Shown: positions 1 through 64,000 of the stretch, one piece after another
How positions within the stretch are numbered: position 1 is the stretch's first letter
Layout: every line of letters begins with the position of its first letter
Source of the DNA: Phycisphaerales bacterium
GTDB lineage: Bacteria; Planctomycetota; Phycisphaerae; Phycisphaerales; SM1A02
Assembly (NCBI GenBank): GCA_009691805.1
Contig: SIAK01000001.1
Span: 114,384-178,383 of the forward strand
Length of the DNA: 64,000 nucleotides
Reading direction: 5' to 3'
Program-made: the position numbers and the translations under genes
The notes under the pieces: model-generated
The model's input: the letters and a program-made list of their open reading frames with translations, nothing else
What the model was told of the DNA's origin: nothing
The model's database searches: none

Positions 1-885
1 ACGACGATCGTTGGTGCGACGGAAGCGCAAACACGTCTCATGGAGATGGCGCGCCGCGGTCAGGATCGAGCCGCCGCGCATGAGCAAGAAGGATTCGTTC
101 AATACATCGGAGCTGTCACGCTTGAAGTCGGGCAGTTTTTTCGCGCGCTCGTAGAGTTCCGCGGCGAATTGCTCGGCATGATCATCGCGACAGTGCGCAA
201 TCCGCGACTGTTGCGTGTCGGCGACACGATGCGAGAGATGGCGATCGTCGGCGCGCATGCAGTGCCCGTGGTTGCGTTGCTGGGTTTTCTCATCGGCGCG
301 ATCATCGCGTTTCAATGTGTGGAGCCACTGTCGAAGTACGGCGCGAAACTGCAGGTCGCTGACATCGTCGGCGTTTCCATCTTGCGTGAACTTGGACCGT
401 TGATCACGGCCATTCTCGTCGCGGGTCGGTCGGGCGCCGCCTTCGCAGCAACGATCGGCACGATGAAGGTTGGGCAGGAGGTGGACGCGCTGCGCACGTT
501 CGGTATCGCGCCGATGCGTTTTCTGGTGCTGCCTCGGTTCGTTGCCTGTGTGTGCATGACCCCCTTGCTCGCAATCTTCGCCAATCTCATGGGCATCGCG
601 GGCGGTGCAGTGATCATGATGAATGAAGGTTTTTCCTTCCGTCAGTACCTGAATGAAGTACAGCAGGCAGTGCACACAGGCAGTTTGCTGCAAGGATTGA
701 TCAAGGCAGGAATCTTCGGCGCGCTCATCGCGATCATCGGATGTCAGCGCGGATTGGCGACGAACAAAGAAGACGGCGCGCGCGCGGTTGGTGCGCAGAC
801 GACAAGCGCGGTTGTTTCAAGCATCGTGATGATCATCCTCGCGGATGCTGTGCTTGGTGCGTTCTTCTACACCATCGGAGTTTGA
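1..885 (+). CDS. mlaE: MlaE-family lipid ABC transporter permease, 5' end outside window
   Basis: Inner-membrane permease of the MlaFEDB-type phospholipid transporter. The listed ORF begins at an ATG at base 40, but the same frame is open to base 1 (TTIVGATEAQTRLMEM...). MlaE-family proteins often carry an N-terminal STAS domain joined by such a linker, so the true start is probably upstream and this entry is partial. Family hallmarks seen: hydrophobic segments around AVPVVALLGFLIGAIIAFQ, the conserved LRELGPLITAILVAGRSGA stretch, and the EVDALRTFGIAP cytoplasmic coupling region. It is followed one base after its stop by the cognate ATPase, then by the MCE protein. The STAS domain itself is inferred, not seen. 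Confidence 0.93.
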   Translation, partial: TTIVGATEAQTRLMEMARRGQDRAAAHEQEGFVQYIGAVTLEVGQFFRALVEFRGELLGMIIATVRNPRLLRVGDTMREMAIVGAHAVPVVALLGFLIGAIIAFQCVEPLSKYGAKLQVADIVGVSILRELGPLITAILVAGRSGAAFAATIGTMKVGQEVDALRTFGIAPMRFLVLPRFVACVCMTPLLAIFANLMGIAGGAVIMMNEGFSFRQYLNEVQQAVHTGSLLQGLIKAGIFGALIAIIGCQRGLATNKEDGARAVGAQTTSAVVSSIVMIILADAVLGAFFYTIGV

Positions 886-886
886 C

Positions 887-1693
887 ATGACAGGCAGTAC
901 GGACATGACCACAAACTCGAACGAGCCAGCGATTCGCATCAAGGGCGTCTCGGTGGGCTACGCGACGAAGGTCATTCTGAAAGACCTTACGCTCGACATC
1001 ATTCGCGGCGAAATTATTTTCATCGGTGGTGGATCAGGTGCAGGTAAGACGACGCTGCTCTCGAATCTCACGACGCTGAATCGACCGCTCGCAGGCGAGA
1101 TCTGGATCGGTGGCGTGGATGTCGCCAACGCGAGTGAAGATGCGTTGCAGATCGTGCGCCGACAGTTTGGCGTGATGTATCAGTTGGGCGCACTCTTCAA
1201 CAGCATGACGGTGCTGGAAAACGTGATGCTCCCGATGGAAGAGTTCACGACGCTCTCGCGCGAGGCACGCATTGAAGTCGCGCGCGCCAAACTTGGACTC
1301 GTGGATCTCGCGCACGCGGCCGCAAAGATGCCGAGCGAACTTTCGGGCGGCATGCAGAAGCGCGCCGCGATCGCGCGCGCGCTCGCGCTTGATGCGCCGA
1401 TCATTTTTCTCGATGAACCAAGCGCGGGGCTGGATCCGATGACGAGCGCGGATCTCGATAGCCTCATTCAAACTCTGAACGAAACGCTCGGCGTCACTTT
1501 CGTCATCATCTCTCACGAACTCGCGAGCATCTTCGCCATCGCGCATCGCTTTGCGATGATTGATGGCAAGCGTGGCGGGCTTGTGGAAGTAGGGGATCCT
1601 CGCGTCATGCGCGACAATTCCGCAGATCCGCTCGTTCGTCGATTCCTCAACCGTCAAGGCGTTGCCGTCCACGCAGCGCCAACCGCAAGCTAA
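887..1693 (+). CDS. mlaF: MlaF-family ABC transporter ATP-binding protein
   Basis: ATPase that drives MlaE. Walker A is GGGSGAGKTTLL, the signature is SELSGGMQKRAAIARAL (SGGMxKR is typical of MlaF), Walker B is IIFLDEPSAGLDP, and the H-loop is VIISHEL. The ORF track starts at 845 inside mlaE. The ATG at 887, one base after the mlaE stop, gives about 268 residues, the usual length, and is preferred; another ATG lies at 905. It is co-transcribed with the permease by position. Function at family level is secure; the lipid substrate is inferred from the MCE partner downstream. Confidence 0.95.
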   Translation: MTGSTDMTTNSNEPAIRIKGVSVGYATKVILKDLTLDIIRGEIIFIGGGSGAGKTTLLSNLTTLNRPLAGEIWIGGVDVANASEDALQIVRRQFGVMYQLGALFNSMTVLENVMLPMEEFTTLSREARIEVARAKLGLVDLAHAAAKMPSELSGGMQKRAAIARALALDAPIIFLDEPSAGLDPMTSADLDSLIQTLNETLGVTFVIISHELASIFAIAHRFAMIDGKRGGLVEVGDPRVMRDNSADPLVRRFLNRQGVAVHAAPTAS

Positions 1694-1741
1694 CCGCAAC
1701 ATGACTTCGCATCTTCCCGCACCTCTTTCGAGCCACGCACT

Positions 1742-2881
1742 ATGAGCAGTCCCGCAACGAATTTCAAAGTCGGAGCATTCGTCCTCGTTGCCGCAGGACT
1801 TGGACTTGGCGGCACGATTCTCCTCGGCAGTGCCACGGTTTTTCAGAAGACGGAAATCGTCGAGACGTATTCATCCGAGTCGGTGAATGGACTGAATGTC
1901 GGGAGCCCCGTGAAGTTTCGTGGCGTGACGATTGGCCAAGTGAGTGAGATTACGTTTGTGACTCTCGCGTATGGCCACGGACCAGAAAAGGGATCGGAAG
2001 TGCTCAATTCCATGGTGCTCGTGCGCATGAAGATCGTGCAAGAGTTGATCGGCGTGCGCGACGACGAAGATTTTGAGACCGATGTGCAAGCGTCTGTTGC
2101 ACAAGGATTGCGCGCGCGCCTGGTTTCCGAAGGCATCACCGGCGGCCTGTACATGCAGTTTGAATACACGAAAGATCTCCCGAAGGAAAGTATGCAAGTG
2201 GCCTGGACGCCGGCGTATCCGTATGTTCCCGGGGTGCCGAGTCGGTTGAACGAAATTCTCGATGGCGTCGCGACGATCGTGAAGGGTGTGCAAGGCGTGG
2301 ACTTCACGAACCTCGGTAAAGATATACACGCGCTCGTGCAGCACCTTGACAGCATCGTGGAAGTGCAGGGCAAGCCTGCGCTTGTTGATCTCAAAGCGTT
2401 CATCGAAGAGGCGCGGACAACGAACAGCCAAGTGCAGACGATCTTGGCGGATCCAAACATTCAGAAATCTCTCGCGAACATCGCGAGCGCTTCCGACTCT
2501 CTTGCTGTCGTGCTTGGCGAAGGCAAGATGGACTTGAAAACGACGATTGCGAAACTGCCTGTGATCGCGGCAAGTCTCGCATCAGGCAGCGCGGAATTGG
2601 ATGACCTGTTGAACTCGCCGAAGTTGCAAGCGATGCTCGCGGATCTGCAATCTGCGGCTGCGTTGGCGCCGCCTGCGCTGGATGAGGCGCGTGAACTCTT
2701 TGCGCGCGTCGATCGATTGATCGCAAGTGAGGAGTACGACATTCGCGTGCTCATGGAAAGCCTCCGCGAAATGGCAGAAAATCTCGATGCGCTTTCCGAA
2801 CGATTGCGACAAGACGCGCCGCAAGTGCTCTTCGGCGCACCGCCGCCACGCGTCGCGCCTGGCGCTCCTCTTTCACGCTAA
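1742..2881 (+). CDS. MCE-domain protein (MlaD/PqiB-like), periplasmic lipid-binding subunit
   Basis: 379 residues. One N-terminal membrane helix (VGAFVLVAAGLGLGGTILL) is followed by a single MCE domain at about residues 45-150, with the characteristic NGLNVGSPVKFRGVTIGQV and GLRARLVSEGITGG motifs. The remaining ~220 residues look helical and end in a Pro-rich tail. MCE proteins form hexameric rings that pass lipids between the permease and the outer membrane. The long helical C-terminus makes it more like MCE proteins of the YebT/PqiB or Mce type than E. coli MlaD (183 residues). It sits 48 bases after the ATPase in the same operon. Confidence 0.92.
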   Translation: MSSPATNFKVGAFVLVAAGLGLGGTILLGSATVFQKTEIVETYSSESVNGLNVGSPVKFRGVTIGQVSEITFVTLAYGHGPEKGSEVLNSMVLVRMKIVQELIGVRDDEDFETDVQASVAQGLRARLVSEGITGGLYMQFEYTKDLPKESMQVAWTPAYPYVPGVPSRLNEILDGVATIVKGVQGVDFTNLGKDIHALVQHLDSIVEVQGKPALVDLKAFIEEARTTNSQVQTILADPNIQKSLANIASASDSLAVVLGEGKMDLKTTIAKLPVIAASLASGSAELDDLLNSPKLQAMLADLQSAAALAPPALDEARELFARVDRLIASEEYDIRVLMESLREMAENLDALSERLRQDAPQVLFGAPPPRVAPGAPLSR

Positions 2882-2923
2882 GTTTCTCTCTGTCATTTGA
2901 ATTGCTCGTCACGATAGGACTTC

Positions 2924-3568
2924 ATGCTCATGACTCGAACCAACACGCTCCGCATCGCCTCATGGTCACTCGTGCTGCTCGCATTTGGAAGCGGTTGCTC
3001 GATGTTTAGTCGCCCTGCGACAGATCAAGCGCAGTTTCTTCTCGCCGTGCCTGCACCGGCAGTTGTGTCAGGCGCGAAACCATCAGCGTGGAGCATTGAA
3101 GTGCGTCGCGTCACCGCGACAGCACCGTTTGATGGACTCGGATTTGTGTACGCGCAAGCGGACGGAAGTTGGCGAACGGACTCGTACGCGGGTTGGATCG
3201 CATCGCCTTCGACGATGCTGTCCTCTTCGCTCGTCGCGTTCCTCTCGAACTCCAAACAATTCTCTCTCGTCTCTGGGCAAGGCGCCACAGTGGCTACGGA
3301 TGCGGGCATCACCATCGTGATCGAGCGATTCTGCGCGGACTACACCAAGACGGATGCAGCGCGAGCCGTGGTGCAGCTTCGTTGGTACTTGACGAGCGGT
3401 GATGCATCGAAGGATGCTGTCGTGGAGAGTGGAGTGGCGGTCGGCGAAGCGCCGATTCGTGCCGCGACACCAGGCGCTGTTGCGGACGGCTTCGGCGCGG
3501 CTGTCGCTGTGGCATTTGGCGAGATTCTCGCGGGAATTGCAGGCTCAAGCGGCGCAGTCAGCCATTAG
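2924..3568 (+). CDS. ABC-type transport auxiliary lipoprotein (PqiC/DUF330-like)
   Basis: 214 residues with a lipoprotein signal: LVLLAFGSGC places the lipidated Cys near residue 25. The body resembles the ABC_trans_aux family, in which a periplasmic lipoprotein accompanies MCE transporters. Visible family-like traits are an early YxL-like strand (FLLAVPAP), a WSIEVRRVTA strand, and a central region SWRTDSYAGWIASPSTML followed by an alternating strand/helix pattern. Two Met codons (2924 and 2930) are possible starts. It is the fourth gene of the lipid-transport operon, and menF begins almost immediately after its stop. The family call rests on pattern and context. Confidence 0.75.
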   Translation: MLMTRTNTLRIASWSLVLLAFGSGCSMFSRPATDQAQFLLAVPAPAVVSGAKPSAWSIEVRRVTATAPFDGLGFVYAQADGSWRTDSYAGWIASPSTMLSSSLVAFLSNSKQFSLVSGQGATVATDAGITIVIERFCADYTKTDAARAVVQLRWYLTSGDASKDAVVESGVAVGEAPIRAATPGAVADGFGAAVAVAFGEILAGIAGSSGAVSH

Positions 3569-3609
3569 CGCAATCGGTGACAGGAGTCGCATACACTTTC
3601 GACCCGCGC

Positions 3610-4959
3610 ATGAGTTCACTTTCGCGAATCGAATCCAAGCAAGAGGCTCGCCCACTCCCACTCGGATTGGCTGCGCGCGCACTCTTATGCGAACTTGCGA
3701 GCGCGCAACTCCCAGCAAGCGGCTCCTATCTGCGCCTCGAACACGACGTTGAACATCTCGATGTTTTTCGTGTGCTCGCGGGGATGCCTCTGGGAGATCG
3801 TCGTTACTTCCGCACTCGAACGGGTGCTCTTGAAGTTGCGGGCATCGGTCGCGCGGCGTGCGCGCAGCCAACAACGTGGACGCAGGTCGGTGGACGCACG
3901 GAAGCAGTCGTGTTCACTGCCGCACCATTTGATCCGCACCGTCCGCGCGACAAGGTCTGGGATCCTTTCATGCAGCAGATTTCCGTGCTGCCGATGCTCG
4001 AGCTGCGTCGAACAGAGCAGGGCGATCGTGTGCGCAACACGCTTGCTGTGCATGTCGTCGATCGGAATGCAGCGCAAGAGAGTCTCGCGCTCCTTGCAGA
4101 CGAAGCGAAGATGCGCTGCAGTGTCGATCCAGCATTTACGCGCATGCCTGAGGATGTTGGTGAAGGCGCATGGACGCGAGCGGTCCGCGCGTCGCTCGAA
4201 CAGATTCGCGACGGGAAACTTCGCAAGATCGTCCTCGGTCGAACGGCTCGCTACATCGCGAGCGCGGAGATCGATCCGATGCTTGTATTGCATCGCCTCG
4301 CACAGACGGAACCACGAAGTTTCCGCTGTTTCATCGAGCCACAAGCAGGGCGAGCGTTCGTCGGCGTGAGTCCTGAACGACTCTATTCGCGCGTTGGTCG
4401 CTCGCTGAAGAGTGAAGCAGTTGCGGGCACGCGTCCGCGCGGCGTCGATGCAGTGGCCGATCAACTCATGGGCGAAGCGCTGCTGTCGAGCGCGAAAGAT
4501 CGGCGCGAACATCAGTTCGTTGTCGAGCGCATTCGAGAAGCACTCGAGCCGCTCTCCGCGACGATGCGACTTGACGACGAGCCGCGTTTGCTTCGACTCG
4601 CCTACGTGCAACACCTTCGCACGCGCCTCGCGGTGGAACTGCACGAAGGCCTCAGCGATGACGATCTCCTCGCCGCGCTGCATCCGACACCCGCGGTTTC
4701 GGGAAGTCCCGTGCGCGCTGCAGTCGAAGCGATTCGCGCACTCGAATCCTTTGATCGTGGACTCTTTGCGGGTCCACTCGGGGTGCGCACGCCGCACGCT
4801 GCGGAATTCGCCGTCGGTATTCGCAGCGCGCTTATCGATGGTGATGCACTCACCGCGTTTGCGGGCGCGGGCATCGTGGAAGGATCCGACGCAGGGGACG
4901 AATGGCGCGAGACGGCGCACAAGTTGCTCGCGTTCGAACGGCTTTCGAGGCAGTCGTGA
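3610..4959 (+). CDS. menF: Isochorismate synthase MenF
   Basis: Converts chorismate to isochorismate, the first committed step of classical menaquinone synthesis. The C-terminal chorismate-binding domain shows the standard blocks: SPERLYSRVG, EAVAGTRPRGVD, KDRREHQFVVERI, LHPTPAVSGSP, FAGPLG and GAGIVEGSDAGDEW with the metal-binding acidic residues. The N-terminal third is less conserved, as usual. The ORF track starts at a GTG at 3577. The ATG at 3610 (MSSLSRIESK) is preferred here but not proven. The stop overlaps the menD GTG by four bases, so the two are translationally coupled. Siderophore isochorismate synthase is excluded by the men neighbours. Confidence 0.95.
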   Translation: MSSLSRIESKQEARPLPLGLAARALLCELASAQLPASGSYLRLEHDVEHLDVFRVLAGMPLGDRRYFRTRTGALEVAGIGRAACAQPTTWTQVGGRTEAVVFTAAPFDPHRPRDKVWDPFMQQISVLPMLELRRTEQGDRVRNTLAVHVVDRNAAQESLALLADEAKMRCSVDPAFTRMPEDVGEGAWTRAVRASLEQIRDGKLRKIVLGRTARYIASAEIDPMLVLHRLAQTEPRSFRCFIEPQAGRAFVGVSPERLYSRVGRSLKSEAVAGTRPRGVDAVADQLMGEALLSSAKDRREHQFVVERIREALEPLSATMRLDDEPRLLRLAYVQHLRTRLAVELHEGLSDDDLLAALHPTPAVSGSPVRAAVEAIRALESFDRGLFAGPLGVRTPHAAEFAVGIRSALIDGDALTAFAGAGIVEGSDAGDEWRETAHKLLAFERLSRQS

Positions 4960-6674
4960 AAGAGCTTCGCGCGGCGGCGAATTTCAATCTTGCGTGGACG
5001 ATGCTCATTGCAGAAGAATGCGCGCGGCTTGGCGTGCAGCACGCGATCATCTGCCCAGGTTCACGCAGCGCACCACTTGCTGTTGCATTCGCGCGCAACA
5101 CAGAAATCCAAACGCACATCGCACATGATGAGCGGGGCGGAGCATTCCTCGCACTCGGCATCGCGAAAGCAACAGGTGTTCCCGCGGTCCTCATCGTGAC
5201 AAGCGGAACAGCGGTCGCAAACACCTTGCCTGCGCTGGTCGAAGCGCGCATGTCGCGTACGCCGATGCTTGTGCTCTCGGCAGATCGTCCCCCCGAACTG
5301 CTTGATTGCGGCGCAAATCAGGCGATTACGCACGCGCCGCTGCTTGCGGGCGCCGCGCGTTGGTCTGTGTCGATGCCATGCCCAACACCGGAGATTCCTG
5401 CGGAGTATGTGCTCTCGACAATGGACGAAGCGTTCGCGCGTGCGTGTGGAGACGCGGGCTCGCAAGGTGGCGGCGTGCATGTCAATTGCGCATTCCGTGA
5501 ACCACTCGCACCTGAAGTGCTCGCGTGGGACTCGGCGTGGTTGGACTCGATTGCGCGTTGGACGAAAGATCGCAAGCGCACCGCATGGCGGGTGGCCATC
5601 GGCGCGATCGAAACCGAAGTGGAAGTGGGCGCCGCTGTTCTCATCGTGGGTCGTTCACCGAACGCGGTCACGCAAAGTCTCGCAACCTGGCGCGGCACGT
5701 TACTCGCGGACATCACGAGCGGACTTGCGCAATCATCAACGATCGGAGCCGATCTTGTGCTCCGCGCATGTACGGCGGGTGAGGGCAACGCGGCACTGCA
5801 AGCGGCGCTGCGCGTTGAAGGCATCGTGTGTGCCGGGGATGCAATCCTCTCGAAGCGACTCACGACATGGGTCTCGCAGCAAGATTGTCCGATCGAAGTA
5901 TTCGGCGCGGGTGATCCGCGCATCGATCCGATGCACCGAGTGACAACAGTGCATGCTGCGCCTGTGGTGTTTCGTCAAGGACGCGCACTCAAGCCGCATG
6001 CAGGGTGGAAGCGCGCTCTTGCCTGTGCAAACCGCGCGGCAATGAAGGCACTTTCCTCCGAACGCGCGCTCTGTGAACCAACGGCGATCACCGAAGTGCG
6101 TGATGCCTGCGCAGCGGTCGCACGCGGCACGATGTTTTACGGTTCTTCGATGCCGATTCGCGATGCAGAGTTTCTCGCGATCGCACCGCCGCGCAACTGG
6201 AGTGTCGGATCGAATCGCGGCGCGAGTGGCATTGACGGGTTACTCGCGACAGCAGTAGGGCACGCGCTCGCAACCGCTGAGCCTGTCGTCGCGTTTGTGG
6301 GCGATGTCAGCACGCTGCATGATCTCAACAGTCTGCAACTCGCATCCAATGTTGAGAGTCCGCTCGTCTTCGTCGTCTTGAACAACGACGGAGGAAGTAT
6401 TTTTCGCTACCTGCCGATCGCGAAACATACAGATGTGTTCGAGCGATGCTTCAGCACGCCGCACGGCCGCACGTTTGCACATTTCGCGCAGGCGTTTGGC
6501 ATCGCGCACGCAACACCAGCGACGCGCAAAGCGCTCGCGAGTTCGATGACGAAGGCGTTGAAGCGCGGAGGCGCGACGTTGATCGAAGTCTCTTGCACAA
6601 GTGCCGAGAGCGAGAGGGTGCGCGCGCAGGTCTCGCTTGCTGCACAGCAGGCGTTGCGCTTGGAGTTCAAGTAA
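4956..6674 (+). CDS. menD: 2-succinyl-5-enolpyruvyl-6-hydroxy-3-cyclohexene-1-carboxylate synthase MenD
   Basis: ThDP-dependent enzyme joining isochorismate and 2-oxoglutarate. Seen in order: CPGSRSAPLAVAF near the N-terminus, HDERGGAFLALGIAKATG with the catalytic Glu region, TSGTAVANTLPALVEA, the ADRPPELLDCGANQAI block, and near the C-terminus the ThDP/Mg motif GDVSTLHDLNSLQL...NNDGGSIF. The start is GTG 4956 in the GTGA overlap with menF; the longer ORF start at 4902 lies inside menF. This gives about 572 residues, the normal length. MenH follows after four bases. Confidence 0.96.
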   Translation: MKELRAAANFNLAWTMLIAEECARLGVQHAIICPGSRSAPLAVAFARNTEIQTHIAHDERGGAFLALGIAKATGVPAVLIVTSGTAVANTLPALVEARMSRTPMLVLSADRPPELLDCGANQAITHAPLLAGAARWSVSMPCPTPEIPAEYVLSTMDEAFARACGDAGSQGGGVHVNCAFREPLAPEVLAWDSAWLDSIARWTKDRKRTAWRVAIGAIETEVEVGAAVLIVGRSPNAVTQSLATWRGTLLADITSGLAQSSTIGADLVLRACTAGEGNAALQAALRVEGIVCAGDAILSKRLTTWVSQQDCPIEVFGAGDPRIDPMHRVTTVHAAPVVFRQGRALKPHAGWKRALACANRAAMKALSSERALCEPTAITEVRDACAAVARGTMFYGSSMPIRDAEFLAIAPPRNWSVGSNRGASGIDGLLATAVGHALATAEPVVAFVGDVSTLHDLNSLQLASNVESPLVFVVLNNDGGSIFRYLPIAKHTDVFERCFSTPHGRTFAHFAQAFGIAHATPATRKALASSMTKALKRGGATLIEVSCTSAESERVRAQVSLAAQQALRLEFK

Positions 6675-6678
6675 TCGC

Positions 6679-7401
6679 GTGCAGCGCGTCGCACTCGTGC
6701 ATGGGTTTCTCGGATCTCCCGCAGACTGGGCGGACACGCTTGCGGTGCTTGCGCCCAACATCGCATGCGATGTGATTTCCTTGCGCACACTTGAAGGCAA
6801 GAGCGTCGAAGATTTCGCGCGAGCGCTTGGTGAGAGATTGCATCGCGATCCGTGCGACTTGGTCGTCGGCTATTCACTCGGTGGTCGCATCGCACTTGAA
6901 CTTAGCGCTCAGAGTGCTCCATGCGTATCGAAACTTCTACTGCTCTCTTCGCATCCAGGGCTGAGGGATGCGTCAGAACGCGCCGCGCGATGTTGTGACG
7001 ACGATGCGCGCGCGGAAGCACTTCGCTCAGATGGCATCGAGCGATTCATGGCGTCGTGGTATGCAGCTGATCTCTTCGCGTCCTTTCGATCGCACGCTTC
7101 GTTTGCAACGACCCACGCGCGCCGCGTGATGGGGGACGCGCATTTTTGGGCGGATGTCGTCGCGGGATGTTCGCCTGGTCGCGCGCAGAGTCGTTGGGAG
7201 ACTTTGGAAGCGCGCGCATCGGAAACCACGTTCGCGACAGGGCTTTGCGACGCTCGCTATGCTGCAATTGCGCGTGAAGCGAAGGCGATGATGCCCGCGC
7301 TTTCCACGCACTTTGTTTCCGATGTAGGGCATGTCTTGCCGCTCGAATCGCCTGTTGCATGCGCGCGTCTCATCGAATCGATGCTGCACAAGCCTGTTTG
7401 A
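6679..7401 (+). CDS. menH: 2-succinyl-6-hydroxy-2,4-cyclohexadiene-1-carboxylate synthase MenH (alpha/beta hydrolase)
   Basis: Alpha/beta hydrolase that eliminates pyruvate from the MenD product. The oxyanion-hole motif ALVHGFLGSPADW lies at the N-terminus, the nucleophile elbow is VVGYSLGGRIALEL, and the catalytic His is in VSDVGHVLPLESP near the C-terminus. The listed ORF begins inside menD. GTG 6679, four bases after the menD stop, gives 240 residues and puts the HGFLG motif at residue ~8, as in known MenH proteins. The order D-H-B matches enterobacterial men operons. Confidence 0.92.
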   Translation: MQRVALVHGFLGSPADWADTLAVLAPNIACDVISLRTLEGKSVEDFARALGERLHRDPCDLVVGYSLGGRIALELSAQSAPCVSKLLLLSSHPGLRDASERAARCCDDDARAEALRSDGIERFMASWYAADLFASFRSHASFATTHARRVMGDAHFWADVVAGCSPGRAQSRWETLEARASETTFATGLCDARYAAIAREAKAMMPALSTHFVSDVGHVLPLESPVACARLIESMLHKPV

Positions 7402-7410
7402 AATGGACCC

Positions 7411-8298
7411 ATGACGACCACGACGAATCCATCTTCTCCTCCGCGCCCAACCACCGAGACCACCGAGCGCATTCGTCCCGCACTCGATTGGAAAGCGGTG
7501 CGCCTCGCGGACACCTTCGCGGAAGTTCGTTACCACAAGGCTGAAGGCATCGCGAAGATCACGATTCATCGACCCGAAGTGCGCAACGCGTTCACGCCGC
7601 GCACCGTCGAAGAAATGCGTGCGGCGTTGCTTGACGCAAAGAACGACGCATCGATCGGAAGCATCATTCTCACAGGCGAAGGCGAGCGCGCGTTCTGTGC
7701 AGGCGGCGATCAACGCATCCGAGGTCACGCGGGTTACAAGTCAGAGTCTGGCAATGAACTTCTCAACGTGCTCGAGTTTCAACGCGAGATTCGCACCTGC
7801 CCCAAGCCCATCGTTGCGATGGTTGCAGGCTGGGCGATTGGTGGAGGTCATGTTCTCCACATGATGTGCGACCTCACAATTGCCGCAGAAAACGCGCGAT
7901 TTGGACAGGTCGGACCGAAGATGGGAAGTTTCGACGGAGGCTACGGCGCGAGTTACATGGCGCGCATCATCGGACAGAAGAGGGCGCGCGAGATGTGGTT
8001 CCTCTGCCGCAGCTACTCCGCACGCGAAGCGCTTGAGATGGGTCTCATCAACACCGTGGTCACCGTCACGGAACTTGAAGAGGTCACCGTTGCTTGGTGC
8101 CGCGAGATGAATGCAAACTCGCCCACCGCAATTCGCGCGCTCAAGGCCGCGCTCAACGCTGATTGCGACGGTCAAGCGGGACTCCAAGAACTCTCGGGAC
8201 TTGCGACGATGCTTTACTACATGTCGGATGAAGCGAAAGAGGGGCGTGACGCGCAACTCGAAAAGCGCGCGCCTGACTTCCGCAAGTTTGCGCCGTGA
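7411..8298 (+). CDS. menB: 1,4-dihydroxy-2-naphthoyl-CoA synthase MenB
   Basis: Crotonase-fold enzyme closing the naphthoate ring of o-succinylbenzoyl-CoA. Family motifs: [49 protein letters not shown] for the oxyanion hole, and the MenB-specific [18 protein letters not shown]. 295 residues, with a ~30-residue low-complexity Thr/Pro N-terminus. It sits nine bases after menH and four bases before menA. Confidence 0.97.
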
Positions 8299-8302
8299 AT
8301 CT

Positions 8303-9226
8303 ATGACCAAGTTCATCTTCCTTCTTCGTACCTGGCTTGCTGCGATGCGACCCAAGACCCTTGGCGCGTCGATCGCTCCCTGTTGCATTGGCGCGGCGAT
8401 GGCGTGGCGTGATTCGCTTCCGACTCTTGGCCGCGACGAGCAGATGAAGTTTTCATGGACGCTCGCGCTTGCGGCAGTGCTCGGCGCGATGCTCTTGCAA
8501 ATCGTGAGTAACTTCGCGAATGATCTCTTCGATGCGCAACGTGGCGCGGATTCTGCATTCAGACTCGGTCCGCAGCGCGTTGTCGCAGCAGGGCTTGTTT
8601 CTTCGCGCGCGATGAAGATTGCGATCGTCTTCACGCTGCTTCTCGCTGCACTGCCCACCGCATTTCTCGCACGTGAACAGGGCGAGATCTTCGCGCTCAT
8701 CGGTGTATTCGGCGCGATCGCCGCGCTCCTCTACACAGGCGGCCCTCGACCACTCGCGTATGTAGGGCTCGGCGATCTCTTTGTGTTCGTGTGCTTTGGT
8801 CCACTTGCGACTGCGGGCATGTACGCAGCGATCCTTGGCGAATGGCGCATGGCGCCCTGCATCATCGGCATCGCTCCAGGCGCGCTCGCGGTTGCGCTGC
8901 TGGCGACGAACAATCTTCGCGATATCGATCAAGACCGCGCCGTCGGCAAGCGAACGCTCGCGGTGCGATTCGGCGCGCGCTTCACGCGACTTCAAATCAT
9001 CGCGTGCTGGGTGATCGCCACCATGCTGCCGCTGGCTGCGTGGTTACTTGCGGATGCGCCAGGCGGCGCGCTTGCGGGAACGACCATCGCGCTCGTTTCG
9101 ATTCCGAGCATCGTGATGGTTGCGCGCGGCGACCGTGGTGTTGCACTCAATGGAGTGCTCGCAGGATTCGGCGTGCACTTGTATCTCCTCGGCATCGCGC
9201 TCGGTCTCGGCTGGGCGATCACTTGA
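8303..9226 (+). CDS. menA: 1,4-dihydroxy-2-naphthoate polyprenyltransferase MenA
   Basis: UbiA-superfamily membrane prenyltransferase that attaches the isoprenoid tail to DHNA. The two Asp-rich motifs are NDLFDAQRGAD (around residue 70) and NNLRDIDQDRAVGKRTLAVR (around residue 205), as in MenA. Eight or nine hydrophobic segments fit the fold. The listed ORF starts within menB; ATG 8303, four bases after the menB stop, is chosen. In E. coli menA is unlinked, whereas here it is embedded between menB and menC. Confidence 0.96.
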   Translation: MTKFIFLLRTWLAAMRPKTLGASIAPCCIGAAMAWRDSLPTLGRDEQMKFSWTLALAAVLGAMLLQIVSNFANDLFDAQRGADSAFRLGPQRVVAAGLVSSRAMKIAIVFTLLLAALPTAFLAREQGEIFALIGVFGAIAALLYTGGPRPLAYVGLGDLFVFVCFGPLATAGMYAAILGEWRMAPCIIGIAPGALAVALLATNNLRDIDQDRAVGKRTLAVRFGARFTRLQIIACWVIATMLPLAAWLLADAPGGALAGTTIALVSIPSIVMVARGDRGVALNGVLAGFGVHLYLLGIALGLGWAIT

Positions 9227-9238
9227 ATTGCGCTGTGC

Positions 9239-10243
9239 ATGCGACACGCAACGATTCATCCTCTTCGACTTCCGTTGAACGCTGCAGGGCGCGCGGCGAT
9301 GCAGTGCGAGCAACGCAGCGTCGCGTTGTTGGAACTTGTCGATGCAGATGGCTCCTGCGCGTTTGGTCTCTGTGCGCCGCTTCTCAACACGCACCGCGAG
9401 AGTTACGCACAAGCAATCGAAGGGTTGCGATTCTGGAGTTCGCTCTGCTCGTCGATGATGCCGCTCGGACTTCCGAGCGCAGACTTCGCAATCTCGATGG
9501 CCGAACTCCAACTGCGTGGCGTGCTCGTTCCCGCGTGCGAGAGCATTCGCGTGGCGAAGTTCGTCCGGGGCGGCGTACCCGAAATCGAGCGAGTCGCTGC
9601 GCTGGGCGCATTCAAGGGTTGCACGAGTGTGAAGGCAAAGATTGGACGCGAGAGCCTAGCGGCAGATCGCCGTTGCATCGACGCGCTTCTGAGCGCGATC
9701 GATACGAACGCGCGCTTGCGATTGGATGCAAACCGTTTGTTGTCGCTCGAGGCGTGTGTCGAACTCGTGCATGGCATCGACCCAAGTCGCATCGAGTTTC
9801 TCGAAGCTCCGCTTGCCAATCCGTTTGAACTCGCCGCGCTTGCGAACCGAACCGGGCTTCCGATCGCGCTTGATGAAACGATTCTGGAGTGGATGCGCGG
9901 CGAAGGCATTCCCGAGTCACTCGCATTCGCGCCCTTTGTCGCCGCGCATGTAGTTCGGCTCTCGTGCATCGGACGCATTGAACTTTCGATTCGACATGCG
10001 GCGCTCGCGCGGAGCAGAGGCATTCGCGCGATTTGCTCGACGGCCTATGAATCAAGCTTCGCCCTGCGAGCAGCGGCGATTGTTGCTTCGCAGATCGATC
10101 CGCTCGCTGAGTCTGCGCATGGACTTGGCACAGCATTGATGTACGAGCGAGATCTCGTCGCGCCACCCACGATGACTGGCGAGCGCATGCTCGTCGAAGC
10201 GATGCCGTCGCTCGACGCGGAAACAATCGGAGCGTTCGAGTGA
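9239..10243 (+). CDS. menC: o-Succinylbenzoate synthase MenC
   Basis: Enolase-superfamily dehydratase making o-succinylbenzoate. The second-domain barrel shows the expected residues: the KAKIGR lysine pair, metal ligands in LRLDANR, EFLEAPL and ALDETI, and the terminal IRAICSTAYESSFAL block typical of OSB synthases. 334 residues; ATG 9239 lies twelve bases after menA. Enolase-superfamily members can also be racemases, but position between menA and menE settles the role. The stop overlaps the menE GTG by four bases. Confidence 0.93.
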   Translation: MRHATIHPLRLPLNAAGRAAMQCEQRSVALLELVDADGSCAFGLCAPLLNTHRESYAQAIEGLRFWSSLCSSMMPLGLPSADFAISMAELQLRGVLVPACESIRVAKFVRGGVPEIERVAALGAFKGCTSVKAKIGRESLAADRRCIDALLSAIDTNARLRLDANRLLSLEACVELVHGIDPSRIEFLEAPLANPFELAALANRTGLPIALDETILEWMRGEGIPESLAFAPFVAAHVVRLSCIGRIELSIRHAALARSRGIRAICSTAYESSFALRAAAIVASQIDPLAESAHGLGTALMYERDLVAPPTMTGERMLVEAMPSLDAETIGAFE

Positions 10244-11469
10244 GTGCGCATGGAGCCATCGTTGGCGTGATCGCGCATGCACAGCAGGGCGTGTTTGACG
10301 CGGTGCTCGCGGCGTGGAGTCGAGGCGAATGCGTTGCAATGTTCTCACCGCAGGACGCGCAATCGAGTGCGCGTCGTGTCGAGTCGCAGACGCGCGCGCC
10401 GCTTCCATTGCTCGAGCCTGTGCGAGCGACGTGTCGCGTTACCGAATTTCCCGAAGCCGCTTCCTGTTTGTTCGCGACGAGTGGTTCGACTGGCGATGCA
10501 CCGAAACTCGCGCGAATCTCCGCTCGCGCGCTCCTTGCGAATGCCCGCAGCGCCAACGCGCGCATTCCCTTTGGCGCGACCGACAACTGGCTCGTTCCAC
10601 TTTCGCTCCATCATGTGGGCGGATTCGGCGCGTTTCTTCGCGCGCACATCGCAGGGGGGCGCGTCGCAGCCGCGCAAGACAAGCCGCTCGACATCGCTGA
10701 TGCGTTGTGCGCGGACGCATCGATCACGCATTGCTCACTCGTTCCGACACAGCTCTATCGTTTGCTCGCGCGCTTCGATTCGGACGAGCCCGCAGCACAA
10801 CGCGAGCTGTTGCGCGAGCGTTTGTGTTCGTTGAAGGCGCTCTTGATGGGAGGCGCTCCCAGCGCAAACGCGTTGCGCAGTCGCGCGATGCAACTCGGTG
10901 TCCCTCTGCATGTGACCTATGGAATGACGGAATGCGCTTCTCAAGCAGCGACGGCGCGCGCGGAGTTGCATCGCGCGGCGACAGATGCGGGCGCGGCCAT
11001 TGATGGCACCCAGATCACCATTGCTTCGACTGGCGAAATCATCCTGCAAGGCGCGACATTGTTCGATGGCTATCTCGGAGAACCGCCCGTCGAAGGAAGT
11101 GCCTTCGCCACAGGCGATCGAGGAGGCATCGACAGTGAAGGTCGCTTGCATGTCGAAGGTCGCATCCATCTCGCGTTCAAATCAGGCGGCGAGTTCGTGC
11201 AGCCTGAGCATGTCGAGCGTGCGATTCTCGAACTCGAGGGTGTTTCGAATGCAGTGGTGGTTCCTATAGAGGACGCAGAGTGGGGAAACATTTGCGTCGC
11301 GTTTGTGGAGGGGACACGCACAATCACGCGCGATGCATTGCGCGGTTCTCTCGCACCACACGAACTTCCGCGCCAGTTTCTCGCGTGGCCAGACGCGAGT
11401 TTGAGTGGCGGGATCAAGCCTTCGCGGGAGAAGATGCGAATGCTCGCCGCAGCGCGTCAGGGACGGTGA
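10240..11469 (+). CDS. menE: o-Succinylbenzoate-CoA ligase MenE
   Basis: Acyl-adenylate-forming enzyme activating o-succinylbenzoate with CoA. Adenylation motifs: FATSGSTGDAPKLARIS (P-loop), THCSLVPTQLYR, HVTYGMTECASQ, FATGDRGGID and the C-terminal GGIKPSREK with the catalytic Lys. 409 residues, on the short side for the family. It begins at GTG 10240 in a GTGA overlap with menC. Its last 56 bases overlap the 3' end of the convergent thioesterase gene. Confidence 0.95.
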   Translation: MSAHGAIVGVIAHAQQGVFDAVLAAWSRGECVAMFSPQDAQSSARRVESQTRAPLPLLEPVRATCRVTEFPEAASCLFATSGSTGDAPKLARISARALLANARSANARIPFGATDNWLVPLSLHHVGGFGAFLRAHIAGGRVAAAQDKPLDIADALCADASITHCSLVPTQLYRLLARFDSDEPAAQRELLRERLCSLKALLMGGAPSANALRSRAMQLGVPLHVTYGMTECASQAATARAELHRAATDAGAAIDGTQITIASTGEIILQGATLFDGYLGEPPVEGSAFATGDRGGIDSEGRLHVEGRIHLAFKSGGEFVQPEHVERAILELEGVSNAVVVPIEDAEWGNICVAFVEGTRTITRDALRGSLAPHELPRQFLAWPDASLSGGIKPSREKMRMLAAARQGR

Positions 11470-11839
11470 TGGGTCGGCCCCCGGCGCGATCGATCGTGAC
11501 ATGCACTTGACGAACGGTGAAGCGCGGCACGCCGTTGACGCGCGCGGTGAACTCAAGCGTGATACTCGTGTCGCCGATTTTTTCACAGCGCAGTTCGATG
11601 TCGATGCGCTCGCCGATTCGGACCTGAGCGTGAAAATCGCATTGCGCTTGCACGATCGGCATCGGCGCAACCTCGTTGTGCAGCATGCGTTCGAGTCCGA
11701 GACTCTGATGCGCTAAGAAACCCGCTAAACACGCATGCGCAAGTTCGAAAGCACGGCCGACGAAGATTGTGCCACTGCCATCGATGAGATGAAGATCAGC
11801 GAGGGCGGCGTGTTGATGAAGTGGTGGGCGGGGGATCAT
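11414..11839 (-). CDS. Hotdog-fold acyl-CoA thioesterase, probable DHNA-CoA thioesterase
   Basis: About 141 residues from ATG 11839 (MIPRPPLHQ); the listed ORF extends further upstream without need. The 4HBT-type hotdog signature is visible: HLIDGSGTIFVGRAFELAHA, with an early Asp where cyanobacterial DHNA-CoA and 4-hydroxybenzoyl-CoA thioesterases have their catalytic Asp, then the long helix and strands VQAQCDFHAQVRIGE and SITLEFTARVNG. Length matches DHNA-CoA thioesterases. The gene is convergent with menE and overlaps it by 56 bases. Substrate is inferred from location: it would supply the one step between MenB and MenA otherwise missing here. Confidence 0.72.
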   Translation of the reverse strand: MIPRPPLHQHAALADLHLIDGSGTIFVGRAFELAHACLAGFLAHQSLGLERMLHNEVAPMPIVQAQCDFHAQVRIGERIDIELRCEKIGDTSITLEFTARVNGVPRFTVRQVHVTIDRAGGRPITVPDALRRAFASSPAKA

Positions 11840-11957
11840 GGTTGTGCAATCCTTAAATTCTTCCACGCAGCGCATCCCAAGAGCGAACCCGCAGAGCATA
11901 ATGCAGCACGCCCTTCATGCCGAGCGGTCGCTCGGCGCACTTCCAAGGAATCTCCCC

Positions 11958-12755
11958 ATGCGTGCTTGCCCTCTCTGCTCAACTCTCTGCACGATCGTGC
12001 CGCTTACGCTTGTTGGCATTGGTCTTTTCGCCTTCGCGCCGTTTGATCAGCAAACGAAAACTGCGCCGGTGCAGACCGCAACGAAAGAATGGACTGTGCA
12101 CGATCGCACCCGTCCGCAACCAGCACCTGTCACTGTCGCTGCGTGCTGCGCAGCGCCGAGTGATGCGAAGGTGCTCTTCGGTGGCGCAGACACTTCTGCA
12201 CTGCAGTCCGGCGAGGGCGCGTGCAAGTGGACGGTCGCGAATGGCGAACTCTGTATCGCGAGTGGAACAGGCAGCATTCAGACGAAGGATTCTTTCGGCT
12301 CATGCCAGCTTCACATCGAGTGGATGGTGCCTGAGACTTGCGATTGCAAAGATCAGCACGGTTGCAACAGCGGGATCTTCTTCATGGGTCGGTACGAGTT
12401 GCAAATCCTCGGATCGAATCCCAACAAGACCTACGTCGACGGGATGGCGGGCGCGATGTATGGTCAGTACCCACCACTCGTGAATGCATGCAAGCCGAAT
12501 GGTCAGTGGAACATGTATGACGTTGTCTTCAACGCACCGAAGTTCAATTCGGGCGGCGCACTTGAGCGCGCGGGCTCGATGACGGTCTTCTTCAATGGCG
12601 TGCTCGTGCAGAACAACAGTCAAATCAAGGGCGCGACCGCGCACGCGGCAAAGGCTGCATACAGCGCGCACGAAACACAACTTCCTATTTCGATTCAGGA
12701 TCACGGTGATCCGCTGCACTTCCGCAACATCTGGATTCGACCACTCGCTGATTGA
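11958..12755 (+). CDS. Secreted DUF1080 (3-keto-disaccharide hydrolase-like) protein
   Basis: 265 residues from ATG 11958, preceded by AAGGA; the ORF track begins further upstream. The N-terminus is a signal or membrane anchor (LTLVGIGLFAFAPF). The body is a DUF1080 concanavalin-like jelly roll: LFGGADTSALQS, a HIEWMVPETC strand, SGIFFMGRYELQILGS, MYGQYPPLVNACKPNGQWN, MTVFFNGVLVQNN and the closing LPISIQDHGDPLHFRNIWI. This family is expanded in planctomycetes. A CDCKDQHGC insert before SGIFF adds a cluster of cysteines. No glycosidase activity is claimed. Confidence 0.88.
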   Translation: MRACPLCSTLCTIVPLTLVGIGLFAFAPFDQQTKTAPVQTATKEWTVHDRTRPQPAPVTVAACCAAPSDAKVLFGGADTSALQSGEGACKWTVANGELCIASGTGSIQTKDSFGSCQLHIEWMVPETCDCKDQHGCNSGIFFMGRYELQILGSNPNKTYVDGMAGAMYGQYPPLVNACKPNGQWNMYDVVFNAPKFNSGGALERAGSMTVFFNGVLVQNNSQIKGATAHAAKAAYSAHETQLPISIQDHGDPLHFRNIWIRPLAD

Positions 12756-12778
12756 GTGGACAATAGTTTGGGGTGACG

Positions 12779-13039
12779 ATGGGATTCATCTTTCGACGGT
12801 CTGCAAATGTTGGTCCGTTTCGGCTGAATCTTTCGAAGTCTGGACTTGGCTGGTCTGTCGGCGGTCGCGGATTTCGAACAGGTCGTTCCGCAACAGGTCG
12901 TAAGTATTCGACCTTTGGCATTCCTGGCACGGGTATTGGATACCGCAGCGGAAAGGGATGTCTGCTTTTTCTCGCGCCCACTGCATTGATCGCCGTCGCG
13001 ACTGGATACGCAATTTTTTCGAGGTGGAACTATGCCTGA
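12779..13039 (+). CDS. DUF4236-domain small membrane protein
   Basis: About 86 residues. The N-terminal ~60 residues match the DUF4236 pattern: MGFIFRRSANVGPFRLNLSK, SGLGWSVGGRGFRTG, GRKYSTFGIPGTGIGYR. This is followed by one membrane helix (LLFLAPTALIAVATGYAIF). GTG 12773 is an alternative start two codons earlier. The function of DUF4236 is not established. Its stop overlaps the next small ORF by eight bases (ATGCCTGA), which suggests a two-gene unit. Confidence 0.82.
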   Translation: MGFIFRRSANVGPFRLNLSKSGLGWSVGGRGFRTGRSATGRKYSTFGIPGTGIGYRSGKGCLLFLAPTALIAVATGYAIFSRWNYA

Positions 13040-13334
13040 CGCTTCTGTTGATATTCGCTGGACTCGCACGCTCCGCACACAATCTTCTGAACGCATGCTC
13101 GGATCGATCGGTGGTCGTGACGCGATCGCTGTCGATATCCACCACCTCGCGAACGGGCAGGTCGTGGGCACGGTCATCGTGCTCAACGATGCGCCGATTG
13201 ATGATGTTGCGTTGCCCGAGATCTTGCGCCGTTTCGACGAGGATTTTCTTCCTGGCGTGGAGATTGAAAATGGCGGCGTCCTCTTCAGCGTCGTGCGCGG
13301 GCAGTTTCTTGCGAACTTTGAGTCAGGCGTGTAA
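13032..13334 (+). CDS. Small unrecognised protein downstream of DUF4236 gene
   Basis: 100 residues, not recognised. It starts at ATG 13032 in an eight-base overlap with the DUF4236 gene. Composition is ordinary for a cytoplasmic protein with alternating strand-like stretches (AIAVDIHHLANGQVVGTVIV) and an acidic C-terminal half (DEDFLPGVEIENGG). There is no signal peptide or membrane segment. The coupling by overlap is the main evidence that it is real. Confidence 0.6.
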   Translation: MPDASVDIRWTRTLRTQSSERMLGSIGGRDAIAVDIHHLANGQVVGTVIVLNDAPIDDVALPEILRRFDEDFLPGVEIENGGVLFSVVRGQFLANFESGV

Positions 13335-13521
13335 CGCGTGGCGAGGTTCTCGGTGTCCACTTCCTTGGTAGGGTTTGGAATCTCGCCTACTTCAGGTGGA
13401 ATCTGCTCAGAACGGGGGTAGGATCACCGCGTTCGCGAAACGATTTCCGCGCCGCCTGGTTCGGGAGTTTTCGCTCGATCCACGCGTGCTCCACGCTTCG
13501 GTTCCTCGTCACGTCACTCTC

Positions 13522-15597
13522 ATGCGCATGATTGCATCACCCACTCGCGCCCTTCGCGCCGTCCTGTTGAGTGCCTCCGCGATCTTCGCATTCGCGCAGT
13601 GCAATCTCGCCGCGCACGCAAGCGTTTCGAGTCACGCGGGCATCGGCGCGATTCCCTATGTCGGACCTCCTGCGGGGACAGCGTTTCGTGTGTGGGCTCC
13701 GAATGCAAGCGCTGTTCGGGTTACGGGATCCTTCAATGCATGGAGTGCGACCGCGCATCCGCTGACCGCTGAAGGTGATGGCTACTGGTCGACCGATGTG
13801 AACTATGTCTACGCGGGCGCGCAGTACAAATTCGTCATCACCACCGCGAGTAGCACGGTGTGGAAGAACGACGCGCGCGCGCGACAGGTGACGAACTCTG
13901 TGGGCAACTCCGTTGTCTATCTTCCGACTGCGTACAACTGGCAGTCGAACAATTTCCAGATGCCCAACTGGAATGAACTCGTCATCTACGAATTGCATCT
14001 TGGAACATTCGGCCCAACTCCCGATGGCGTGCTTCCTGCGAATCTCGATGAAGCGAAAGCAAAGCTGGATGATCTTAAGGAACTCGGTGTTAACGCTGTC
14101 GAGTTGATGCCGTTCTGCGAGTTTCCGCAGAGCATTTCTTGGGGCTACAACGCCTCGCACCCATTCGCGGTTGAGTCTGCGTACGGCACGCCAGCAGACT
14201 TGAAAGAGTTTGTCGACGCGGCGCATGCGCGCGGCATTGCGGTGCTTACCGATCTTGTGTTCAGCCACTTCGGTCCGACGGATCTTGATCTTTGGCAGTA
14301 CGACGCGTGGAGCACGAAGGGGCAAGGCGGCATCTACTTCTTCCAAGATGGACGCGCCGTGACCCCTTGGGGAAACACGCGACCTGATTACGGTCGCAAC
14401 GAAGTACGCTCGTTCATCCGCGACAACGTGATGTACTGGCTTGACGAGTTCCGCTTCGATGGACAGCGGCTTGATGGCACGAAGTACATCCGCAAGGTGG
14501 ATCAGTTTGGCCCTGATATTCCCGAGGGTTGGTCGCTCTTGCAGTGGGTGAATGATTCGGTGAATGCCACATCTCCGGGCAAGATTTCCATCTGTGAAGA
14601 CCTCGACAACAATGCGTGGTTAACGAAGTCCACAGGCGCGGGCGGCGCGGGATTCGACGCGCAATGGGACGCGCAGTTCTACTGGCCCATTCGCACCAAC
14701 ATCATCACCGCGAATGATGCCGACCGTGACATGAATGCGGTGAAGAACGCGATTCTCGCGCAATACAACGGCGATGCGTTTCAGCGCGTGATCTACACCG
14801 AGAGTCACGACGAAGTCGCGAACGGCCAGTCGCGCGTGCCCGAATCCATCTGGCCCGGCAACGCGTCGAGTTGGTATTCGAAGAAACGTTCCACACTCGG
14901 CGCGGCAGTCGTGATGACTTCGCCTGGAATTCCGATGCTCTTCATGGGTCAGGAATTCCTAGAAGACGGATGGTTCTCCGACACGGACGCGCTCGATTGG
15001 AATAAGCGTACGACCTTCGCGGGGATTCGATCGCTGTATCGATCGTTGATTGGTCTGCGCAAGAATGCGGGCGGCTTGACGCGCGGCCTCACTGGACAAA
15101 GCACGAACGTCTATCACGTGAACAACACGAATAAGATGATTGCGTATCACCGCTGGATGAACGGCGGCGTTGGCGATGACACCATCGTGGTCACGAACTG
15201 GTCGGGCACGCCTCGCTCCGGATATCGCATTGGATTTCCGCGCGATGGTCGTTGGAAGGTTCGCTTCAACAGCGATTGGAATGGATACGACAATGCATTC
15301 GCGAACACAACGACACTCGATCTCGATGCGAGTTACGCATCGCCGTGGGATGGACTCGCGGCCAGCGGCACTTTCAACATTGGCGCGTACACCTGCGTGA
15401 TCTTCTCTCAGGGCGATCCGCCCCCGGTTGGAAATCCTGCCGATGTCGATGGCAACGGCACGGTCGATGCAGCGGACTTGGCCGCACTCCTCAACGCGTG
15501 GGGAACGGCGAACGCGGCTGCTGATGTGAATGACAGCGGCAGCGTTGATGCGACGGATCTTGCACTTGTCCTCGGCGCATGGGGTTGGCAGGGCTGA
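13522..15597 (+). CDS. Secreted GH13 branching-enzyme-like protein with dockerin-like C-terminus
   Basis: About 691 residues from ATG 13522, giving a clean signal peptide (ALRAVLLSASAIFAFAQC...); the listed ORF is longer at the N-terminus. Order: CBM48-like domain (FRVWAPNASAVRVTGSFNAW), then a GH13 barrel with region I LTDLVFSHFGP, region II FDGQRLDGTKYI (nucleophile Asp), region III ICEDLD (acid/base Glu) and region IV YTESHDEV. FMGQEFLEDG resembles GlgB/TreZ enzymes. The last ~55 residues are two EF-hand-like repeats, DVDGNGTVDAADLAALLNAW and DVNDSGSVDATDLALVLGAW. An export signal on a branching-type enzyme suggests action on external alpha-glucans (inference). Confidence 0.92.
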   Translation: MRMIASPTRALRAVLLSASAIFAFAQCNLAAHASVSSHAGIGAIPYVGPPAGTAFRVWAPNASAVRVTGSFNAWSATAHPLTAEGDGYWSTDVNYVYAGAQYKFVITTASSTVWKNDARARQVTNSVGNSVVYLPTAYNWQSNNFQMPNWNELVIYELHLGTFGPTPDGVLPANLDEAKAKLDDLKELGVNAVELMPFCEFPQSISWGYNASHPFAVESAYGTPADLKEFVDAAHARGIAVLTDLVFSHFGPTDLDLWQYDAWSTKGQGGIYFFQDGRAVTPWGNTRPDYGRNEVRSFIRDNVMYWLDEFRFDGQRLDGTKYIRKVDQFGPDIPEGWSLLQWVNDSVNATSPGKISICEDLDNNAWLTKSTGAGGAGFDAQWDAQFYWPIRTNIITANDADRDMNAVKNAILAQYNGDAFQRVIYTESHDEVANGQSRVPESIWPGNASSWYSKKRSTLGAAVVMTSPGIPMLFMGQEFLEDGWFSDTDALDWNKRTTFAGIRSLYRSLIGLRKNAGGLTRGLTGQSTNVYHVNNTNKMIAYHRWMNGGVGDDTIVVTNWSGTPRSGYRIGFPRDGRWKVRFNSDWNGYDNAFANTTTLDLDASYASPWDGLAASGTFNIGAYTCVIFSQGDPPPVGNPADVDGNGTVDAADLAALLNAWGTANAAADVNDSGSVDATDLALVLGAWGWQG

Positions 15598-15799
15598 TCC
15601 TCACATCGTTGTCGAGTGCCAAGATTCTCGGGCGTGTCCGCAACCTTCTCGTAGATCGCAAAACGCCACCTTTTTGTTCGCATGCAGCGGAATCAGAAGT
15701 ATGTTTGACGCGATCCCGCTCCGTTGCGAAAGTGGTCTGATTTGTGAAGTTCTGCACCCCCTCGGGAAACTCCATCCCGCCAAACTGAGGTCTTGAAAG

Positions 15800-16825
15800 A
15801 TGCGCTCGTTGCTGTTCATTGCTCTTCCCCTTCTCGCAAGTTCGGCCTTCGGACAAATCGCAGTCGATGGATCCGCAGACAAAGGCTACGGCGCCGCGCT
15901 TGCAGTGCAAAACACGCAGACGCAGTTTGGCGATTCGAATCTCGGTTTGATTGGTTTTGCGAACGGATCCGAGATCGACGGATGCTTCGCGAAGATTGAT
16001 GGTGGCAAGCTCTATCTCATGTTCACGGGCAATCTCGAAACGAACTGGAACAAGCTTGATATTTTTATTGATGCAACTCCAGGTGGTCAGAACCGCGTGC
16101 TCGGCAACAACGCAAGTGTTGACTTCAACGCACTCAACCGCATGGGCGACGACCTCACGGGGAACGGGCTTACATTTGACGCTGCGTTTGCCGCAGATTT
16201 CTGGGTTTCGTTCACAGGTGGCGATGTCGGCGCGGGTGTCTACAACTGCTACATGAACTTCGCGACGATGCCAACGAAGGGCGCGGGCGCGGGCAGTTAC
16301 GCGGGACCAGGTGGCGCGGGCGCAAAGGGTGCCATCGTGACGAAGGCTGGCTTCAGCGCAGCGATCAACAACTCGAACATTCTTGGTGTCATCGGTGGCA
16401 CGGATGTTGGCGATGGCGCGGGCGTTTCGACGGGCGTGGAGATCGCAATTCCACTCGCGCAGATTCCTGGATACATCGATGGCGACATCAAGATTTGCGC
16501 GTTCGTCAACGGTGGTGGGCACAACTACCTCTCGAATCAAGTCATGGGCGGACTCGGTGGCGGCGCCAATCTTGGCGAACCACGCGCGGTCAACTTCGAC
16601 TTCATTCCTGGCAATCAGTTCGTGACGGTCGCCAATGGTGGCGGCGGCGGCAATCCATGCCCGGCGGATCTCAACGGAGACACATTCGTGGATGCGGCGG
16701 ATCTTGCCTCGCTCTTGAACGCGTGGGATTCGAATGGCGCAGCGGGTGGCGATCTCAACGGCGATGGCATCGTCGATGCTGCTGATCTCGCGATGCTCCT
16801 CAACGCATGGGGCGCTTGCGTCTAA
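15800..16825 (+). CDS. Secreted protein with dockerin-like C-terminal repeats
   Basis: 341 residues with a signal peptide (MRSLLFIALPLLASSAFGQ) and an upstream GAGGT. The central ~250 residues are rich in Gly, Asn and beta-type segments (GKLYLMFTGNLETNWNKLDI) and not recognised. The C-terminal 55 residues repeat the motif pair seen in the preceding GH13 protein: DLNGDTFVDAADLASLLNAW and DLNGDGIVDAADLAMLLNAW. Such tails are widespread in Phycisphaerae exported proteins and may serve calcium binding or cell-surface attachment. Followed by a strong terminator. Confidence 0.82.
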   Translation: MRSLLFIALPLLASSAFGQIAVDGSADKGYGAALAVQNTQTQFGDSNLGLIGFANGSEIDGCFAKIDGGKLYLMFTGNLETNWNKLDIFIDATPGGQNRVLGNNASVDFNALNRMGDDLTGNGLTFDAAFAADFWVSFTGGDVGAGVYNCYMNFATMPTKGAGAGSYAGPGGAGAKGAIVTKAGFSAAINNSNILGVIGGTDVGDGAGVSTGVEIAIPLAQIPGYIDGDIKICAFVNGGGHNYLSNQVMGGLGGGANLGEPRAVNFDFIPGNQFVTVANGGGGGNPCPADLNGDTFVDAADLASLLNAWDSNGAAGGDLNGDGIVDAADLAMLLNAWGACV

Positions 16826-16865
16826 GACCGAGCTGCGACAGCGACTCTCGAACTTGAAATTTCAG

Positions 16866-16906
16866 CCGTGGCTGCCCAAAAACAATGGGCAGCCACGGTC
16901 TTTTTT
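16866..16906 (+). terminator. Strong intrinsic terminator
   Basis: A perfect 13-bp stem CCGTGGCTGCCCA / TGGGCAGCCACGG with a 7-base AAAACAA loop, followed by TCTTTTTT. It lies 40 bases after the stop of the dockerin-tailed protein. The rest of the 16826-17122 spacer shows no other clear element. Confidence 0.93.
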
Positions 16907-17122
16907 GTCCCGTGGTGGTCGAGTGTTTGGCAACGCAGTGACGTTTGCGTGGTAAGCGCTAATCGCCGTAATCCTAAGAATGGACTTCGGTGAACTCTGT
17001 GACCTCGAGAGAGGTACATTTCCTTGCTGACTCACGTGAGCACTTGTCTGTGTGTTGGCCTCATGCGTCCTGCTTGACTTCGGTCAGGGGCGCGTTCATT
17101 CTCGAAGCAGGAGCCATTTTCT

Positions 17123-19858
17123 ATGCAGCGTTCCATCCTCTTCAGTCTGGCAATCGTTCCCACTCTTCTGTCGTCCTTTGTGTCGAGCGTCGCGCTCGCG
17201 CAGGATCTTCCAAAGTGGGAGGACGTCTCGAAGGATTATGAAAAGATCGTGACCACGCCCGATGGTCAATCGCTCTTCGCGCTGTACGCGAAGAAGAAAG
17301 ATGATCAAGCGCTCGCTGAACTTCCGCGCGGCTGGGAGAAGATGAAGTTTCTTCTCGCGGCGACTCCATCCGGAGGTGTTTTGTTCAGCGGACTACACGG
17401 TCCCACGCGCTACGCGTTCTGGCGACAGTTTGGAAATCGTCTCGCGCTTGTCGAGCCACAACTCGAAGTGCGTTCGACAGGTGAGCAGACCTCGAAGGAT
17501 TCTGTGCGTCGCATCTTCACCGACACGGTGATTCTCGAAGTGCCGATTGCATGCATGGGGCCTAACGGTCAACCTGTGATCGATCTCGATGCGATGCTGG
17601 TGGGGCAATCACAGCAGCTCGCAGGCATCAGTCTCAACGTGCGTCTCGCGAAGTTGTCGAAGCTGAAGAGCTTCCCGCAGAATCTTGAAATCGCGATTGA
17701 AGCGCCTGATCAAGGCGGCACCTTTAAGTCCCTGCACTATTCGATCTCGCAACTGCCGGACAATCCAGACTACAAGCCGCGACTCGCAGACGATCGCATC
17801 GGCTTCTTCACGACAGACTTCAAGGATCTCGGTCTCTACGGCACTGAGACCAACATGCAGCGGTACATCCATCGTTGGAACGTCGAGAAGCGTGAAGCGA
17901 AGTTGTCGCTTTCGCCACCAAAGGAACCGATTGTGTTCTACATCGAGCACACCATTCCCGTGCGCTACCGACGGTACGTGCGCGATGGTATTTTGCAGTG
18001 GAATGCGGCGTTTGAGCAGATCGGCATCGACAACGCGATCGAGGTTTATCAACAGGATGAGTTGACGGGTGCGCACATGGATAAGGATCCAGAGGATGTG
18101 CGGTACAACTTTATTCGTTGGCTCAACAACGACGTGTCGACGGCCATCGGGCCAAGCCGCGTGAACCCAAACACCGGACAGATTCTTGACGCGGACGTCG
18201 TACTCACCGATGGTTGGATTCGTGCCTTCTACAACTGGTACGAAGAGAAGCCGATGGACACCGCGCAGAGTCTTTCCGCAGACACACTCACATGGCTTGA
18301 AAAACACGCCGAATGGGATCCACGCATTCAGTTGCTTGCACCAAGTGCGCGCCAAACTGCTCTTGAAGATCGCATGACCCGCGTTGCCGCGGGCGACCTC
18401 GATCCTGCGGACAGCCGCAAGGATCCGGCGCTCGCTGCAAGTCCAGAGCTGCGCGAAGTGCATCGTTGGTTCAGTTCACAACCAGCAAAGTGCACGAGTC
18501 CGTTGTGCTTCGCTGCGCACGGCATGGCGATGGACATGGCGGTCGCAAACATGGCGCTTGAAAGCTTTGGCGCGATTGGATTGAACGCAGACCCTGCGAC
18601 ACCCGAAGTGGAAATGCTTGACGGTGTGCCGGAAGCATTCGTTGGCCCGCAGGTTGCGCATCTTGTCGCGCACGAAGTTGGTCACACGCTTGGCCTTCGT
18701 CACAACTTCAAGGGTTCGAGTATCTACACCCTTGATCAGATCAATAGCGCTGATTTCAAGGGCAAGAAGCCCATCGCAGCCAGCGTCATGGATTACATGG
18801 CGACCAACTTCAATGTCGACAAGGACAATGTTCAAGGCGACTACACGATGATTGGCATCGGCCCCTACGACATGTGGGCGATGGAGTACGGTTACACCGA
18901 CAAGGATCCGACGAAGGTCGCCGCGAAAGTGGGCGAGCCTGGGCACGTGTATCTCACCGATGAAGATACGCTCGGACCAGATCCACTCGCGCGCCGTTAC
19001 GACTTCTCGGCGGATCCACTTGAGTACGCCAATGCGCAGATGGCGCTCATCAAGATGCTGCGTGAGAACTTGATCACGAAGTACGTCAAGGATGGCGATA
19101 GCTGGGAGCGCGCTCGCAAGGGCTACTCGAAGACTCTCGCCAAGCAACGACAGATGATCGACATGATGTCGGCATGGGTTGGTGGCACGCACGTCAGTCG
19201 CGTGAAGAAGGGCGATGCGAATACGAGTGATCCACTCAAGCCTGTTCCCGCAGCGCAACAGCGCTCGGCGCTGCAGTTCATCATTGCGAATGCGTTCAAC
19301 GATGCTGCGTTCGGATTGACGCCTGAGATTGCGAACAAGATGTCGTTCGAGAAGTGGGGCGACATACAGAGTTTCACGACAAACTCCGCGTGGGCCATCA
19401 ACGACGCGATCGCGGCGTTGCAGAATGGCGCGCTCACCCTCGTGCTCAATCCTGCGACGCTTTCTCGCGTCTACGACAATGAGTTCCGTGCAAGCGGCGA
19501 TGACGATGCGGTCACGATGCCCGAAGTGATCGACACCGTTTGTCGCTCAATCTTCACGGAAATCGACGACGGTAGCTTGGGTTCTAGCAACGCGCGCAAG
19601 CCAGTCATCTCCACGTGGCGCCGCAATGCGCAGGCGGATCTCACCGATCGCTTGTGCAAGATCGCCACGGGGAATGCAGGCATGCCTCCCGTCGTTCGAC
19701 AGTTGGCATCCGCGCAATTGCGCCGTCTCAATACTGAGTTGCAGGCGATGTTGAAGAAGGCGAACTCAGGAAACTGTGACGCCTACACCTTGGCACATCT
19801 TGAGGATTTGCAAGCACGCTGCAGCCGCGCGCTCGACGCAATCATGGTCGCGAACTGA
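17123..19858 (+). CDS. Secreted zinc-dependent metalloprotease (DUF5117/DUF4953-like)
   Basis: 911 residues with a signal peptide ending near SVALAQD. The metzincin-type zinc motif is VAHEVGHTLGLRHNFKGSS (HExxHxxGxxHN) around residue 520, followed by a Met-turn candidate SVMDYM. Upstream are beta-rich stretches typical of DUF5117 proteins, including IEHTIPVRYRRYVRDGILQWNAAFEQIG and FIRWLNNDVSTAIGPSR. The C-terminal ~300 residues are helical. The protein probably acts in the periplasm or outside the cell; its substrate is unknown. An AGGAG lies about ten bases before the ATG, and a terminator follows the gene. Confidence 0.9.
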   Translation: MQRSILFSLAIVPTLLSSFVSSVALAQDLPKWEDVSKDYEKIVTTPDGQSLFALYAKKKDDQALAELPRGWEKMKFLLAATPSGGVLFSGLHGPTRYAFWRQFGNRLALVEPQLEVRSTGEQTSKDSVRRIFTDTVILEVPIACMGPNGQPVIDLDAMLVGQSQQLAGISLNVRLAKLSKLKSFPQNLEIAIEAPDQGGTFKSLHYSISQLPDNPDYKPRLADDRIGFFTTDFKDLGLYGTETNMQRYIHRWNVEKREAKLSLSPPKEPIVFYIEHTIPVRYRRYVRDGILQWNAAFEQIGIDNAIEVYQQDELTGAHMDKDPEDVRYNFIRWLNNDVSTAIGPSRVNPNTGQILDADVVLTDGWIRAFYNWYEEKPMDTAQSLSADTLTWLEKHAEWDPRIQLLAPSARQTALEDRMTRVAAGDLDPADSRKDPALAASPELREVHRWFSSQPAKCTSPLCFAAHGMAMDMAVANMALESFGAIGLNADPATPEVEMLDGVPEAFVGPQVAHLVAHEVGHTLGLRHNFKGSSIYTLDQINSADFKGKKPIAASVMDYMATNFNVDKDNVQGDYTMIGIGPYDMWAMEYGYTDKDPTKVAAKVGEPGHVYLTDEDTLGPDPLARRYDFSADPLEYANAQMALIKMLRENLITKYVKDGDSWERARKGYSKTLAKQRQMIDMMSAWVGGTHVSRVKKGDANTSDPLKPVPAAQQRSALQFIIANAFNDAAFGLTPEIANKMSFEKWGDIQSFTTNSAWAINDAIAALQNGALTLVLNPATLSRVYDNEFRASGDDDAVTMPEVIDTVCRSIFTEIDDGSLGSSNARKPVISTWRRNAQADLTDRLCKIATGNAGMPPVVRQLASAQLRRLNTELQAMLKKANSGNCDAYTLAHLEDLQARCSRALDAIMVAN

Positions 19859-19888
19859 TTCAGGCGAGCATTGCACTGATATTTTCCA

Positions 19889-19919
19889 CAGGCGCGGGTT
19901 CCAGCCCGCGCCTGTTTTC
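19889..19919 (+). terminator. Intrinsic terminator after metalloprotease gene
   Basis: 10-bp stem CAGGCGCGGG / CCCGCGCCTG with a TTCCAG loop, then TTTTCTTT. It lies 30 bases beyond the metalloprotease stop and just before the PSD1 gene. Confidence 0.85.
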
Positions 19920-19954
19920 TTTGTGCATGACTTCGTATGGGGTATGTTGGACAC

Positions 19955-22180
19955 ATGCGTTATGGCGCGGCATTCTTGGCGCTCCTCCTCGCGATGGCAA
20001 TGCTCTTGCTCTTCCAAGTGCAGCCGCTCATCGCGAACACGGTCGACGACGCAACTCTCCGTCCCGTGGACTTTGATGCAGAGGTGCTCCCGATTATCTC
20101 CGAGCATTGCTTTCGTTGTCACGGCGGCGTGCGTGAAATGAACGGACTGAATCTCATCACTCGAGATCGTGCCACGCAGGTCGCAAAGAGTGGCGCGTTT
20201 GCGATTGTTCCATCGCACCCTGAGTCGAGCGAAATGATTCGGCGAATCAATCTTGTGGGGGGCGCCAAGCAGATGCCGCCGGCGACGAGCGCGCTGTCCG
20301 CTCAACAACGCGCGCTCCTTGAGCGTTGGATTGCGGAGGGTGCGCAGTGGGAGAAGCCTTGGGCGATGCAAGAGATTCGCGATGAAGCTTCGCCGAATGT
20401 GCGTCACGCATCTTGGCCGCGCGAAGATCTCGACGCGTTTGTGCTTGCGGAACTTGAGCGGCGTGGCCTCGAGCCCGCACCTGAGGCAGATCGTCAGACA
20501 CTCTTGCGGCGCGTGTCGCTCGATCTCACGGGATTGCCGCCGGAGCCTGAAGCCGTCGCTGCGTTTCTTGCAGATGAGGGCGACGACGCGTACGAGCGCG
20601 TCGTCGATGGATTGCTCGCGAGTCCGCACTACGGGGAGCGATGGGCGCGACTGTGGTTGGATCTTGCGCGCTACGCCGACACGCAAGGCTACGAGAAGGA
20701 TCTTCCGCGCACGATGTGGCTTTGGCGTGATTGGGTGATCGACGCGCTTAACGCGGATATGCCGTACGACGAGTTTTCTCTGCGTCTTCTCGCAGGGGAT
20801 CTCCTCGAAGACGCGACGGAAGGTGATCGCATTGCAACGGCGTTTCATCGCAACACATTGACGAACACCGAGGGCGGCACCGATGACGAAGAGTTTCGCA
20901 TCGCGGCGGTCATGGATCGAGTTGCGACGACCTGGCAAGCGTGGATGGGTACGACATTTCAATGCACGCAATGCCACGGGCATCCGTTCGAGCCGTACGC
21001 GCATCGCGAGTACTACGAGTTTCTCGCATTCTTCAATCAGACTGCGGATGTTGATCGCGATGATGACGCGCCGATCTTGAAAGCAAAGTCGGCGCAGTTT
21101 GGAGAAACAAGTGTCCTCGTGATGCAAGAGCTTCCCGCCGAGCAAGCGCGCAAGACGCATCTATTCTTGCGCGGAAGCCGCGTCGCGCCTGCGGAAGAAG
21201 TGACGGCGAACACACCGTCGGTCCTTCCAGCGATGGATGCGTCGCTGCCGCGCAACCGACTCGGGCTCGCGCGCTGGCTGTTTGATCCGAAGCATCCGCT
21301 CACCGCTCGCGTTGCGGCGAACCGACAATGGGAGACGCTCTTTGGACGCGGCATTGTCGAATCGAGTGAGGACTTCAGTCTCCATCCACAGGTTCCTGAA
21401 CTGCTCGGTCATCTTGCGACGCGCTTGCGCGCGCTTGATTTCTCGATGAAAGCGTTCACGCGGGAGATCGTGCTCAGCGCAACATACCGGCAGTCGAGCG
21501 TCGCGAGTGCCACGACTCTCGCGAGAGATCCCGACAATCGTTTCTTCTCGCGCGCGATCAAGCGCCGTCTTGAAGCGGAAACTGTGCGTGATGCGAGTCT
21601 CGCTGTCGGTGGAGTGTTGACGCGAACGATGCACGGTCCGCCCGTGATGCCGCCGCAACCGCCAGGCGTGTGGGCAACGGTCTACAGCGGCGAGAACTGG
21701 AAGGTGAGCGAAGGCGGCGACGCGACGCGCCGATCGATCTACACCTATTGGAAGCGCACGAGTCCGCATCCGCAGATGCTCGCGCTTGATGCACCGAGTC
21801 GCGAAACTTGCACGGTGCGTCGCACGGCAACGAACACGCCGATTGCGACACTGGCGACATTCAACGACCCCGCGATGCTCGATGCTGCGGGTGGTCTCGC
21901 GCGGCGTGCTCTGCTTGAGGAGCACGCGAACACTCGCGCTCGCACGGCGTACATGTTCAACGTGGCGTTGTCGCGCGGAGCATCTTCACAAGAACTCGAT
22001 CGCCTCGATGCCTTCGTCGAGGGGGAGCGAGAACGCTTCGCAACCGATACGACCGCGCGCGATGCGTTTCTCGCTGCACTGCGAACTCCTGACGGCACAC
22101 TGGATCTCTCCGAGTACGCCGCGCTCACAAGTGGCGCAAATCTCATCCTCAATCTCGATGAGTTTCTGACGACGAAGTAA
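19955..22180 (+). CDS. Planctomycete cytochrome / DUF1549 / DUF1553 protein (PSD1 family)
   Basis: About 741 residues from ATG 19955, which starts a membrane or signal helix (AAFLALLLAMAMLLLFQV); ATG 19937 is the longer alternative. Domains: PSCyt1 with a single haem motif HCFRCHG preceded by FDAEVLPIISE; DUF1549 with LDLTGLPPEPEAVAAFL, YERVVDGLLASPHYGERWA and WLDLARYADTQGYEKD; a second CTQCHGHPFEPY motif; then DUF1553 (RNRLGLARWLFDPKHPLTAR, AANRQWETLFGRGIVES). The role of this family is unknown; it almost always pairs with DUF1501 proteins, as here. Followed after five bases by the DUF1501 gene. Confidence 0.93.
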   Translation: MRYGAAFLALLLAMAMLLLFQVQPLIANTVDDATLRPVDFDAEVLPIISEHCFRCHGGVREMNGLNLITRDRATQVAKSGAFAIVPSHPESSEMIRRINLVGGAKQMPPATSALSAQQRALLERWIAEGAQWEKPWAMQEIRDEASPNVRHASWPREDLDAFVLAELERRGLEPAPEADRQTLLRRVSLDLTGLPPEPEAVAAFLADEGDDAYERVVDGLLASPHYGERWARLWLDLARYADTQGYEKDLPRTMWLWRDWVIDALNADMPYDEFSLRLLAGDLLEDATEGDRIATAFHRNTLTNTEGGTDDEEFRIAAVMDRVATTWQAWMGTTFQCTQCHGHPFEPYAHREYYEFLAFFNQTADVDRDDDAPILKAKSAQFGETSVLVMQELPAEQARKTHLFLRGSRVAPAEEVTANTPSVLPAMDASLPRNRLGLARWLFDPKHPLTARVAANRQWETLFGRGIVESSEDFSLHPQVPELLGHLATRLRALDFSMKAFTREIVLSATYRQSSVASATTLARDPDNRFFSRAIKRRLEAETVRDASLAVGGVLTRTMHGPPVMPPQPPGVWATVYSGENWKVSEGGDATRRSIYTYWKRTSPHPQMLALDAPSRETCTVRRTATNTPIATLATFNDPAMLDAAGGLARRALLEEHANTRARTAYMFNVALSRGASSQELDRLDAFVEGERERFATDTTARDAFLAALRTPDGTLDLSEYAALTSGANLILNLDEFLTTK

Positions 22181-22185
22181 TCTCG

Positions 22186-23649
22186 ATGCCGAATCACGAC
22201 GCACAACTCTTGCATCTTGAAGCCGCCACGCGGAGGCGCTTTCTGTGTGACGCAGGATTGTCGCTCGGCGGCGTTGCGCTCGCGTCGTTGCTTGGCAACA
22301 CTGCTTCGGCAGATGCGAGTGGCGCAACAACTCTCGCGCATGACAAACCGAAGTTGCATTTCGCACCACGCGCGAAGTCCGTGATTTTCATCCATCTCGC
22401 GGGCGCGCCGCCGCAACATGATCTCTTTGATCTGAAGCCCGCACTCGATCGTTACAACGGACAGCCATGTCCTGAGGAGTTTCTGAAGGGCGAGAAGTTC
22501 GCGTTCATCAAAGGGCATCCGACACTCCTCGCGAGTCCATTCAAGTTCGCCAAGTTCGGTCAAACGGGCATGGAGCTCTCGCAACTCATTCCCAACATCG
22601 GGAGTATCGCGGATGAAATCACGCTGCTGCGCGGCATGAAGACGGATCAATTCAATCACGCGCCTGCGCAGTTACTCATGCACACAGGCGAGGCGCGCTT
22701 CGGTCATCCTTCGATGGGCGCGTGGCTCTCCTATGGGCTCGGCAGTGCGAAGGCGCAACTCCCAAGCTTTGTCGTGCTCGTCTCGGGTGACAAGACGCCG
22801 GATGCAGGAAAGAGCGTGTGGGGAAGCGGATTCTTGCCAGGACAGTTTCAGGGCGTGCAGTGCCGCACGGTCGGAGAGAGTGTGCTCTATCTCGACGATC
22901 CCGCGGGAACCACGCGCGCGTCGCGAAGAGCGGCGCTGGATGCGATGCGCGATCTCAATGGGCTCTCGCCCTTCGCGGACGAAAGCACGCGTGCGCGCGT
23001 CGAACAATTCGAGATGGCGTATCGCATGCAGATGAGCGTGCCTGAAGCGACCGAGCTTTCGAATGAGAGCGCGGAGACGCTCGCGCTGTATGGAGCCACG
23101 CCTGGTCAGGCGAGCTTTGCGAACAATTGCTTACTCGCGCGGCGACTGGTGGAACGCGGCACGCGCTTCGTGCAACTCTTCGATTGGGGTTGGGACGCGC
23201 ATGGCACGAGCCCTGATGACGATCTGCTCCATCAGCTTCCGAAGAAATGCATGGAATCCGATCGGCCGAGTGCGGCGCTTGTGCTCGACCTTAAACGCCG
23301 CGGACTGCTCGATGAAACGCTGGTGATATGGGGCGGCGAGTTTGGCCGCACGCCAATGGTCGAGTACCGCAACGGCAAGAAGGAATTCATCGGTCGCGAC
23401 CACCATCCTCACTGCTTCAGCATGTGGATGGCGGGCGGTGGAACGAAGAAGGGCTTCGTGCATGGCGCGACGGATGAACTGGGATACTTTGCGACCGAAG
23501 GTGTCGTCGAAGTGCGCGATCTACAAGCGACGATTCTCTCGCTGCTTGGATTCGATCACGAACGATTGACGTATCGACACGCTGGTCTTGATCAACGACT
23601 CACAGGCGTGGTCAAGCCGAGTCGTGTTGTGCACGAGATCATTGCGTAG
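22186..23649 (+). CDS. DUF1501 family exported protein (sulfatase-like fold)
   Basis: 487 residues. A Tat-type N-terminus (TRRRFLCDAGLSLGGVALAS) is followed by the DUF1501 body: AKSVIFIHLAGAPPQHDLFD, QFNHAPAQLLMHTG, SMGAWLSYGLGS, GFLPGQFQGV, and the C-terminal LVIWGGEFGRTPMVEYRNGK and GRDHHPHCFSMWMAGGG. These His/Asp/Glu-rich motifs resemble alkaline-phosphatase/sulfatase metal sites. It forms an operon with the PSD1 gene. Its last 11 bases overlap the convergent SMP-30 gene. Confidence 0.94.
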   Translation: MPNHDAQLLHLEAATRRRFLCDAGLSLGGVALASLLGNTASADASGATTLAHDKPKLHFAPRAKSVIFIHLAGAPPQHDLFDLKPALDRYNGQPCPEEFLKGEKFAFIKGHPTLLASPFKFAKFGQTGMELSQLIPNIGSIADEITLLRGMKTDQFNHAPAQLLMHTGEARFGHPSMGAWLSYGLGSAKAQLPSFVVLVSGDKTPDAGKSVWGSGFLPGQFQGVQCRTVGESVLYLDDPAGTTRASRRAALDAMRDLNGLSPFADESTRARVEQFEMAYRMQMSVPEATELSNESAETLALYGATPGQASFANNCLLARRLVERGTRFVQLFDWGWDAHGTSPDDDLLHQLPKKCMESDRPSAALVLDLKRRGLLDETLVIWGGEFGRTPMVEYRNGKKEFIGRDHHPHCFSMWMAGGGTKKGFVHGATDELGYFATEGVVEVRDLQATILSLLGFDHERLTYRHAGLDQRLTGVVKPSRVVHEIIA

Positions 23650-24670
23650 GAGTTGGCGTTGTCGTCGTCGTCGCGGAAGCCGGCGCGACTGGCTTCTCGC
23701 GCGTTGGCGCCGATCGCTCAAGTTCGACGGCATACACGCCGCGCACCGCGGTGACAAAGAGCGTGTGGCCACTCACGCCACCGAGAAAACAGTTCGAAGG
23801 GTTCTCAGGAAATCGAATGTCGCCAAGCGCGACGCCGTCTTCGGAAAGAATGAAAATCTTCGCGCGCGCCGGGACAGTGATGTAGAGCGTGCCTTCGCTG
23901 TCGATGCAGAGTCCATCACCTGCAGTTTGCGCGCGCGTGCCCGCAGGGATTTCGTAGAAGACGCGACCTTCGCCGAGCGTCATCGCGCTCACCACGGGGT
24001 ACGCGCGCATCTTGCGATCGATGTAGGGCAAGACGTAGAGCGTTTTCTCGTCGTTGGAAAGTCGAACGCCATTCGGCGCGCGCACATCCGACACAAGCAC
24101 CTTTGCTTTGCCACCTGTGGACGCAACAGCGAGCACCGCATCTGGCGGAGTCTTGTCGGATTTGCGACCAATGATCGGCGCTGTGAAATAGATCGTGCCG
24201 TCGCGAGCGATGCAGAGATCATTCACGCTCCCCAGCGGCGTTCCATCTTCGCGCGCGTCGCACACCGTGCTCATCGACTTGGTCGCCAGATCAATCTTCA
24301 CGATGCGACCACTCGCACTCGCGCAGCCGTAGAGCGTTCCATCTTGCGCGAACGCGAGCCCGTTCATTCCTTCGGTTTTTTCAAGCGCGACTTCAGGCTT
24401 GCCATCGGGCGCGAGGCGCATGATTTCGTTGCGCGGAATGTCCGTCCAGTAGAGGACGCCAGCCGCGTCACACGCAGGCCCTTCCGTAAAGATCTGTCCT
24501 TCAGCGAGCCGCCGAATCGGCGCGCCTTCCGCGACGATGCCTGCGGTTGTTTTTTCGACCGTGCCCACAATCGTTCCTGGTGCAGAGGCCGCGCTGGGAG
24601 TGGTGGCGATCGGCGGCGTTGCGATCTGCGAGATTGAGAATGCGAGCGGTGCGAGAATGTTGTGGATCAT
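23639..24670 (-). CDS. SMP-30/gluconolactonase-like beta-propeller, exported
   Basis: 343 residues with a hydrophobic N-terminus (NILAPLAFSISQIA), suggesting export. SGL-family features: LAEGQIFTEGPACDAAGVLYWTDIPR with the metal-binding Glu, EGMNGLAFAQDGTLYG, GSVNDLCIARDGTIYFTAP with Asn/Asp ligands, and GDGLCIDSEGTLYI. It probably hydrolyses a lactone or is a related six-bladed propeller; the substrate cannot be told. The start overlaps the stop of the upstream DedA gene (ATGA), so it is the last gene of a TerC-DedA-SMP30 minus-strand unit. Confidence 0.87.
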   Translation of the reverse strand: MIHNILAPLAFSISQIATPPIATTPSAASAPGTIVGTVEKTTAGIVAEGAPIRRLAEGQIFTEGPACDAAGVLYWTDIPRNEIMRLAPDGKPEVALEKTEGMNGLAFAQDGTLYGCASASGRIVKIDLATKSMSTVCDAREDGTPLGSVNDLCIARDGTIYFTAPIIGRKSDKTPPDAVLAVASTGGKAKVLVSDVRAPNGVRLSNDEKTLYVLPYIDRKMRAYPVVSAMTLGEGRVFYEIPAGTRAQTAGDGLCIDSEGTLYITVPARAKIFILSEDGVALGDIRFPENPSNCFLGGVSGHTLFVTAVRGVYAVELERSAPTREKPVAPASATTTTTPTPTQ

Positions 24671-25326
24671 GGAGCGTTCATTTCACCGCGCTTCGTTCGT
24701 CGCGAAGACCACCATCCCCACACGAGTGGCATGATGCTGACAACGATGATGAGGAGCACGAACTTCGAGAAGTTTGCCTTCACGAACGGAAGGTTTCCGA
24801 AGAGGTAGCCCGCGCCCACGAAAAGGACGACCCAGAGTGTGGCGCCAATCACACTTGACAGAAGAAAGCGCCAGTAGGGCATCGCGCCAACGCCTGCAAC
24901 GAACGGCGCGAACGTGCGCACGACCGGTGCGAATCGCGCGAGGATGATGGCCTTCGTGCCGTGCTTGTCAAAGAACTGCTGCGTGCGTTCGAGATGGGAT
25001 TTTTTCAGCCAGCGCATTTTCCCACTAAACGCGCGTGGCCCAATGATGCGACCCACGCGGTAGTTCAAATTGTCGCCCGCGAGTGCAGCGACAAAGATGA
25101 TCAGCGCGATGAGCCGTACATCAAGATCGCCGATCGCCGCAATCGCGCCCATGGCAAAGAGCAGCGAATCGCCGGGCAAGAGCGGAAGCACGACCAAGCC
25201 GGTCTCGCAGAACACGATCGCGAAGAGAAGGACATAAGTCCACACGCCGTAGTCGCGGACGAACTCGGCCAAGAGCGTGTCAAGATCGGTAAACAAGCGG
25301 AGAAACAGGTCGAAAGCGTCACTCAC
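24667..25326 (-). CDS. DedA-family membrane protein
   Basis: 219 residues. DedA (SNARE-associated/VTT) signature: VLPLLPGDSLLFAMGAIAA, DNLNYRVGRIIGPRAF, KHGTKAIILARFAPVVRTFAPFVAG with the conserved Arg residues, and MPYWRFLLSSVIGATLW. The family acts in lipid flipping or membrane homeostasis. It starts at a GTG that overlaps the TerC stop and overlaps the SMP-30 start at its end. A second, more distant DedA protein is encoded at 54659-55552. Confidence 0.95.
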   Translation of the reverse strand: MSDAFDLFLRLFTDLDTLLAEFVRDYGVWTYVLLFAIVFCETGLVVLPLLPGDSLLFAMGAIAAIGDLDVRLIALIIFVAALAGDNLNYRVGRIIGPRAFSGKMRWLKKSHLERTQQFFDKHGTKAIILARFAPVVRTFAPFVAGVGAMPYWRFLLSSVIGATLWVVLFVGAGYLFGNLPFVKANFSKFVLLIIVVSIMPLVWGWWSSRRTKRGEMNAP

Positions 25327-26375
25327 GCGTTGGGCTCCGAAGCCTTCGTGCCGCTTGCAGGCGGGAAGAGCACGGAGAGCACGAGGCAGCCCCCGATGAG
25401 TGTCGCGATGACCGCGAGCGAAAGCGTGATAGGGAAATGTCCATCTTCAAAGAAGCGACCGAGGAACGTCATCTTGGCGCCGACAAAGATGAGCACGAGT
25501 CCAAGTCCGTACTTCAACAGGTAGAAGCGCTGCATCGCTTCGGCAACGACAAAGAACATCGCGCGGAGTCCAAGGATTGCGAGAACGTTCGATGCGAATG
25601 CGACGATCGGTTCGCGCGAGATACCAAGCACCGCGGGAACACTGTCGACAGCGAAAACGATGTCGGTCGTTTCAACGACACAGAGCGCGATCATCAACGG
25701 CGTCGCAAAGAGCACGCCGTTTTCACGCACGAAGAAACGATGACCGCGGAAGCCATCCGTAATCGGAAGCACATATTTCAGCGTGCGAACAAGCACATTT
25801 CGATCAGGATGTGGCGTTGCGTCGCCCATTCCATCCGAGCGCAGCACCTTGTAGCCTGTGAGAATCAGGAACGCACCCATGACGATGAGCGTCCATTCAA
25901 ACTGCGCGAGCCCCGTACCGATGGCGATGAAAATCCCACGGAAGACAATCGCACCGAGAATCCCATAGAAGAGGACGCGATGTTGCAGCGCTCGCGGAAT
26001 TGCGAAGTAGCGGAAGAGCACGATGAAGACGAACAGGTTGTCGATGGAGAGCGAGACTTCGATTGCGTACGCGGCGCTGAATTGCATGAACAGTTCGCGC
26101 GCCGCTCCACTTGGTCCCGCGTTGAACCAAATCGAGTTTTCGAGAAGCTCGGGATGCGCATGAAGTTCCTGATGCGCCCACATCCAGAAACCGAGCGAGC
26201 AGAGCACGGCGATGCTCACGCAGGTCAAAGTCCATACAAAGGAAGCCCGAAACGAGGGCTCTCTGCGCTTGAGTCCGAAGACGAGCAAATCGACAGTCAG
26301 GATGCAGCCCATCAACGCCAGAAAGGCAGCGATGACCCACCAGTACTCTGAGATCGGAAAGACGATTGGATTCAA
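25323..26375 (-). CDS. TerC-family integral membrane protein
   Basis: TerC/Alx-type transporter-like protein with about nine membrane segments. Hallmarks: EVSLSIDNLFVFIVLFRYF, VFRGIFIAIGTGL, CVVETTDIVFAVDSVPAVLGIS and LKYGLGLVLIFVGAKM. Proteins of this family are linked to manganese efflux, pH or tellurite response. The frame is open up to 26648, but that would leave no space for a promoter against the divergent porin and add an un-TerC-like 90-residue leader. TTG 26375, just before NPIVFPISEYWW, fits the family start better. The start is uncertain. Confidence 0.9.
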   Translation of the reverse strand: MNPIVFPISEYWWVIAAFLALMGCILTVDLLVFGLKRREPSFRASFVWTLTCVSIAVLCSLGFWMWAHQELHAHPELLENSIWFNAGPSGAARELFMQFSAAYAIEVSLSIDNLFVFIVLFRYFAIPRALQHRVLFYGILGAIVFRGIFIAIGTGLAQFEWTLIVMGAFLILTGYKVLRSDGMGDATPHPDRNVLVRTLKYVLPITDGFRGHRFFVRENGVLFATPLMIALCVVETTDIVFAVDSVPAVLGISREPIVAFASNVLAILGLRAMFFVVAEAMQRFYLLKYGLGLVLIFVGAKMTFLGRFFEDGHFPITLSLAVIATLIGGCLVLSVLFPPASGTKASEPNA

Positions 26376-26646
26376 GGATGAGCCTAGGGGCGAGATTGTG
26401 GAGGCAAGCGAACCAGTTTGGGTGCGCGCTTGATGCGGCAGAATATCCCATTGCGTCAGGAATGGGGTTTCTCTTGCCGAATGGTGTGAGGGGAAGGGGA
26501 GGAACTGCGGTCGAGGGGGAACAAACTCGTCGTAGGGCGAACTCCCGCCTTCAACGCTGTAGCCAGACTTCATGTGAATCGCAGACAATCGAGCACCGAT
26601 TCTCGTCACGCCTAATGCAATTGCGCCTCTAGGCAAGGAGATCCAC

Positions 26647-28101
26647 ATGAACGATCAGACAATTCAAAGGCCTGTTCTCGGAGATTTGAACGCCGCGGCA
26701 TTCACAATCGCACTCGGCTCACTCGCGATTCTCGCGCCCGAAAGGAGCGCGCTCGCCGATGTCCTCTTTGGTCCTGCAGCCCCCACAGCGCCAACCGTTG
26801 AAGTTTCGGTATCGCCCGCGCTTCCGCTCATGGTCGCGCTCGCGCCGATTCCACAAGAGGCTGCGCCAGTCATGGGCGCAGAACAAAATGCTCGTGATCC
26901 AACGCCTGTTGCAGTGAATGATTCGTGCGAATGGTTTGGCGGCAAGCCGTGGAGTGAGTGGAACACGATGACGGGAGATTGGGGCGGAGCGCGCACCGGT
27001 CTCATCGAGAACGGAGTGACGGTCGCGGGCAGTGCCATCATGGAATGGTCGAACGCGATTCAAGGTGGATCAGGCAAGGACAACACTGGTCGTGTCTTGC
27101 TCGATCTCAACACGACGTTTGATCTCGGAAAAATCTTTGACCTCAAGGGCGGCAGCGTGTTCCTTGATTTTCAGTACGCAGATACGGGCAACGGATTCAG
27201 CGTGCCTGAAGCGTTTCAACCGATTTCGAACATCGATCTTCCTGGCTCTGGACGCATCACGCAGATTTCGCAAGCGTGGTATCAACAGTATTTCGCCGAG
27301 GATATCTTGCGCGTGAAAGTAGGAAAGATCGATGCAAACGCGGAGTTCGGCTACACGCCTGCGCTCGCGGGCTTCATCAATCTTTCAGCTGCAGTCACAC
27401 CCACGAATCCGCTCATGCCAACCTATCCAAACCCTGCGTTTGGTGTGAATGCATTCTTGTATCCATGCAAAGAGTGTTATGTTGGATTCGGTCTCTATGA
27501 CGGTTCGCTCGCGGAAGGCGTGCAGACGGGCAACCTGGGGCCGAGCTCGCTGTGGGATGGCAATGGTGTGTACATGACTGCGGAAGCTGGTTTGACGATG
27601 GATAATCTTGGTCCATTTTCCGGCGTGCGTGCAGGGCTTGGAGCTTGGTGGTCAACCTCGCAACTCACAACTTTTTCAGGTGATGAACAAGATGGCGTCG
27701 GCGGTATCTATGGAATCGCGGAAGCGCGCGTGTGGCGCCCCGAAGGCGTCGGTGATGCTTCCTCTTGCCGACGCGGTTTGTGGATCGCAGGACAATTCGG
27801 TTGCACCGACTCCGGCGTGTTTGCTGCCGCGAATCAGATTGGATTCGGCGCAGCGCTCTCGGGTACTTTCTCAGGACGCGATCTCGACGGCGCGGGTGTG
27901 TACATCAGCTGGGTCGACTTCGCGAGCGGTGCAAACTTAGGCGATGGCTCGAACGAAACGATGGTCGAATGCTACTACGACGTTGCAGTCACGCCGTGGT
28001 TCCGTCTGAAGCCTGACATGCAGTTTGTCTTTGATCCTTCGGGCGATTCGACAGTCGACACCTCGGTGATCTTCACGCTGCGCGCAACGGTCACGTTCTA
28101 A
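26647..28101 (+). CDS. OprB-family carbohydrate-selective porin
   Basis: 484 residues with a good ribosome site (AAGGAG, seven bases before ATG). The leader has a hydrophobic segment ending near RSALADVLF, then a Pro/Ala-rich linker. The OprB domain starts at WSEWNTMTGDWGGARTGLIE, continues with GRVLLDLNTTFDL and VGKIDANAEFGYTPALAGFI, and ends in a beta-strand with terminal Phe (FTLRATVTF), the usual outer-membrane insertion signal. It forms a sugar or small-solute channel and implies an outer membrane. The gene is divergent from TerC. Confidence 0.93.
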   Translation: MNDQTIQRPVLGDLNAAAFTIALGSLAILAPERSALADVLFGPAAPTAPTVEVSVSPALPLMVALAPIPQEAAPVMGAEQNARDPTPVAVNDSCEWFGGKPWSEWNTMTGDWGGARTGLIENGVTVAGSAIMEWSNAIQGGSGKDNTGRVLLDLNTTFDLGKIFDLKGGSVFLDFQYADTGNGFSVPEAFQPISNIDLPGSGRITQISQAWYQQYFAEDILRVKVGKIDANAEFGYTPALAGFINLSAAVTPTNPLMPTYPNPAFGVNAFLYPCKECYVGFGLYDGSLAEGVQTGNLGPSSLWDGNGVYMTAEAGLTMDNLGPFSGVRAGLGAWWSTSQLTTFSGDEQDGVGGIYGIAEARVWRPEGVGDASSCRRGLWIAGQFGCTDSGVFAAANQIGFGAALSGTFSGRDLDGAGVYISWVDFASGANLGDGSNETMVECYYDVAVTPWFRLKPDMQFVFDPSGDSTVDTSVIFTLRATVTF

Positions 28102-28129
28102 ACGCAACTCTTCAACTTCTTTTCACGCG

Positions 28130-28160
28130 CGAGGCGGTCCCTACGGACTGCCTCGTGCCT
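28130..28160. terminator. Hairpin between porin and convergent ABC permease
   Basis: CGAGGCGGTCC / GGACTGCCTCG form an 11-bp stem with one G-U pair and a CTAC loop, between two convergent gene ends. The T-run on the + side is weak (CCTTTATC). It may act in both directions. Confidence 0.6.
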
Positions 28161-28937
28161 TTATCTCTGCACGAGAAAGCGACGGAGCAAGAGCCTGCTC
28201 GCAAGGCTCACGCATCCATAGACCGCGAATCCAACGAGCGCAGCGAGGAGCACTGCGACGAAGACGCGGTCGGTTTGAAAATTGCGCAGTCCCGTCGTGA
28301 CGAGAACACCAAGCGGCGCGCGGTCACCGCTGATACCCGCGATGAATTCGCCCGCGATCGTGCCAATCGTTGCAAGTCCCGCAGCAATGCGCAGGCCAGT
28401 CACGATGTTCGGCACAGCGCTGGGCAGCGCAAGCTTCCACCAGGTCTTCACGCGACTTGCGTTGAGGAGGTGGAAGAGTTCCTGTAAGTGCGGATCTGCG
28501 CTGCGTAAACCAGAGAGCGTGTTCGCAATCACGGGAAAGATGCTCACAATCGCAGCACTCGCGATGATCGATGGTCGTCCGTAGCCGAGCCAGACGACGA
28601 GGAGCGGTGCGATCGCGATGAGCGGCACCATCTGAAACAAGAGTGTGAGTGGATAGACGCTTTGCTCCACGCGGCGCGAGAGTGAGAGGACGCTTGCAAG
28701 CAGCACGCCAGCCGTCGCTGCGATGCCAAATCCAATCGCTGCGTTCATCGCGGTTTCGAAACAACCGATCAGAAACGGCTTCGGATCAGCCAAAAATGCG
28801 GTCGCCACCGCCCATGGCGAAGGGAGCATGAAGTCCTTCACTTCAAACAGAATCTTGCATGCCCACCAGAGCAAGATCACGACTGCGACAGTCGCTAATG
28901 GAGAAAGCGCGCGCACGAGTTGTTGTGTGCGCGTCAT
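28161..28937 (-). CDS. ABC transporter permease, NitT/TauT/ThiX type
   Basis: About 258 residues from ATG 28937 (MTRTQQLVRAL), which overlaps the ATPase stop by four bases; the listed TTG start is longer. BPD_transp_1 domain with six or so helices and the coupling EAA-like loop ELFHLLNASRVKTWWKLALPSAVPNIVTGLR, plus the AIAPLLVVWLGYGRPS motif typical of SsuC/TauC/ThiX permeases. It works with the ATPase upstream and probably with the divergent NMT1-like binding protein. Confidence 0.92.
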   Translation of the reverse strand: MTRTQQLVRALSPLATVAVVILLWWACKILFEVKDFMLPSPWAVATAFLADPKPFLIGCFETAMNAAIGFGIAATAGVLLASVLSLSRRVEQSVYPLTLLFQMVPLIAIAPLLVVWLGYGRPSIIASAAIVSIFPVIANTLSGLRSADPHLQELFHLLNASRVKTWWKLALPSAVPNIVTGLRIAAGLATIGTIAGEFIAGISGDRAPLGVLVTTGLRNFQTDRVFVAVLLAALVGFAVYGCVSLASRLLLRRFLVQR

Positions 28938-29695
28938 GTCCGCAACATCTTTCGCGTGTCTTGTGTGATCGCTCGGAGCATCGCTTCGCTCGCAATGCGC
29001 ACGGAGGTATTCAACTGCGGGGAAGTCCAAGAGGACGCGTCGCGTTCACCCGATGGCGTCGCCACGCGCGCGACGATGCGCGCAGGTCGCGGCGTGAGGA
29101 CGATGATTTCCTCGGCGAGATAAGCCGCTTCAGCCACGGAGTGCGTGACGAGAATCACCGTGAAACGCTCGCGTTCCCAGAGTTCGCGCAATTCTTCATC
29201 GAGCTCGTGTCGCGTGACATCGTCTAATCCGCTCATAGGCTCATCCAGCAGCAAGACCTTCGGTTTCGCGATGAGCGCGCGTGCAAGGGAAGCGCGCATG
29301 CGCATGCCGCCAGAAAGTTGTGCTGGTGTGCGAGCGTGTGCGTCACTGAGTTTCACGAGCGAGATTGCTTCGGCGGCGCGTTCGCGTGACTCCGCGCGCG
29401 TCATGCCGCGCAGTCGCAAGGGCAGTGCAACGTTGTCGAGCAGCGTGAGCCATGGGAGGAGGCGAGGCTCTTGAAACACAAACGCGCTTTCGCCGTCGCA
29501 GCGTGTTATCGAACCGGAGTCTGGCGCGTCAAGCCCACCAATCATGCGCAGCAATGTCGTCTTGCCGCAACCACTCGGACCGATGAGCGCGCAGCATCCT
29601 CCGACCTTCACCTCGAAGGAGACGCGATCGATTGCGAGCGTTTCGCCGAAGCATCGGCTGACGTTTTCTACTGTGATGGAAGCGGGGGCGAGCAT
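28934..29695 (-). CDS. ABC transporter ATP-binding protein, NitT/TauT/ThiZ type
   Basis: 253 residues. Walker A IGPSGCGKTTLLRMIGGL, Q-loop VFQEPRLLPW, signature PAQLSGGMRMRASLARAL, Walker B VLLLDEPMSGLDD, H-loop LVTHSVAEAAYLA. The EPRLLPW sequence after the Q-loop is typical of sulfonate, taurine and thiamine-precursor importers. It is translationally coupled to the permease and divergent from the binding-protein gene 90 bases away. Confidence 0.94.
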   Translation of the reverse strand: MLAPASITVENVSRCFGETLAIDRVSFEVKVGGCCALIGPSGCGKTTLLRMIGGLDAPDSGSITRCDGESAFVFQEPRLLPWLTLLDNVALPLRLRGMTRAESRERAAEAISLVKLSDAHARTPAQLSGGMRMRASLARALIAKPKVLLLDEPMSGLDDVTRHELDEELRELWERERFTVILVTHSVAEAAYLAEEIIVLTPRPARIVARVATPSGERDASSWTSPQLNTSVRIASEAMLRAITQDTRKMLRT

Positions 29696-29784
29696 GCGTC
29701 GAGGTTGGATGGAGGATGCGCGCGCGAGCCGCGCAAGTTTCTTCGGTCAAGCGTGGGATTGCGCAACAACACTACACTAAGGAG

Positions 29785-30780
29785 ATGGCATACCTCCAGC
29801 TTTCGTGCTCGCTTGCACTCGGCGTCGCGTTCATACTTGGAGGTTGCGGCGATGCAGCCGCGTCGAAGGCAGACGCAGGCAAGCCGATTGCTGCGACGTT
29901 GCAATTGAACTGGGTTGCCGAGCCGGAGTTTGGTGGCTTTTACGCTGCGCGCGATGGAGGATTCTTCAAAGACGCGGGACTCGATGTCACCGTGACGCAA
30001 GGCGGCGCGAGTATTCCGACGCCGCAATTGGTCGCGAGTGGCGCTGTAGATTTCGCGCTCGTTTCCGCATCGCAAATCCTCGAGATCGCGGCCGCGGGAG
30101 GTGATCTTGTCGCCCTCTTTACCGTTTTTCAAGACAACCCGCGCGGCGTGATGGTGCATGAGAGTGCGCCATGGAAAACGCTCGAGGAACTCTGGAGAAG
30201 CGATGCCACGATTGCCATTGAAGAGGGACTTGCGGAGTACGTCTGGGTGCAGTCGAAGTACAGCGGAGGCAAGCTGAAGTGTGTGCCGTACACAGGGTCG
30301 TTCGCTCAATTCGTTGCCGACCCAAGGATGGCGAATCAGTGTTACGTCACCGCCGAGCCTGTGCAATTGGCACTGCAGCAACCCCCCGTTCCTGTGCGCG
30401 TGTTCAATTTGAACGAAGCGGGATTCAATCCATACGAGTGCGTGGTTGTGACACGGCGCAGCTTCTTCGATGAGCATCGCACGCGTTGCGAAGCATTCGT
30501 CCACGCCTGTCAGCAAGGATGGAACGCGTACCTCAAGGATCCAACCGCAGCGCACGCGACCATGCACACGCTGAATCCAGCGATGAGTCTCGACGCGATG
30601 CTCGGCGCGTTCAAAGTGCAACAGGACTTGGTGGAATCTGATGACACGAAGCGACTGGGCATCGGCGCGATGACGGAAGCGCGCTGGCAGCAAACGATCG
30701 ATCAACTCTTCGAGATCAAGCGCATTCCCTCGAAGCCCGTCGCCGCAAGCATCTATCACTGGAATTCAAGCGGGAATTGA
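29785..30780 (+). CDS. NMT1/THI5-like ABC substrate-binding lipoprotein
   Basis: About 331 residues from ATG 29785, which begins a lipoprotein signal (LGVAFILGGC). AAGGAG abuts this ATG directly, an unusual spacing, so a different start is possible; the ORF track begins 23 codons earlier. Family features: LQLNWVAEPEFGGFYAARDG, FFKDAGLDVTVTQGG, LVASGAVDFALVSAS, DNPRGVMVHESAPWKTLEEL. The opening resembles ThiY-type binding proteins for hydroxymethylpyrimidine or formyl-aminopyrimidine, so a thiamine-precursor importer is plausible. No TPP riboswitch was seen, and the substrate is inference. Confidence 0.85.
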   Translation: MAYLQLSCSLALGVAFILGGCGDAAASKADAGKPIAATLQLNWVAEPEFGGFYAARDGGFFKDAGLDVTVTQGGASIPTPQLVASGAVDFALVSASQILEIAAAGGDLVALFTVFQDNPRGVMVHESAPWKTLEELWRSDATIAIEEGLAEYVWVQSKYSGGKLKCVPYTGSFAQFVADPRMANQCYVTAEPVQLALQQPPVPVRVFNLNEAGFNPYECVVVTRRSFFDEHRTRCEAFVHACQQGWNAYLKDPTAAHATMHTLNPAMSLDAMLGAFKVQQDLVESDDTKRLGIGAMTEARWQQTIDQLFEIKRIPSKPVAASIYHWNSSGN

Positions 30781-30843
30781 GCGACGCGCAGATCGTCTGA
30801 CGTCACGCACGCGCCACACTCGCGCCGCGCGAGCGCTTAAATC

Positions 30844-33471
30844 TCACACATCGAGGTTCTTGACTTCAAGCGCATGCTTCTCGATGTAGGCGCGGCGGCG
30901 TTCCACATCTTCGCCCATGAGGACGGAGAAGAGCACATCTGCTTCGCTTGCGCTTTCGACCGTGACGCGCACGAGTGTGCGCCGCGTTGGATCCATCGTC
31001 GTTTCCCACAACTGCAGCGGTTCCATTTCGCCTAGACCCTTGAAGCGTTTCACTTCAATGCCGCGGCGACCAACCTCAAGCAGGCTCTTCACGATGCTCG
31101 GCACATTCGCAGCTTCGACAAGCCCTGTGTCCTTTTTGCCGGTGGAAACGGCGGCCTCGCCAGTTGTCGCATCGGTCTCGGTCACAGAGACAACTTCCAC
31201 CGCCTTCGCCTTCTTCGGATCCTCGACCGTCCATGCATAACGCGCGGGCAATCGTTCGCCCGTGACAGACTCTTCTTGCACGAGACCGTAGTCATCGATC
31301 GCGATGTGCCACGCTTGCAGCGCGACGAACAATCGCTCGAGCTCGCGATTTTCATGCAGCTCGCGCAGGCGTCCAAGCTTGCGTCGATCGACCTTCTGAT
31401 CGGGCGCGAGCGTGTCGTCGAGAATGAGTTCCATGCGCGCAACTTCCGCGCGCGCCGCTTCCTCGCTGTGGAAAAGCGCGGATCCTTCGTTGTGCACGAG
31501 GTGCCATGTTGGAAGTTTGTGCTGTCCAAGCGGATCTGCATGGCGCGCAGCAAGCAGGTGCAAGAACTGAATACCTCGTCGCTGCGAGACGCCGATGAGT
31601 TCGCCGAGTCGTTCAAGCGCACGCACCATCCGTCGAATCTCTTCGCCTTGTACGCGATGCAACGGCTGACCATCATCACCACGCACGACGAAACTAGCGT
31701 GTGGGATTGCAAGATTGACGAGCGACTCATTCATCTGACGATCGTTGAGCACATAGTGCGAATTTCGCCCGCGAATCACCTGATACAGCGGTGGTTGCGC
31801 GATGAAGATTTTCCCCTGTCGGACGAGCTCGCCCATGTGACGGAAGAGGAACGTGAGCAAGAGCGTGCGGATGTGCGAACCGTCCACATCGGCGTCAGTC
31901 ATGATGATGATGCGACCGTAACGTAACTTCGCGATATCGAAGTCTTCGCCGATGCCGCACTGCAATGCTTGAATGAGGATGCGGATTTCTTCGAACCCAA
32001 GCACCTTGTCGAGTCGCGCCTTTTCGACGTTGAGCAACTTGCCGCGCAGAGGAAGAATCGCTTGATGCACATGGTCGCGTCCACCCTTGGCGCTTCCACC
32101 TGCGGAATCTCCCTCGACGATGAACATCTCGGTGCGCTCAACATCATCCGACGAGCAGTCGGAAAGTTTGTGAGGCATGCCGCCAGACTCAAGCGCGCCC
32201 TTGCGCTTGATCAGTTCGCGAGCTTTGCGTGCAGCCTCGCGCGCTTCCGCAGCGAGCACAGCGCGCAGACTCATCTCCTTCGCTTCCTTGGGATGCTCTT
32301 CGAGCCAGGCAGCGAGTTTTTCAGAGAGCGCTGCAGAAACAAACGTTTCGATCTCTTCGTTGAGCAGCTTCTCCTTCGTCTGATTGTTGAACTGCGGATT
32401 GGGCAGTTTCACGCTGACGACGGTGACAAGTCCTTCGCGAAGATCATCGCCACTCGGCACGAGATCCTTGATGTAGTTGTTCTTGCGCGCGTAGCTGTTA
32501 ATCGTGCGCGTGAGTGCAGCCTTGAAGCCTTGCACGTGCGTTCCGCCGTCGCGATTGGGAATGTTGTTGCCGAACGCGAGCGTCGTCTCGTTGGAGCTGT
32601 CCGTGTATTGCATCGCGAAGTCGAGCGTGAACGATTGCGCCCGATCTTCCGTCGTAAACGCGATCACGGGTGATTGTCTCGTCTTCTCACGGTTCATCCA
32701 CGCGACATAGCCGCCGATGCCTTCTGCACGGGGAAACGTGAGGTCGCGCATGTCGCCGTTCTTGTCGACGCGCTCGTCGACGAGTCGAATGACGACACCA
32801 GGATTGAGAAAGCTCAATTCACGAAGTCGGTGTTCAAGCGTTTCGAAACGGAACTCGATATCGGGAAAAATCGTGGTGTCCGGAAGAAACGAGATTGTCG
32901 TTCCCGATCGCTTCGTGCCCATCGGAAGCGGAGTCGTCGTTGCAATTTGGCGCAACGGCTCGGTGACTTCTCCACGCGCGAATGCGATGTGATACGTCTT
33001 CTCGTTCTTCAGAACTTCGACGACAGTCCATTCCGACAGCGCGTTGACGCACTTCACGCCAACACCGTGGAGACCTCCCGAAACCTTGTACGCGTTGTCG
33101 CTGAACTTTCCACCCGCGTGCACTTCCGTCAGAATCACTTCGACCGCGGGGCGACCGTTGATCGACGGATCCTCGTGGCGCATGAGATCCACCGGCATGC
33201 CGCGACCGTCATCAATCACAGTGCAGCTGCCGTCGACGCCGATGCGCACGGTCACGGAAGTTGCGAAGCCAGCCATCACCTCATCGATCGCGTTGTCGAC
33301 GCACTCGTAGACCAGGTGGTGCAGCGCGTTGAGCCCCGTTCCGCCGACGTACATGCCTGGTCGCTTACGAATCGCTTCGAGTCCTTCGAGGACCTGAATC
33401 GATTCAGCGGTGTACTCCGCGAGTGCTGCAACAGGCGGGATTTCAGAAGCGGGAGTGTGGATTTCGGGCAT
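30844..33471 (-). CDS. gyrB: DNA gyrase subunit B
   Basis: 875 residues. GHKL ATPase domain: LEAIRKRPGMYVGG, ECVDNAIDEVMAGF, VHAGGKFSDNAYKVSGGLHG; the QTK loop is NQTKEKL. The Toprim domain has FIVEGDSAGGSAKGGRD and IIMTDADVDGSHIRTLLLTF. The C-terminal tail RFKGLGEMEPLQLWETTMDP and YIEKHALEVKNLDV is diagnostic for GyrB. It is longer than the ~640-residue GyrB class because of about 190 residues between QVIRG and the RFKGLGEM block, comparable to E. coli GyrB. gyrA, recF and dnaN are not adjacent. Confidence 0.97.
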   Translation of the reverse strand: MPEIHTPASEIPPVAALAEYTAESIQVLEGLEAIRKRPGMYVGGTGLNALHHLVYECVDNAIDEVMAGFATSVTVRIGVDGSCTVIDDGRGMPVDLMRHEDPSINGRPAVEVILTEVHAGGKFSDNAYKVSGGLHGVGVKCVNALSEWTVVEVLKNEKTYHIAFARGEVTEPLRQIATTTPLPMGTKRSGTTISFLPDTTIFPDIEFRFETLEHRLRELSFLNPGVVIRLVDERVDKNGDMRDLTFPRAEGIGGYVAWMNREKTRQSPVIAFTTEDRAQSFTLDFAMQYTDSSNETTLAFGNNIPNRDGGTHVQGFKAALTRTINSYARKNNYIKDLVPSGDDLREGLVTVVSVKLPNPQFNNQTKEKLLNEEIETFVSAALSEKLAAWLEEHPKEAKEMSLRAVLAAEAREAARKARELIKRKGALESGGMPHKLSDCSSDDVERTEMFIVEGDSAGGSAKGGRDHVHQAILPLRGKLLNVEKARLDKVLGFEEIRILIQALQCGIGEDFDIAKLRYGRIIIMTDADVDGSHIRTLLLTFLFRHMGELVRQGKIFIAQPPLYQVIRGRNSHYVLNDRQMNESLVNLAIPHASFVVRGDDGQPLHRVQGEEIRRMVRALERLGELIGVSQRRGIQFLHLLAARHADPLGQHKLPTWHLVHNEGSALFHSEEAARAEVARMELILDDTLAPDQKVDRRKLGRLRELHENRELERLFVALQAWHIAIDDYGLVQEESVTGERLPARYAWTVEDPKKAKAVEVVSVTETDATTGEAAVSTGKKDTGLVEAANVPSIVKSLLEVGRRGIEVKRFKGLGEMEPLQLWETTMDPTRRTLVRVTVESASEADVLFSVLMGEDVERRRAYIEKHALEVKNLDV

Positions 33472-33767
33472 AGGAAAATCGCGAGGGAATTCGATCTCGC
33501 GCAGTGCATTTTCGCGAACCTGTAGCCTACCAAAACCCCTTCCTTTTTTGGTGAAACAGCACTCTTCGGAGGTGCCATTCTTGACCCAATCTCGCGCGAA
33601 TTTTGAGGCAGATTTGGAGCGCAGGAGTCGATGCGGAGAGAACTTTCGGAGGACTCGCGCGTTCTATACTTCAGCCCCGCGAGAGGAGTGACGCACGAGC
33701 GCAGCAAATGCCGATGAATGTGCTCCGCAAGCCTCAAGCGACACGGTGTGAGACCTCCTGTTTAGTG
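33472..33767. other. Spacer between divergent gyrB and amidase genes
   Basis: About 296 bases that must hold both promoters. The only structure I see is a short inverted repeat ACCAAAA...TTTTGGT at 33529-33552 on the gyrB side. No convincing -35/-10 pair could be assigned by eye. Confidence 0.5.
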
Positions 33768-34655
33768 ATGGAAAGTGAAGCCGACCGCATCATGGAACGA
33801 ACCCCACACGAAACACGGATTGCACCCTTCGCGGATTCCGCTGCAGCGCGTGAACCGATGGATGCTGTCGCCGATCCGCTGCGCACGAGCGCGCTTCTTT
33901 CACCACAGGCATTGACCGCAAGTGGACGGCGAGCATTCCTCGGCATCGCGACACTTTTTACGCTCGCAGCATGCGCGCCGAAGCAAACGACTGCAATCAG
34001 TTCAGCTCCGAGTCGACCCGATGGCATTTGGGATAGCGGACCTGCTGCTGCGACGACTGCGCGCGCGTCTGCACCGACGCAGCCGAAGCAGATAGCGAAA
34101 GCACCTGCGACTGCTCTCGTGAGTTCTGGCGGTCCTGCCGCGCTCGCTTGGGCGAAGCCTCGCGGACTTTGGGCGAAAGGTGCGCCTGAGATTGCACTCA
34201 TGAATCCGATGCTTCCCGTGACTTCCATCACGGTGCATCACGATGGTCTTGACAAGTTAGTGACTGGAACGGGTACGCAAGAGATGGCAGATCGCATTGA
34301 TCTCTATCGCGTCGGTCATCGCGCGAAGGGTTGGGGCGACATCGGCTATCACCTCATCATCGATCGTTCAGGCGCGCTTTGGCAAGGGCGATCGATTCGT
34401 TTCCAAGGCGCGCATGTGAAGAATCGCAATGAGGGAAACATTGGCGTGCTTGTGATGGGCAACTTTCAGATTCAGCAGCCGACAAAGGCGCAACTGACAA
34501 CGCTGACGCGCGTGCTCACCGACTTGCGCATGCAATATCACGTCGCGAAACCTCGCATCTATTCGCATCGCGAATGGAAGGGCGCTGCGACAAGTTGCCC
34601 TGGCGACAAACTACAACTTGCGTTTGCGAAAATCCGCGTTGCGCAACGCGCTTGA
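33768..34655 (+). CDS. N-acetylmuramoyl-L-alanine amidase (Amidase_2/PGRP fold), exported
   Basis: About 295 residues from ATG 33768; ATGs at 33714 and 33792 are alternatives. SGRRAFLGIATLFTLAACAPK is a twin-arginine-like signal with a lipobox Cys, so the protein is probably a lipoprotein. The catalytic domain has zinc ligands in SITVHHDGLD, the second His later in YSHREWKGAATSCPGDKL with its Cys, and the core WGDIGYHLIIDRSGALWQGR and GNIGVLVMGNF. It would cleave the amide between MurNAc and the peptide stem. Pro/Ala-rich linker at residues ~75-115. Confidence 0.87.
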   Translation: MESEADRIMERTPHETRIAPFADSAAAREPMDAVADPLRTSALLSPQALTASGRRAFLGIATLFTLAACAPKQTTAISSAPSRPDGIWDSGPAAATTARASAPTQPKQIAKAPATALVSSGGPAALAWAKPRGLWAKGAPEIALMNPMLPVTSITVHHDGLDKLVTGTGTQEMADRIDLYRVGHRAKGWGDIGYHLIIDRSGALWQGRSIRFQGAHVKNRNEGNIGVLVMGNFQIQQPTKAQLTTLTRVLTDLRMQYHVAKPRIYSHREWKGAATSCPGDKLQLAFAKIRVAQRA

Positions 34656-34667
34656 TGCGCGCGCCGA

Positions 34668-34946
34668 TCACTTCGTGTCGCGTCGCGGTGCGAAGTCTTG
34701 CGCGAAGATGCCCGTCTTCACGCGCTCATCATCGGCTGCGAGCTTCGCTTCAAACTTCGGATCCGCGGCTTCTTGTTTGTTGACAAGCTTCCACGCAACC
34801 CAACCGATCGCTGCCATGCCAACAAGTGTCACCGCATAGACGAGAAGGGTCGGCACGAGTCCGAGTGGCGCCGCCTTCGTCAACGTGGGAACTGCATCCG
34901 CAGCAGCGGGCGGAACGAGAAGCAGGAGTGGGGTGAAGTCGAACAC
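34668..34946 (-). CDS. Small membrane protein downstream of xylB, unrecognised
   Basis: About 92 residues from GTG 34946; the longer listed ORF would overlap xylB. Two hydrophobic segments (FTPLLLLVPPAAADA and LVPTLLVYAVTLVGMAAIGWVAWKL) are followed by a charged cytoplasmic-type tail (DPKFEAKLAADDERVKTG). No family recognised. It sits 20 bases after the xylulokinase stop on the same strand. Confidence 0.6.
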   Translation of the reverse strand: MFDFTPLLLLVPPAAADAVPTLTKAAPLGLVPTLLVYAVTLVGMAAIGWVAWKLVNKQEAADPKFEAKLAADDERVKTGIFAQDFAPRRDTK

Positions 34947-34966
34947 GCGCAGGAGTGTAGGGATAA

Positions 34967-36484
34967 TCAGTGTCGGAAACCTTGCGCGTGGCGCGTGGCT
35001 TCGTCGAACTTCACATGCGCGCGCGCGAGCCGCGAAGCATCGACGCCTGGCATGATGGAGCAGCGCTCGCGCACCGTCGCCGCACACGCCGCTTCGACGC
35101 TTGCAAACGCGCCTGCTCCAACAGCAGCGAGAATTGCCGCACCCATCGCGGCGCCCGCATCCGTTTCGAGAAGCGCAATCTCAGCATCAAACGCGTCGGC
35201 ACAGAGTTGTCGCCAGAACGGACTCTTCGCGCCGCCTCCCGAAAGTCGCACGCGATTGACTTTCAATCCAAGCGAGCGAAGCACAGTGATGTTCCCCGCG
35301 AGCGCGAAGGTAATGCCTTCAAACACAGCACGCGCAATGTCATCTCGCGTGTGCGTCACATCAAGACCGAGGAATCCGCCGCGCATGTGCGCATCAGGAA
35401 TCGGGCAGCGCTCGCCCGTGAGATACGGCAAGAAGACGAGTCCACGCGCGCCTGGCGTTGAGCGCGCGGCGCGTGCCGCGAGGATGTCATAGGCATCGAC
35501 ACCGCGTTGCGAGGCTTCCGCAATCGCGTCCGTCGCAAGGTGATCCCGAAACCAACGCAAGCTTCCGCCTGCAGACAGCACGACACCCATGAGATGCCAC
35601 TTTGCAGGAATCGCGTGACAGAATGCATGCAGTTCGCCATGTGGAGTCGCGCGCCACTGCGCGCTCGGCGCAAAGAGCACGCCACTCGTTCCGATCACGC
35701 ACGAAACAGTTCCCTCTTCAACGATGCCGCTTCCAATCGCGCCTGCTGCTTGGTCGCCCGCACCGCCTGCGATGCCGATACCAACGCGCAAGCCGAGTGC
35801 GTGCGCTGCGGCGGAGGAGAGCGTTGACGAATGCACCGGCGACTCGGCGATGTCAGGAAAAAGTGAACGCGCGAAACCGAGCGTCGAGAGAAGTTCCGTG
35901 CTCCAGGTGCGATGTGCGCAATCGAAAACGCCCGTACCGGACGCATCACTTGGTTCGCCCATCATCACGCCGCTGAGTCGATAGCGAAGCCAGTCTTTAG
36001 GCAGCAGCACATGCGCCGTTGCGGCAAACAGCGCAGGCTCATGCTCCTTCATCCATTGCAGTTTCGGCGCTTGAAAGCCTGAAAAGATGCGGTTTCCAGT
36101 TGTTCGCAGCAGCGTGGCGAGACCAGGTGCGCGCATCCACCGATCGCAGATGTCCGCGCTGCGAGAATCATTCCACAAGATGCAAGGGCGAAGAACTGCG
36201 CCCTGCGCATCGAGGGCAACAAGTCCATGCATTTGTCCAGAGAGACCGATCGCGGCAACGCGCGTGGATGCGTTCGCGCCCGCAAGCGCGACCACCGCAT
36301 GCGTTGCTGCGATGGAGGACGTCCACCAATCTTCAGGCGACTGCTCCGACCAACCCGCGCGTGGATACGCAACAGGATGCTCCGCACTCGCCTCTGCAAC
36401 AAGCGCGCCCTCGGCATCGACGAGCACCGCTTTGGTGCTCGTCGTGCCGAGATCAAGACCTAAGAAAAGATCGCTCTGTGTCAT
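34967..36484 (-). CDS. xylB: Xylulokinase
   Basis: FGGY carbohydrate kinase, about 505 residues; ATG 36484 is chosen over the preceding GTG. Motifs: FLGLDLGTTSTKAVLVDAEG (phosphate 1), GWSEQSPEDWW, IGLSGQMHGLVALDAQG with the xylulokinase-type QMHG, LLPKDWLRYRLSG, GGAGDQAAGAIGSGI, SLKVNRVRLSGGGAKSPFWRQ, and EIALLETDAGAAMGAAILA. It phosphorylates D-xylulose at O5. No xylose isomerase is in the window, so its sugar source is not evident from context. The QMHG motif separates it from glycerol and ribulose kinases. Confidence 0.94.
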   Translation of the reverse strand: MTQSDLFLGLDLGTTSTKAVLVDAEGALVAEASAEHPVAYPRAGWSEQSPEDWWTSSIAATHAVVALAGANASTRVAAIGLSGQMHGLVALDAQGAVLRPCILWNDSRSADICDRWMRAPGLATLLRTTGNRIFSGFQAPKLQWMKEHEPALFAATAHVLLPKDWLRYRLSGVMMGEPSDASGTGVFDCAHRTWSTELLSTLGFARSLFPDIAESPVHSSTLSSAAAHALGLRVGIGIAGGAGDQAAGAIGSGIVEEGTVSCVIGTSGVLFAPSAQWRATPHGELHAFCHAIPAKWHLMGVVLSAGGSLRWFRDHLATDAIAEASQRGVDAYDILAARAARSTPGARGLVFLPYLTGERCPIPDAHMRGGFLGLDVTHTRDDIARAVFEGITFALAGNITVLRSLGLKVNRVRLSGGGAKSPFWRQLCADAFDAEIALLETDAGAAMGAAILAAVGAGAFASVEAACAATVRERCSIMPGVDASRLARAHVKFDEATRHAQGFRH

Positions 36485-36494
36485 CACCCGCAGT

Positions 36495-37004
36495 TTACGA
36501 CTTCTTCGCTGCTGGCTTCACCCAGATCTTCTTTGCGTCGACGGTGCAGTTGCCCTTGTCATCGACACTCGCCACAACACCTTCGACCACGATGACCGCG
36601 AGCGGCGCGAGACCATGCACACCATTCGCGTCACACTTCAGCAACTTGCCTGAAGCATCGACGATTTGCACCATGAGCATGTTCGCCTTCTTCGATTCCG
36701 CAGATTCGCAGCAGTAATCCCAAGGCTTACCGCAAGTGTCGCCTTCGATTTCGTCGCAGCTCTTCAACGCACGATCCGCAACCATGAACGACGCGCGGTT
36801 CTTCACGAAGGGTTCCGCGCGTCCGCCGATTTTCGCTTCAAACACAACCGTGTCACCTTGCTTCGTGTTCTTCTTCACCCATGACGCGCTCTTCGCATCT
36901 TTGGGCATTGCTTCGATGAAGACTGCCGCGGGAATGGAAGGAGGAGTAGCGGCAGGTGGTTCCGAGAGTGCGAGCGTGAGTGCGAAGAGGAATGCAGTCA
37001 ACAT
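36495..37004 (-). CDS. Secreted Cys-containing protein upstream of xylB, unrecognised
   Basis: 169 residues with a short signal peptide (MLTAFLFALTLALSEP) and a clear ribosome site (AGGAGA five bases before ATG). The mature part has beta-rich segments (GDTVVFEAKIGG, MLMVQIVDASGKLL, PLAVIVVEGVVASVDDKGN) that resemble an OB-type barrel, and six cysteines including CDEIEGDTCGKPWDYCC. The function is unknown. It is ten bases upstream of xylB on the same strand and may be co-transcribed. Confidence 0.72.
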   Translation of the reverse strand: MLTAFLFALTLALSEPPAATPPSIPAAVFIEAMPKDAKSASWVKKNTKQGDTVVFEAKIGGRAEPFVKNRASFMVADRALKSCDEIEGDTCGKPWDYCCESAESKKANMLMVQIVDASGKLLKCDANGVHGLAPLAVIVVEGVVASVDDKGNCTVDAKKIWVKPAAKKS

Positions 37005-37028
37005 GAGAATCTCCTAAACAAGAATGAA

Positions 37029-38186
37029 TCAAGAACGAAGTGCGGACGGAATTGGAAGTGTGAGACAGCGGACGATGGCAGGGATTGCGCCGAGCAATCC
37101 GAGAAGAACGCCCGCAAGAAGTGCTGCGAGCAGTGACGAAGGATCGACAGCGAGCCCGAACGAGCCCATGGAAAATCGAATGGCAACACCGTCAAGGAGT
37201 GCGAGTCCGATCACGCAGGCGACGAGCGATCCACTCACGCAAGCGACGGTGGATTCGACAATCAGCGAGGCAGCGATTGCGAAGCGACTGAAGCCGAGCG
37301 CTTGCAGCGTGCCGACTTCTCGTACGCGAGAAGCAAATGCGGCGTACATCGCGTTGACACCACCGAGCACGCCACCCGAAGAAATCAAGATCGCAGTCAC
37401 GAGCACAAGGAGACGAATGGGAGCGAAAAATTCCGCCAATTGTGCGAAGTACGCGTGCTCGGTCATCGCGATTGATTCGAGGTCGAGTCGCGAAGAGGTG
37501 AATGCGTCGACATCGCCGATCTCAGCGGTGCCGAGTGCTGCGATGACGCAGGAATAGGTCGTGCGCTGCGTGAGTTGCGCGAGTCGATCGAGCCGCATCC
37601 AGAATTCGCCGTGCATGACAGTGCCTGGTGCTTCAAAGACGCCCACGATTTCAAACGGTACACCTGCAATCGCGACGTGCGAGCCTAACGCTGAGCCTGG
37701 AACTTTCGCGAGCGCCTCAGGCCCTGCGGCGACTTCGTCACTACCACGCGCTGGCCAACGACCTTCGCGCAGTCGCACTTGTGGGTGCACTGCAAACGCC
37801 ATCGGTTCAAATCCCCGCACAAGAACGGGCGGCGCGTCCTCTGCGCTCACCGCATCGACAAGCGAGACTGGCATCGCAGTGTGTATCTCACTCGAGACTG
37901 CCGGTTGCCCTGCAAGCATCGCAAGACCGTCGACGCTCGCCGCAAGAATCGAACCCGTCGAGGGCGGAATCTCACTGCGCTCCACGCTCTCTTCACTTCC
38001 TGAACCGACCACGAATGCATTCGTTGCAAGCCCTGATGCGGTCATTGCAGTTTCCATGCCGCGCGAGAACGCAACCGAGCCTAGAACAAGCGTGCACACG
38101 AGCGCGCTTCCACCAATCACGAGGAGTAGTCGCTTGGGGCTTCGACCGAGATTGCGAATCGCGTAATCAAAGGGAAGGAGTTTCAT
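37029..38186 (-). CDS. FtsX-fold ABC transporter permease (efflux operon, permease 2)
   Basis: About 385 residues from ATG 38186, which overlaps the upstream permease stop; the listed ORF runs back into that gene. MacB/LolC topology: one N-terminal helix (LLLVIGGSALVCTLVLGSVAF), a ~200-residue periplasmic MacB_PCD domain, then three C-terminal helices (LVLVTAILISSGGVLGGVNAMY, FAIAASLIVESTVACVSGSL, LLAALLAGVLLGLLGAIPAI). The FtsX core REVGTLQALGFSRFAI is present. It is the last gene of the efflux operon and is presumed to pair with the next permease as a heterodimer. Confidence 0.9.
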   Translation of the reverse strand: MKLLPFDYAIRNLGRSPKRLLLVIGGSALVCTLVLGSVAFSRGMETAMTASGLATNAFVVGSGSEESVERSEIPPSTGSILAASVDGLAMLAGQPAVSSEIHTAMPVSLVDAVSAEDAPPVLVRGFEPMAFAVHPQVRLREGRWPARGSDEVAAGPEALAKVPGSALGSHVAIAGVPFEIVGVFEAPGTVMHGEFWMRLDRLAQLTQRTTYSCVIAALGTAEIGDVDAFTSSRLDLESIAMTEHAYFAQLAEFFAPIRLLVLVTAILISSGGVLGGVNAMYAAFASRVREVGTLQALGFSRFAIAASLIVESTVACVSGSLVACVIGLALLDGVAIRFSMGSFGLAVDPSSLLAALLAGVLLGLLGAIPAIVRCLTLPIPSALRS

Positions 38187-39337
38187 GCGCCTCTCATCCC
38201 TTCCACGATGCTTCGACGTGCTGCACTCAGCGCGGGCACGAATCCAGCGAGTATGCCGACCACACACGCGGCGACAATCGAGAGCAGCGAGATGCTGATC
38301 GACGATTGAAACTCCACGCTCACGCCTTCCGCGCCAAGTCCAAATTGCCCGAAGAAAAGCGTGAAATACGCAGCACTCGCGCCAAGGATGCTGCCCGCAA
38401 GTGCGAGCGCGAGGCTCTCGACGACAACACTCCACGCGACGAGGCCTCCGTGGAATCCAACCGATTGGAGGATGGCAATCTCGCGCGTGCGCGATTCAAG
38501 CGACAGCACGATCGCGTTGGCAACGAGTGCGAACACCGCGATGAGTGCGCCGATGCCGAGCCATCCCGCGAACGCTGCGATCGCGACGAGGTCCTCGGCT
38601 GCGCGGGCGACGAATGCTTTCTCAGGTCGCGTTGAAGTCGGGGCGCGATCAGGCGCGAAGTGTGCATCAATCGCGCGCGCGACTTCATGGATGCGCGTTG
38701 CGTCATGCACTTCGACTTCAAACTGCGTGACATCACCACCTTGGACGCCACCCATCGCACTTTGCAAGAACGGAAGTTGGACATAGCAAGCATTGCGATC
38801 TTGCGGTCCATCACTCTCGACGATGCCGCCGACCGTCACACTCACGCCAGCGCTTGTGAAGTTGTCGCCAACCTTGAGTCCGCGACGCGCCGCGAGTGCG
38901 CTGCCCACAAGCGCGCCGTTGCCGCGTGAGAGAAACGCGTCAAACGACCCGTCAAGCACGCGCAGACGATGCGCGAGGACTGCCTTGGCATCCACGGCGC
39001 GCACGCCACGAAAGACGACGACATCAAGGCTCGCGCGACAGTTCGACACATTGATCTGCATCGGAATCGCGCTCTTCACGCCTTCGATCTTCAGGAGATC
39101 GTCCACGTACCGCTCAGGAATCTTGCTTGTAAATGGGCAGAAACGGTTCGCGCGATAGACGATGAGTCGCGTGTCACCTTGCGAAGCATTCGTTGCTTCC
39201 GAGACTCCGCGATGGACAGCGCGTTCTGCAGAAAGCAGAAACGTCGCCACCGCAATGCCGAGGACCGCGAGTGCGCCGCGCAACCGATTGCGACTGAGCA
39301 TGCGAAGCGAAAGAGCGGCAACACGCCAGAAGATCAA
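38183..39337 (-). CDS. FtsX-fold ABC transporter permease (efflux operon, permease 1)
   Basis: 384 residues starting at a TTG that overlaps the ATPase stop (TTGA). Helix 1 [19 protein letters not shown], then a periplasmic domain with isolated cysteines ([15 protein letters not shown]), then [40 protein letters not shown] and [25 protein letters not shown]. The coupling motif is [19 protein letters not shown]. It is paralogous to its neighbour, but the two differ too much to be a recent duplication. Substrate unknown. Confidence 0.9.
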
Positions 39338-40041
39338 TGTGCACCTCCTGCGGAAGTTGCACGGAGCAACTGCCCTTTGTCGAGATGCAATGCAATCTGC
39401 GCGCGATGCGCGGCAGCAGGGTCATGCGTCACCATCACGATGGTGCGACCATGCACGCGGTTGAGTTCACTCAGAAGGTCGAGCACCATCGTCGCGCTTT
39501 CGCGATCAAGATCGCCCGTCGGTTCATCCGCGAGCAGCAGCGGGGGTTCCGCAACGATCGCGCGCGCGATTGCGACGCGCTGTTCTTGCCCGCCAGAAAG
39601 TTGCCGAGGGAAATGATCCGCGCGGTCGGAAAGGAGCACCGTCGCAAGTGCGGCTTCCACGCGTTGCGCGCGTTCGCGACGCGTCATCGAGTGCAGGAGC
39701 AAGGGAAGTTCGACATTCTCATACGCCGTAAGAACGGGCACGAGGTTGTAGGACTGGAAAATGATGCCCACTTCATGCGCTCGCCAAGCGGCGAGTTGAT
39801 TGCGACTCATCGCCGCGAGATTGTTGTCCCCAATCCACAAACTGCCCGAGGTCACCGAGTCGATGCCCGCAATGAGGTTCAACAATGTCGTTTTGCCGGA
39901 GCCGCTTGGCCCCATGAGCGAGACGAAGGAGCCGCGCTCGATTTCGAGATCGAGGTCGCGCAGCGGCACGATTTCTTGATCACCCTTGTGATAGACCTTG
40001 GTCAGTTTCGAACAGCGAATGAAGGCGTTTCCGTCATTCAT
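39334..40041 (-). CDS. MacB/LolD-type ABC ATPase of the efflux operon
   Basis: 235 residues. Walker [22 protein letters not shown]-loop [22 protein letters not shown] (the LolD/MacB hallmark), signature [18 protein letters not shown], Walker [13 protein letters not shown]-loop [10 protein letters not shown]. This subfamily drives mechanotransmission pumps with FtsX-fold permeases. Four-base overlaps on both sides couple it to the adaptor and permease 1. Confidence 0.95.
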
Positions 40042-41555
40042 GGCAATTCTCCCTTCAAGACTTCGATGCCGCGGATGCGCATGCCTTCCGAAATCGCGGC
40101 GTCGAGCACGACGCGGTCACCAAACGCAAGACCATCTTGCACTTCAATCCAACCGTTGCCGAGTGGCGATCCCAGCACAAGCACGCGTCGCTCCGTCACG
40201 AGCGCGTTGCCGCGCGGAAGCGCGACGAGCACTTCCGTTGCACCCGTTGCACTTGTGCGCAGTGCTTCTTCAGGCACAGCGACGCCCTCACCTGAACCAT
40301 GCGTGTTGGTCTCGCCCGACACGCTGATACGAACACGCGCGAGCATGTCTGGTCGCAACGCTGCAACAGGATTGCGAATCGAGACCTTGCACTGCGCGGT
40401 GTTCTTCTGCAAGTCCGCAAGCGGAACGAGTAACACGACTTCGCCCTCGAAGACTTGATTGGGAAGTGCATCGACGCGGATCTCTGCTTTCGCGCCTACG
40501 CTGACATTTGCTGCGTTCTTCAGCGGAACATCCACGCGGACTTGTAAGAGGTTCGGATCGTAGAGCAAGAGAATCGGCTTGGCGCTCGCTTCACTTGTGC
40601 CTCCGACCATCGCGCCTGGAATCGCGAGCCGTTGCAGGACGACGCCTGCCATCGGCGCGCGGACTTCGCTGCGCGCGAGCATCAGTGCAGCTTCATCGCG
40701 CATCGCTTGCTTTGCGTCACGCATGCCTTGCGCGGCAAGATGCGCGCCGCGTGTGCTCGCTGCTTTCGCGCGCTCCATGAGGAGTTCCTTGCGCGAAGTT
40801 TCTGCAGCAGTCAACGCGACTGCGGCCGCTTCGCGTTCCGCAGTTTGCCCTACACACGCAGATGTTTTCGCTTGCATTGCCGCAGAAAGCGCTTCCACGC
40901 GCAGCGCGAGTCGTTGCAGTTCGCCTTCGCTCGTTCCACCTGTCGCAAGCAGCCTTGACTTGCGCGTGAGTTCGTCTTGCGACTCATCTCGCATAGCGCG
41001 CGCTTCGGTGACTTCGGCGCGCAATCCGTCGAGCATCGCGTCGGCGCCTTTGAACTTCGCTTGCGCTTCGGCGAGCATCACCGTTGCCTCAAGTTGCAAT
41101 TCGAGTGCGCGCGCTGCTCCAACGGCTTCGGCTTCTGCTGCAAGAAGTTCACCTTCAGCTGCGTGAAACTCTCCTTCAGTACGCCGGAGCGCGAGTACTT
41201 GCGCGGCGGAATCAAGGCGTGCGACGACTTGATTTTTCTCGACGCGGTCGCCCTCAAGCACAATCACTTCCGTGACGACACCCTCACGCAAGGGAGTCAC
41301 TTCAGTCGCGAAAGGCTGCGGTTCGATCCATCCTGGCGCTTGAATGCCGCCGCTGCTTGCACCACCTTGCGCAGATTGCGCAGACTGCGTGTTGATCATC
41401 GCAACGGGCGCGACGCGTACGTCAGGGAGAGGTTGAAATGCGTTCCATGCGGTCCAGCCGAGGAGCAATGCAGCGCCGCCAAGGATTGTCACGGGCACGG
41501 CAATCCGCGTGATGAATCGAATTGAAGTTGGAGAAAGGTGTTTCGCGTTTGTCAT
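40038..41555 (-). CDS. HlyD/MacA-type periplasmic adaptor protein
   Basis: 505 residues. One N-terminal membrane helix (VTILGGAALLLGWTAW), a lipoyl half-motif (GIQAPGWIEPQPFATEVTPLREGVV...GDRVEKNQVVARLD), a long Ala/Glu-rich coiled-coil hairpin (~residues 130-290), the second lipoyl half (EVRAPMAGVVLQRLAIPGAMV), then beta-barrel and membrane-proximal domains (VSVGAKAEIRVDALPNQVFEGEVV). It bridges the inner-membrane ABC transporter to the TolC-like channel. Its start overlaps the TolC gene stop by four bases. Confidence 0.93.
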   Translation of the reverse strand: MTNAKHLSPTSIRFITRIAVPVTILGGAALLLGWTAWNAFQPLPDVRVAPVAMINTQSAQSAQGGASSGGIQAPGWIEPQPFATEVTPLREGVVTEVIVLEGDRVEKNQVVARLDSAAQVLALRRTEGEFHAAEGELLAAEAEAVGAARALELQLEATVMLAEAQAKFKGADAMLDGLRAEVTEARAMRDESQDELTRKSRLLATGGTSEGELQRLALRVEALSAAMQAKTSACVGQTAEREAAAVALTAAETSRKELLMERAKAASTRGAHLAAQGMRDAKQAMRDEAALMLARSEVRAPMAGVVLQRLAIPGAMVGGTSEASAKPILLLYDPNLLQVRVDVPLKNAANVSVGAKAEIRVDALPNQVFEGEVVLLVPLADLQKNTAQCKVSIRNPVAALRPDMLARVRISVSGETNTHGSGEGVAVPEEALRTSATGATEVLVALPRGNALVTERRVLVLGSPLGNGWIEVQDGLAFGDRVVLDAAISEGMRIRGIEVLKGELP

Positions 41556-42850
41556 GATGCGCCTCCTTCCTTCTGCGCGCGAGCATTGGAAGGCGGCTCG
41601 GCTGTGCGCGTGCGCGCTTCAAGCACGGCAAGCGCAGCCGCCTCGAGCATGGCGCGGCGCGCTGCATCAATGCGACGTTCGGAAGCCATCGCGCGCGCGA
41701 GTTGTGCTTCACGCTGTGAGGATTCGCCGACGGCGAGGGCAGCCGACACGGACTCCGCGTATCGCTCGAGCCCGCTTGCAGCGACTTCGGCAGCGCGCGC
41801 TGCTTCGTGCGCGCGCTGCACGCGATCGATGGAGTGCTCCGCGTCGAGTTGCGCCAGGCGAATCGCCTCATCAAGCGCAGCATCTGCAGCGCGGAGCTCT
41901 GCTTGAGCCGCTTGCACTTCGAGTCCGCGGCGAAAGATCGGCAATCCGATATTCGTTCCGAGCATCACCGCAGCGTCGCCTTCCATGTCGCGTTCGTAGC
42001 CAACTTCGCCGTCAAATCCACTTGCAAACCAAGAGTCGAGTTCGGCGAGATCGCTTGCTCGCATCGCGCGATCGCGCTCTGCTTCGAGGACTTCCATCGT
42101 GCGCGACGAGAGCGCGAGCAGCGACGAATCACACAGTTCTGCTGTCACCACTCCGACGGATTCAACGGCGAGCAGTGAAGCAAGCGCGCGTTCAAACTCA
42201 TGTGCTTCGAGTCGCATGTCCGCTTCCATCGCGAGCGCAGTTTCGCGCTGCGACATGGATTCGATTGCTTCTGATGCGGAAAGTTCACCCGCAGTCACGA
42301 GGGCTTGGTCCGCGTCCGCGATCTTGCGCCGTGCGTCGACGAGTGCTTGCGCGGCGACGACGGCTTGGCGCGAGAACTGGAGCGATCGCGTGAGTTTGCG
42401 TGCTTCTGCGGCAGTTGTTGATGTCACGGCGAGGAGTTCCTCTGCGGCAATCTCTCGCGCAGCGTTCGCGGAGATTACAAGTCGATCGCGCGCGAAGAGC
42501 CACGCGAGTTCACCCATGATTCCTGCGGTTACTGGGTTTTCGCCCATCCCGATCGGCAATCCCCAAGAGAGCGCAATGGTTGGATCGGGAGGAAGCGCGA
42601 TCGCTCGCGCGCGCAACGCTGCTGCTTGACTTCGCGCGAGCGCGGCACGCACGCTCGGTGCGCGCTCGAGAGCGAGTAGCGCAGCGTCGTCAGGTGAAAG
42701 TGGATCGACGAGCGCAACGCCAAGAGACGGAGTCGATCGTGATGGGATGGTTGAAGGCGACGCGCAACTCGGAGCGATGAGCAGAAGCGCGGTGAAGAGC
42801 GGGAGCGACCAGCGAGCGCGGTCGTTCAATCGAACAATGGTTGTATGCAC
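41552..42850 (-). CDS. TolC-family outer-membrane efflux lipoprotein
   Basis: About 433 residues from GTG 42850, preceded by GAGGA; the listed ORF starts from a TTG further upstream. A lipobox lies in LLLIAPSC near residue 30. The mature part is two helical OEP repeats rich in Ala and Glu (LALERAPSVRAALARSQAAALRAR; LADVDSW-like and GEVGYERDMEGDAAVMLGTN in the second half), with ALPPDPTIALSWGLPIG between as in OEP proteins. It supplies the outer-membrane exit duct for the pump. Confidence 0.88.
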   Translation of the reverse strand: MHTTIVRLNDRARWSLPLFTALLLIAPSCASPSTIPSRSTPSLGVALVDPLSPDDAALLALERAPSVRAALARSQAAALRARAIALPPDPTIALSWGLPIGMGENPVTAGIMGELAWLFARDRLVISANAAREIAAEELLAVTSTTAAEARKLTRSLQFSRQAVVAAQALVDARRKIADADQALVTAGELSASEAIESMSQRETALAMEADMRLEAHEFERALASLLAVESVGVVTAELCDSSLLALSSRTMEVLEAERDRAMRASDLAELDSWFASGFDGEVGYERDMEGDAAVMLGTNIGLPIFRRGLEVQAAQAELRAADAALDEAIRLAQLDAEHSIDRVQRAHEAARAAEVAASGLERYAESVSAALAVGESSQREAQLARAMASERRIDAARRAMLEAAALAVLEARTRTAEPPSNARAQKEGGAS

Positions 42851-42929
42851 AGAAATGTCCTCGGTCAGCGTGAATGCACAAACGCCCAACGCAACAATTG
42901 CGGGGCTAACAGCACGACGAAGAGAGGGT

Positions 42930-43409
42930 TTAGATGCGGATGCGTCGTGACAACACGAGCAGCAGTCTTGGCGGCGGTGCGGCGAGCGCTGCGCACTCGC
43001 GTATCCACGGCGGTGGATGCTCGCACTCGAGCACCGTTGCGAGGGATGGGATCATTGCCCACATCTCTGCGTGCGATGCGATGTCCGCGCCTACCTGATC
43101 CGTCGGCACATCGAAGTATGTGATCGGTCCACTGAATCGATCGCAACAACCTTTGTCCGTACAGCAACCTTCTGGATGCGCAGGCGTTTCGGCTTCAGCT
43201 GCTTCGTCTGCGCAATGTTTGTTCGCGCAGCAGGCTGGAAGTTCAATCACAGTTGCGCTCGCGGCAGAGTCTGTTGACGTGCAGCAGCTTGACGAAGGCA
43301 TTTGAAAACCGAACCACTCCGCCAACACTCGACGCTCGCAACAGCACAGCGTCATCCACGCCGCGAAGGCGAAGATGGCGATGGTTCGAATTGCTCGGCG
43401 TGGATGCAT
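42930..43409 (-). CDS. Cys-rich exported protein heading the efflux operon
   Basis: About 159 residues from ATG 43409; the listed ORF is 30 codons longer. An N-terminal hydrophobic segment (AIRTIAIFAFAAWMTLCCC) is followed by paired cysteines: SSSCCTS, PACCANKHC, EGCCTDKGCC, and two more near the C-terminus, about 14 in all. This layout suggests metal or thiol chemistry outside the cytoplasm, similar in place to small metal-binding proteins that precede metal-efflux operons. No family recognised. The TolC-like gene starts 79 bases downstream on the same strand. Confidence 0.68.
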   Translation of the reverse strand: MHPRRAIRTIAIFAFAAWMTLCCCERRVLAEWFGFQMPSSSCCTSTDSAASATVIELPACCANKHCADEAAEAETPAHPEGCCTDKGCCDRFSGPITYFDVPTDQVGADIASHAEMWAMIPSLATVLECEHPPPWIRECAALAAPPPRLLLVLSRRIRI

Positions 43410-43519
43410 GAGGAACTCAGGAGAGTATGCCTTCGTTCTTCGGCCCTTGCACGATGCGGTTGCCTGCTTTGGTCCAAATTTAATCTCCATCACCCTCAAA
43501 CGTGATCAACCAAGTTGGA

Positions 43520-44404
43520 TTACGCACGTTCTCGCGTGCTATTACGCGACCGTAAGTAAAAATACGCGGGGGCGCTCACGCCTGCCGATGCGATGCACCA
43601 AGCGTACGTCGTGCCGAGTGCGGTTCCATAAATAGGCATGAGCCACGCAGCGAGCAATGCGAACGCGCTGACGCTGAGTGTTCCGAGTGCCATCGGACCC
43701 GCAGCGCCTGCGGGGACTTTCGATCCTTGCGCAAGCCATGTCGAAACCATAACGGTCGTGAAAATGATCGGGAACACACTCACGACTCCGCTCGCGACGG
43801 GAAGGCCAGATTGTCCAACGAGAATTGCAACGCCAACAACCACAGTTGCGCCAACGCCTCGCAAGATCAAGATCAACGGGCGCACGCTGTGTGTTCCGCG
43901 CGGCGCATGGTGAACGCGTCGCGTCGCGGCGATCGCGATGATCAAACCGATCAACATCGCGAGCAGTCCGCAGATCGTTGTCGCTTGCACGCTCGGCTGC
44001 ATGCGTTCATGCAGCAACACCAGTGTCGTTGCGACGATCATCCATGCTGCCAGTGAGAGTACAAGTGTTCCCACAAGCACTCGGCGCACACGCAGCGCTT
44101 CGAGTCGTTGCGGAAGCCATCTCCAAAGCAACAGATACGAGGCGTTCAGCAAGATGCCGACGGGAACAAACGCGAGCGCGCGGCGAAACTCTTCCGTCGA
44201 TGCGGTGTGCGCTTGCAGCCCGATCGCGTAGGCGACGATTGTTGTGGGCATCGTCGACAGAACTCCTCCGACAACTCCGCCGTACCGTTCGACGACAAAC
44301 GTCGCGAAAACTGCGACAACTCCAGCGAGGAGCGCGCTCGGAAGCACTGAGAAAATGTCCTGCAGCGCGGTCGTGGAGGTGGTTTGGAGCAGGAGCAGGT
44401 TCAC
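43520..44404 (-). CDS. Polytopic membrane protein with two-fold internal repeat, unrecognised
   Basis: About 295 residues from GTG 44404 (VNLLLLQTTST). The listed ORF extends to 44602 and overlaps the divergent gene, which is unlikely. About ten membrane segments fall into two similar halves: ERYGGVVGGVLSTMPTTIVA in the first matches SGLPVASGVVSVFPIIFTTV in the second. Small two-helix families such as GlpM/DUF3147 show a comparable G..st.P pattern, but the assignment is not secure. Probably a transporter-like protein; substrate unknown. Confidence 0.7.
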   Translation of the reverse strand: MNLLLLQTTSTTALQDIFSVLPSALLAGVVAVFATFVVERYGGVVGGVLSTMPTTIVAYAIGLQAHTASTEEFRRALAFVPVGILLNASYLLLWRWLPQRLEALRVRRVLVGTLVLSLAAWMIVATTLVLLHERMQPSVQATTICGLLAMLIGLIIAIAATRRVHHAPRGTHSVRPLILILRGVGATVVVGVAILVGQSGLPVASGVVSVFPIIFTTVMVSTWLAQGSKVPAGAAGPMALGTLSVSAFALLAAWLMPIYGTALGTTYAWCIASAGVSAPAYFYLRSRNSTRERA

Positions 44405-44476
44405 GGGTAAGAGATGCGCAAGGTACGCGCCGCGTGACGAACTTGACAATCTGAACTTGCACGCGAGACTGTGCGT

Positions 44477-45772
44477 ATGGATGAGATGCATCACGTGAGC
44501 AAAGTCTTGAAGCAATGGAAGCGAACTCTCGCAGCGCATGCAGTTTGCGTCGTGCTGCTGTGTGCACATGCACTTACTCCGATGTCGTTCGCGGCGACTC
44601 ACGCGGCTCCATCAGCACCGGCAGCAGCGCAAACCGCTCCTGCAGCAACAGCCACACCTGATGTGAAGCCCGCTTCAAATGTTGAGCTGAAGGCGACAAG
44701 TTTGAGTGGCGGATTCGCGGAGATTACTGGGCTCGCGATTTCACCGCTCGTCGTGATGTCGCTCTTTGGTGCTGTTGATTGGTGGAACGCACCTGCGGGC
44801 GCGCCGCTGCCACTGCATGCGAATCCGTGGTTCTGGGGAACGCTGCTCGGGCTCGTCGTCATCGGACAGAGCGCGCGTTGGCTGACGATGCCGCTACCGA
44901 TGCCGATTCGAAAGTTGTTCGATGCAGTGCATTACCTCGAGTCGAAGTGTTCTGCGCTGCTCGCGGTGGGTGTTCTGCTCCCGTCCATCGTGAGCGCGAT
45001 GTCGCATGTCGGTGGCGATCCGAATCAAATCGTGCACGCGACGGTGCTCGCACCAAACACCGCGATCGCTGGAATGCCTTCGGATGTTGTGACGTACCTC
45101 GGAGCGCTCGCGCTCTTTGCGGTGGTGTGGATCGTGTCACATGCCATTGATGCGCTGGTCCTCCTGAGTCCGTTCGCGCTCATTGACGCGCTGCTCCTTT
45201 CTGCACGCGCCACGATTCTCGCGTTGCTTCTCGGTGCAATCGTGATTCATCCCGTCTTCGGTTTCATCGTGGCGTTGCCTATCGTGCTCTTCTGCATCCT
45301 CGTTGCGGGCTGGTGTGTTCGACTGGACATTTTCGCAACCACTTGCGCGTGGGACTTGCTCTCGATGCGCTGGCATCGCGTGATTCCGCATCATGGTCCG
45401 ATCCGCGCGTTTCTCGCATTACCGCGCGCGGGATTACCGATTCGCACGCGCGGCACCATCGTGCCGAACGGCGCGTCGATGACCTTTCACTATCGCCGTT
45501 GGTTCATCATGCCAACGCGCGAGGTCGACCTTGGCGCGCATCCGAGTGCGCTCGTGCGTGGTGTCGTTTGGTCGACATTCGTCGCAACGACTGAGCAGGG
45601 AGGAGGCGCGCTTGTCGCCATCCCTCCGCGCTACCGTTCGCATGAAGCAATCGTCGCGGCGCGGTTTGGTGCGGAGCCGAAGGACGGGCTGATCTGGCGC
45701 GGGCTCGGTGCGATTTGGGCGTTCATCCGAAATCCCTTCGGGCGACGAACTCCGACTGCCGCAGTACAGTGA
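44477..45772 (+). CDS. Exported/polytopic membrane protein of unknown function
   Basis: About 431 residues from ATG 44477; GTG 44471 and ATG 44486 are also possible. A signal-like segment (HAVCVVLLCAHALTPMSFA) is followed by an Ala/Pro/Thr linker and about six membrane helices (FWGTLLGLVVIGQ, LGALALFAVVWIVSHAIDALV, TILALLLGAIVIHPVFGFIVAL). A soluble C-terminal domain (~residues 305-425) contains GTIVPNGASMTFHYRRWF. No family recognised. Only four bases separate it from the alpha-mannosidase start, so it is probably the first gene of the mannoside operon. Confidence 0.72.
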   Translation: MDEMHHVSKVLKQWKRTLAAHAVCVVLLCAHALTPMSFAATHAAPSAPAAAQTAPAATATPDVKPASNVELKATSLSGGFAEITGLAISPLVVMSLFGAVDWWNAPAGAPLPLHANPWFWGTLLGLVVIGQSARWLTMPLPMPIRKLFDAVHYLESKCSALLAVGVLLPSIVSAMSHVGGDPNQIVHATVLAPNTAIAGMPSDVVTYLGALALFAVVWIVSHAIDALVLLSPFALIDALLLSARATILALLLGAIVIHPVFGFIVALPIVLFCILVAGWCVRLDIFATTCAWDLLSMRWHRVIPHHGPIRAFLALPRAGLPIRTRGTIVPNGASMTFHYRRWFIMPTREVDLGAHPSALVRGVVWSTFVATTEQGGGALVAIPPRYRSHEAIVAARFGAEPKDGLIWRGLGAIWAFIRNPFGRRTPTAAVQ

Positions 45773-45776
45773 GCAT

Positions 45777-48700
45777 GTGCTCCCGCATCTTCAGTACTCC
45801 GCCATTCGTTACGAGAGCTTCGCGCAGGAAATCCTTGCGCCACTCGCGTTCCCACTTCGCGCACCACTAACACTTTCTTGGTGGCGACCGAAGGGACTCG
45901 GTCGACCTGACATCGCGATTGCGCGCAAGGGAAAGTTCACTCCGTGTGCGATAGGCACGCGCTGGGGACCTGTGTGGTCAACCGCGTGGTTTCGTGTGCA
46001 AGGCGTTGTGCCTGCGTCCATGCGAGGCCAGTGCGTCGCGCTGCGATTTTCAAGCGGCACGGAAGGCACATTGTGGAACGATGGCGCGCCGGTGCATGGA
46101 TTTGATCCGTATCGCGATTTTGCGGTGCTGCTGCCGCGAGCGAAGGGCGGCGAGAAGATTGATTGTTTCATCGAAGCCGCATGCAATCTTCCGCTCGGCA
46201 TCTCGACATTCTGGTGGGATCACCCTGAACAACATGCGCGTTGGAAAGAAGAGCAGCCCGGACGCGTTGAACTCTGCGAACTTGTTGCATATGACCATGA
46301 TGCGTGGAGATTCGCGCAAGATTTCGACTCGGCGCGGAGCATGATGCTCGCGCTCGACGCAAGTGATCCTCGCGCGAAAGAACTTGATACGGGGCTTCGT
46401 GCACTGCATGCACGCATTCCTGCAGCCGCGCCTCGCCGCGCAATCAAAGAGGCGCGCACGACGCTCGATCGCTTGCTCGCAGGATCGCGACGCGACGCGG
46501 ACTCACTCTGCAACGCCGTCGGTCATGCGCACATTGATACGGCGTGGCTCTGGCCGATCGTCGAGACGAGACGCAAGTGCATTCGCAGTTTCGCCAACGT
46601 CCTTGCGTTGATGGATCGCTTTCCAAACTTTCGATTCCTCTGTTCACAGGCGCAGCAGTATGCGTATGTTGAAGAGGACGCTCCCGCGTTGTTCGCGCAG
46701 ATCAAGCGTGCCGTCAAAGCGGGCCGTTGGGAGGCAGCGGGCGCGATGTGGATCGAGCCTGATTGCACTTGCCCTTCAGGCGAGAGCTTCATCCGCCAGA
46801 TGCTTCATGGATGCGGGTACTGGCAGCGCGCGTTTGGCAAAGACGCTCCGCAACGGCAGGTCTATCTGCCCGACACGTTTGGATTTCCTGCTTCTTTTCC
46901 GCAGATTCTGCGGCACGCGGGCATGGACACCTTCATCACCAACAAGATGAGTTGGTGTGAGACGAATCGATTCCCGCACGTCACGTTTATGTGGCGCGGC
47001 ATCGATGGAAGTGAGATTCTCACGCATCTCACACCAGGACACAATTACAACAGCTCCATTCTTCCGCAGGACTTTGTCGCGGGCGAAAACAACCTCGTCA
47101 CGAGCGATGCAGTGAGCTCGCGTTGGTTGCAGCCGTATGGATTTGGTGATGGCGGTGGTGGTCCAACAGCAGAGATGGCGCAGCGCGCGGAATTGGGTGC
47201 GCGGTGGGATGGACTTCCTCGCGTCGAGCAGAAGAGTGTGCACGCGTGGTGTAGTGATTTGCATCGTGATGTTGCGAGCAAAGAGAAGAGCGAGACGCCC
47301 GCGCAGCGCTGGGATGGCGAGCTGTATCTTGAACTGCATCGCGGAACCTATACGAGTCAAGCGTGGATCAAGCAGGCGAATCTGCAGAACGAAGAAGCGC
47401 TGCGTCGCGCAGAGCTCTTGAGCGCGGCGGTTGCCACGCGCGGAGACTGCAGTGCGGCACGCGCGTTGCTCGACGGTGCGTGGAAGTCGCTTCTGTTGAA
47501 TCAGTTTCACGACATCCTTCCAGGCTCTTCGATCACGGCGGTCTATGAGGACGCGCAGACCGATCATCAAGCCATTCTCGATGCGGCAACGGAAGTCGCA
47601 GAGATTGCTGCGGCGAAAGTGCTCAGCGTGCTCGGCGGGAAAGACAGCGTCGTGGTGCTGAACCCAGCGTCCTCCCGTGCGAGCGGAGTTGCGGCAGGCG
47701 CAGATGGCGAGTTGCATTTCTTCCCGGAGATTCCAGCGTGTTCCGTTGCAGCGGTCGTGCCGTGGGTGAGCGGCACTCCTGATCCCGTCGAGGTCTCCAA
47801 GCATGTGCTCGCGAATCGATACCTCGCGATGGAACTAGACAGCGCGGGTCGCATCGCCGCGTTGGTTCGCAATGAAGATGGTCGCGTGCTCAATGCATCC
47901 GCTGCGAAAGGTCGGGCGCTGCTTCCACTCAATCAGCTCATGCTCTTCGAGGATCGACCGCGTCGATGGGAAGCGTGGGACACCGATCGTGATTATCGCG
48001 AGAAGGCATCGCCCGTCGAAAGTCCAGCGCGACTGCGTGTTGTGACAGACAGTGGCATCCGCGGCGAAATCGAAGTCGTGCAACAGATCGGCGCGCGCAG
48101 CGAGATGCGGATGATCTATCGGCTCGATGCGCTGTCGCGTCGTGTGGAAGTCTTGTGTGAAGTGGACTGGCAAGAATCGCAGACGCTCTTGCGCGCGGAG
48201 TTCCCCATCGATGTACGCGCGCGTCAAGCAACGTACGGCATTCAGTTTGGTGCGATCGAGCGCGCGACGCATCGGAACACGTCGATGGAGAAGGCGCAGT
48301 TTGAAGTGCCAGGTCATCGATGGATGGACATCGCCGAGCCTGGGCTCGGCGTCTCGATTCTCGACGAAGGAAAGTATGGCCGCGATGCGCGCGCGTCCGC
48401 TCGCAGCACGACGCTTGGACTCTCGCTTCTGAAGTCACCGAACTTCCCCGATGCGACGTGCGATCGTCGATTGCACGCGTTCCGCTACGCGATCCTTGCG
48501 CATGAAGGCGATTGGCGCGCAGCGGAGATTGATGCGGAAGCGGAGCGATTCCTGCGTCCTTTGACCGTGCTTGGAGTGGGCCGTGGCAAGGGAACGCTCG
48601 CGCAACCGTGCGAAGTCAGTGCGGAAGCGCCGATGTCGGTGGAAATCGCTGCGATCAAGCCATGCGAGAGTGGTGCGGGCATTGCGATTCGACTCGTCGA

Positions 48701-48887
48701 AAAACACGGCGCGCGCGGACTTGTGTGCGTGCGGCTTCCTTCCTGGTGTCAGGACGCATTCCGCGGCGATGCGTTTGAAAATCCGCTCGCTGCATCTGAA
48801 GGTCGCGCGCGCTTCAACGCGAAACGCAACGAGATTCTGTTCGAACTGCATCCCTTCGGCGTTGCGACTATTGTCGCACGACCTTGA
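45777..48887 (+). CDS. Alpha-mannosidase, glycoside hydrolase family 38
   Basis: About 1036 residues from GTG 45777, four bases after the upstream stop; the ORF track begins inside the previous gene. GH38 catalytic region: NAVGHAHIDTAWLWPIVETR with zinc-binding His/Asp, the nucleophile Asp in QVYLPDTFGFPASFPQIL, and WEAAGAMWIEPDCTCPSGES. Later come the middle helical domain and the beta-sandwich domain (QFHDILPGSSITAVYEDA; RDYREKASPVE). It cleaves terminal alpha-mannosyl residues. There is no signal peptide, so it acts on imported mannosides in the cytoplasm. Confidence 0.96.
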   Translation: MLPHLQYSAIRYESFAQEILAPLAFPLRAPLTLSWWRPKGLGRPDIAIARKGKFTPCAIGTRWGPVWSTAWFRVQGVVPASMRGQCVALRFSSGTEGTLWNDGAPVHGFDPYRDFAVLLPRAKGGEKIDCFIEAACNLPLGISTFWWDHPEQHARWKEEQPGRVELCELVAYDHDAWRFAQDFDSARSMMLALDASDPRAKELDTGLRALHARIPAAAPRRAIKEARTTLDRLLAGSRRDADSLCNAVGHAHIDTAWLWPIVETRRKCIRSFANVLALMDRFPNFRFLCSQAQQYAYVEEDAPALFAQIKRAVKAGRWEAAGAMWIEPDCTCPSGESFIRQMLHGCGYWQRAFGKDAPQRQVYLPDTFGFPASFPQILRHAGMDTFITNKMSWCETNRFPHVTFMWRGIDGSEILTHLTPGHNYNSSILPQDFVAGENNLVTSDAVSSRWLQPYGFGDGGGGPTAEMAQRAELGARWDGLPRVEQKSVHAWCSDLHRDVASKEKSETPAQRWDGELYLELHRGTYTSQAWIKQANLQNEEALRRAELLSAAVATRGDCSAARALLDGAWKSLLLNQFHDILPGSSITAVYEDAQTDHQAILDAATEVAEIAAAKVLSVLGGKDSVVVLNPASSRASGVAAGADGELHFFPEIPACSVAAVVPWVSGTPDPVEVSKHVLANRYLAMELDSAGRIAALVRNEDGRVLNASAAKGRALLPLNQLMLFEDRPRRWEAWDTDRDYREKASPVESPARLRVVTDSGIRGEIEVVQQIGARSEMRMIYRLDALSRRVEVLCEVDWQESQTLLRAEFPIDVRARQATYGIQFGAIERATHRNTSMEKAQFEVPGHRWMDIAEPGLGVSILDEGKYGRDARASARSTTLGLSLLKSPNFPDATCDRRLHAFRYAILAHEGDWRAAEIDAEAERFLRPLTVLGVGRGKGTLAQPCEVSAEAPMSVEIAAIKPCESGAGIAIRLVEKHGARGLVCVRLPSWCQDAFRGDAFENPLAASEGRARFNAKRNEILFELHPFGVATIVARP

Positions 48888-48909
48888 CACACGCTGAGGC
48901 AATTCTCCT

Positions 48910-50943
48910 ATGCACATGACGCTCATTGATTGGTTGATTCCGTTGGTGCTCGTCAGCGTGCTCGCCGCTGTCGGCATCTCGACGCGGAAGTATGGTCGGA
49001 GTGTTGCGGGGTTCCTTGCGGCGAATCGTTGTGCAGGTCGTTACCTCATCGCACTCGCCGACGCGCGCGCTTCGATTGGATTGATCACGCTCGCGTGGTA
49101 CTTCCAACAAAATTACGATGTTGGTTTCACATCGATTTGGTGGGGACTTGCCGAGGGCCCCGTGATGATCTTTCTCGCGCTCACCGGTTGGGTCGCGTAT
49201 CGATATCGGCGAACGCGCGCATTGACGCTCGCGCAATTTTTGGAGATGCGCTACTCGCGCTCGTTTCGCATCTTCTGCGGTTTCGTGGCGTTCGCGGCTG
49301 GCATTCTGAATTACGGGGTGTTTCCAGGCATTTCTGCGCGATTCTTGATGCACCTCACCGGGTTGCCGCAGGAGTTCCTCGTCAGCGGGTACCACGTCGA
49401 TACCTATGCCGCGCTCATGATCGCGATGATCAGCACAGCCTTGTTCTTCATCTTCCTCGGCGGACAGGTGACGGTGATGTTGACGGACTTCCTGCAAGGG
49501 GTCTTCTGCAATCTCGTGTTCGCCGCGCTCACGCTGTGGCTCTTGATGAAGTTTCCTTGGAGCGATCTCTCGGAGACGTTGCTTTCGGTGGGTAACGGTA
49601 AGTCGCTCGTCAATCCCGCGCCGAGTGCGATGGCGGCGGAAGAGAATTTCAATGTCACCTATTGGATGATTCAAATCGTCATCCTGCTCTACACAGCCAA
49701 GGCGTGGCAGGGCGATCAGGGTTACAACGCCGCCGCACTCTCGCCGCACGAATCAAAGATGGCGAACATCTTGAATGGCTGGCGATTCCGCGTGTTTATG
49801 TTGATCACGCTCGTGCTTCCACTTTGTGTGCGCACGATGATTGAGCATCCAGGTTATGCGGTTGAAGGTCAGGCACTGCGCGAGGCGATTGCTGCGATGC
49901 CTGCGGGAGAGGTGAGCGAACTTCGCGTCCCCGTCGCGCTTGGTTCGATGCTTCCTGCGGGATTGCTCGGTCTCGTGGTCGCTGCAATGTTTGGCGCGTA
50001 TCTCGGCACGGACAATGCGTATCTCCATTCCTGGGGCTCGATTCTCGTGCAAGACGTGATCATGCCCATCAGACAGCGATTGGGATTTGGACCGATGCGC
50101 GCGTCGCGACACATCCTCGTCATCAAGTTTGCGATCCTTGCTGTCGCGATCTTCGGATTCGCATTCAGCATGACGTTTCGTTCGCCGAACGAACGCATTG
50201 CGATGTATTGCAATCTCACCGCGAGCTTGTTCTTCGCGGGCGCGGGCTGCGCGATCATCGGAGGTCTTTACACCCGTTGGGGAACAACAAGTGCCGCATG
50301 GGCTGGAATGCTTTCGGGCATGACTTGCGCGGGCGTTGGCATTTTCACGAAGGAGTTCGGCAGCGTCTGGCAGACATGGAATGGTGGGGCACTTGATCTT
50401 GTGCACGGATTCCTCGTCACCGTGAATGCATGTAACGGTCAGTTGCTTGGCTTCGTGGCGATGATCGTGGCGACTGCGGCGTATCTGACCGTGTCGTTCG
50501 CGTCGCGAAAGTCATTTGACCTTGATCAACTCTTGCACCGAGGAAAGTACGCGATCTCTGAGGACGCGGATGCAACGGAACGCGCGATAGGCGCGGATGA
50601 ACGGCGAAGTTTCTGGGAGAAGATTGGCATCGATCGCGACTTCACGGGATGGGATCGCATCGTGACGTGGGTCACACTCGCGTGGCCGATCGCAGGCACG
50701 ATCCTCTTTGCTGTCGGCACGCCGATCATCGTGCTCTACCCATTTGAAGATGCGTCGTGGCTTTCGTTCTGGCATGGATACACGTACTTCACGCTTGTTG
50801 TCGGTACGGCGGTGGTGCTGTGGTTTGCGATTGGTGGATTCCGCGATCTTGCGCGCATGTTGAAGCTTCTCAAGGCGCGCGGCATGAATGCAGAGGACGA
50901 TGGCAGTGTGGATGAATCCCCGCATGGTTCCCAGCATGGGTGA
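48910..50943 (+). CDS. Sodium:solute symporter family protein
   Basis: 677 residues, with about 13-15 hydrophobic segments. SSS-family features: GRSVAGFLAANRCAGRYLIALADARASIGLITL near the start, GTDNAYLHSWGSILVQDVI in the core, and SLFFAGAGCAIIGGLYTRWGTTSAAWAGMLSG. It is longer than typical 500-residue members because of added C-terminal helices. Placement between an alpha- and a beta-mannosidase suggests uptake of mannose-containing sugars or mannosides, which is inference. Its stop overlaps the beta-mannosidase start. Confidence 0.93.
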   Translation: MHMTLIDWLIPLVLVSVLAAVGISTRKYGRSVAGFLAANRCAGRYLIALADARASIGLITLAWYFQQNYDVGFTSIWWGLAEGPVMIFLALTGWVAYRYRRTRALTLAQFLEMRYSRSFRIFCGFVAFAAGILNYGVFPGISARFLMHLTGLPQEFLVSGYHVDTYAALMIAMISTALFFIFLGGQVTVMLTDFLQGVFCNLVFAALTLWLLMKFPWSDLSETLLSVGNGKSLVNPAPSAMAAEENFNVTYWMIQIVILLYTAKAWQGDQGYNAAALSPHESKMANILNGWRFRVFMLITLVLPLCVRTMIEHPGYAVEGQALREAIAAMPAGEVSELRVPVALGSMLPAGLLGLVVAAMFGAYLGTDNAYLHSWGSILVQDVIMPIRQRLGFGPMRASRHILVIKFAILAVAIFGFAFSMTFRSPNERIAMYCNLTASLFFAGAGCAIIGGLYTRWGTTSAAWAGMLSGMTCAGVGIFTKEFGSVWQTWNGGALDLVHGFLVTVNACNGQLLGFVAMIVATAAYLTVSFASRKSFDLDQLLHRGKYAISEDADATERAIGADERRSFWEKIGIDRDFTGWDRIVTWVTLAWPIAGTILFAVGTPIIVLYPFEDASWLSFWHGYTYFTLVVGTAVVLWFAIGGFRDLARMLKLLKARGMNAEDDGSVDESPHGSQHG

Positions 50944-53416
50944 ATTGCGCCGCGCATTTCCCGCAACGAGTAACGCGTGGACTGTGTCCGCGAGTGGCGG
51001 CGAAGGCGCATCGCGCGCGAACGCTTGCGAAGTCACGGTTGCAGCAGGAACTTCATGGTCGGTGCACGCGACGCTTTCGCGAGCGGGAGTGCAAGAGCCC
51101 ATCGATCCCGAACGTGCAGAGCTCGACAGCGAGTGGGTCGGTCGCACAGAGTGGACCTACGAGTGCACCGCGATGGTGCCGCACTCGCGCGAAGGATCCA
51201 AGTGCGCGCTCCATGTCGCACTGCTTGATGGGACATGCGATGTGTTTCTTGGCGACATCCATCTCGGTACACATCAGAGTGCGTTCATGCCATTTGATGC
51301 GATCATTCCGCAGCGATTGCGTGGTCGCACGTTGCCTTTGAGATTGCGATTCGCTGCGCCTGTGACGGAGGTGCTTCGCTGGCAGAAGTTACTCGGCGTT
51401 CGACCCGTGAATGGAGATTGGACGCCGTATTGTTTTTCGCGCAGCGCGGCGTGTCGATTCGGTTGGGATTGGGGACCACGCGTTGCTGGAGTTGGATTTC
51501 GCGGCGTTCGATTTGAATGTTGGGATGCCGCGCGGCTTGCGCCACTTTCTCTCGCGCAATCATGGAGCGACGACGGAGCATGCACGATCACACTCGGCGT
51601 GCAGGGCGAGCAAGAAGATTCTCGCATCGAAGCAATGCTCACCTCGCCGAGCGGTGATGTGATGGAGTTCGCGCATGGCGAGTTTGTGAAGACGATTCAT
51701 CCCACGAAACGCTGGAATCCTTGGCAACTCGGTGGTCGCGCGAACACCGCGTGGCGCGCGGATGTCCTTGCGTTCGATGGAAGCGAACTTGCGGATGCAG
51801 TCGGCGCGAGTATCGCCCCGCGCCGCGTGGAGCTCGATACGTCCGTCGACGACCTCGGTCGACGCTTTCGCTGCATCGTGAACGGCGTGCCGATTTTCGC
51901 GAAGGGCGCGAATCTCGTTCCTGCGCTGCTCGATGGAACGCAAGTTCGTGACTGGCACGCAGAGATGCGTCGCTATCGATCCACAGGATTCAACATGGTG
52001 CGCGTGTGGGGCGGTGGTCACTACATGCCACACGCGTTCTATCGAGCGTGTGATGACTTGGGCATTCTGGTCTGGCAGGATTTCATGTTCGCGTGCGCGA
52101 CGTACCCCGAAGACGAACCGTTCGCGACGCTCGTTGCGCAAGAAGCAGCGCATCAAGTGCGCAGGCTTTCGCGTCACGCATCGATCGCGTTGTGGTGCGG
52201 AGGCAACGAAGACATTCTCGCGTGGTGGAGTTGGGGTTGGAAGGAACGGCTCGCGAAGGATCAAACGTGGGGTCGCAAGTATTGGCTTGAGTCCTTGCCC
52301 GCTGCGGTTGCTGCGCATGATGCGGGCACGCCGTATTGGGAGGAGAGTCCGTACTCCGGTTCGATGGAGACGCATCCCAATGATCCGAACTCTGGTGATC
52401 GACATACGTGGGACGCAGAAGCGAAGGTCGAAGGACTACGCAGCATTCTTCCGCGATTTTGTAGTGAGTTTGGGCATCAATCGCCTTCGAACTTCGTGAC
52501 ATTGCAAGAGCAGTTGCCTGCGTCCGCGCTGCACATCGGCGGTGACGCGCTTGCGCTTCGACAGAAAGCAACGGGCGGCGACGCGGTGCACTACGCGCCG
52601 CAATTGAGCGCGCGATTTCGTGAGCCAAAGAGTCTTCGCGAGTTCGTCGCGCAGGCGCAGCACGTGCAAGCGCGCGCAATGGAGGTTGGTGTGCGTTGGA
52701 TGCGTGCGAATGCGCCGCGCTCGATGGGCGCATTGATCTGGCAATGGAACGATGTGTGGGCGGGGCACTCGTGGAGTTTGGTGGATGTTGCACATCGCGC
52801 GAAGCCCGCGTGGCATGCGGTGCGTCGTGCATGCGCGCGAACTCTGCTGTCGATTGAGCCCACGCATGCGTGGAGCGAGAAGCAACTTGGAGAACTTGAA
52901 GTTGTTCTCGTGGATGATCGCCTGCTGGCGGACGGGAAATTTTTCGAGCATCGTCGCGTCGTGGCGACTGTTCGACGGATGAGTTTTTCAGGCGCGATGA
53001 TTGCGGATGCTCAGGTCGAACTTCTTGCGCACGCGGAGTGCGGACTTCCTGGGGCAACGATGCGCGGTCGCATTCCGGCGACGCTGTTCGAGCATGCGGA
53101 TCTAACTTCGGAGCTGCTCGTTGCACATATAGAAGGAGCGCCGAAGCTCTCGCGCGCAACGTGGTTCCTGGGAAGCGACGCGCAGTTGCGGCTTGCGCCC
53201 GTGCAGTTTGAGCGAGTCGATGGCGCTGTCGCGAATCGCGCGGGCGCGGAAGTGCTGCGTGCAAACACGGTCATCCGCGAGTTCTGGATTGAAGCATCGG
53301 CAGCGACAGGGGTGAGCCGCACGGAAGATTCATGGCGCACATTGTTGCCGGGCGATCTTGTCGAACTCGCACGCGACGAACATGCGTGGACGGCGAACTG
53401 TTTCGCGCGCGCGTGA
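50936..53416 (+). CDS. Beta-mannosidase, glycoside hydrolase family 2
   Basis: About 826 residues from ATG 50936 in an ATGGGTGA overlap with the symporter; three upstream in-frame ATGs exist. GH2 order: sugar-binding sandwich (RSAACRFGWDWGPRVAGVGF), immunoglobulin-like domain, then the barrel with RSTGFNMVRVWGGGHYMPHA, VWQDFMFACATYPED, the acid/base Glu in LWCGGNEDI and the nucleophile Glu in FCSEFGHQSPS. The WGGG and FMFACAxYP motifs mark beta-mannosidases within GH2. There is no export signal. With GH38 and the symporter it forms a mannan-oligosaccharide or N-glycan degradation unit. Confidence 0.96.
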   Translation: MGELRRAFPATSNAWTVSASGGEGASRANACEVTVAAGTSWSVHATLSRAGVQEPIDPERAELDSEWVGRTEWTYECTAMVPHSREGSKCALHVALLDGTCDVFLGDIHLGTHQSAFMPFDAIIPQRLRGRTLPLRLRFAAPVTEVLRWQKLLGVRPVNGDWTPYCFSRSAACRFGWDWGPRVAGVGFRGVRFECWDAARLAPLSLAQSWSDDGACTITLGVQGEQEDSRIEAMLTSPSGDVMEFAHGEFVKTIHPTKRWNPWQLGGRANTAWRADVLAFDGSELADAVGASIAPRRVELDTSVDDLGRRFRCIVNGVPIFAKGANLVPALLDGTQVRDWHAEMRRYRSTGFNMVRVWGGGHYMPHAFYRACDDLGILVWQDFMFACATYPEDEPFATLVAQEAAHQVRRLSRHASIALWCGGNEDILAWWSWGWKERLAKDQTWGRKYWLESLPAAVAAHDAGTPYWEESPYSGSMETHPNDPNSGDRHTWDAEAKVEGLRSILPRFCSEFGHQSPSNFVTLQEQLPASALHIGGDALALRQKATGGDAVHYAPQLSARFREPKSLREFVAQAQHVQARAMEVGVRWMRANAPRSMGALIWQWNDVWAGHSWSLVDVAHRAKPAWHAVRRACARTLLSIEPTHAWSEKQLGELEVVLVDDRLLADGKFFEHRRVVATVRRMSFSGAMIADAQVELLAHAECGLPGATMRGRIPATLFEHADLTSELLVAHIEGAPKLSRATWFLGSDAQLRLAPVQFERVDGAVANRAGAEVLRANTVIREFWIEASAATGVSRTEDSWRTLLPGDLVELARDEHAWTANCFARA

Positions 53417-53448
53417 GTGATCGCGCGTGAGTGAGCGCGTGTGAGTGA
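53407..53448. repeat. Three 14-bp tandem repeats at end of beta-mannosidase gene
   Basis: Units GCGCGCGTGAGTGA, TCGCGCGTGAGTGA and GCGCGTGTGAGTGA are contiguous. The first contains the stop codon of the beta-mannosidase gene. Probably slippage of a GTGAGTGA-type sequence. Confidence 0.85.
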
Positions 53449-53632
53449 GCGGGTGGGGAAAATTCGCGCGAAAAAAATCTCATCCGAATTTCGGGAGCGT
53501 TTTTCAGAAGCACGTGGTGACCGGTGTATCTTCGTCGCGACATCGTGATGCATCGAGCAATACGAGCTGGGTCGGTGAAGTGGTCTCAAGAATTTGGCAG
53601 CGCGTGAGCGTGGACGCCGGAAGGGAGTCGGT

Positions 53633-54502
53633 ATGCGTTGGAATGAGGTGGAGAAGTTCGGAAGCGGTGTGACGAGGGGGCAGGTGGAATCGGGAATGCC
53701 AGGGGGCGCGAGAACAGCGCTCGCAATCGAGCGTGTTGTGCACAACTTGAGTGCGTGCATCAGTGCGAACGCAACTGTGGGTGAGGAAGTCGCGCGCATG
53801 TGCGAAGCGGACGCAAGGCGGGATCAGTCGATGCAGAGCTGCGCGACTTCGGAGCAGCGAGATTCGCAGTCACCAACTTCAGGCGGGTTTGCTGCAGCGG
53901 AGCCGGAGCCGCGTCCTGGGAGCGGGGTTGCGATTGACCACGAACGCGCGTACAGCGACGCGATCGCGGGCATGAAGTTGCGTCGTGAAAGCGCGATCGA
54001 CGCACTTGTTGCAGAGGCGCGTCGCGATGGAACAGGCGTTCAGGACCGCATGTACTGGACGATTTTCTATGACATGGAACGCGCGCCAGCAACGACGAAT
54101 CGGGCGCAACTGAGAGTTCTCGGCATCGATGTGCCGCTCTCGAGTGACGTCGTCGACGCAGCGTTGCCCGCACTCCTCGCGTCCATTACTGCCGGTCTAG
54201 CGCGGTGGGGCGTGTATTTTCAATGCACAGATCATCTGAGCGATCGTGAGTTTTATGATCGCCTTTCGACGCGTGTTCTCGAAGAACAAATCGCCGAGCT
54301 TCCACCAGATAGCGGTGCGACGGAACACATCGACTTTGCTGTGGATGCCTCGAGCGAGGTGCTTGATTGGTACGCGAGCCGGGATCGCAACGCGCCATCG
54401 AAGGCAGGCCTCGCCAACCGAGATCGGTTTCTTCCAACGCCGCCGGCGGTGATTTCGATGGATCAGTCCATCACGCCAGTGAGTCCGCATGATCTTGAAT
54501 GA
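53633..54502 (+). CDS. Unrecognised protein with conserved-looking C-terminal half
   Basis: About 289 residues from ATG 53633, with AAGGGAG five bases upstream; the listed ORF starts earlier. The first ~115 residues are low in structure. The C-terminal part contains TAGLARWGVYFQCTDHLSDREFYDRLSTRVLEEQI and TEHIDFAVDASS, which looks like a defined fold with buried aromatic residues and possibly conserved His/Asp. I do not recognise the family. It stands alone between the mannoside operon and the DedA gene. Confidence 0.7.
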   Translation: MRWNEVEKFGSGVTRGQVESGMPGGARTALAIERVVHNLSACISANATVGEEVARMCEADARRDQSMQSCATSEQRDSQSPTSGGFAAAEPEPRPGSGVAIDHERAYSDAIAGMKLRRESAIDALVAEARRDGTGVQDRMYWTIFYDMERAPATTNRAQLRVLGIDVPLSSDVVDAALPALLASITAGLARWGVYFQCTDHLSDREFYDRLSTRVLEEQIAELPPDSGATEHIDFAVDASSEVLDWYASRDRNAPSKAGLANRDRFLPTPPAVISMDQSITPVSPHDLE

Positions 54503-54558
54503 TCACTCGGCGCGCTGCAAATCTTGAAAGGTCTCGCACTCATCGCGGTGACGCGTAG

Positions 54559-54631
54559 TCGCGTCGATCGTCGCGTCGGTGTTCACGTCGGTGTTCACGT
54601 CGATCGTCGTGTCGGGCGTCGCGTCGGGCGC
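54559..54631. repeat. GTCG-rich short repeats
   Basis: Two perfect 12-bp units GTCGGTGTTCAC (54575-54598) sit inside a run of GTCG/CGTCGATCGTCG words between the unrecognised gene and the DedA gene. On the minus strand an ORF there would read as an Arg/Asp/His low-complexity string, so it is not taken as a gene. Confidence 0.75.
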
Positions 54632-54658
54632 GGTGCGAGTCGTCGCTGACGTAAGCGG

Positions 54659-55552
54659 TCATGGCGCGGACTTGGTTGCGCTCGCTTCTGAACTTGCAGC
54701 AGTCGCTGAAGTCAGAGTGCGTGGAGTGGTCGTTCCGAACGTGCGAAGCCACGCAACAGGCGAGCGCGGACGTGGTCCACGGCGTGCGCGAGATTCTTTG
54801 ACCCAGGTCCACGCGAACCATGCGCCTACTCCGAGTGCGGAGACGGCGAGGCCGATAGTGAGCAGGCTGCCAAGTGCTTTCGCGTGGTCATAGCCAGCGG
54901 CACCGATCCATCCAATGCTCACTTGAATGGGCGCGGTGATGGCGACCGTGATGAGTTCAACAGCGAGGAATTTCCACCACGGCATATGGAGTACACCTGT
55001 CATCGTCAACGCCGCAGTGCGCGTGCCTGGGATGAATCGTGCGAGAATCAGCACGACGGTTCCGCGCTGTTCCATCGCGTACTTCGCCTCGAGCAAGCGG
55101 CGCGGATGCATGAGTCGCTTCAAGCGCTTGCTATGAATGATGCGTGTGCCAAAGTGGCGACACATCCAGATCCAGATCGTGTCACCGATCACCAACCCGC
55201 CGTATGCGGCGAGCAGTGTCTCGCCCCATTGCATCTGGCCGTGATAAATCGCAACGCCGGCGGGGATCAGAAGAAAATCTTCGGAGATATGGAGGCCAAT
55301 TCCGCAGACGATGAACGCGAAGAAAATGAACGTCGCGCCATACGTGTTCAGCCAAATCAACAGCACCGAATCTGAGGGCGGATTGATCAGCTCTTGAGGC
55401 GGTGGGCTCACGCCCTGGATCGATCCGTCGCTCGCCTGCGCGAGCAGATTGTGCATGTTCGATGCGAAACTCGACACCGCATCCGACGCCCAGCTACCCA
55501 ACGGAGCGAGGAGTCCGAGGTCTGCAATGGGCTGAAACAAAGCGTCCATCAT
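54659..55552 (-). CDS. DedA-family membrane protein, extended
   Basis: 297 residues, with Met codons at 55552 and 55549. The N-terminal ~65 residues are outside the usual domain. The DedA core reads LHISEDFLLIPAGVAIYHG, LVIGDTIWIWMCRHFG, YAMEQRGTVVLILARFIPGTRTAALTMTG and MPWWKFLAVELITVAI. The second charged position in the opening motif is Glu-Asp rather than the GE/GD of the other DedA protein here. The tail is Ser/Thr/Ala-rich. Role probably in lipid translocation. Confidence 0.9.
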   Translation of the reverse strand: MMDALFQPIADLGLLAPLGSWASDAVSSFASNMHNLLAQASDGSIQGVSPPPQELINPPSDSVLLIWLNTYGATFIFFAFIVCGIGLHISEDFLLIPAGVAIYHGQMQWGETLLAAYGGLVIGDTIWIWMCRHFGTRIIHSKRLKRLMHPRRLLEAKYAMEQRGTVVLILARFIPGTRTAALTMTGVLHMPWWKFLAVELITVAITAPIQVSIGWIGAAGYDHAKALGSLLTIGLAVSALGVGAWFAWTWVKESRARRGPRPRSPVAWLRTFGTTTPRTLTSATAASSEASATKSAP

Positions 55553-55695
55553 CAGGAGTCGTTCGTGAAGTGCTCGCGAAAGTCAAGAGATACGCAGTGC
55601 GCAGGGGGTCTTGTTGAAGACGCCCGAACGGATGGACGCGGAGACTCTATCGCTTCTTCCACCGAGAGGTTCGGCTGTCCATCGACTGTTGTGGA

Positions 55696-55733
55696 TTTGC
55701 TCATTTAGGCCTACGGTTTGCTCATTCAGGCCT
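55696..55733. repeat. Imperfect 17-bp direct repeat, 21-bp period
   Basis: TTTGCTCATTTAGGCCT and TTTGCTCATTCAGGCCT, the second overlapping the stop of the deacetylase gene. The rest of the 55553-55725 spacer shows nothing clear. Confidence 0.7.
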
Positions 55734-56469
55734 GCAGCAGGAGTGCTGAAAGTTGCGATGGACCGAGCAGTTCGCGGGACCAGAATGGCTCTGCGGCAGC
55801 CGTTCCGATTTGACTTCCAACGAATCGATCGCGTGCTTCGAGCCAGTCGATCAGTCCTCGATTGGGCGCATGATCGATGACTTGGCTGCGGTAGGCGAGG
55901 ATTGCGTTGCGTTTGCGTTCCACGAACGCGCTCATGTCGAGGGCGAAACTTGGCGTTGGCATCGCGCGCAGATGCGTGCAGTAGTAGTAGAACAATTTCT
56001 GCGGGTAGATTGGAGCGCCTTCGATCGCGCTCTTCGTCAACTTCGCATCAAATCGCGCGTCCTCTCCGATGCGCGTGACTGCGAGGTGATCTGGATGCGC
56101 GTCCTCAGGGTGCGGCAGGAAAAGTATGTCGCAGCGCCAGCGACGAAGGACTGCAGCGAGCGCGTGCCTTGCTTCGATTGTGGACGTGACCTCGCGGTTC
56201 TTGAGTCCGAGTTGCTGCCTGCCGCATCGGAGAATTCGCGTTGCTTCGAGAGTCTCTGCTGCGCGCAACTCGCGCGAGCCCTTCGGCGTCGGTTCGCCAT
56301 CGGTCATGTCGACGATAAGCACGTTGTGCCCCTCTTCGACGAGTCGCGCGATCGTTCCGCCCATTCCCAACTCAGCGTCATCGGGGTGCGGCGCGACAAC
56401 AACAACTTGCAATGCGCGGGGTACTGGGTTGCTGCTGCTCGATGTTGAGCGCTCCATTGCTGCAGTCAT
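55726..56469 (-). CDS. PIG-L/LmbE deacetylase, BshB1-like
   Basis: 247 residues. The zinc-binding and catalytic motif is VVVAPHPDDAELGMGGTIAR, with the second motif HPEDAHPDHLAVTRIGEDA. DMTDGEPTPKGSRELRAAETLEA and the FYYYCTHLRAMPTPSFALDMS region are typical of BshB1, which removes the acetyl group from GlcNAc-malate in bacillithiol synthesis. No bshA or bshC is in the window, so the substrate is inferred from similarity only. The gene starts two bases after the upstream stop. Confidence 0.88.
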   Translation of the reverse strand: MTAAMERSTSSSSNPVPRALQVVVVAPHPDDAELGMGGTIARLVEEGHNVLIVDMTDGEPTPKGSRELRAAETLEATRILRCGRQQLGLKNREVTSTIEARHALAAVLRRWRCDILFLPHPEDAHPDHLAVTRIGEDARFDAKLTKSAIEGAPIYPQKLFYYYCTHLRAMPTPSFALDMSAFVERKRNAILAYRSQVIDHAPNRGLIDWLEARDRFVGSQIGTAAAEPFWSRELLGPSQLSALLLQA

Positions 56470-56471
56470 GC

Positions 56472-59108
56472 TCAGTTGCCATCTTTCTTGGGATCGGTGT
56501 TCTGAGGATCTGTTGGTGAACCTTGTCGCGGCAGCCGCGGCGCACGATCTTGATTCGGAATGCGCGGCACTGTGGGAACAACAGGCACGCGATTTCCATC
56601 GGGCTGGATTTGTTCACCAGCAGGAGTCTTCGGGACTTCAGGTTTTGGCGCGGCGACCACGGGCTTCACTGCCACGGCAGTTTTCGCTGGTGTTGGTGGA
56701 GTTGCTGGCGCGCCTGGTTTCGCGGGAGTCGTCGCGGGTGGTGGCGAAGGTGCCGCCGTTGTAGGCGCGACTTTCGGCGCGACTTTCGGCGCGGCAGTTG
56801 GTGCGCGTGTTCCCCTCGGCGGTTGTGGCGCAGCGATCGCCGCGTCAATCGATGGAATCTGTCCTGTGAGTCCAAGGCGCGGCCGCACGATGTTGTTCAG
56901 ATTCGACGCGATCGAACTCGCAAACGCGCGCAGTGAAAACTCGAGCGGTGCTTCGCCTCGCGTGCGCGCGCCTTCGAGCTCTGCGAGCGTGCGACAGAGC
57001 GTCGCGAACTGCGCATGTTCTCCTGCGAGCCACGCATGCGACGCGGGCGTCGTTGCGATCGGCGCGATCTCGCTTGATGCAAGCAGTGGAGCCTGCGGAA
57101 GCGCGCTCGCCAGTCGAGCTTCGAGCGATGCCACAAGTGCCACGAGTGGAATAGCAACTTCAAGTCGCTGCAGATCCGCATCGAATCGAACCTCATCGCC
57201 CGCGAGAAGCGACGCGCAAGCGAGTCGAAACAAAGCACTCGAGTCCATCGTTGCAGGCACGAATGCCGTGCGGCTCGCGCACCAGTTTCCCCACATCGAG
57301 AGCGCGTCCGCGGCGCGTCGACGAACCGCGCTCTCTTCTCTTGATGCCAAACTTTCCATCGCACTCATGAGCCGTGCGAATCGATCCATCTTTGCGAACT
57401 CTGGCGCATCCGTGTCACCGCGCGCCCACGATTCAGCCCATGCAACACGACGCGACGCGCCGATGTTCGCGAGTGCTTCGCTCGACGCGCCGCTCAACTC
57501 AGCGAGCGCCGCATCATCTCGCTTGAGTGACTCTTCGAGCGGAAACGGCGCGTAGAGCGCGGTCTGCGCGCGGATCGCGTGGAGCGCCCGCATTCCATCG
57601 CTGCGCTTGAGTTTGTCGGTCAAGAGTCGCGCGATGAGTCGCGCGCGTCGATCCATCTCCGCAGCGAGCGCTGGTTTCAGTGCGGTGATGCGCGCAACGG
57701 TTTCGGAGAGTTCTTCGAGCGAGGATCGATCCTTCGACAACGCGCGCATCCGTTCAAGTGCGCTCACTGTTTCAGGATCCGCAAACGTCGAGCCGCCTGT
57801 CGTAATCTGTACGAGCGCGCGCAACGCAGACAACTCCGCCGCGCGGTACTCGCGCTCCAATTGCTTTGCCACATCGCGAAGATCACGCGCGATGCCGTCT
57901 GCGCGCTGCGTGCGTGAAGTCACAGCAGACTGCACAGCTTCACTACAACGACGCGCCGCGACCGTGCGATCAACTCCCGCGCTCATTCCACCTTGCACAT
58001 GCGCGGAAGCAAACGCGCTCGCGAGTGCGACGAGCGCTCCGTGCAGTTTCTCGTCATCCTTCGCTATCGCGTCGAGTGCAGCGATGTCTCCAAACAGCAA
58101 TGCGACCGCTTGCGCACTCACTTCGATCGCGCGAGTTGGTCCGGGGAGCAGCAGGGGCGGCGCGGTCGAATCTGCATCGCCTTCCGTTGTTGCAACCACT
58201 CCAGCACCGAGAGCGCGACAAGCGTCGAGGATCTCTCCATCAAGCGAAAGTCTTGCAGCGTCATCAAGCAAGGGAAGCGAGTTTGTCGCGAGTGCGAGCG
58301 TGAGCAGCGTGTCGATGCGCGTCGCGCGAGCTTCAATCGGAAGCGCATTCGCGGGGTCGAGCGCTGCGTGCATCGCAACGCGCAAGCCTTCGTTCAATGT
58401 TTCTGCTCGCGCGATGCGTTCGAGCACGCTTTGAAGATCTGTCGCGCGAACCACGAGATCCCGAGTGGTCGTCAGCGACGGGTCACTCTCCGCAGAAGTG
58501 AACACCGGCCAGCAGTCAGGCAGTGCTCGTCCCTCAAGAATCGCGATTGCGTTTGCGAGCGGCATCGTCGCGCGCGCTGCCGCTTCCGTCATGGATGCAG
58601 CGTCCGTCGCATCTGCGCGTCGCATCGCTTCGAGCGCGCCGTTCGCAAATTGCGTCAGCAGCGCGTCGACGCGGCCGAGCTCGTCGCGCGTGAGTGGGCG
58701 ACTTGTCGCAGCAGACGCGGCGCGTCGTTCATTCGAGAACGCATCGAGCAGCACATCGACACTCGTGCGCGCGCGCGCGAGTCTGAGACCTGCGAACACC
58801 GCAACGCTTTCATTCCAGGGGCGTGGATCGCTGGGTCCGAGTAAGAACGCGCTCGATCGCCGCATACACGCGCGCGCTTCCGACGCGACGCGCTCATGCC
58901 CAGTTTGCTGGAGCATCGCTTGTTCAATCTGCTCCGCTTCTTGCGTCAATTGCAGGGCAAGCGCGGTCGTCGCGCTCACTTTCGGAAGCACGGGTCCCGC
59001 AGGCGCTGCGTCGAGATTGAGTACCTGCGCATGCGACGGCAGGACGCACGCATTACTCAACACGAGCATGCTTGCGAGCAGAAGACGACATCCTCGAGAT
59101 CGGTTCAT
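56472..59108 (-). CDS. Large secreted protein with Pro/Ala-rich tail, unrecognised
   Basis: 878 residues. Signal sequence CRLLLASMLVLSNACVLPSHAQ, possibly a lipoprotein. The body (~residues 30-750) is helical and rich in Ala, Arg and Leu, without a recognised domain. The last ~130 residues are a Pro/Ala/Thr/Lys linker (APKVAPKVAPTTAAPSPPPA, VPTVPRIPNQDRAPRLPRQG) ending in DPKKDGN, like periplasm-spanning tails. It overlaps the truA stop by four bases, so it is translated with truA. Function unknown. Confidence 0.78.
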   Translation of the reverse strand: MNRSRGCRLLLASMLVLSNACVLPSHAQVLNLDAAPAGPVLPKVSATTALALQLTQEAEQIEQAMLQQTGHERVASEARACMRRSSAFLLGPSDPRPWNESVAVFAGLRLARARTSVDVLLDAFSNERRAASAATSRPLTRDELGRVDALLTQFANGALEAMRRADATDAASMTEAAARATMPLANAIAILEGRALPDCWPVFTSAESDPSLTTTRDLVVRATDLQSVLERIARAETLNEGLRVAMHAALDPANALPIEARATRIDTLLTLALATNSLPLLDDAARLSLDGEILDACRALGAGVVATTEGDADSTAPPLLLPGPTRAIEVSAQAVALLFGDIAALDAIAKDDEKLHGALVALASAFASAHVQGGMSAGVDRTVAARRCSEAVQSAVTSRTQRADGIARDLRDVAKQLEREYRAAELSALRALVQITTGGSTFADPETVSALERMRALSKDRSSLEELSETVARITALKPALAAEMDRRARLIARLLTDKLKRSDGMRALHAIRAQTALYAPFPLEESLKRDDAALAELSGASSEALANIGASRRVAWAESWARGDTDAPEFAKMDRFARLMSAMESLASREESAVRRRAADALSMWGNWCASRTAFVPATMDSSALFRLACASLLAGDEVRFDADLQRLEVAIPLVALVASLEARLASALPQAPLLASSEIAPIATTPASHAWLAGEHAQFATLCRTLAELEGARTRGEAPLEFSLRAFASSIASNLNNIVRPRLGLTGQIPSIDAAIAAPQPPRGTRAPTAAPKVAPKVAPTTAAPSPPPATTPAKPGAPATPPTPAKTAVAVKPVVAAPKPEVPKTPAGEQIQPDGNRVPVVPTVPRIPNQDRAPRLPRQGSPTDPQNTDPKKDGN

Positions 59109-59923
59109 GCGATCACATCCTCCTTCACATCTTCAATCCCATCTTCCTTCGGCACGCCGTAGTGAATCCAACGCAAACACAGCCCGTGCGGCGGAAGTGT
59201 CGTGCCTGCTTGTCGGCGATCCTTCGAAGCAATGATCGCGCCGATGCTGTTCGCGTCGATTTTTCCACGACCGACATCAAGCAGCGTGCCTGCAAGGATT
59301 CGCACCATGTTGTACAGAAATCCACTGCCTGAAACTTCAATCGCGAAGCGCCGCTCCGCAAGCATCCGCACATTGCATGCGTAGATCGTGCGCACGGTGT
59401 TCTCGCGACCGTGCGAGATTTGCGCGAACGCTTCGAAGTCATGCGTACCGACGAGTTGGCTCGCCGCCTGTCGCATGCGTTCAAGTGAAAGTTCGTGCGG
59501 CGTGTTAAAGACGAAGTCGCGATCGAAGAGTGGCGCGGGATTGTGCGGCGGTCCAAGGTGTTCGATGACGTAGCGATAGCACTTACTCTTCGCATCACCG
59601 ATCGGATTGAAGTTGTGCGCCACGAATGAAGCATCAAGCACCTGCACATCACGAGGCAAACGCGCGTTGAGCGCGATCGGAATGCGTTCGACAGGAACTC
59701 GAAAATGCTCGGCGGTAAACGCAGCGACTTGCCCAATGGCATGCACGCCAGAATCCGTGCGACTCGCGCCCATCAGCACGACACGATCGCGGACAAACGT
59801 TGCAACCACATCTTGCAGCACCCCCTGCACCGTGCGCAACGCGGGAGCATCAGGCGGCTCTTGACGCTGCCATCCGTGAAACTCCGTGCCGTCGTACGCG
59901 ACGGTCAGCTTGACTCGCGGCAC
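59105..59923 (-). CDS. truA: tRNA pseudouridine(38-40) synthase TruA
   Basis: 272 residues. VKLTVAYDGTEFHGWQRQ at the N-terminus, catalytic Asp in LMGASRTDSGVHAIGQVAAF, then SKCYRYVIEH, GTHDFEAFAQ and SGSGFLYNMVRILAGTLLDVGRGK; all are standard for TruA. It isomerises uridines 38-40 in the tRNA anticodon arm. It follows the two-domain NTPase-like gene by three bases and overlaps the large secreted protein. Confidence 0.97.
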   Translation of the reverse strand: MPRVKLTVAYDGTEFHGWQRQEPPDAPALRTVQGVLQDVVATFVRDRVVLMGASRTDSGVHAIGQVAAFTAEHFRVPVERIPIALNARLPRDVQVLDASFVAHNFNPIGDAKSKCYRYVIEHLGPPHNPAPLFDRDFVFNTPHELSLERMRQAASQLVGTHDFEAFAQISHGRENTVRTIYACNVRMLAERRFAIEVSGSGFLYNMVRILAGTLLDVGRGKIDANSIGAIIASKDRRQAGTTLPPHGLCLRWIHYGVPKEDGIEDVKEDVIA

Positions 59924-59926
59924 AGG

Positions 59927-61057
59927 TCATCCTCCGAAGAGGCACCCAGGTTGGAACATCCCCTTCATCTCGAAGTGCTCAAGCGCAGCTTCGACGGTGG
60001 GGAAAATTTTCGTCGCGGTCTCTGTAATGAACGGACTCGGCGACTTCTTTGGTTTCCACACGACGTACACCTCTTTGGTGTGCTCCCATGCGTGTTGCAA
60101 TTCTCGCTCGACGCCGCTTGAAAGCCCCGGCTGTCCGTTGGGAAGTTCAGGCACGAGTGACACGATCATGTCACTCTGATCGATGAGCTTGAAGTCGCGC
60201 ATGTAGATCTGTCCATCGATATCGCCCGCGATGTCGAGGACCTCACGCACAGACACGCGCGTCGAACGATCTTTGGAACCACCGAATGCATGCGTGGTGT
60301 TTTCGATCCAGTCTGCACCTTCGCGCGCAGCCGCAAGCGCGCGTTCGAGGAGTAATTTTTCATCCACGTCCGCAGGATCGAAGGTGATGAACTGCTTCGC
60401 GAGCGCCGCACGGAAGGCATCGATTTCCGCAAGCACATCAGGCATGTCGACGACGTGACTCATCGGGAAGCTCGGATACACGCGCTTCATGTTCGGTTGC
60501 GTGATCAGTCGCGCACAGGTCTCCGTCGTGTCTTGATGTCGACCGCGCGAGAGGACATAGAACGAGTTCTCGCAACCCAACGATTGCGCGAGCAGTTCCG
60601 TCGCGAGAATTTCTTCTTCGCGCCAGACCATGCAATCCTTCAGCGTCGCGTCGATCTCATGCTCTGCGTGCAATCGCTGGTGGACTGTTTCCACGTTATC
60701 CACGAGACAGATCAACATGTCCGGCGCGAATCGCCGGATCAAATCGAAGTCGAACGCGGGGAACAATCCGTGCCGCCAGCGAAAGGTGGCGTGCGTGTTG
60801 ATGACAACATTGGGATGCTCTTCGGCAGGCAGAGTTTCGGTGAGCACATCGCGAAATGCCGCGCGGCGTAGCGTCGCAAGTCGCGAGAGCGGGAGGTCAA
60901 GAATGCGACCAGGCCGCACGTCCCTCGCTTCGGCGTACATCATGTCGCCGAGGTTGAAGAGTTGGATCGGCTCGCCCTTGAGCGCCGCGAGATCGCGGAC
61001 GGTTTTCAGGTACGGCTTCTTGTCGACGCCAATTTGACCAGTGACAATTGCTCTCAT
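59927..61057 (-). CDS. Two-domain protein: adenylate-kinase-like N-terminus, nucleoside deoxyribosyltransferase-like C-terminus
   Basis: About 376 residues from ATG 61057 with GAGGAAC upstream; the listed ORF is 44 codons longer. The first ~180 residues look like a P-loop kinase fold, but the phosphate loop is unusual (IVTGQIGVDKKPYL). NVVINTHATFRWRHG and PDMLICLVDNVETVHQRL fit AAA/adenylate-kinase-like strands. The last ~110 residues (DGQIYMRDFKLIDQSDMIVS, LSSGVERELQHAWEHTKEVYVVWKP) resemble the nucleoside 2-deoxyribosyltransferase/TIR-like fold. Substrate unknown; a nucleotide-related role is inferred. Confidence 0.75.
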   Translation of the reverse strand: MRAIVTGQIGVDKKPYLKTVRDLAALKGEPIQLFNLGDMMYAEARDVRPGRILDLPLSRLATLRRAAFRDVLTETLPAEEHPNVVINTHATFRWRHGLFPAFDFDLIRRFAPDMLICLVDNVETVHQRLHAEHEIDATLKDCMVWREEEILATELLAQSLGCENSFYVLSRGRHQDTTETCARLITQPNMKRVYPSFPMSHVVDMPDVLAEIDAFRAALAKQFITFDPADVDEKLLLERALAAAREGADWIENTTHAFGGSKDRSTRVSVREVLDIAGDIDGQIYMRDFKLIDQSDMIVSLVPELPNGQPGLSSGVERELQHAWEHTKEVYVVWKPKKSPSPFITETATKIFPTVEAALEHFEMKGMFQPGCLFGG

Positions 61058-61121
61058 GCAGGTTCCTCGCGCCCGCAGGGTACTCCATGCGGCAAGCGCG
61101 CCTTCGAGGCGCAAGCTCCTA

Positions 61122-61649
61122 TCAATCACGAATTCCAAGCAGGAGAACGACAGCGTGCACTTCCACCGCGCGGCCTTCGCCCACTGCATCTACCGATTCG
61201 TGCGTCTTCGCCTTCAGATTCACCTGCGAAACGTCCAGCGCGAGTAGGCGCGCGATGTTGGAGATCATGCGAGCCTTGACGGTCGCAAGTTTGGGGCGTT
61301 CGCAAATCACCGTAATGTCGAGGTTCTGGATCGCGTAGCAAGAGGCCTTCAGCGTCTCCCGCGCGGCAGTCATGAACCGAGCGCTGTCCGCATTCTTGTT
61401 CGCCGCCTCGGTGTCTGGAAAGGACTGCCCGATATCAGGCTTGCCGAGTGCGCCGAGAATCGCATCCACCACCGCGTGATAAACCGCATCTCCGTCGGAA
61501 TGGGCGACGGGACCCATCGTGTGTTCCAATCTCACGCCGCCGAGGATGAACGGTCGCCCTCCGCCCTGAGGTTCGTTCAGTTCAAGCCGATGGAGGTCGT
61601 AACCGTGACCGATACGAAGGTTGGGAGTGGAGTGAGCGGCGTTTGGCAT
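61122..61649 (-). CDS. ispF: 2-C-methyl-D-erythritol 2,4-cyclodiphosphate synthase
   Basis: About 175 residues from ATG 61649; the longer listed ORF is not needed. IspF signature: IGHGYDLHRL with metal-binding Asp and His, FILGGVRLEHTMGPVAHSDGDAVYHAVVDAILGAL, GKPDIGQSFPDTE, and C-terminal VNLKAKTHESVDAVGEGRAVEVHAVVLL. Fifth step of the MEP isoprenoid pathway, which would feed the menaquinone side chain. It lies 64 bases upstream of the two-domain gene on the same strand. Confidence 0.96.
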   Translation of the reverse strand: MPNAAHSTPNLRIGHGYDLHRLELNEPQGGGRPFILGGVRLEHTMGPVAHSDGDAVYHAVVDAILGALGKPDIGQSFPDTEAANKNADSARFMTAARETLKASCYAIQNLDITVICERPKLATVKARMISNIARLLALDVSQVNLKAKTHESVDAVGEGRAVEVHAVVLLLGIRD

Positions 61650-61692
61650 AGAAGTCTTTCTGAGGGGAACGCACCGAGCATCGGACATTGTG

Positions 61693-61718
61693 CCTTGAGT
61701 CAAGGAATCGTGGATTCC
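61693..61718. promoter_or_regulatory. Two abutting perfect inverted repeats upstream of ispF
   Basis: CCTTGA-G-TCAAGG is followed directly by GGAATC-GTG-GATTCC, the two sharing a GG. It lies in the spacer between divergent ispF and a lipoprotein gene, 44 bases before the ispF ATG. It could be an operator or a 5'-UTR hairpin; no regulator is known. Confidence 0.4.
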
Positions 61719-61848
61719 TGCTGCGCTGAACCTGAAACTGACAAGTACTATCCCGTTCTCGACCGATGAGGGGTGGGTATCGAGCGGTACTTGGACCGCA
61801 TCGTTGCCTGCCTGATGGCTGTTCCGGGACCCGTTTCGAGCATCACTT

Positions 61849-62364
61849 ATGTTGAACCGCGCACGCGCCAACGCACATGCGACTGCCCTCGCGCTTTCGA
61901 GCGCCGCACTCCTCTTTTCGATGAGCGGTTGCTATCGCCCTGCGGGAAGTTACTACCCAGGGACTGGTCAGGGCTACACCTATATCTCGACGGAGATGAA
62001 ACCCGTCACGATCACGCTCATTGACACGCGCACCGAGCAGCCTTTTTTCAAACTTGACATTCCGCCAGGCAAACAACTCTCGTTCAATTTTCTCGGCGGC
62101 AAGGGCGATGATCCTGTCACACGACCCGACCGCATGATGTACGCGATTTGGGAATCCGACACGCAGACCGGTCGATTGACGAATCAACTCACCTGTCCAC
62201 CACAAGATTGCGTGCGCATCGATTACACGTTGCGACCTTCCCCCGAGTGGGCGGAAGAACCACCAGAGTACATGCTGCGCATCGATGCACCGAAAGACGC
62301 ACCCGCATGGTGGACCCCTGCAGGCGGACCGCTACCTGGCAAGAACCGACCGCTCTACGAATGA
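61849..62364 (+). CDS. Small lipoprotein, unrecognised
   Basis: 171 residues. Signal with lipobox ALLFSMSGC near residue 27. The mature part has YISTEMKPVTITLIDTRTEQPFFKLDIPPGKQLSFNFL, a beta-type segment, and two cysteines in TCPPQDCVRIDY. No family recognised. It is divergent from ispF and followed by the tandem-repeat and IS remnant region. Confidence 0.75.
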   Translation: MLNRARANAHATALALSSAALLFSMSGCYRPAGSYYPGTGQGYTYISTEMKPVTITLIDTRTEQPFFKLDIPPGKQLSFNFLGGKGDDPVTRPDRMMYAIWESDTQTGRLTNQLTCPPQDCVRIDYTLRPSPEWAEEPPEYMLRIDAPKDAPAWWTPAGGPLPGKNRPLYE

Positions 62365-62372
62365 TTTGAAAC

Positions 62373-62588
62373 GCGCGCGTAGTTGAGCTCTCGCGCGGAA
62401 TCTGCCGCGCAGCGCGGACAAATTCCGTCGCTCGCTTTCGACTCAACCATCGCGAGTGAATCGCGAACGGTTGAATTCATACGCGCGTAGTTGAGCGCTC
62501 GCGCGAAATTTGCCGCGCAGCGCGGACAAATTCCGTCGCTCGCTTTCGACTCAACCGTCGCGAGTGAATCGCGAACGGGTGAATTCGC
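62373..62588. repeat. 108-bp tandem direct duplication
   Basis: Two near-identical units, 62373-62480 and 62481-62588, beginning GCGCGTAGTTGAG and ending TGAATTC, with only a few differences. Each unit contains inverted-repeat material (TCAACC.TCGCGA ... TCGCGAACGG.TGA) and could fold. No gene is visible in 62365-62667. Confidence 0.9.
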
Positions 62589-62667
62589 GCGTGCACTTCA
62601 GTCTTTCATCCCCTCACCGACTCCGTCGGTGTTTTAGCGCTCGCGCGAAAAACGACGACTTGGCATC

Positions 62668-63130
62668 AGCGAGAACGGCATCGCACGACGAAGCGCCCGT
62701 GGTGTGAACGATGTCTGGTGCATGGACTTCGTGCGCGAGATTTTGGTGAGCATGTTGAAGACTCGCGGCGTGCCCAAGCACATCCGGAGTGACAACGGTC
62801 CCGAATGCATTGCGAGGACGATGCGCAGCTTTCTGAAGCTTGCAGGCATCGACGCGCTGTACATCGAACCAGGTTGCCCTTTGGCAGAATGGAATCGCGG
62901 AGAGTTTCAACGGTCGCTTCCGCGACGAACTGCTGAACGCAGAAATTTTCACGAACCTCAATGATGCGAAGGCTCTCGGCGCGTATTGGCGCAATGCATA
63001 CAACCACAAACGGCCACACAGCTCGCTCGCGTATCTTCCCCCAGCGCGCTTTGCGGCGGCATGTGCTGCTGCGAAGCTCGGGGCTCCGCCCATTCACTCC
63101 GCAGCAGCACACGTGAGATCATGTAACTGA
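62668..63130 (+). pseudogene. Decayed IS3-family transposase (OrfB/integrase core)
   Basis: Remains of a DDE integrase core. Frame one reads VNDVWCMDFVREILVSML and continues to TRGVPKHIRSDNGPE and YIEPG. Then one extra base in the CCCTTTGG stretch near 62880 shifts the reading to WQNGIAESFNGRFRDELLNA and YNHKRPHSSLAYLPPARF in another frame. Between the first Asp (MDF) and second Asp (SDNG) only ~20 residues remain where the family has about 60, so there is also an internal deletion. The start of OrfB and all of OrfA are missing. Inactive. Confidence 0.9.
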
Positions 63131-63170
63131 TAAGAACAACCCGACTCTCGTAGTGACTGGTGCAGAGAGT

Positions 63171-63182
63171 GGGGGCAGGTCA
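63171..63182. mobile_element. Right terminal inverted repeat of the IS3-family remnant
   Basis: GGGGGCAGGTCA, i.e. TGACCTGCCCCC on the other strand, matches the terminal sequence I know for IS407-group IS3 elements. It lies about 40 bases after the transposase end. No matching left end was found, so the element is truncated on its left side. Confidence 0.7.
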
Positions 63183-63307
63183 CCCTCCAGCCGGATGTGG
63201 GCGAAGATCAAGCGCACGAATGAGAACCTCAGCGGATCGAGTTGATTCAAGTTGTTGCGGGACACTCGTCATTGACTCGTAAGTCTACGGGCACGCGCAT
63301 CGAACCC

Positions 63308-63826
63308 TTAGCGACCGGCTCTAGGCGATTCCTTACCACAGCCCGCGGTCTCGCGGAACAACTCCACGGTTGTGTAGAGGCGCGGTTCCATAATGTCACA
63401 CCGCTTATCAAGTTCATCGAGCAGTTTGGGGGCGCCAATGGCAGCGAGTTCGTTCGCAAGCTTAAAAACTTCCGCCGCCTCGGGCAGCGTGTTGACATCT
63501 GGCTTGAGTCGCCGAACCGCAATCAGTAGGAGCAGTTCTAGAATCCACGCGTCAAGCTTCGCATCTGCTGGGGTAGGACCCGACGCGATGAACTTCTCAG
63601 TTTTTGCTTGCTCTTGTGGGTGCAAGTCATGATGTTCGGCCCAGAGAATCGCCGCAAGCCAGAAGTCGTACATCCGTCTGAACGGAGCCTCGTCAGAGGG
63701 GCGACGCGGACCTGCAGGTTGAAACGAAACCCACTGCTCCTGTGCCTTTTCCTTCACGGACTTTGGTAAACGAAGATCATGCTGACGAGCTGTGAGGAAC
63801 GAAACATCCATTGCGACTCCTGTCAT
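63308..63826 (-). CDS. Unrecognised 172-residue protein, second gene of an operon entering from the right
   Basis: ATG 63826 overlaps the stop of the upstream partial CDS (ATGA), so this start is favoured over the TTG at 63841. The protein is helical, with EAPFRRMYDFWLAAILWAEH, KTEKFIASGPTPADAKLDAWILELLLLIAVR and ANELAAIGAPKLLDELDKR, ending in a Lys/Arg tail. No catalytic motif or signal peptide is visible. I could not place the family. Accessory position next to an IS remnant fits a mobile or defence island, which is inference. Confidence 0.78.
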   Translation of the reverse strand: MTGVAMDVSFLTARQHDLRLPKSVKEKAQEQWVSFQPAGPRRPSDEAPFRRMYDFWLAAILWAEHHDLHPQEQAKTEKFIASGPTPADAKLDAWILELLLLIAVRRLKPDVNTLPEAAEVFKLANELAAIGAPKLLDELDKRCDIMEPRLYTTVELFRETAGCGKESPRAGR

Positions 63827-64000
63827 TGGTTGGCTAGACAAAGGTCACCTGCGGTCACGTCGCCTACGCGCTCACAGATGCGGCAAAAGTTCGCAGGGCC
63901 GCACTTGCAAACAGAAACCTGATTGGACTGCGCACGCTGAGGATCGGCAGTTACTACGTCCTTGCCGACGTGGGACTGAGCTGTGAGTGTGTAGGTTACG
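63823..64000 (-). CDS. C-terminus of an unrecognised Cys-rich protein (5' end outside window)
   Basis: Open minus-strand frame entering from the right edge (codons from base 63999) and ending at TGA 63823-63825; not in the ORF track because it has no start inside the window. The 58 residues begin VTYTLTAQSHVGKDVV and contain VCKCGPANFCRICERVGD and a final LCLANQ. The CxC...CxxC spacing resembles a small zinc site. The ATGA overlap with the next gene and protein-like composition support it as real. Function unknown. Confidence 0.7.
   Translation of the reverse strand, partial: VTYTLTAQSHVGKDVVTADPQRAQSNQVSVCKCGPANFCRICERVGDVTAGDLCLANQ

Follow-up and report, generated by a model that had tools for sequence, protein, structure and literature searches.

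Two minus-strand genes at the right-hand end of the window (the whole 64,000-nucleotide stretch of DNA analysed here) are, with a probability of about 0.9, the 3′ end of pbeC and a complete pbeD, which close a pbeABCD antiviral operon that is cut by the end of the contig. The operon is identified by homology and gene order, and its role in defence is well supported; in this genome it is a putative operon, deduced from its last two genes only, which implies neither completeness nor activity. The sequence-only reading of the window had placed both proteins in unknown families, as the best candidate for an undescribed accessory or defence system. The families are in fact described: the edge protein is assigned to PbeC, a CxC ABC-ATPase, and the helical protein beside it to PbeD, which is related to TIGR04062.

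Two proteins at the end of the contig

The minus-strand frame at 63823–64000 comprises the last 58 codons and the stop of pbeC, and the remainder of the gene lies past the contig end. It had been picked out from the letters as an unlisted coding sequence, and it is indeed open up to the edge and ends in a four-cysteine motif. Its 58-residue product (P0002, from 63823–63999) terminates in VCKCGPANFCRICERVGDVTAGDLCLANQ, the C-terminal letters before the stop being SVCKCGPANFCRICERVGDVTAGDLCLANQ, and carries the motif CKC-x5-CRIC-x-R. The general form of this motif, CxC-x5-CxxC-x-R, which was tested for the clade of PbeC proteins with a Cys4 tail, is thus present in P0002. In an alignment of CKCGPANFCRICER with the PbeC C-termini of three relatives (loci L009, L010 and L011), all four cysteines and the arginine are invariant. 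A profile of four PbeC tails matches P0002 with an E value of 1.6e-5, compared with 0.17 for the best decoy (∼11,000 shuffles and the ORFs of the window); a profile of all PbeC C-termini misses it, as expected since the tail-less proteins dilute that profile. The PbeC proteins whose tails match the 58 residues in the contig themselves have a CIC hook as well as the motifs of an ATPase. The suggestion of a likely zinc site stands in so far as the Cys4 motif is conserved, although the motif belongs to a C-terminal tail peculiar to one clade and does not form a stand-alone domain. The tail is distinct from the zinc hook at the apex of PbeC.

The adjoining gene, at 63308–63826 on the minus strand, encodes a PbeD homologue (P0001) of 167 residues if translation starts at ATG 63811 or of 172 residues from ATG 63826. 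The two genes had been described as coupled by ATGA; the overlap exists, with the TGA of pbeC (63825–63823) running into ATG 63826–63824, but the second ATG appears more likely to be the real start. We prefer 63811 because a Shine–Dalgarno-like AGGAG, read directly from the minus strand at 63817–63821, lies 5 nt upstream of it and because it fits the N-termini of the homologues. With this start the spacing between pbeC and pbeD is 11 nt, and it is 8 nt in the relative at L009.

Profile matches show that both frames are real genes. With four homologous PbeD proteins as the profile, P0001 is matched with an E value of 3e-14 (best decoy 0.07, again among ∼11,000 shuffles and the window ORFs), and a ten-member PbeD profile that includes archaeal and Rhizobium members matches it with an E value of 8e-12. 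The identity of P0001 to each of five homologues is 23–27%. A profile of classic, tail-less PbeD proteins recovers the PbeDs of the tailed clade at E values of 1e-9 to 1e-6, and P0001 is not among the matches listed for it. TIGR04062 matches eight of the 11 members of the PbeD family alignment at E ≤ 1; P0001 has no match to this model, and its curated cut-off is not reached. The link between P0001 and the classic PbeD proteins is therefore a two-step one.

Neither P0001 nor P0002 has a match at cut-off in Pfam, NCBIfam, PADLOC or PHROGs, and searches of the PDB by sequence and by profile gave no credible match. The AlphaFold model of P0001 alone (pLDDT of 48, all helices) was unusable, and the fold search had no match below an E value of 0.8. 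A search of plasmids with P0001 was empty, as were the searches of phages and of E. coli and an exact-edge search of viral contigs. Two candidate relatives were rejected: a contig match (L004) that proved to be a TetR gene with 20 residues in common by chance, and a weak match in G221 (L008/L012; E = 0.002) that lies within an unrelated protein of 641 amino acids.

Gene order in the relatives

Relatives of P0001 were sought in 392 genomes of the phylum, and the search was repeated with a profile. Distant relatives were found in three genomes of the same phylum (G231, G336 and G459, at loci L009, L010 and L011), and the gene just upstream of the relative in each encodes a DndD-like ATPase that ends in CxC-x5-CxxC-x-R. 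Two further loci have the same pbeC–pbeD arrangement, one on a Sphingomonadaceae plasmid (L018) and one on an IMG/VR contig (L025). The PADLOC test of the relatives' ATPases covered two of them: at L009 the gene upstream of pbeD is PbeC (1e-51) and the helicase gene further upstream is PbeA (2e-184), and at L011 the ATPase is PbeC (5e-49). In all five relatives the two genes close the order pbeA–pbeB–pbeC–pbeD, with PbeA (a PLD/HKD nuclease and SF2 helicase) and PbeB encoded upstream; the full set consists of the PLD nuclease–helicase PbeA, a PbeB of 72–80 amino acids, a PbeC with the CIC apex motif and PbeD. Here, too, a small PbeD-type protein is encoded directly 3′ of pbeC, as at L009, L010, L011, L018 and L025. 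From the profile matches, the gene order of the relatives and the PADLOC names, we conclude that the edge fragment is the C-terminus of PbeC and that the helical protein is PbeD. The proposed check for known defence genes around the homologues gave a positive result, the five relatives lying within pbeABCD operons with ssp genes adjacent.

That a small helical protein and a zinc protein unrelated to Pbe have been matched by chance is very improbable. The identity is low, at 23–27%, and both proteins lack library matches; against this, the matches of the two proteins fall on one and the same pair of neighbouring genes, in an unchanged order, at five loci, the profile score of each exceeds those of all decoys and the gene spacing is similarly short.

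Insertion site and missing genes

DNA synteny with three genomes of the same genus (G001–G003) stops at about 62365, the end of a conserved lipoprotein-like gene (61849–62364, plus strand) that is the last gene common to these genomes and forms the left edge of the island. In G002 and G003 murD follows this gene directly, and it is found nearby in G004 and G008, which represent two other genera of the family; in G001 a gene for a patatin-like phospholipase follows instead. Here the lipoprotein–murD synteny of the same-genus relatives is interrupted, and its place is taken by a repeat, a dead IS and the pbe genes. The spot after the lipoprotein gene (62365; L039–L041) therefore varies in the genus, being occupied by murD in two genomes, by the patatin-like gene in one and by the pbe island here.

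The tandem repeat that had been reported beside the operon is present at 62374–62586 (TRF; period 108 bp, two copies, 95% match). By blastn it resembles repeats in the intergenic DNA of the same-genus genome G003 (L039), so that it looks like a dispersed repeat of the genus and not like a part of the island. The dead IS was also recognized correctly: pieces of an rve/rve_3 integrase core lie in two frames at about 62704–63127 on the plus strand, with Pfam matches to PF00665 (E = 2.2e-7) and PF13683 (E = 4.5e-21) in ORFs that overlap but are read in different frames. Support for a defence operon at a variable and IS-littered position comes from the homologues, which sit in pbeABCD beside ssp genes, and from the same-genus relatives, which have murD at this point. 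The GC content of the edge, 56.1%, is within the range of the window (mean 59.2%, standard deviation 2.0), so that nothing in the composition suggests a chimeric join.

The last base of the window, 64000, is also the last base of the contig (C2 of G000, 178,383 bp). The earlier remark that most of the operon lies beyond the window is therefore correct, and the proposed extension to the right is precluded by the end of the contig. A search of the assembled contigs of this genome found none of pbeA, the rest of pbeC, SspD and murD, in an assembly that is rated as ∼95% complete. As murD is missing too, pbeA, the rest of pbeC and SspD could share a single assembly gap past the edge, and we infer that pbeABC and ssp genes lie in this missing part. 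A decayed remnant, in which pbeD and the 3′ end of pbeC persist alone beside a dead IS and there is no functional system, is in our estimate unlikely. It would account for the adjacent IS remnant and for the absence of pbeA, pbeC and SspD elsewhere in a ∼95% complete assembly, and it has a parallel in the relative G336, in which pbeC is broken by an in-frame stop or a frameshift. However, neither frame here is interrupted and the conserved residues are retained in both, the contig simply stops, and the essential murD that is expected nearby is missing as well, which points to a gap rather than to decay. In G336 itself the pbeC reading frame (L010, 5776–7936) is split in two, and this copy of pbe may thus be inactive.

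A Cys4-tailed branch linked to ssp genes

The C-terminal Cys4 tail is present in all five PbeC proteins of one clade, which is monophyletic with a support of 100/100, and in none of 12 others; the motif CxC-x5-CxxC-x-R recurs in the PbeC proteins of L018 and L025. The classic PbeC proteins of archaea, Lactiplantibacillus, Rhizobium, Ruegeria, Pontibrevibacter and Pseudanabaena have no tail. All five tailed loci (L009, L010, L011, L018 and L025) have sspB, sspC and sspD adjoining pbe, and four of the five also have sspA; the association between tail and ssp covers n = 5 loci, two of which come from one bacterial family. PADLOC scored only SspB and SspD of L009, and the other ssp genes were named by annotation, sequence similarity or gene order. 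At L018 the ssp and pbe genes form one co-directional run, and the same is true at L025.

It is unlikely that the module in this genome is partnered by a methyltransferase for base modification or by a Dnd system, and not by Ssp. Loci with tail-less PbeC do have such partners, Dnd genes in Ruegeria and Pontibrevibacter and nearby methyltransferase genes in Haloprofundus, Halococcus and Halobaculum (some have neither), and SspD was not found in the assembly. The fragment, however, has the Cys4 tail, and each of the five tail-bearing loci lies beside ssp genes. On a Rhizobium indigoferae plasmid (L024, 8025–13017), a tail-less pbeBCD-A arrangement stands by a PAPS-reductase gene that is SspD-like by annotation and by a large ATP-binding gene whose position makes it a candidate for an SspC-like gene; the Ssp pairing may for this reason have arisen more than once.

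The Ssp-linked, zinc-tailed PbeABCD sub-branch looks like a new variant, perhaps an undescribed one. No description of the Ssp–Pbe pairing was found in the literature searched, which left subscription journals mostly outside its scope, and novelty is unproven. We give an even chance to the broader proposal that this is a distinct, undescribed subtype of phosphorothioate (PT) defence with a very divergent member here, in which PbeABCD would work with SspABCD instead of DndCDEA and the zinc tail would adapt PbeC to single-stranded PT or to the Ssp machinery.

Other genes accompany pbe at some loci. At L009 (8383–10331) a DUF262-like gene (PADLOC NsnA, 3.5e-33) and a SIR2 gene (ThsA-like, 8e-29) directly follow pbeD, and they are possible back-up effectors of the Ssp–Pbe island. 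A gene for a protein of 750–880 amino acids with a sigma-factor-like HTH stretch adjoins pbe at L011 (7958–10204) and L025 (12574–15207), and a gene annotated as 'sigma factor-like HTH' precedes pbeA in Ruegeria, Pontibrevibacter and Lactiplantibacillus (L044, L045 and L049).

Possible mechanism and significance

By analogy with the published PbeABCD, the most likely mechanism is one in which incoming DNA would be scanned by a clamp made up of the ABC-ATPase PbeC, with its coiled coil and zinc hook, and the small partner protein PbeD. PbeA, in which an HKD/PLD nuclease is joined to an SF2 helicase, would act on DNA without the self mark and block viral replication, and PbeB may be a small cofactor or regulator. 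The self mark in the tailed branch would most likely be single-stranded phosphorothioate made by SspABCD. The Cys4 tail of PbeC probably binds zinc and is likely to touch either DNA or a partner protein specific to Ssp.

In a survey by Xiong et al., 320 of 553 pbeAC loci were left without a partner modification system (PMC6459918). A PbeABCD branch beside SspABCD would supply a partner for part of these 320 loci. It also allows a direct test of whether a single effector module recognizes two DNA marks, double-stranded Dnd PT and single-stranded Ssp PT, that resemble each other chemically but differ in structure, and the clade-specific zinc tail is an obvious candidate for the adaptor.

Relation to known systems

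Aravind's group describes PbeABCD as the 'CxC ABC-ATPase/DndE' system (PMC10853773); in their account, PbeA is the HKD nuclease–SF2 helicase, PbeB a small regulator, PbeC the CxC zinc-hook ABC-ATPase and PbeD its DndE-like partner ('DndE cognate'). Homology of PbeD to DndE was not confirmed in our comparison, the PbeD profile showing no similarity to the DndE of Ruegeria (hhalign Prob 0.06). TIGR04062 (dnd_assoc_4, 'DNA phosphorothioation-associated protein 4') names the proteins at the PbeD position on the Rhizobium and Ruegeria plasmids, whereas none of the four homologous PbeDs tested comes near its cut-off of 74.25 bits (best score 19.3).

Phosphorothioation by SspABCD works with the effectors SspE or SspFGH (PMC8092258). 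The relatives of the edge operon resemble this system in having SspB, SspC, SspD and mostly SspA next to pbeABCD, but their effector module is PbeABCD and not SspE or SspFGH; no ssp genes were seen in the window itself. An origin from SspFGH was rejected, as nothing beyond a Walker A motif and an FtsK-like C-terminal end is seen in SspF, SspG and SspH.

PbeABCD protects an archaeon against the virus SNJ1; each of the four genes contributes to this protection, which PT-modified virus escapes (PMC6459918). Haloterrigena jeotgali is the only organism for which PT-dependent antiviral activity of PbeABCD has been published (Xiong et al. 2019, PMC6459918). The edge operon shares with PbeABCD the order pbeC–pbeD and a PbeD homologue, its PbeC tail is homologous to the PbeC of the relatives, and the full set is present in the relatives. 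It differs in that the last two genes alone are seen here, in its Cys4 tail, which the PbeC proteins of archaea, Lactiplantibacillus, Rhizobium, Rhodobacterales and cyanobacteria do not have, and in that its relatives are paired with SspABCD rather than with DndCDEA.
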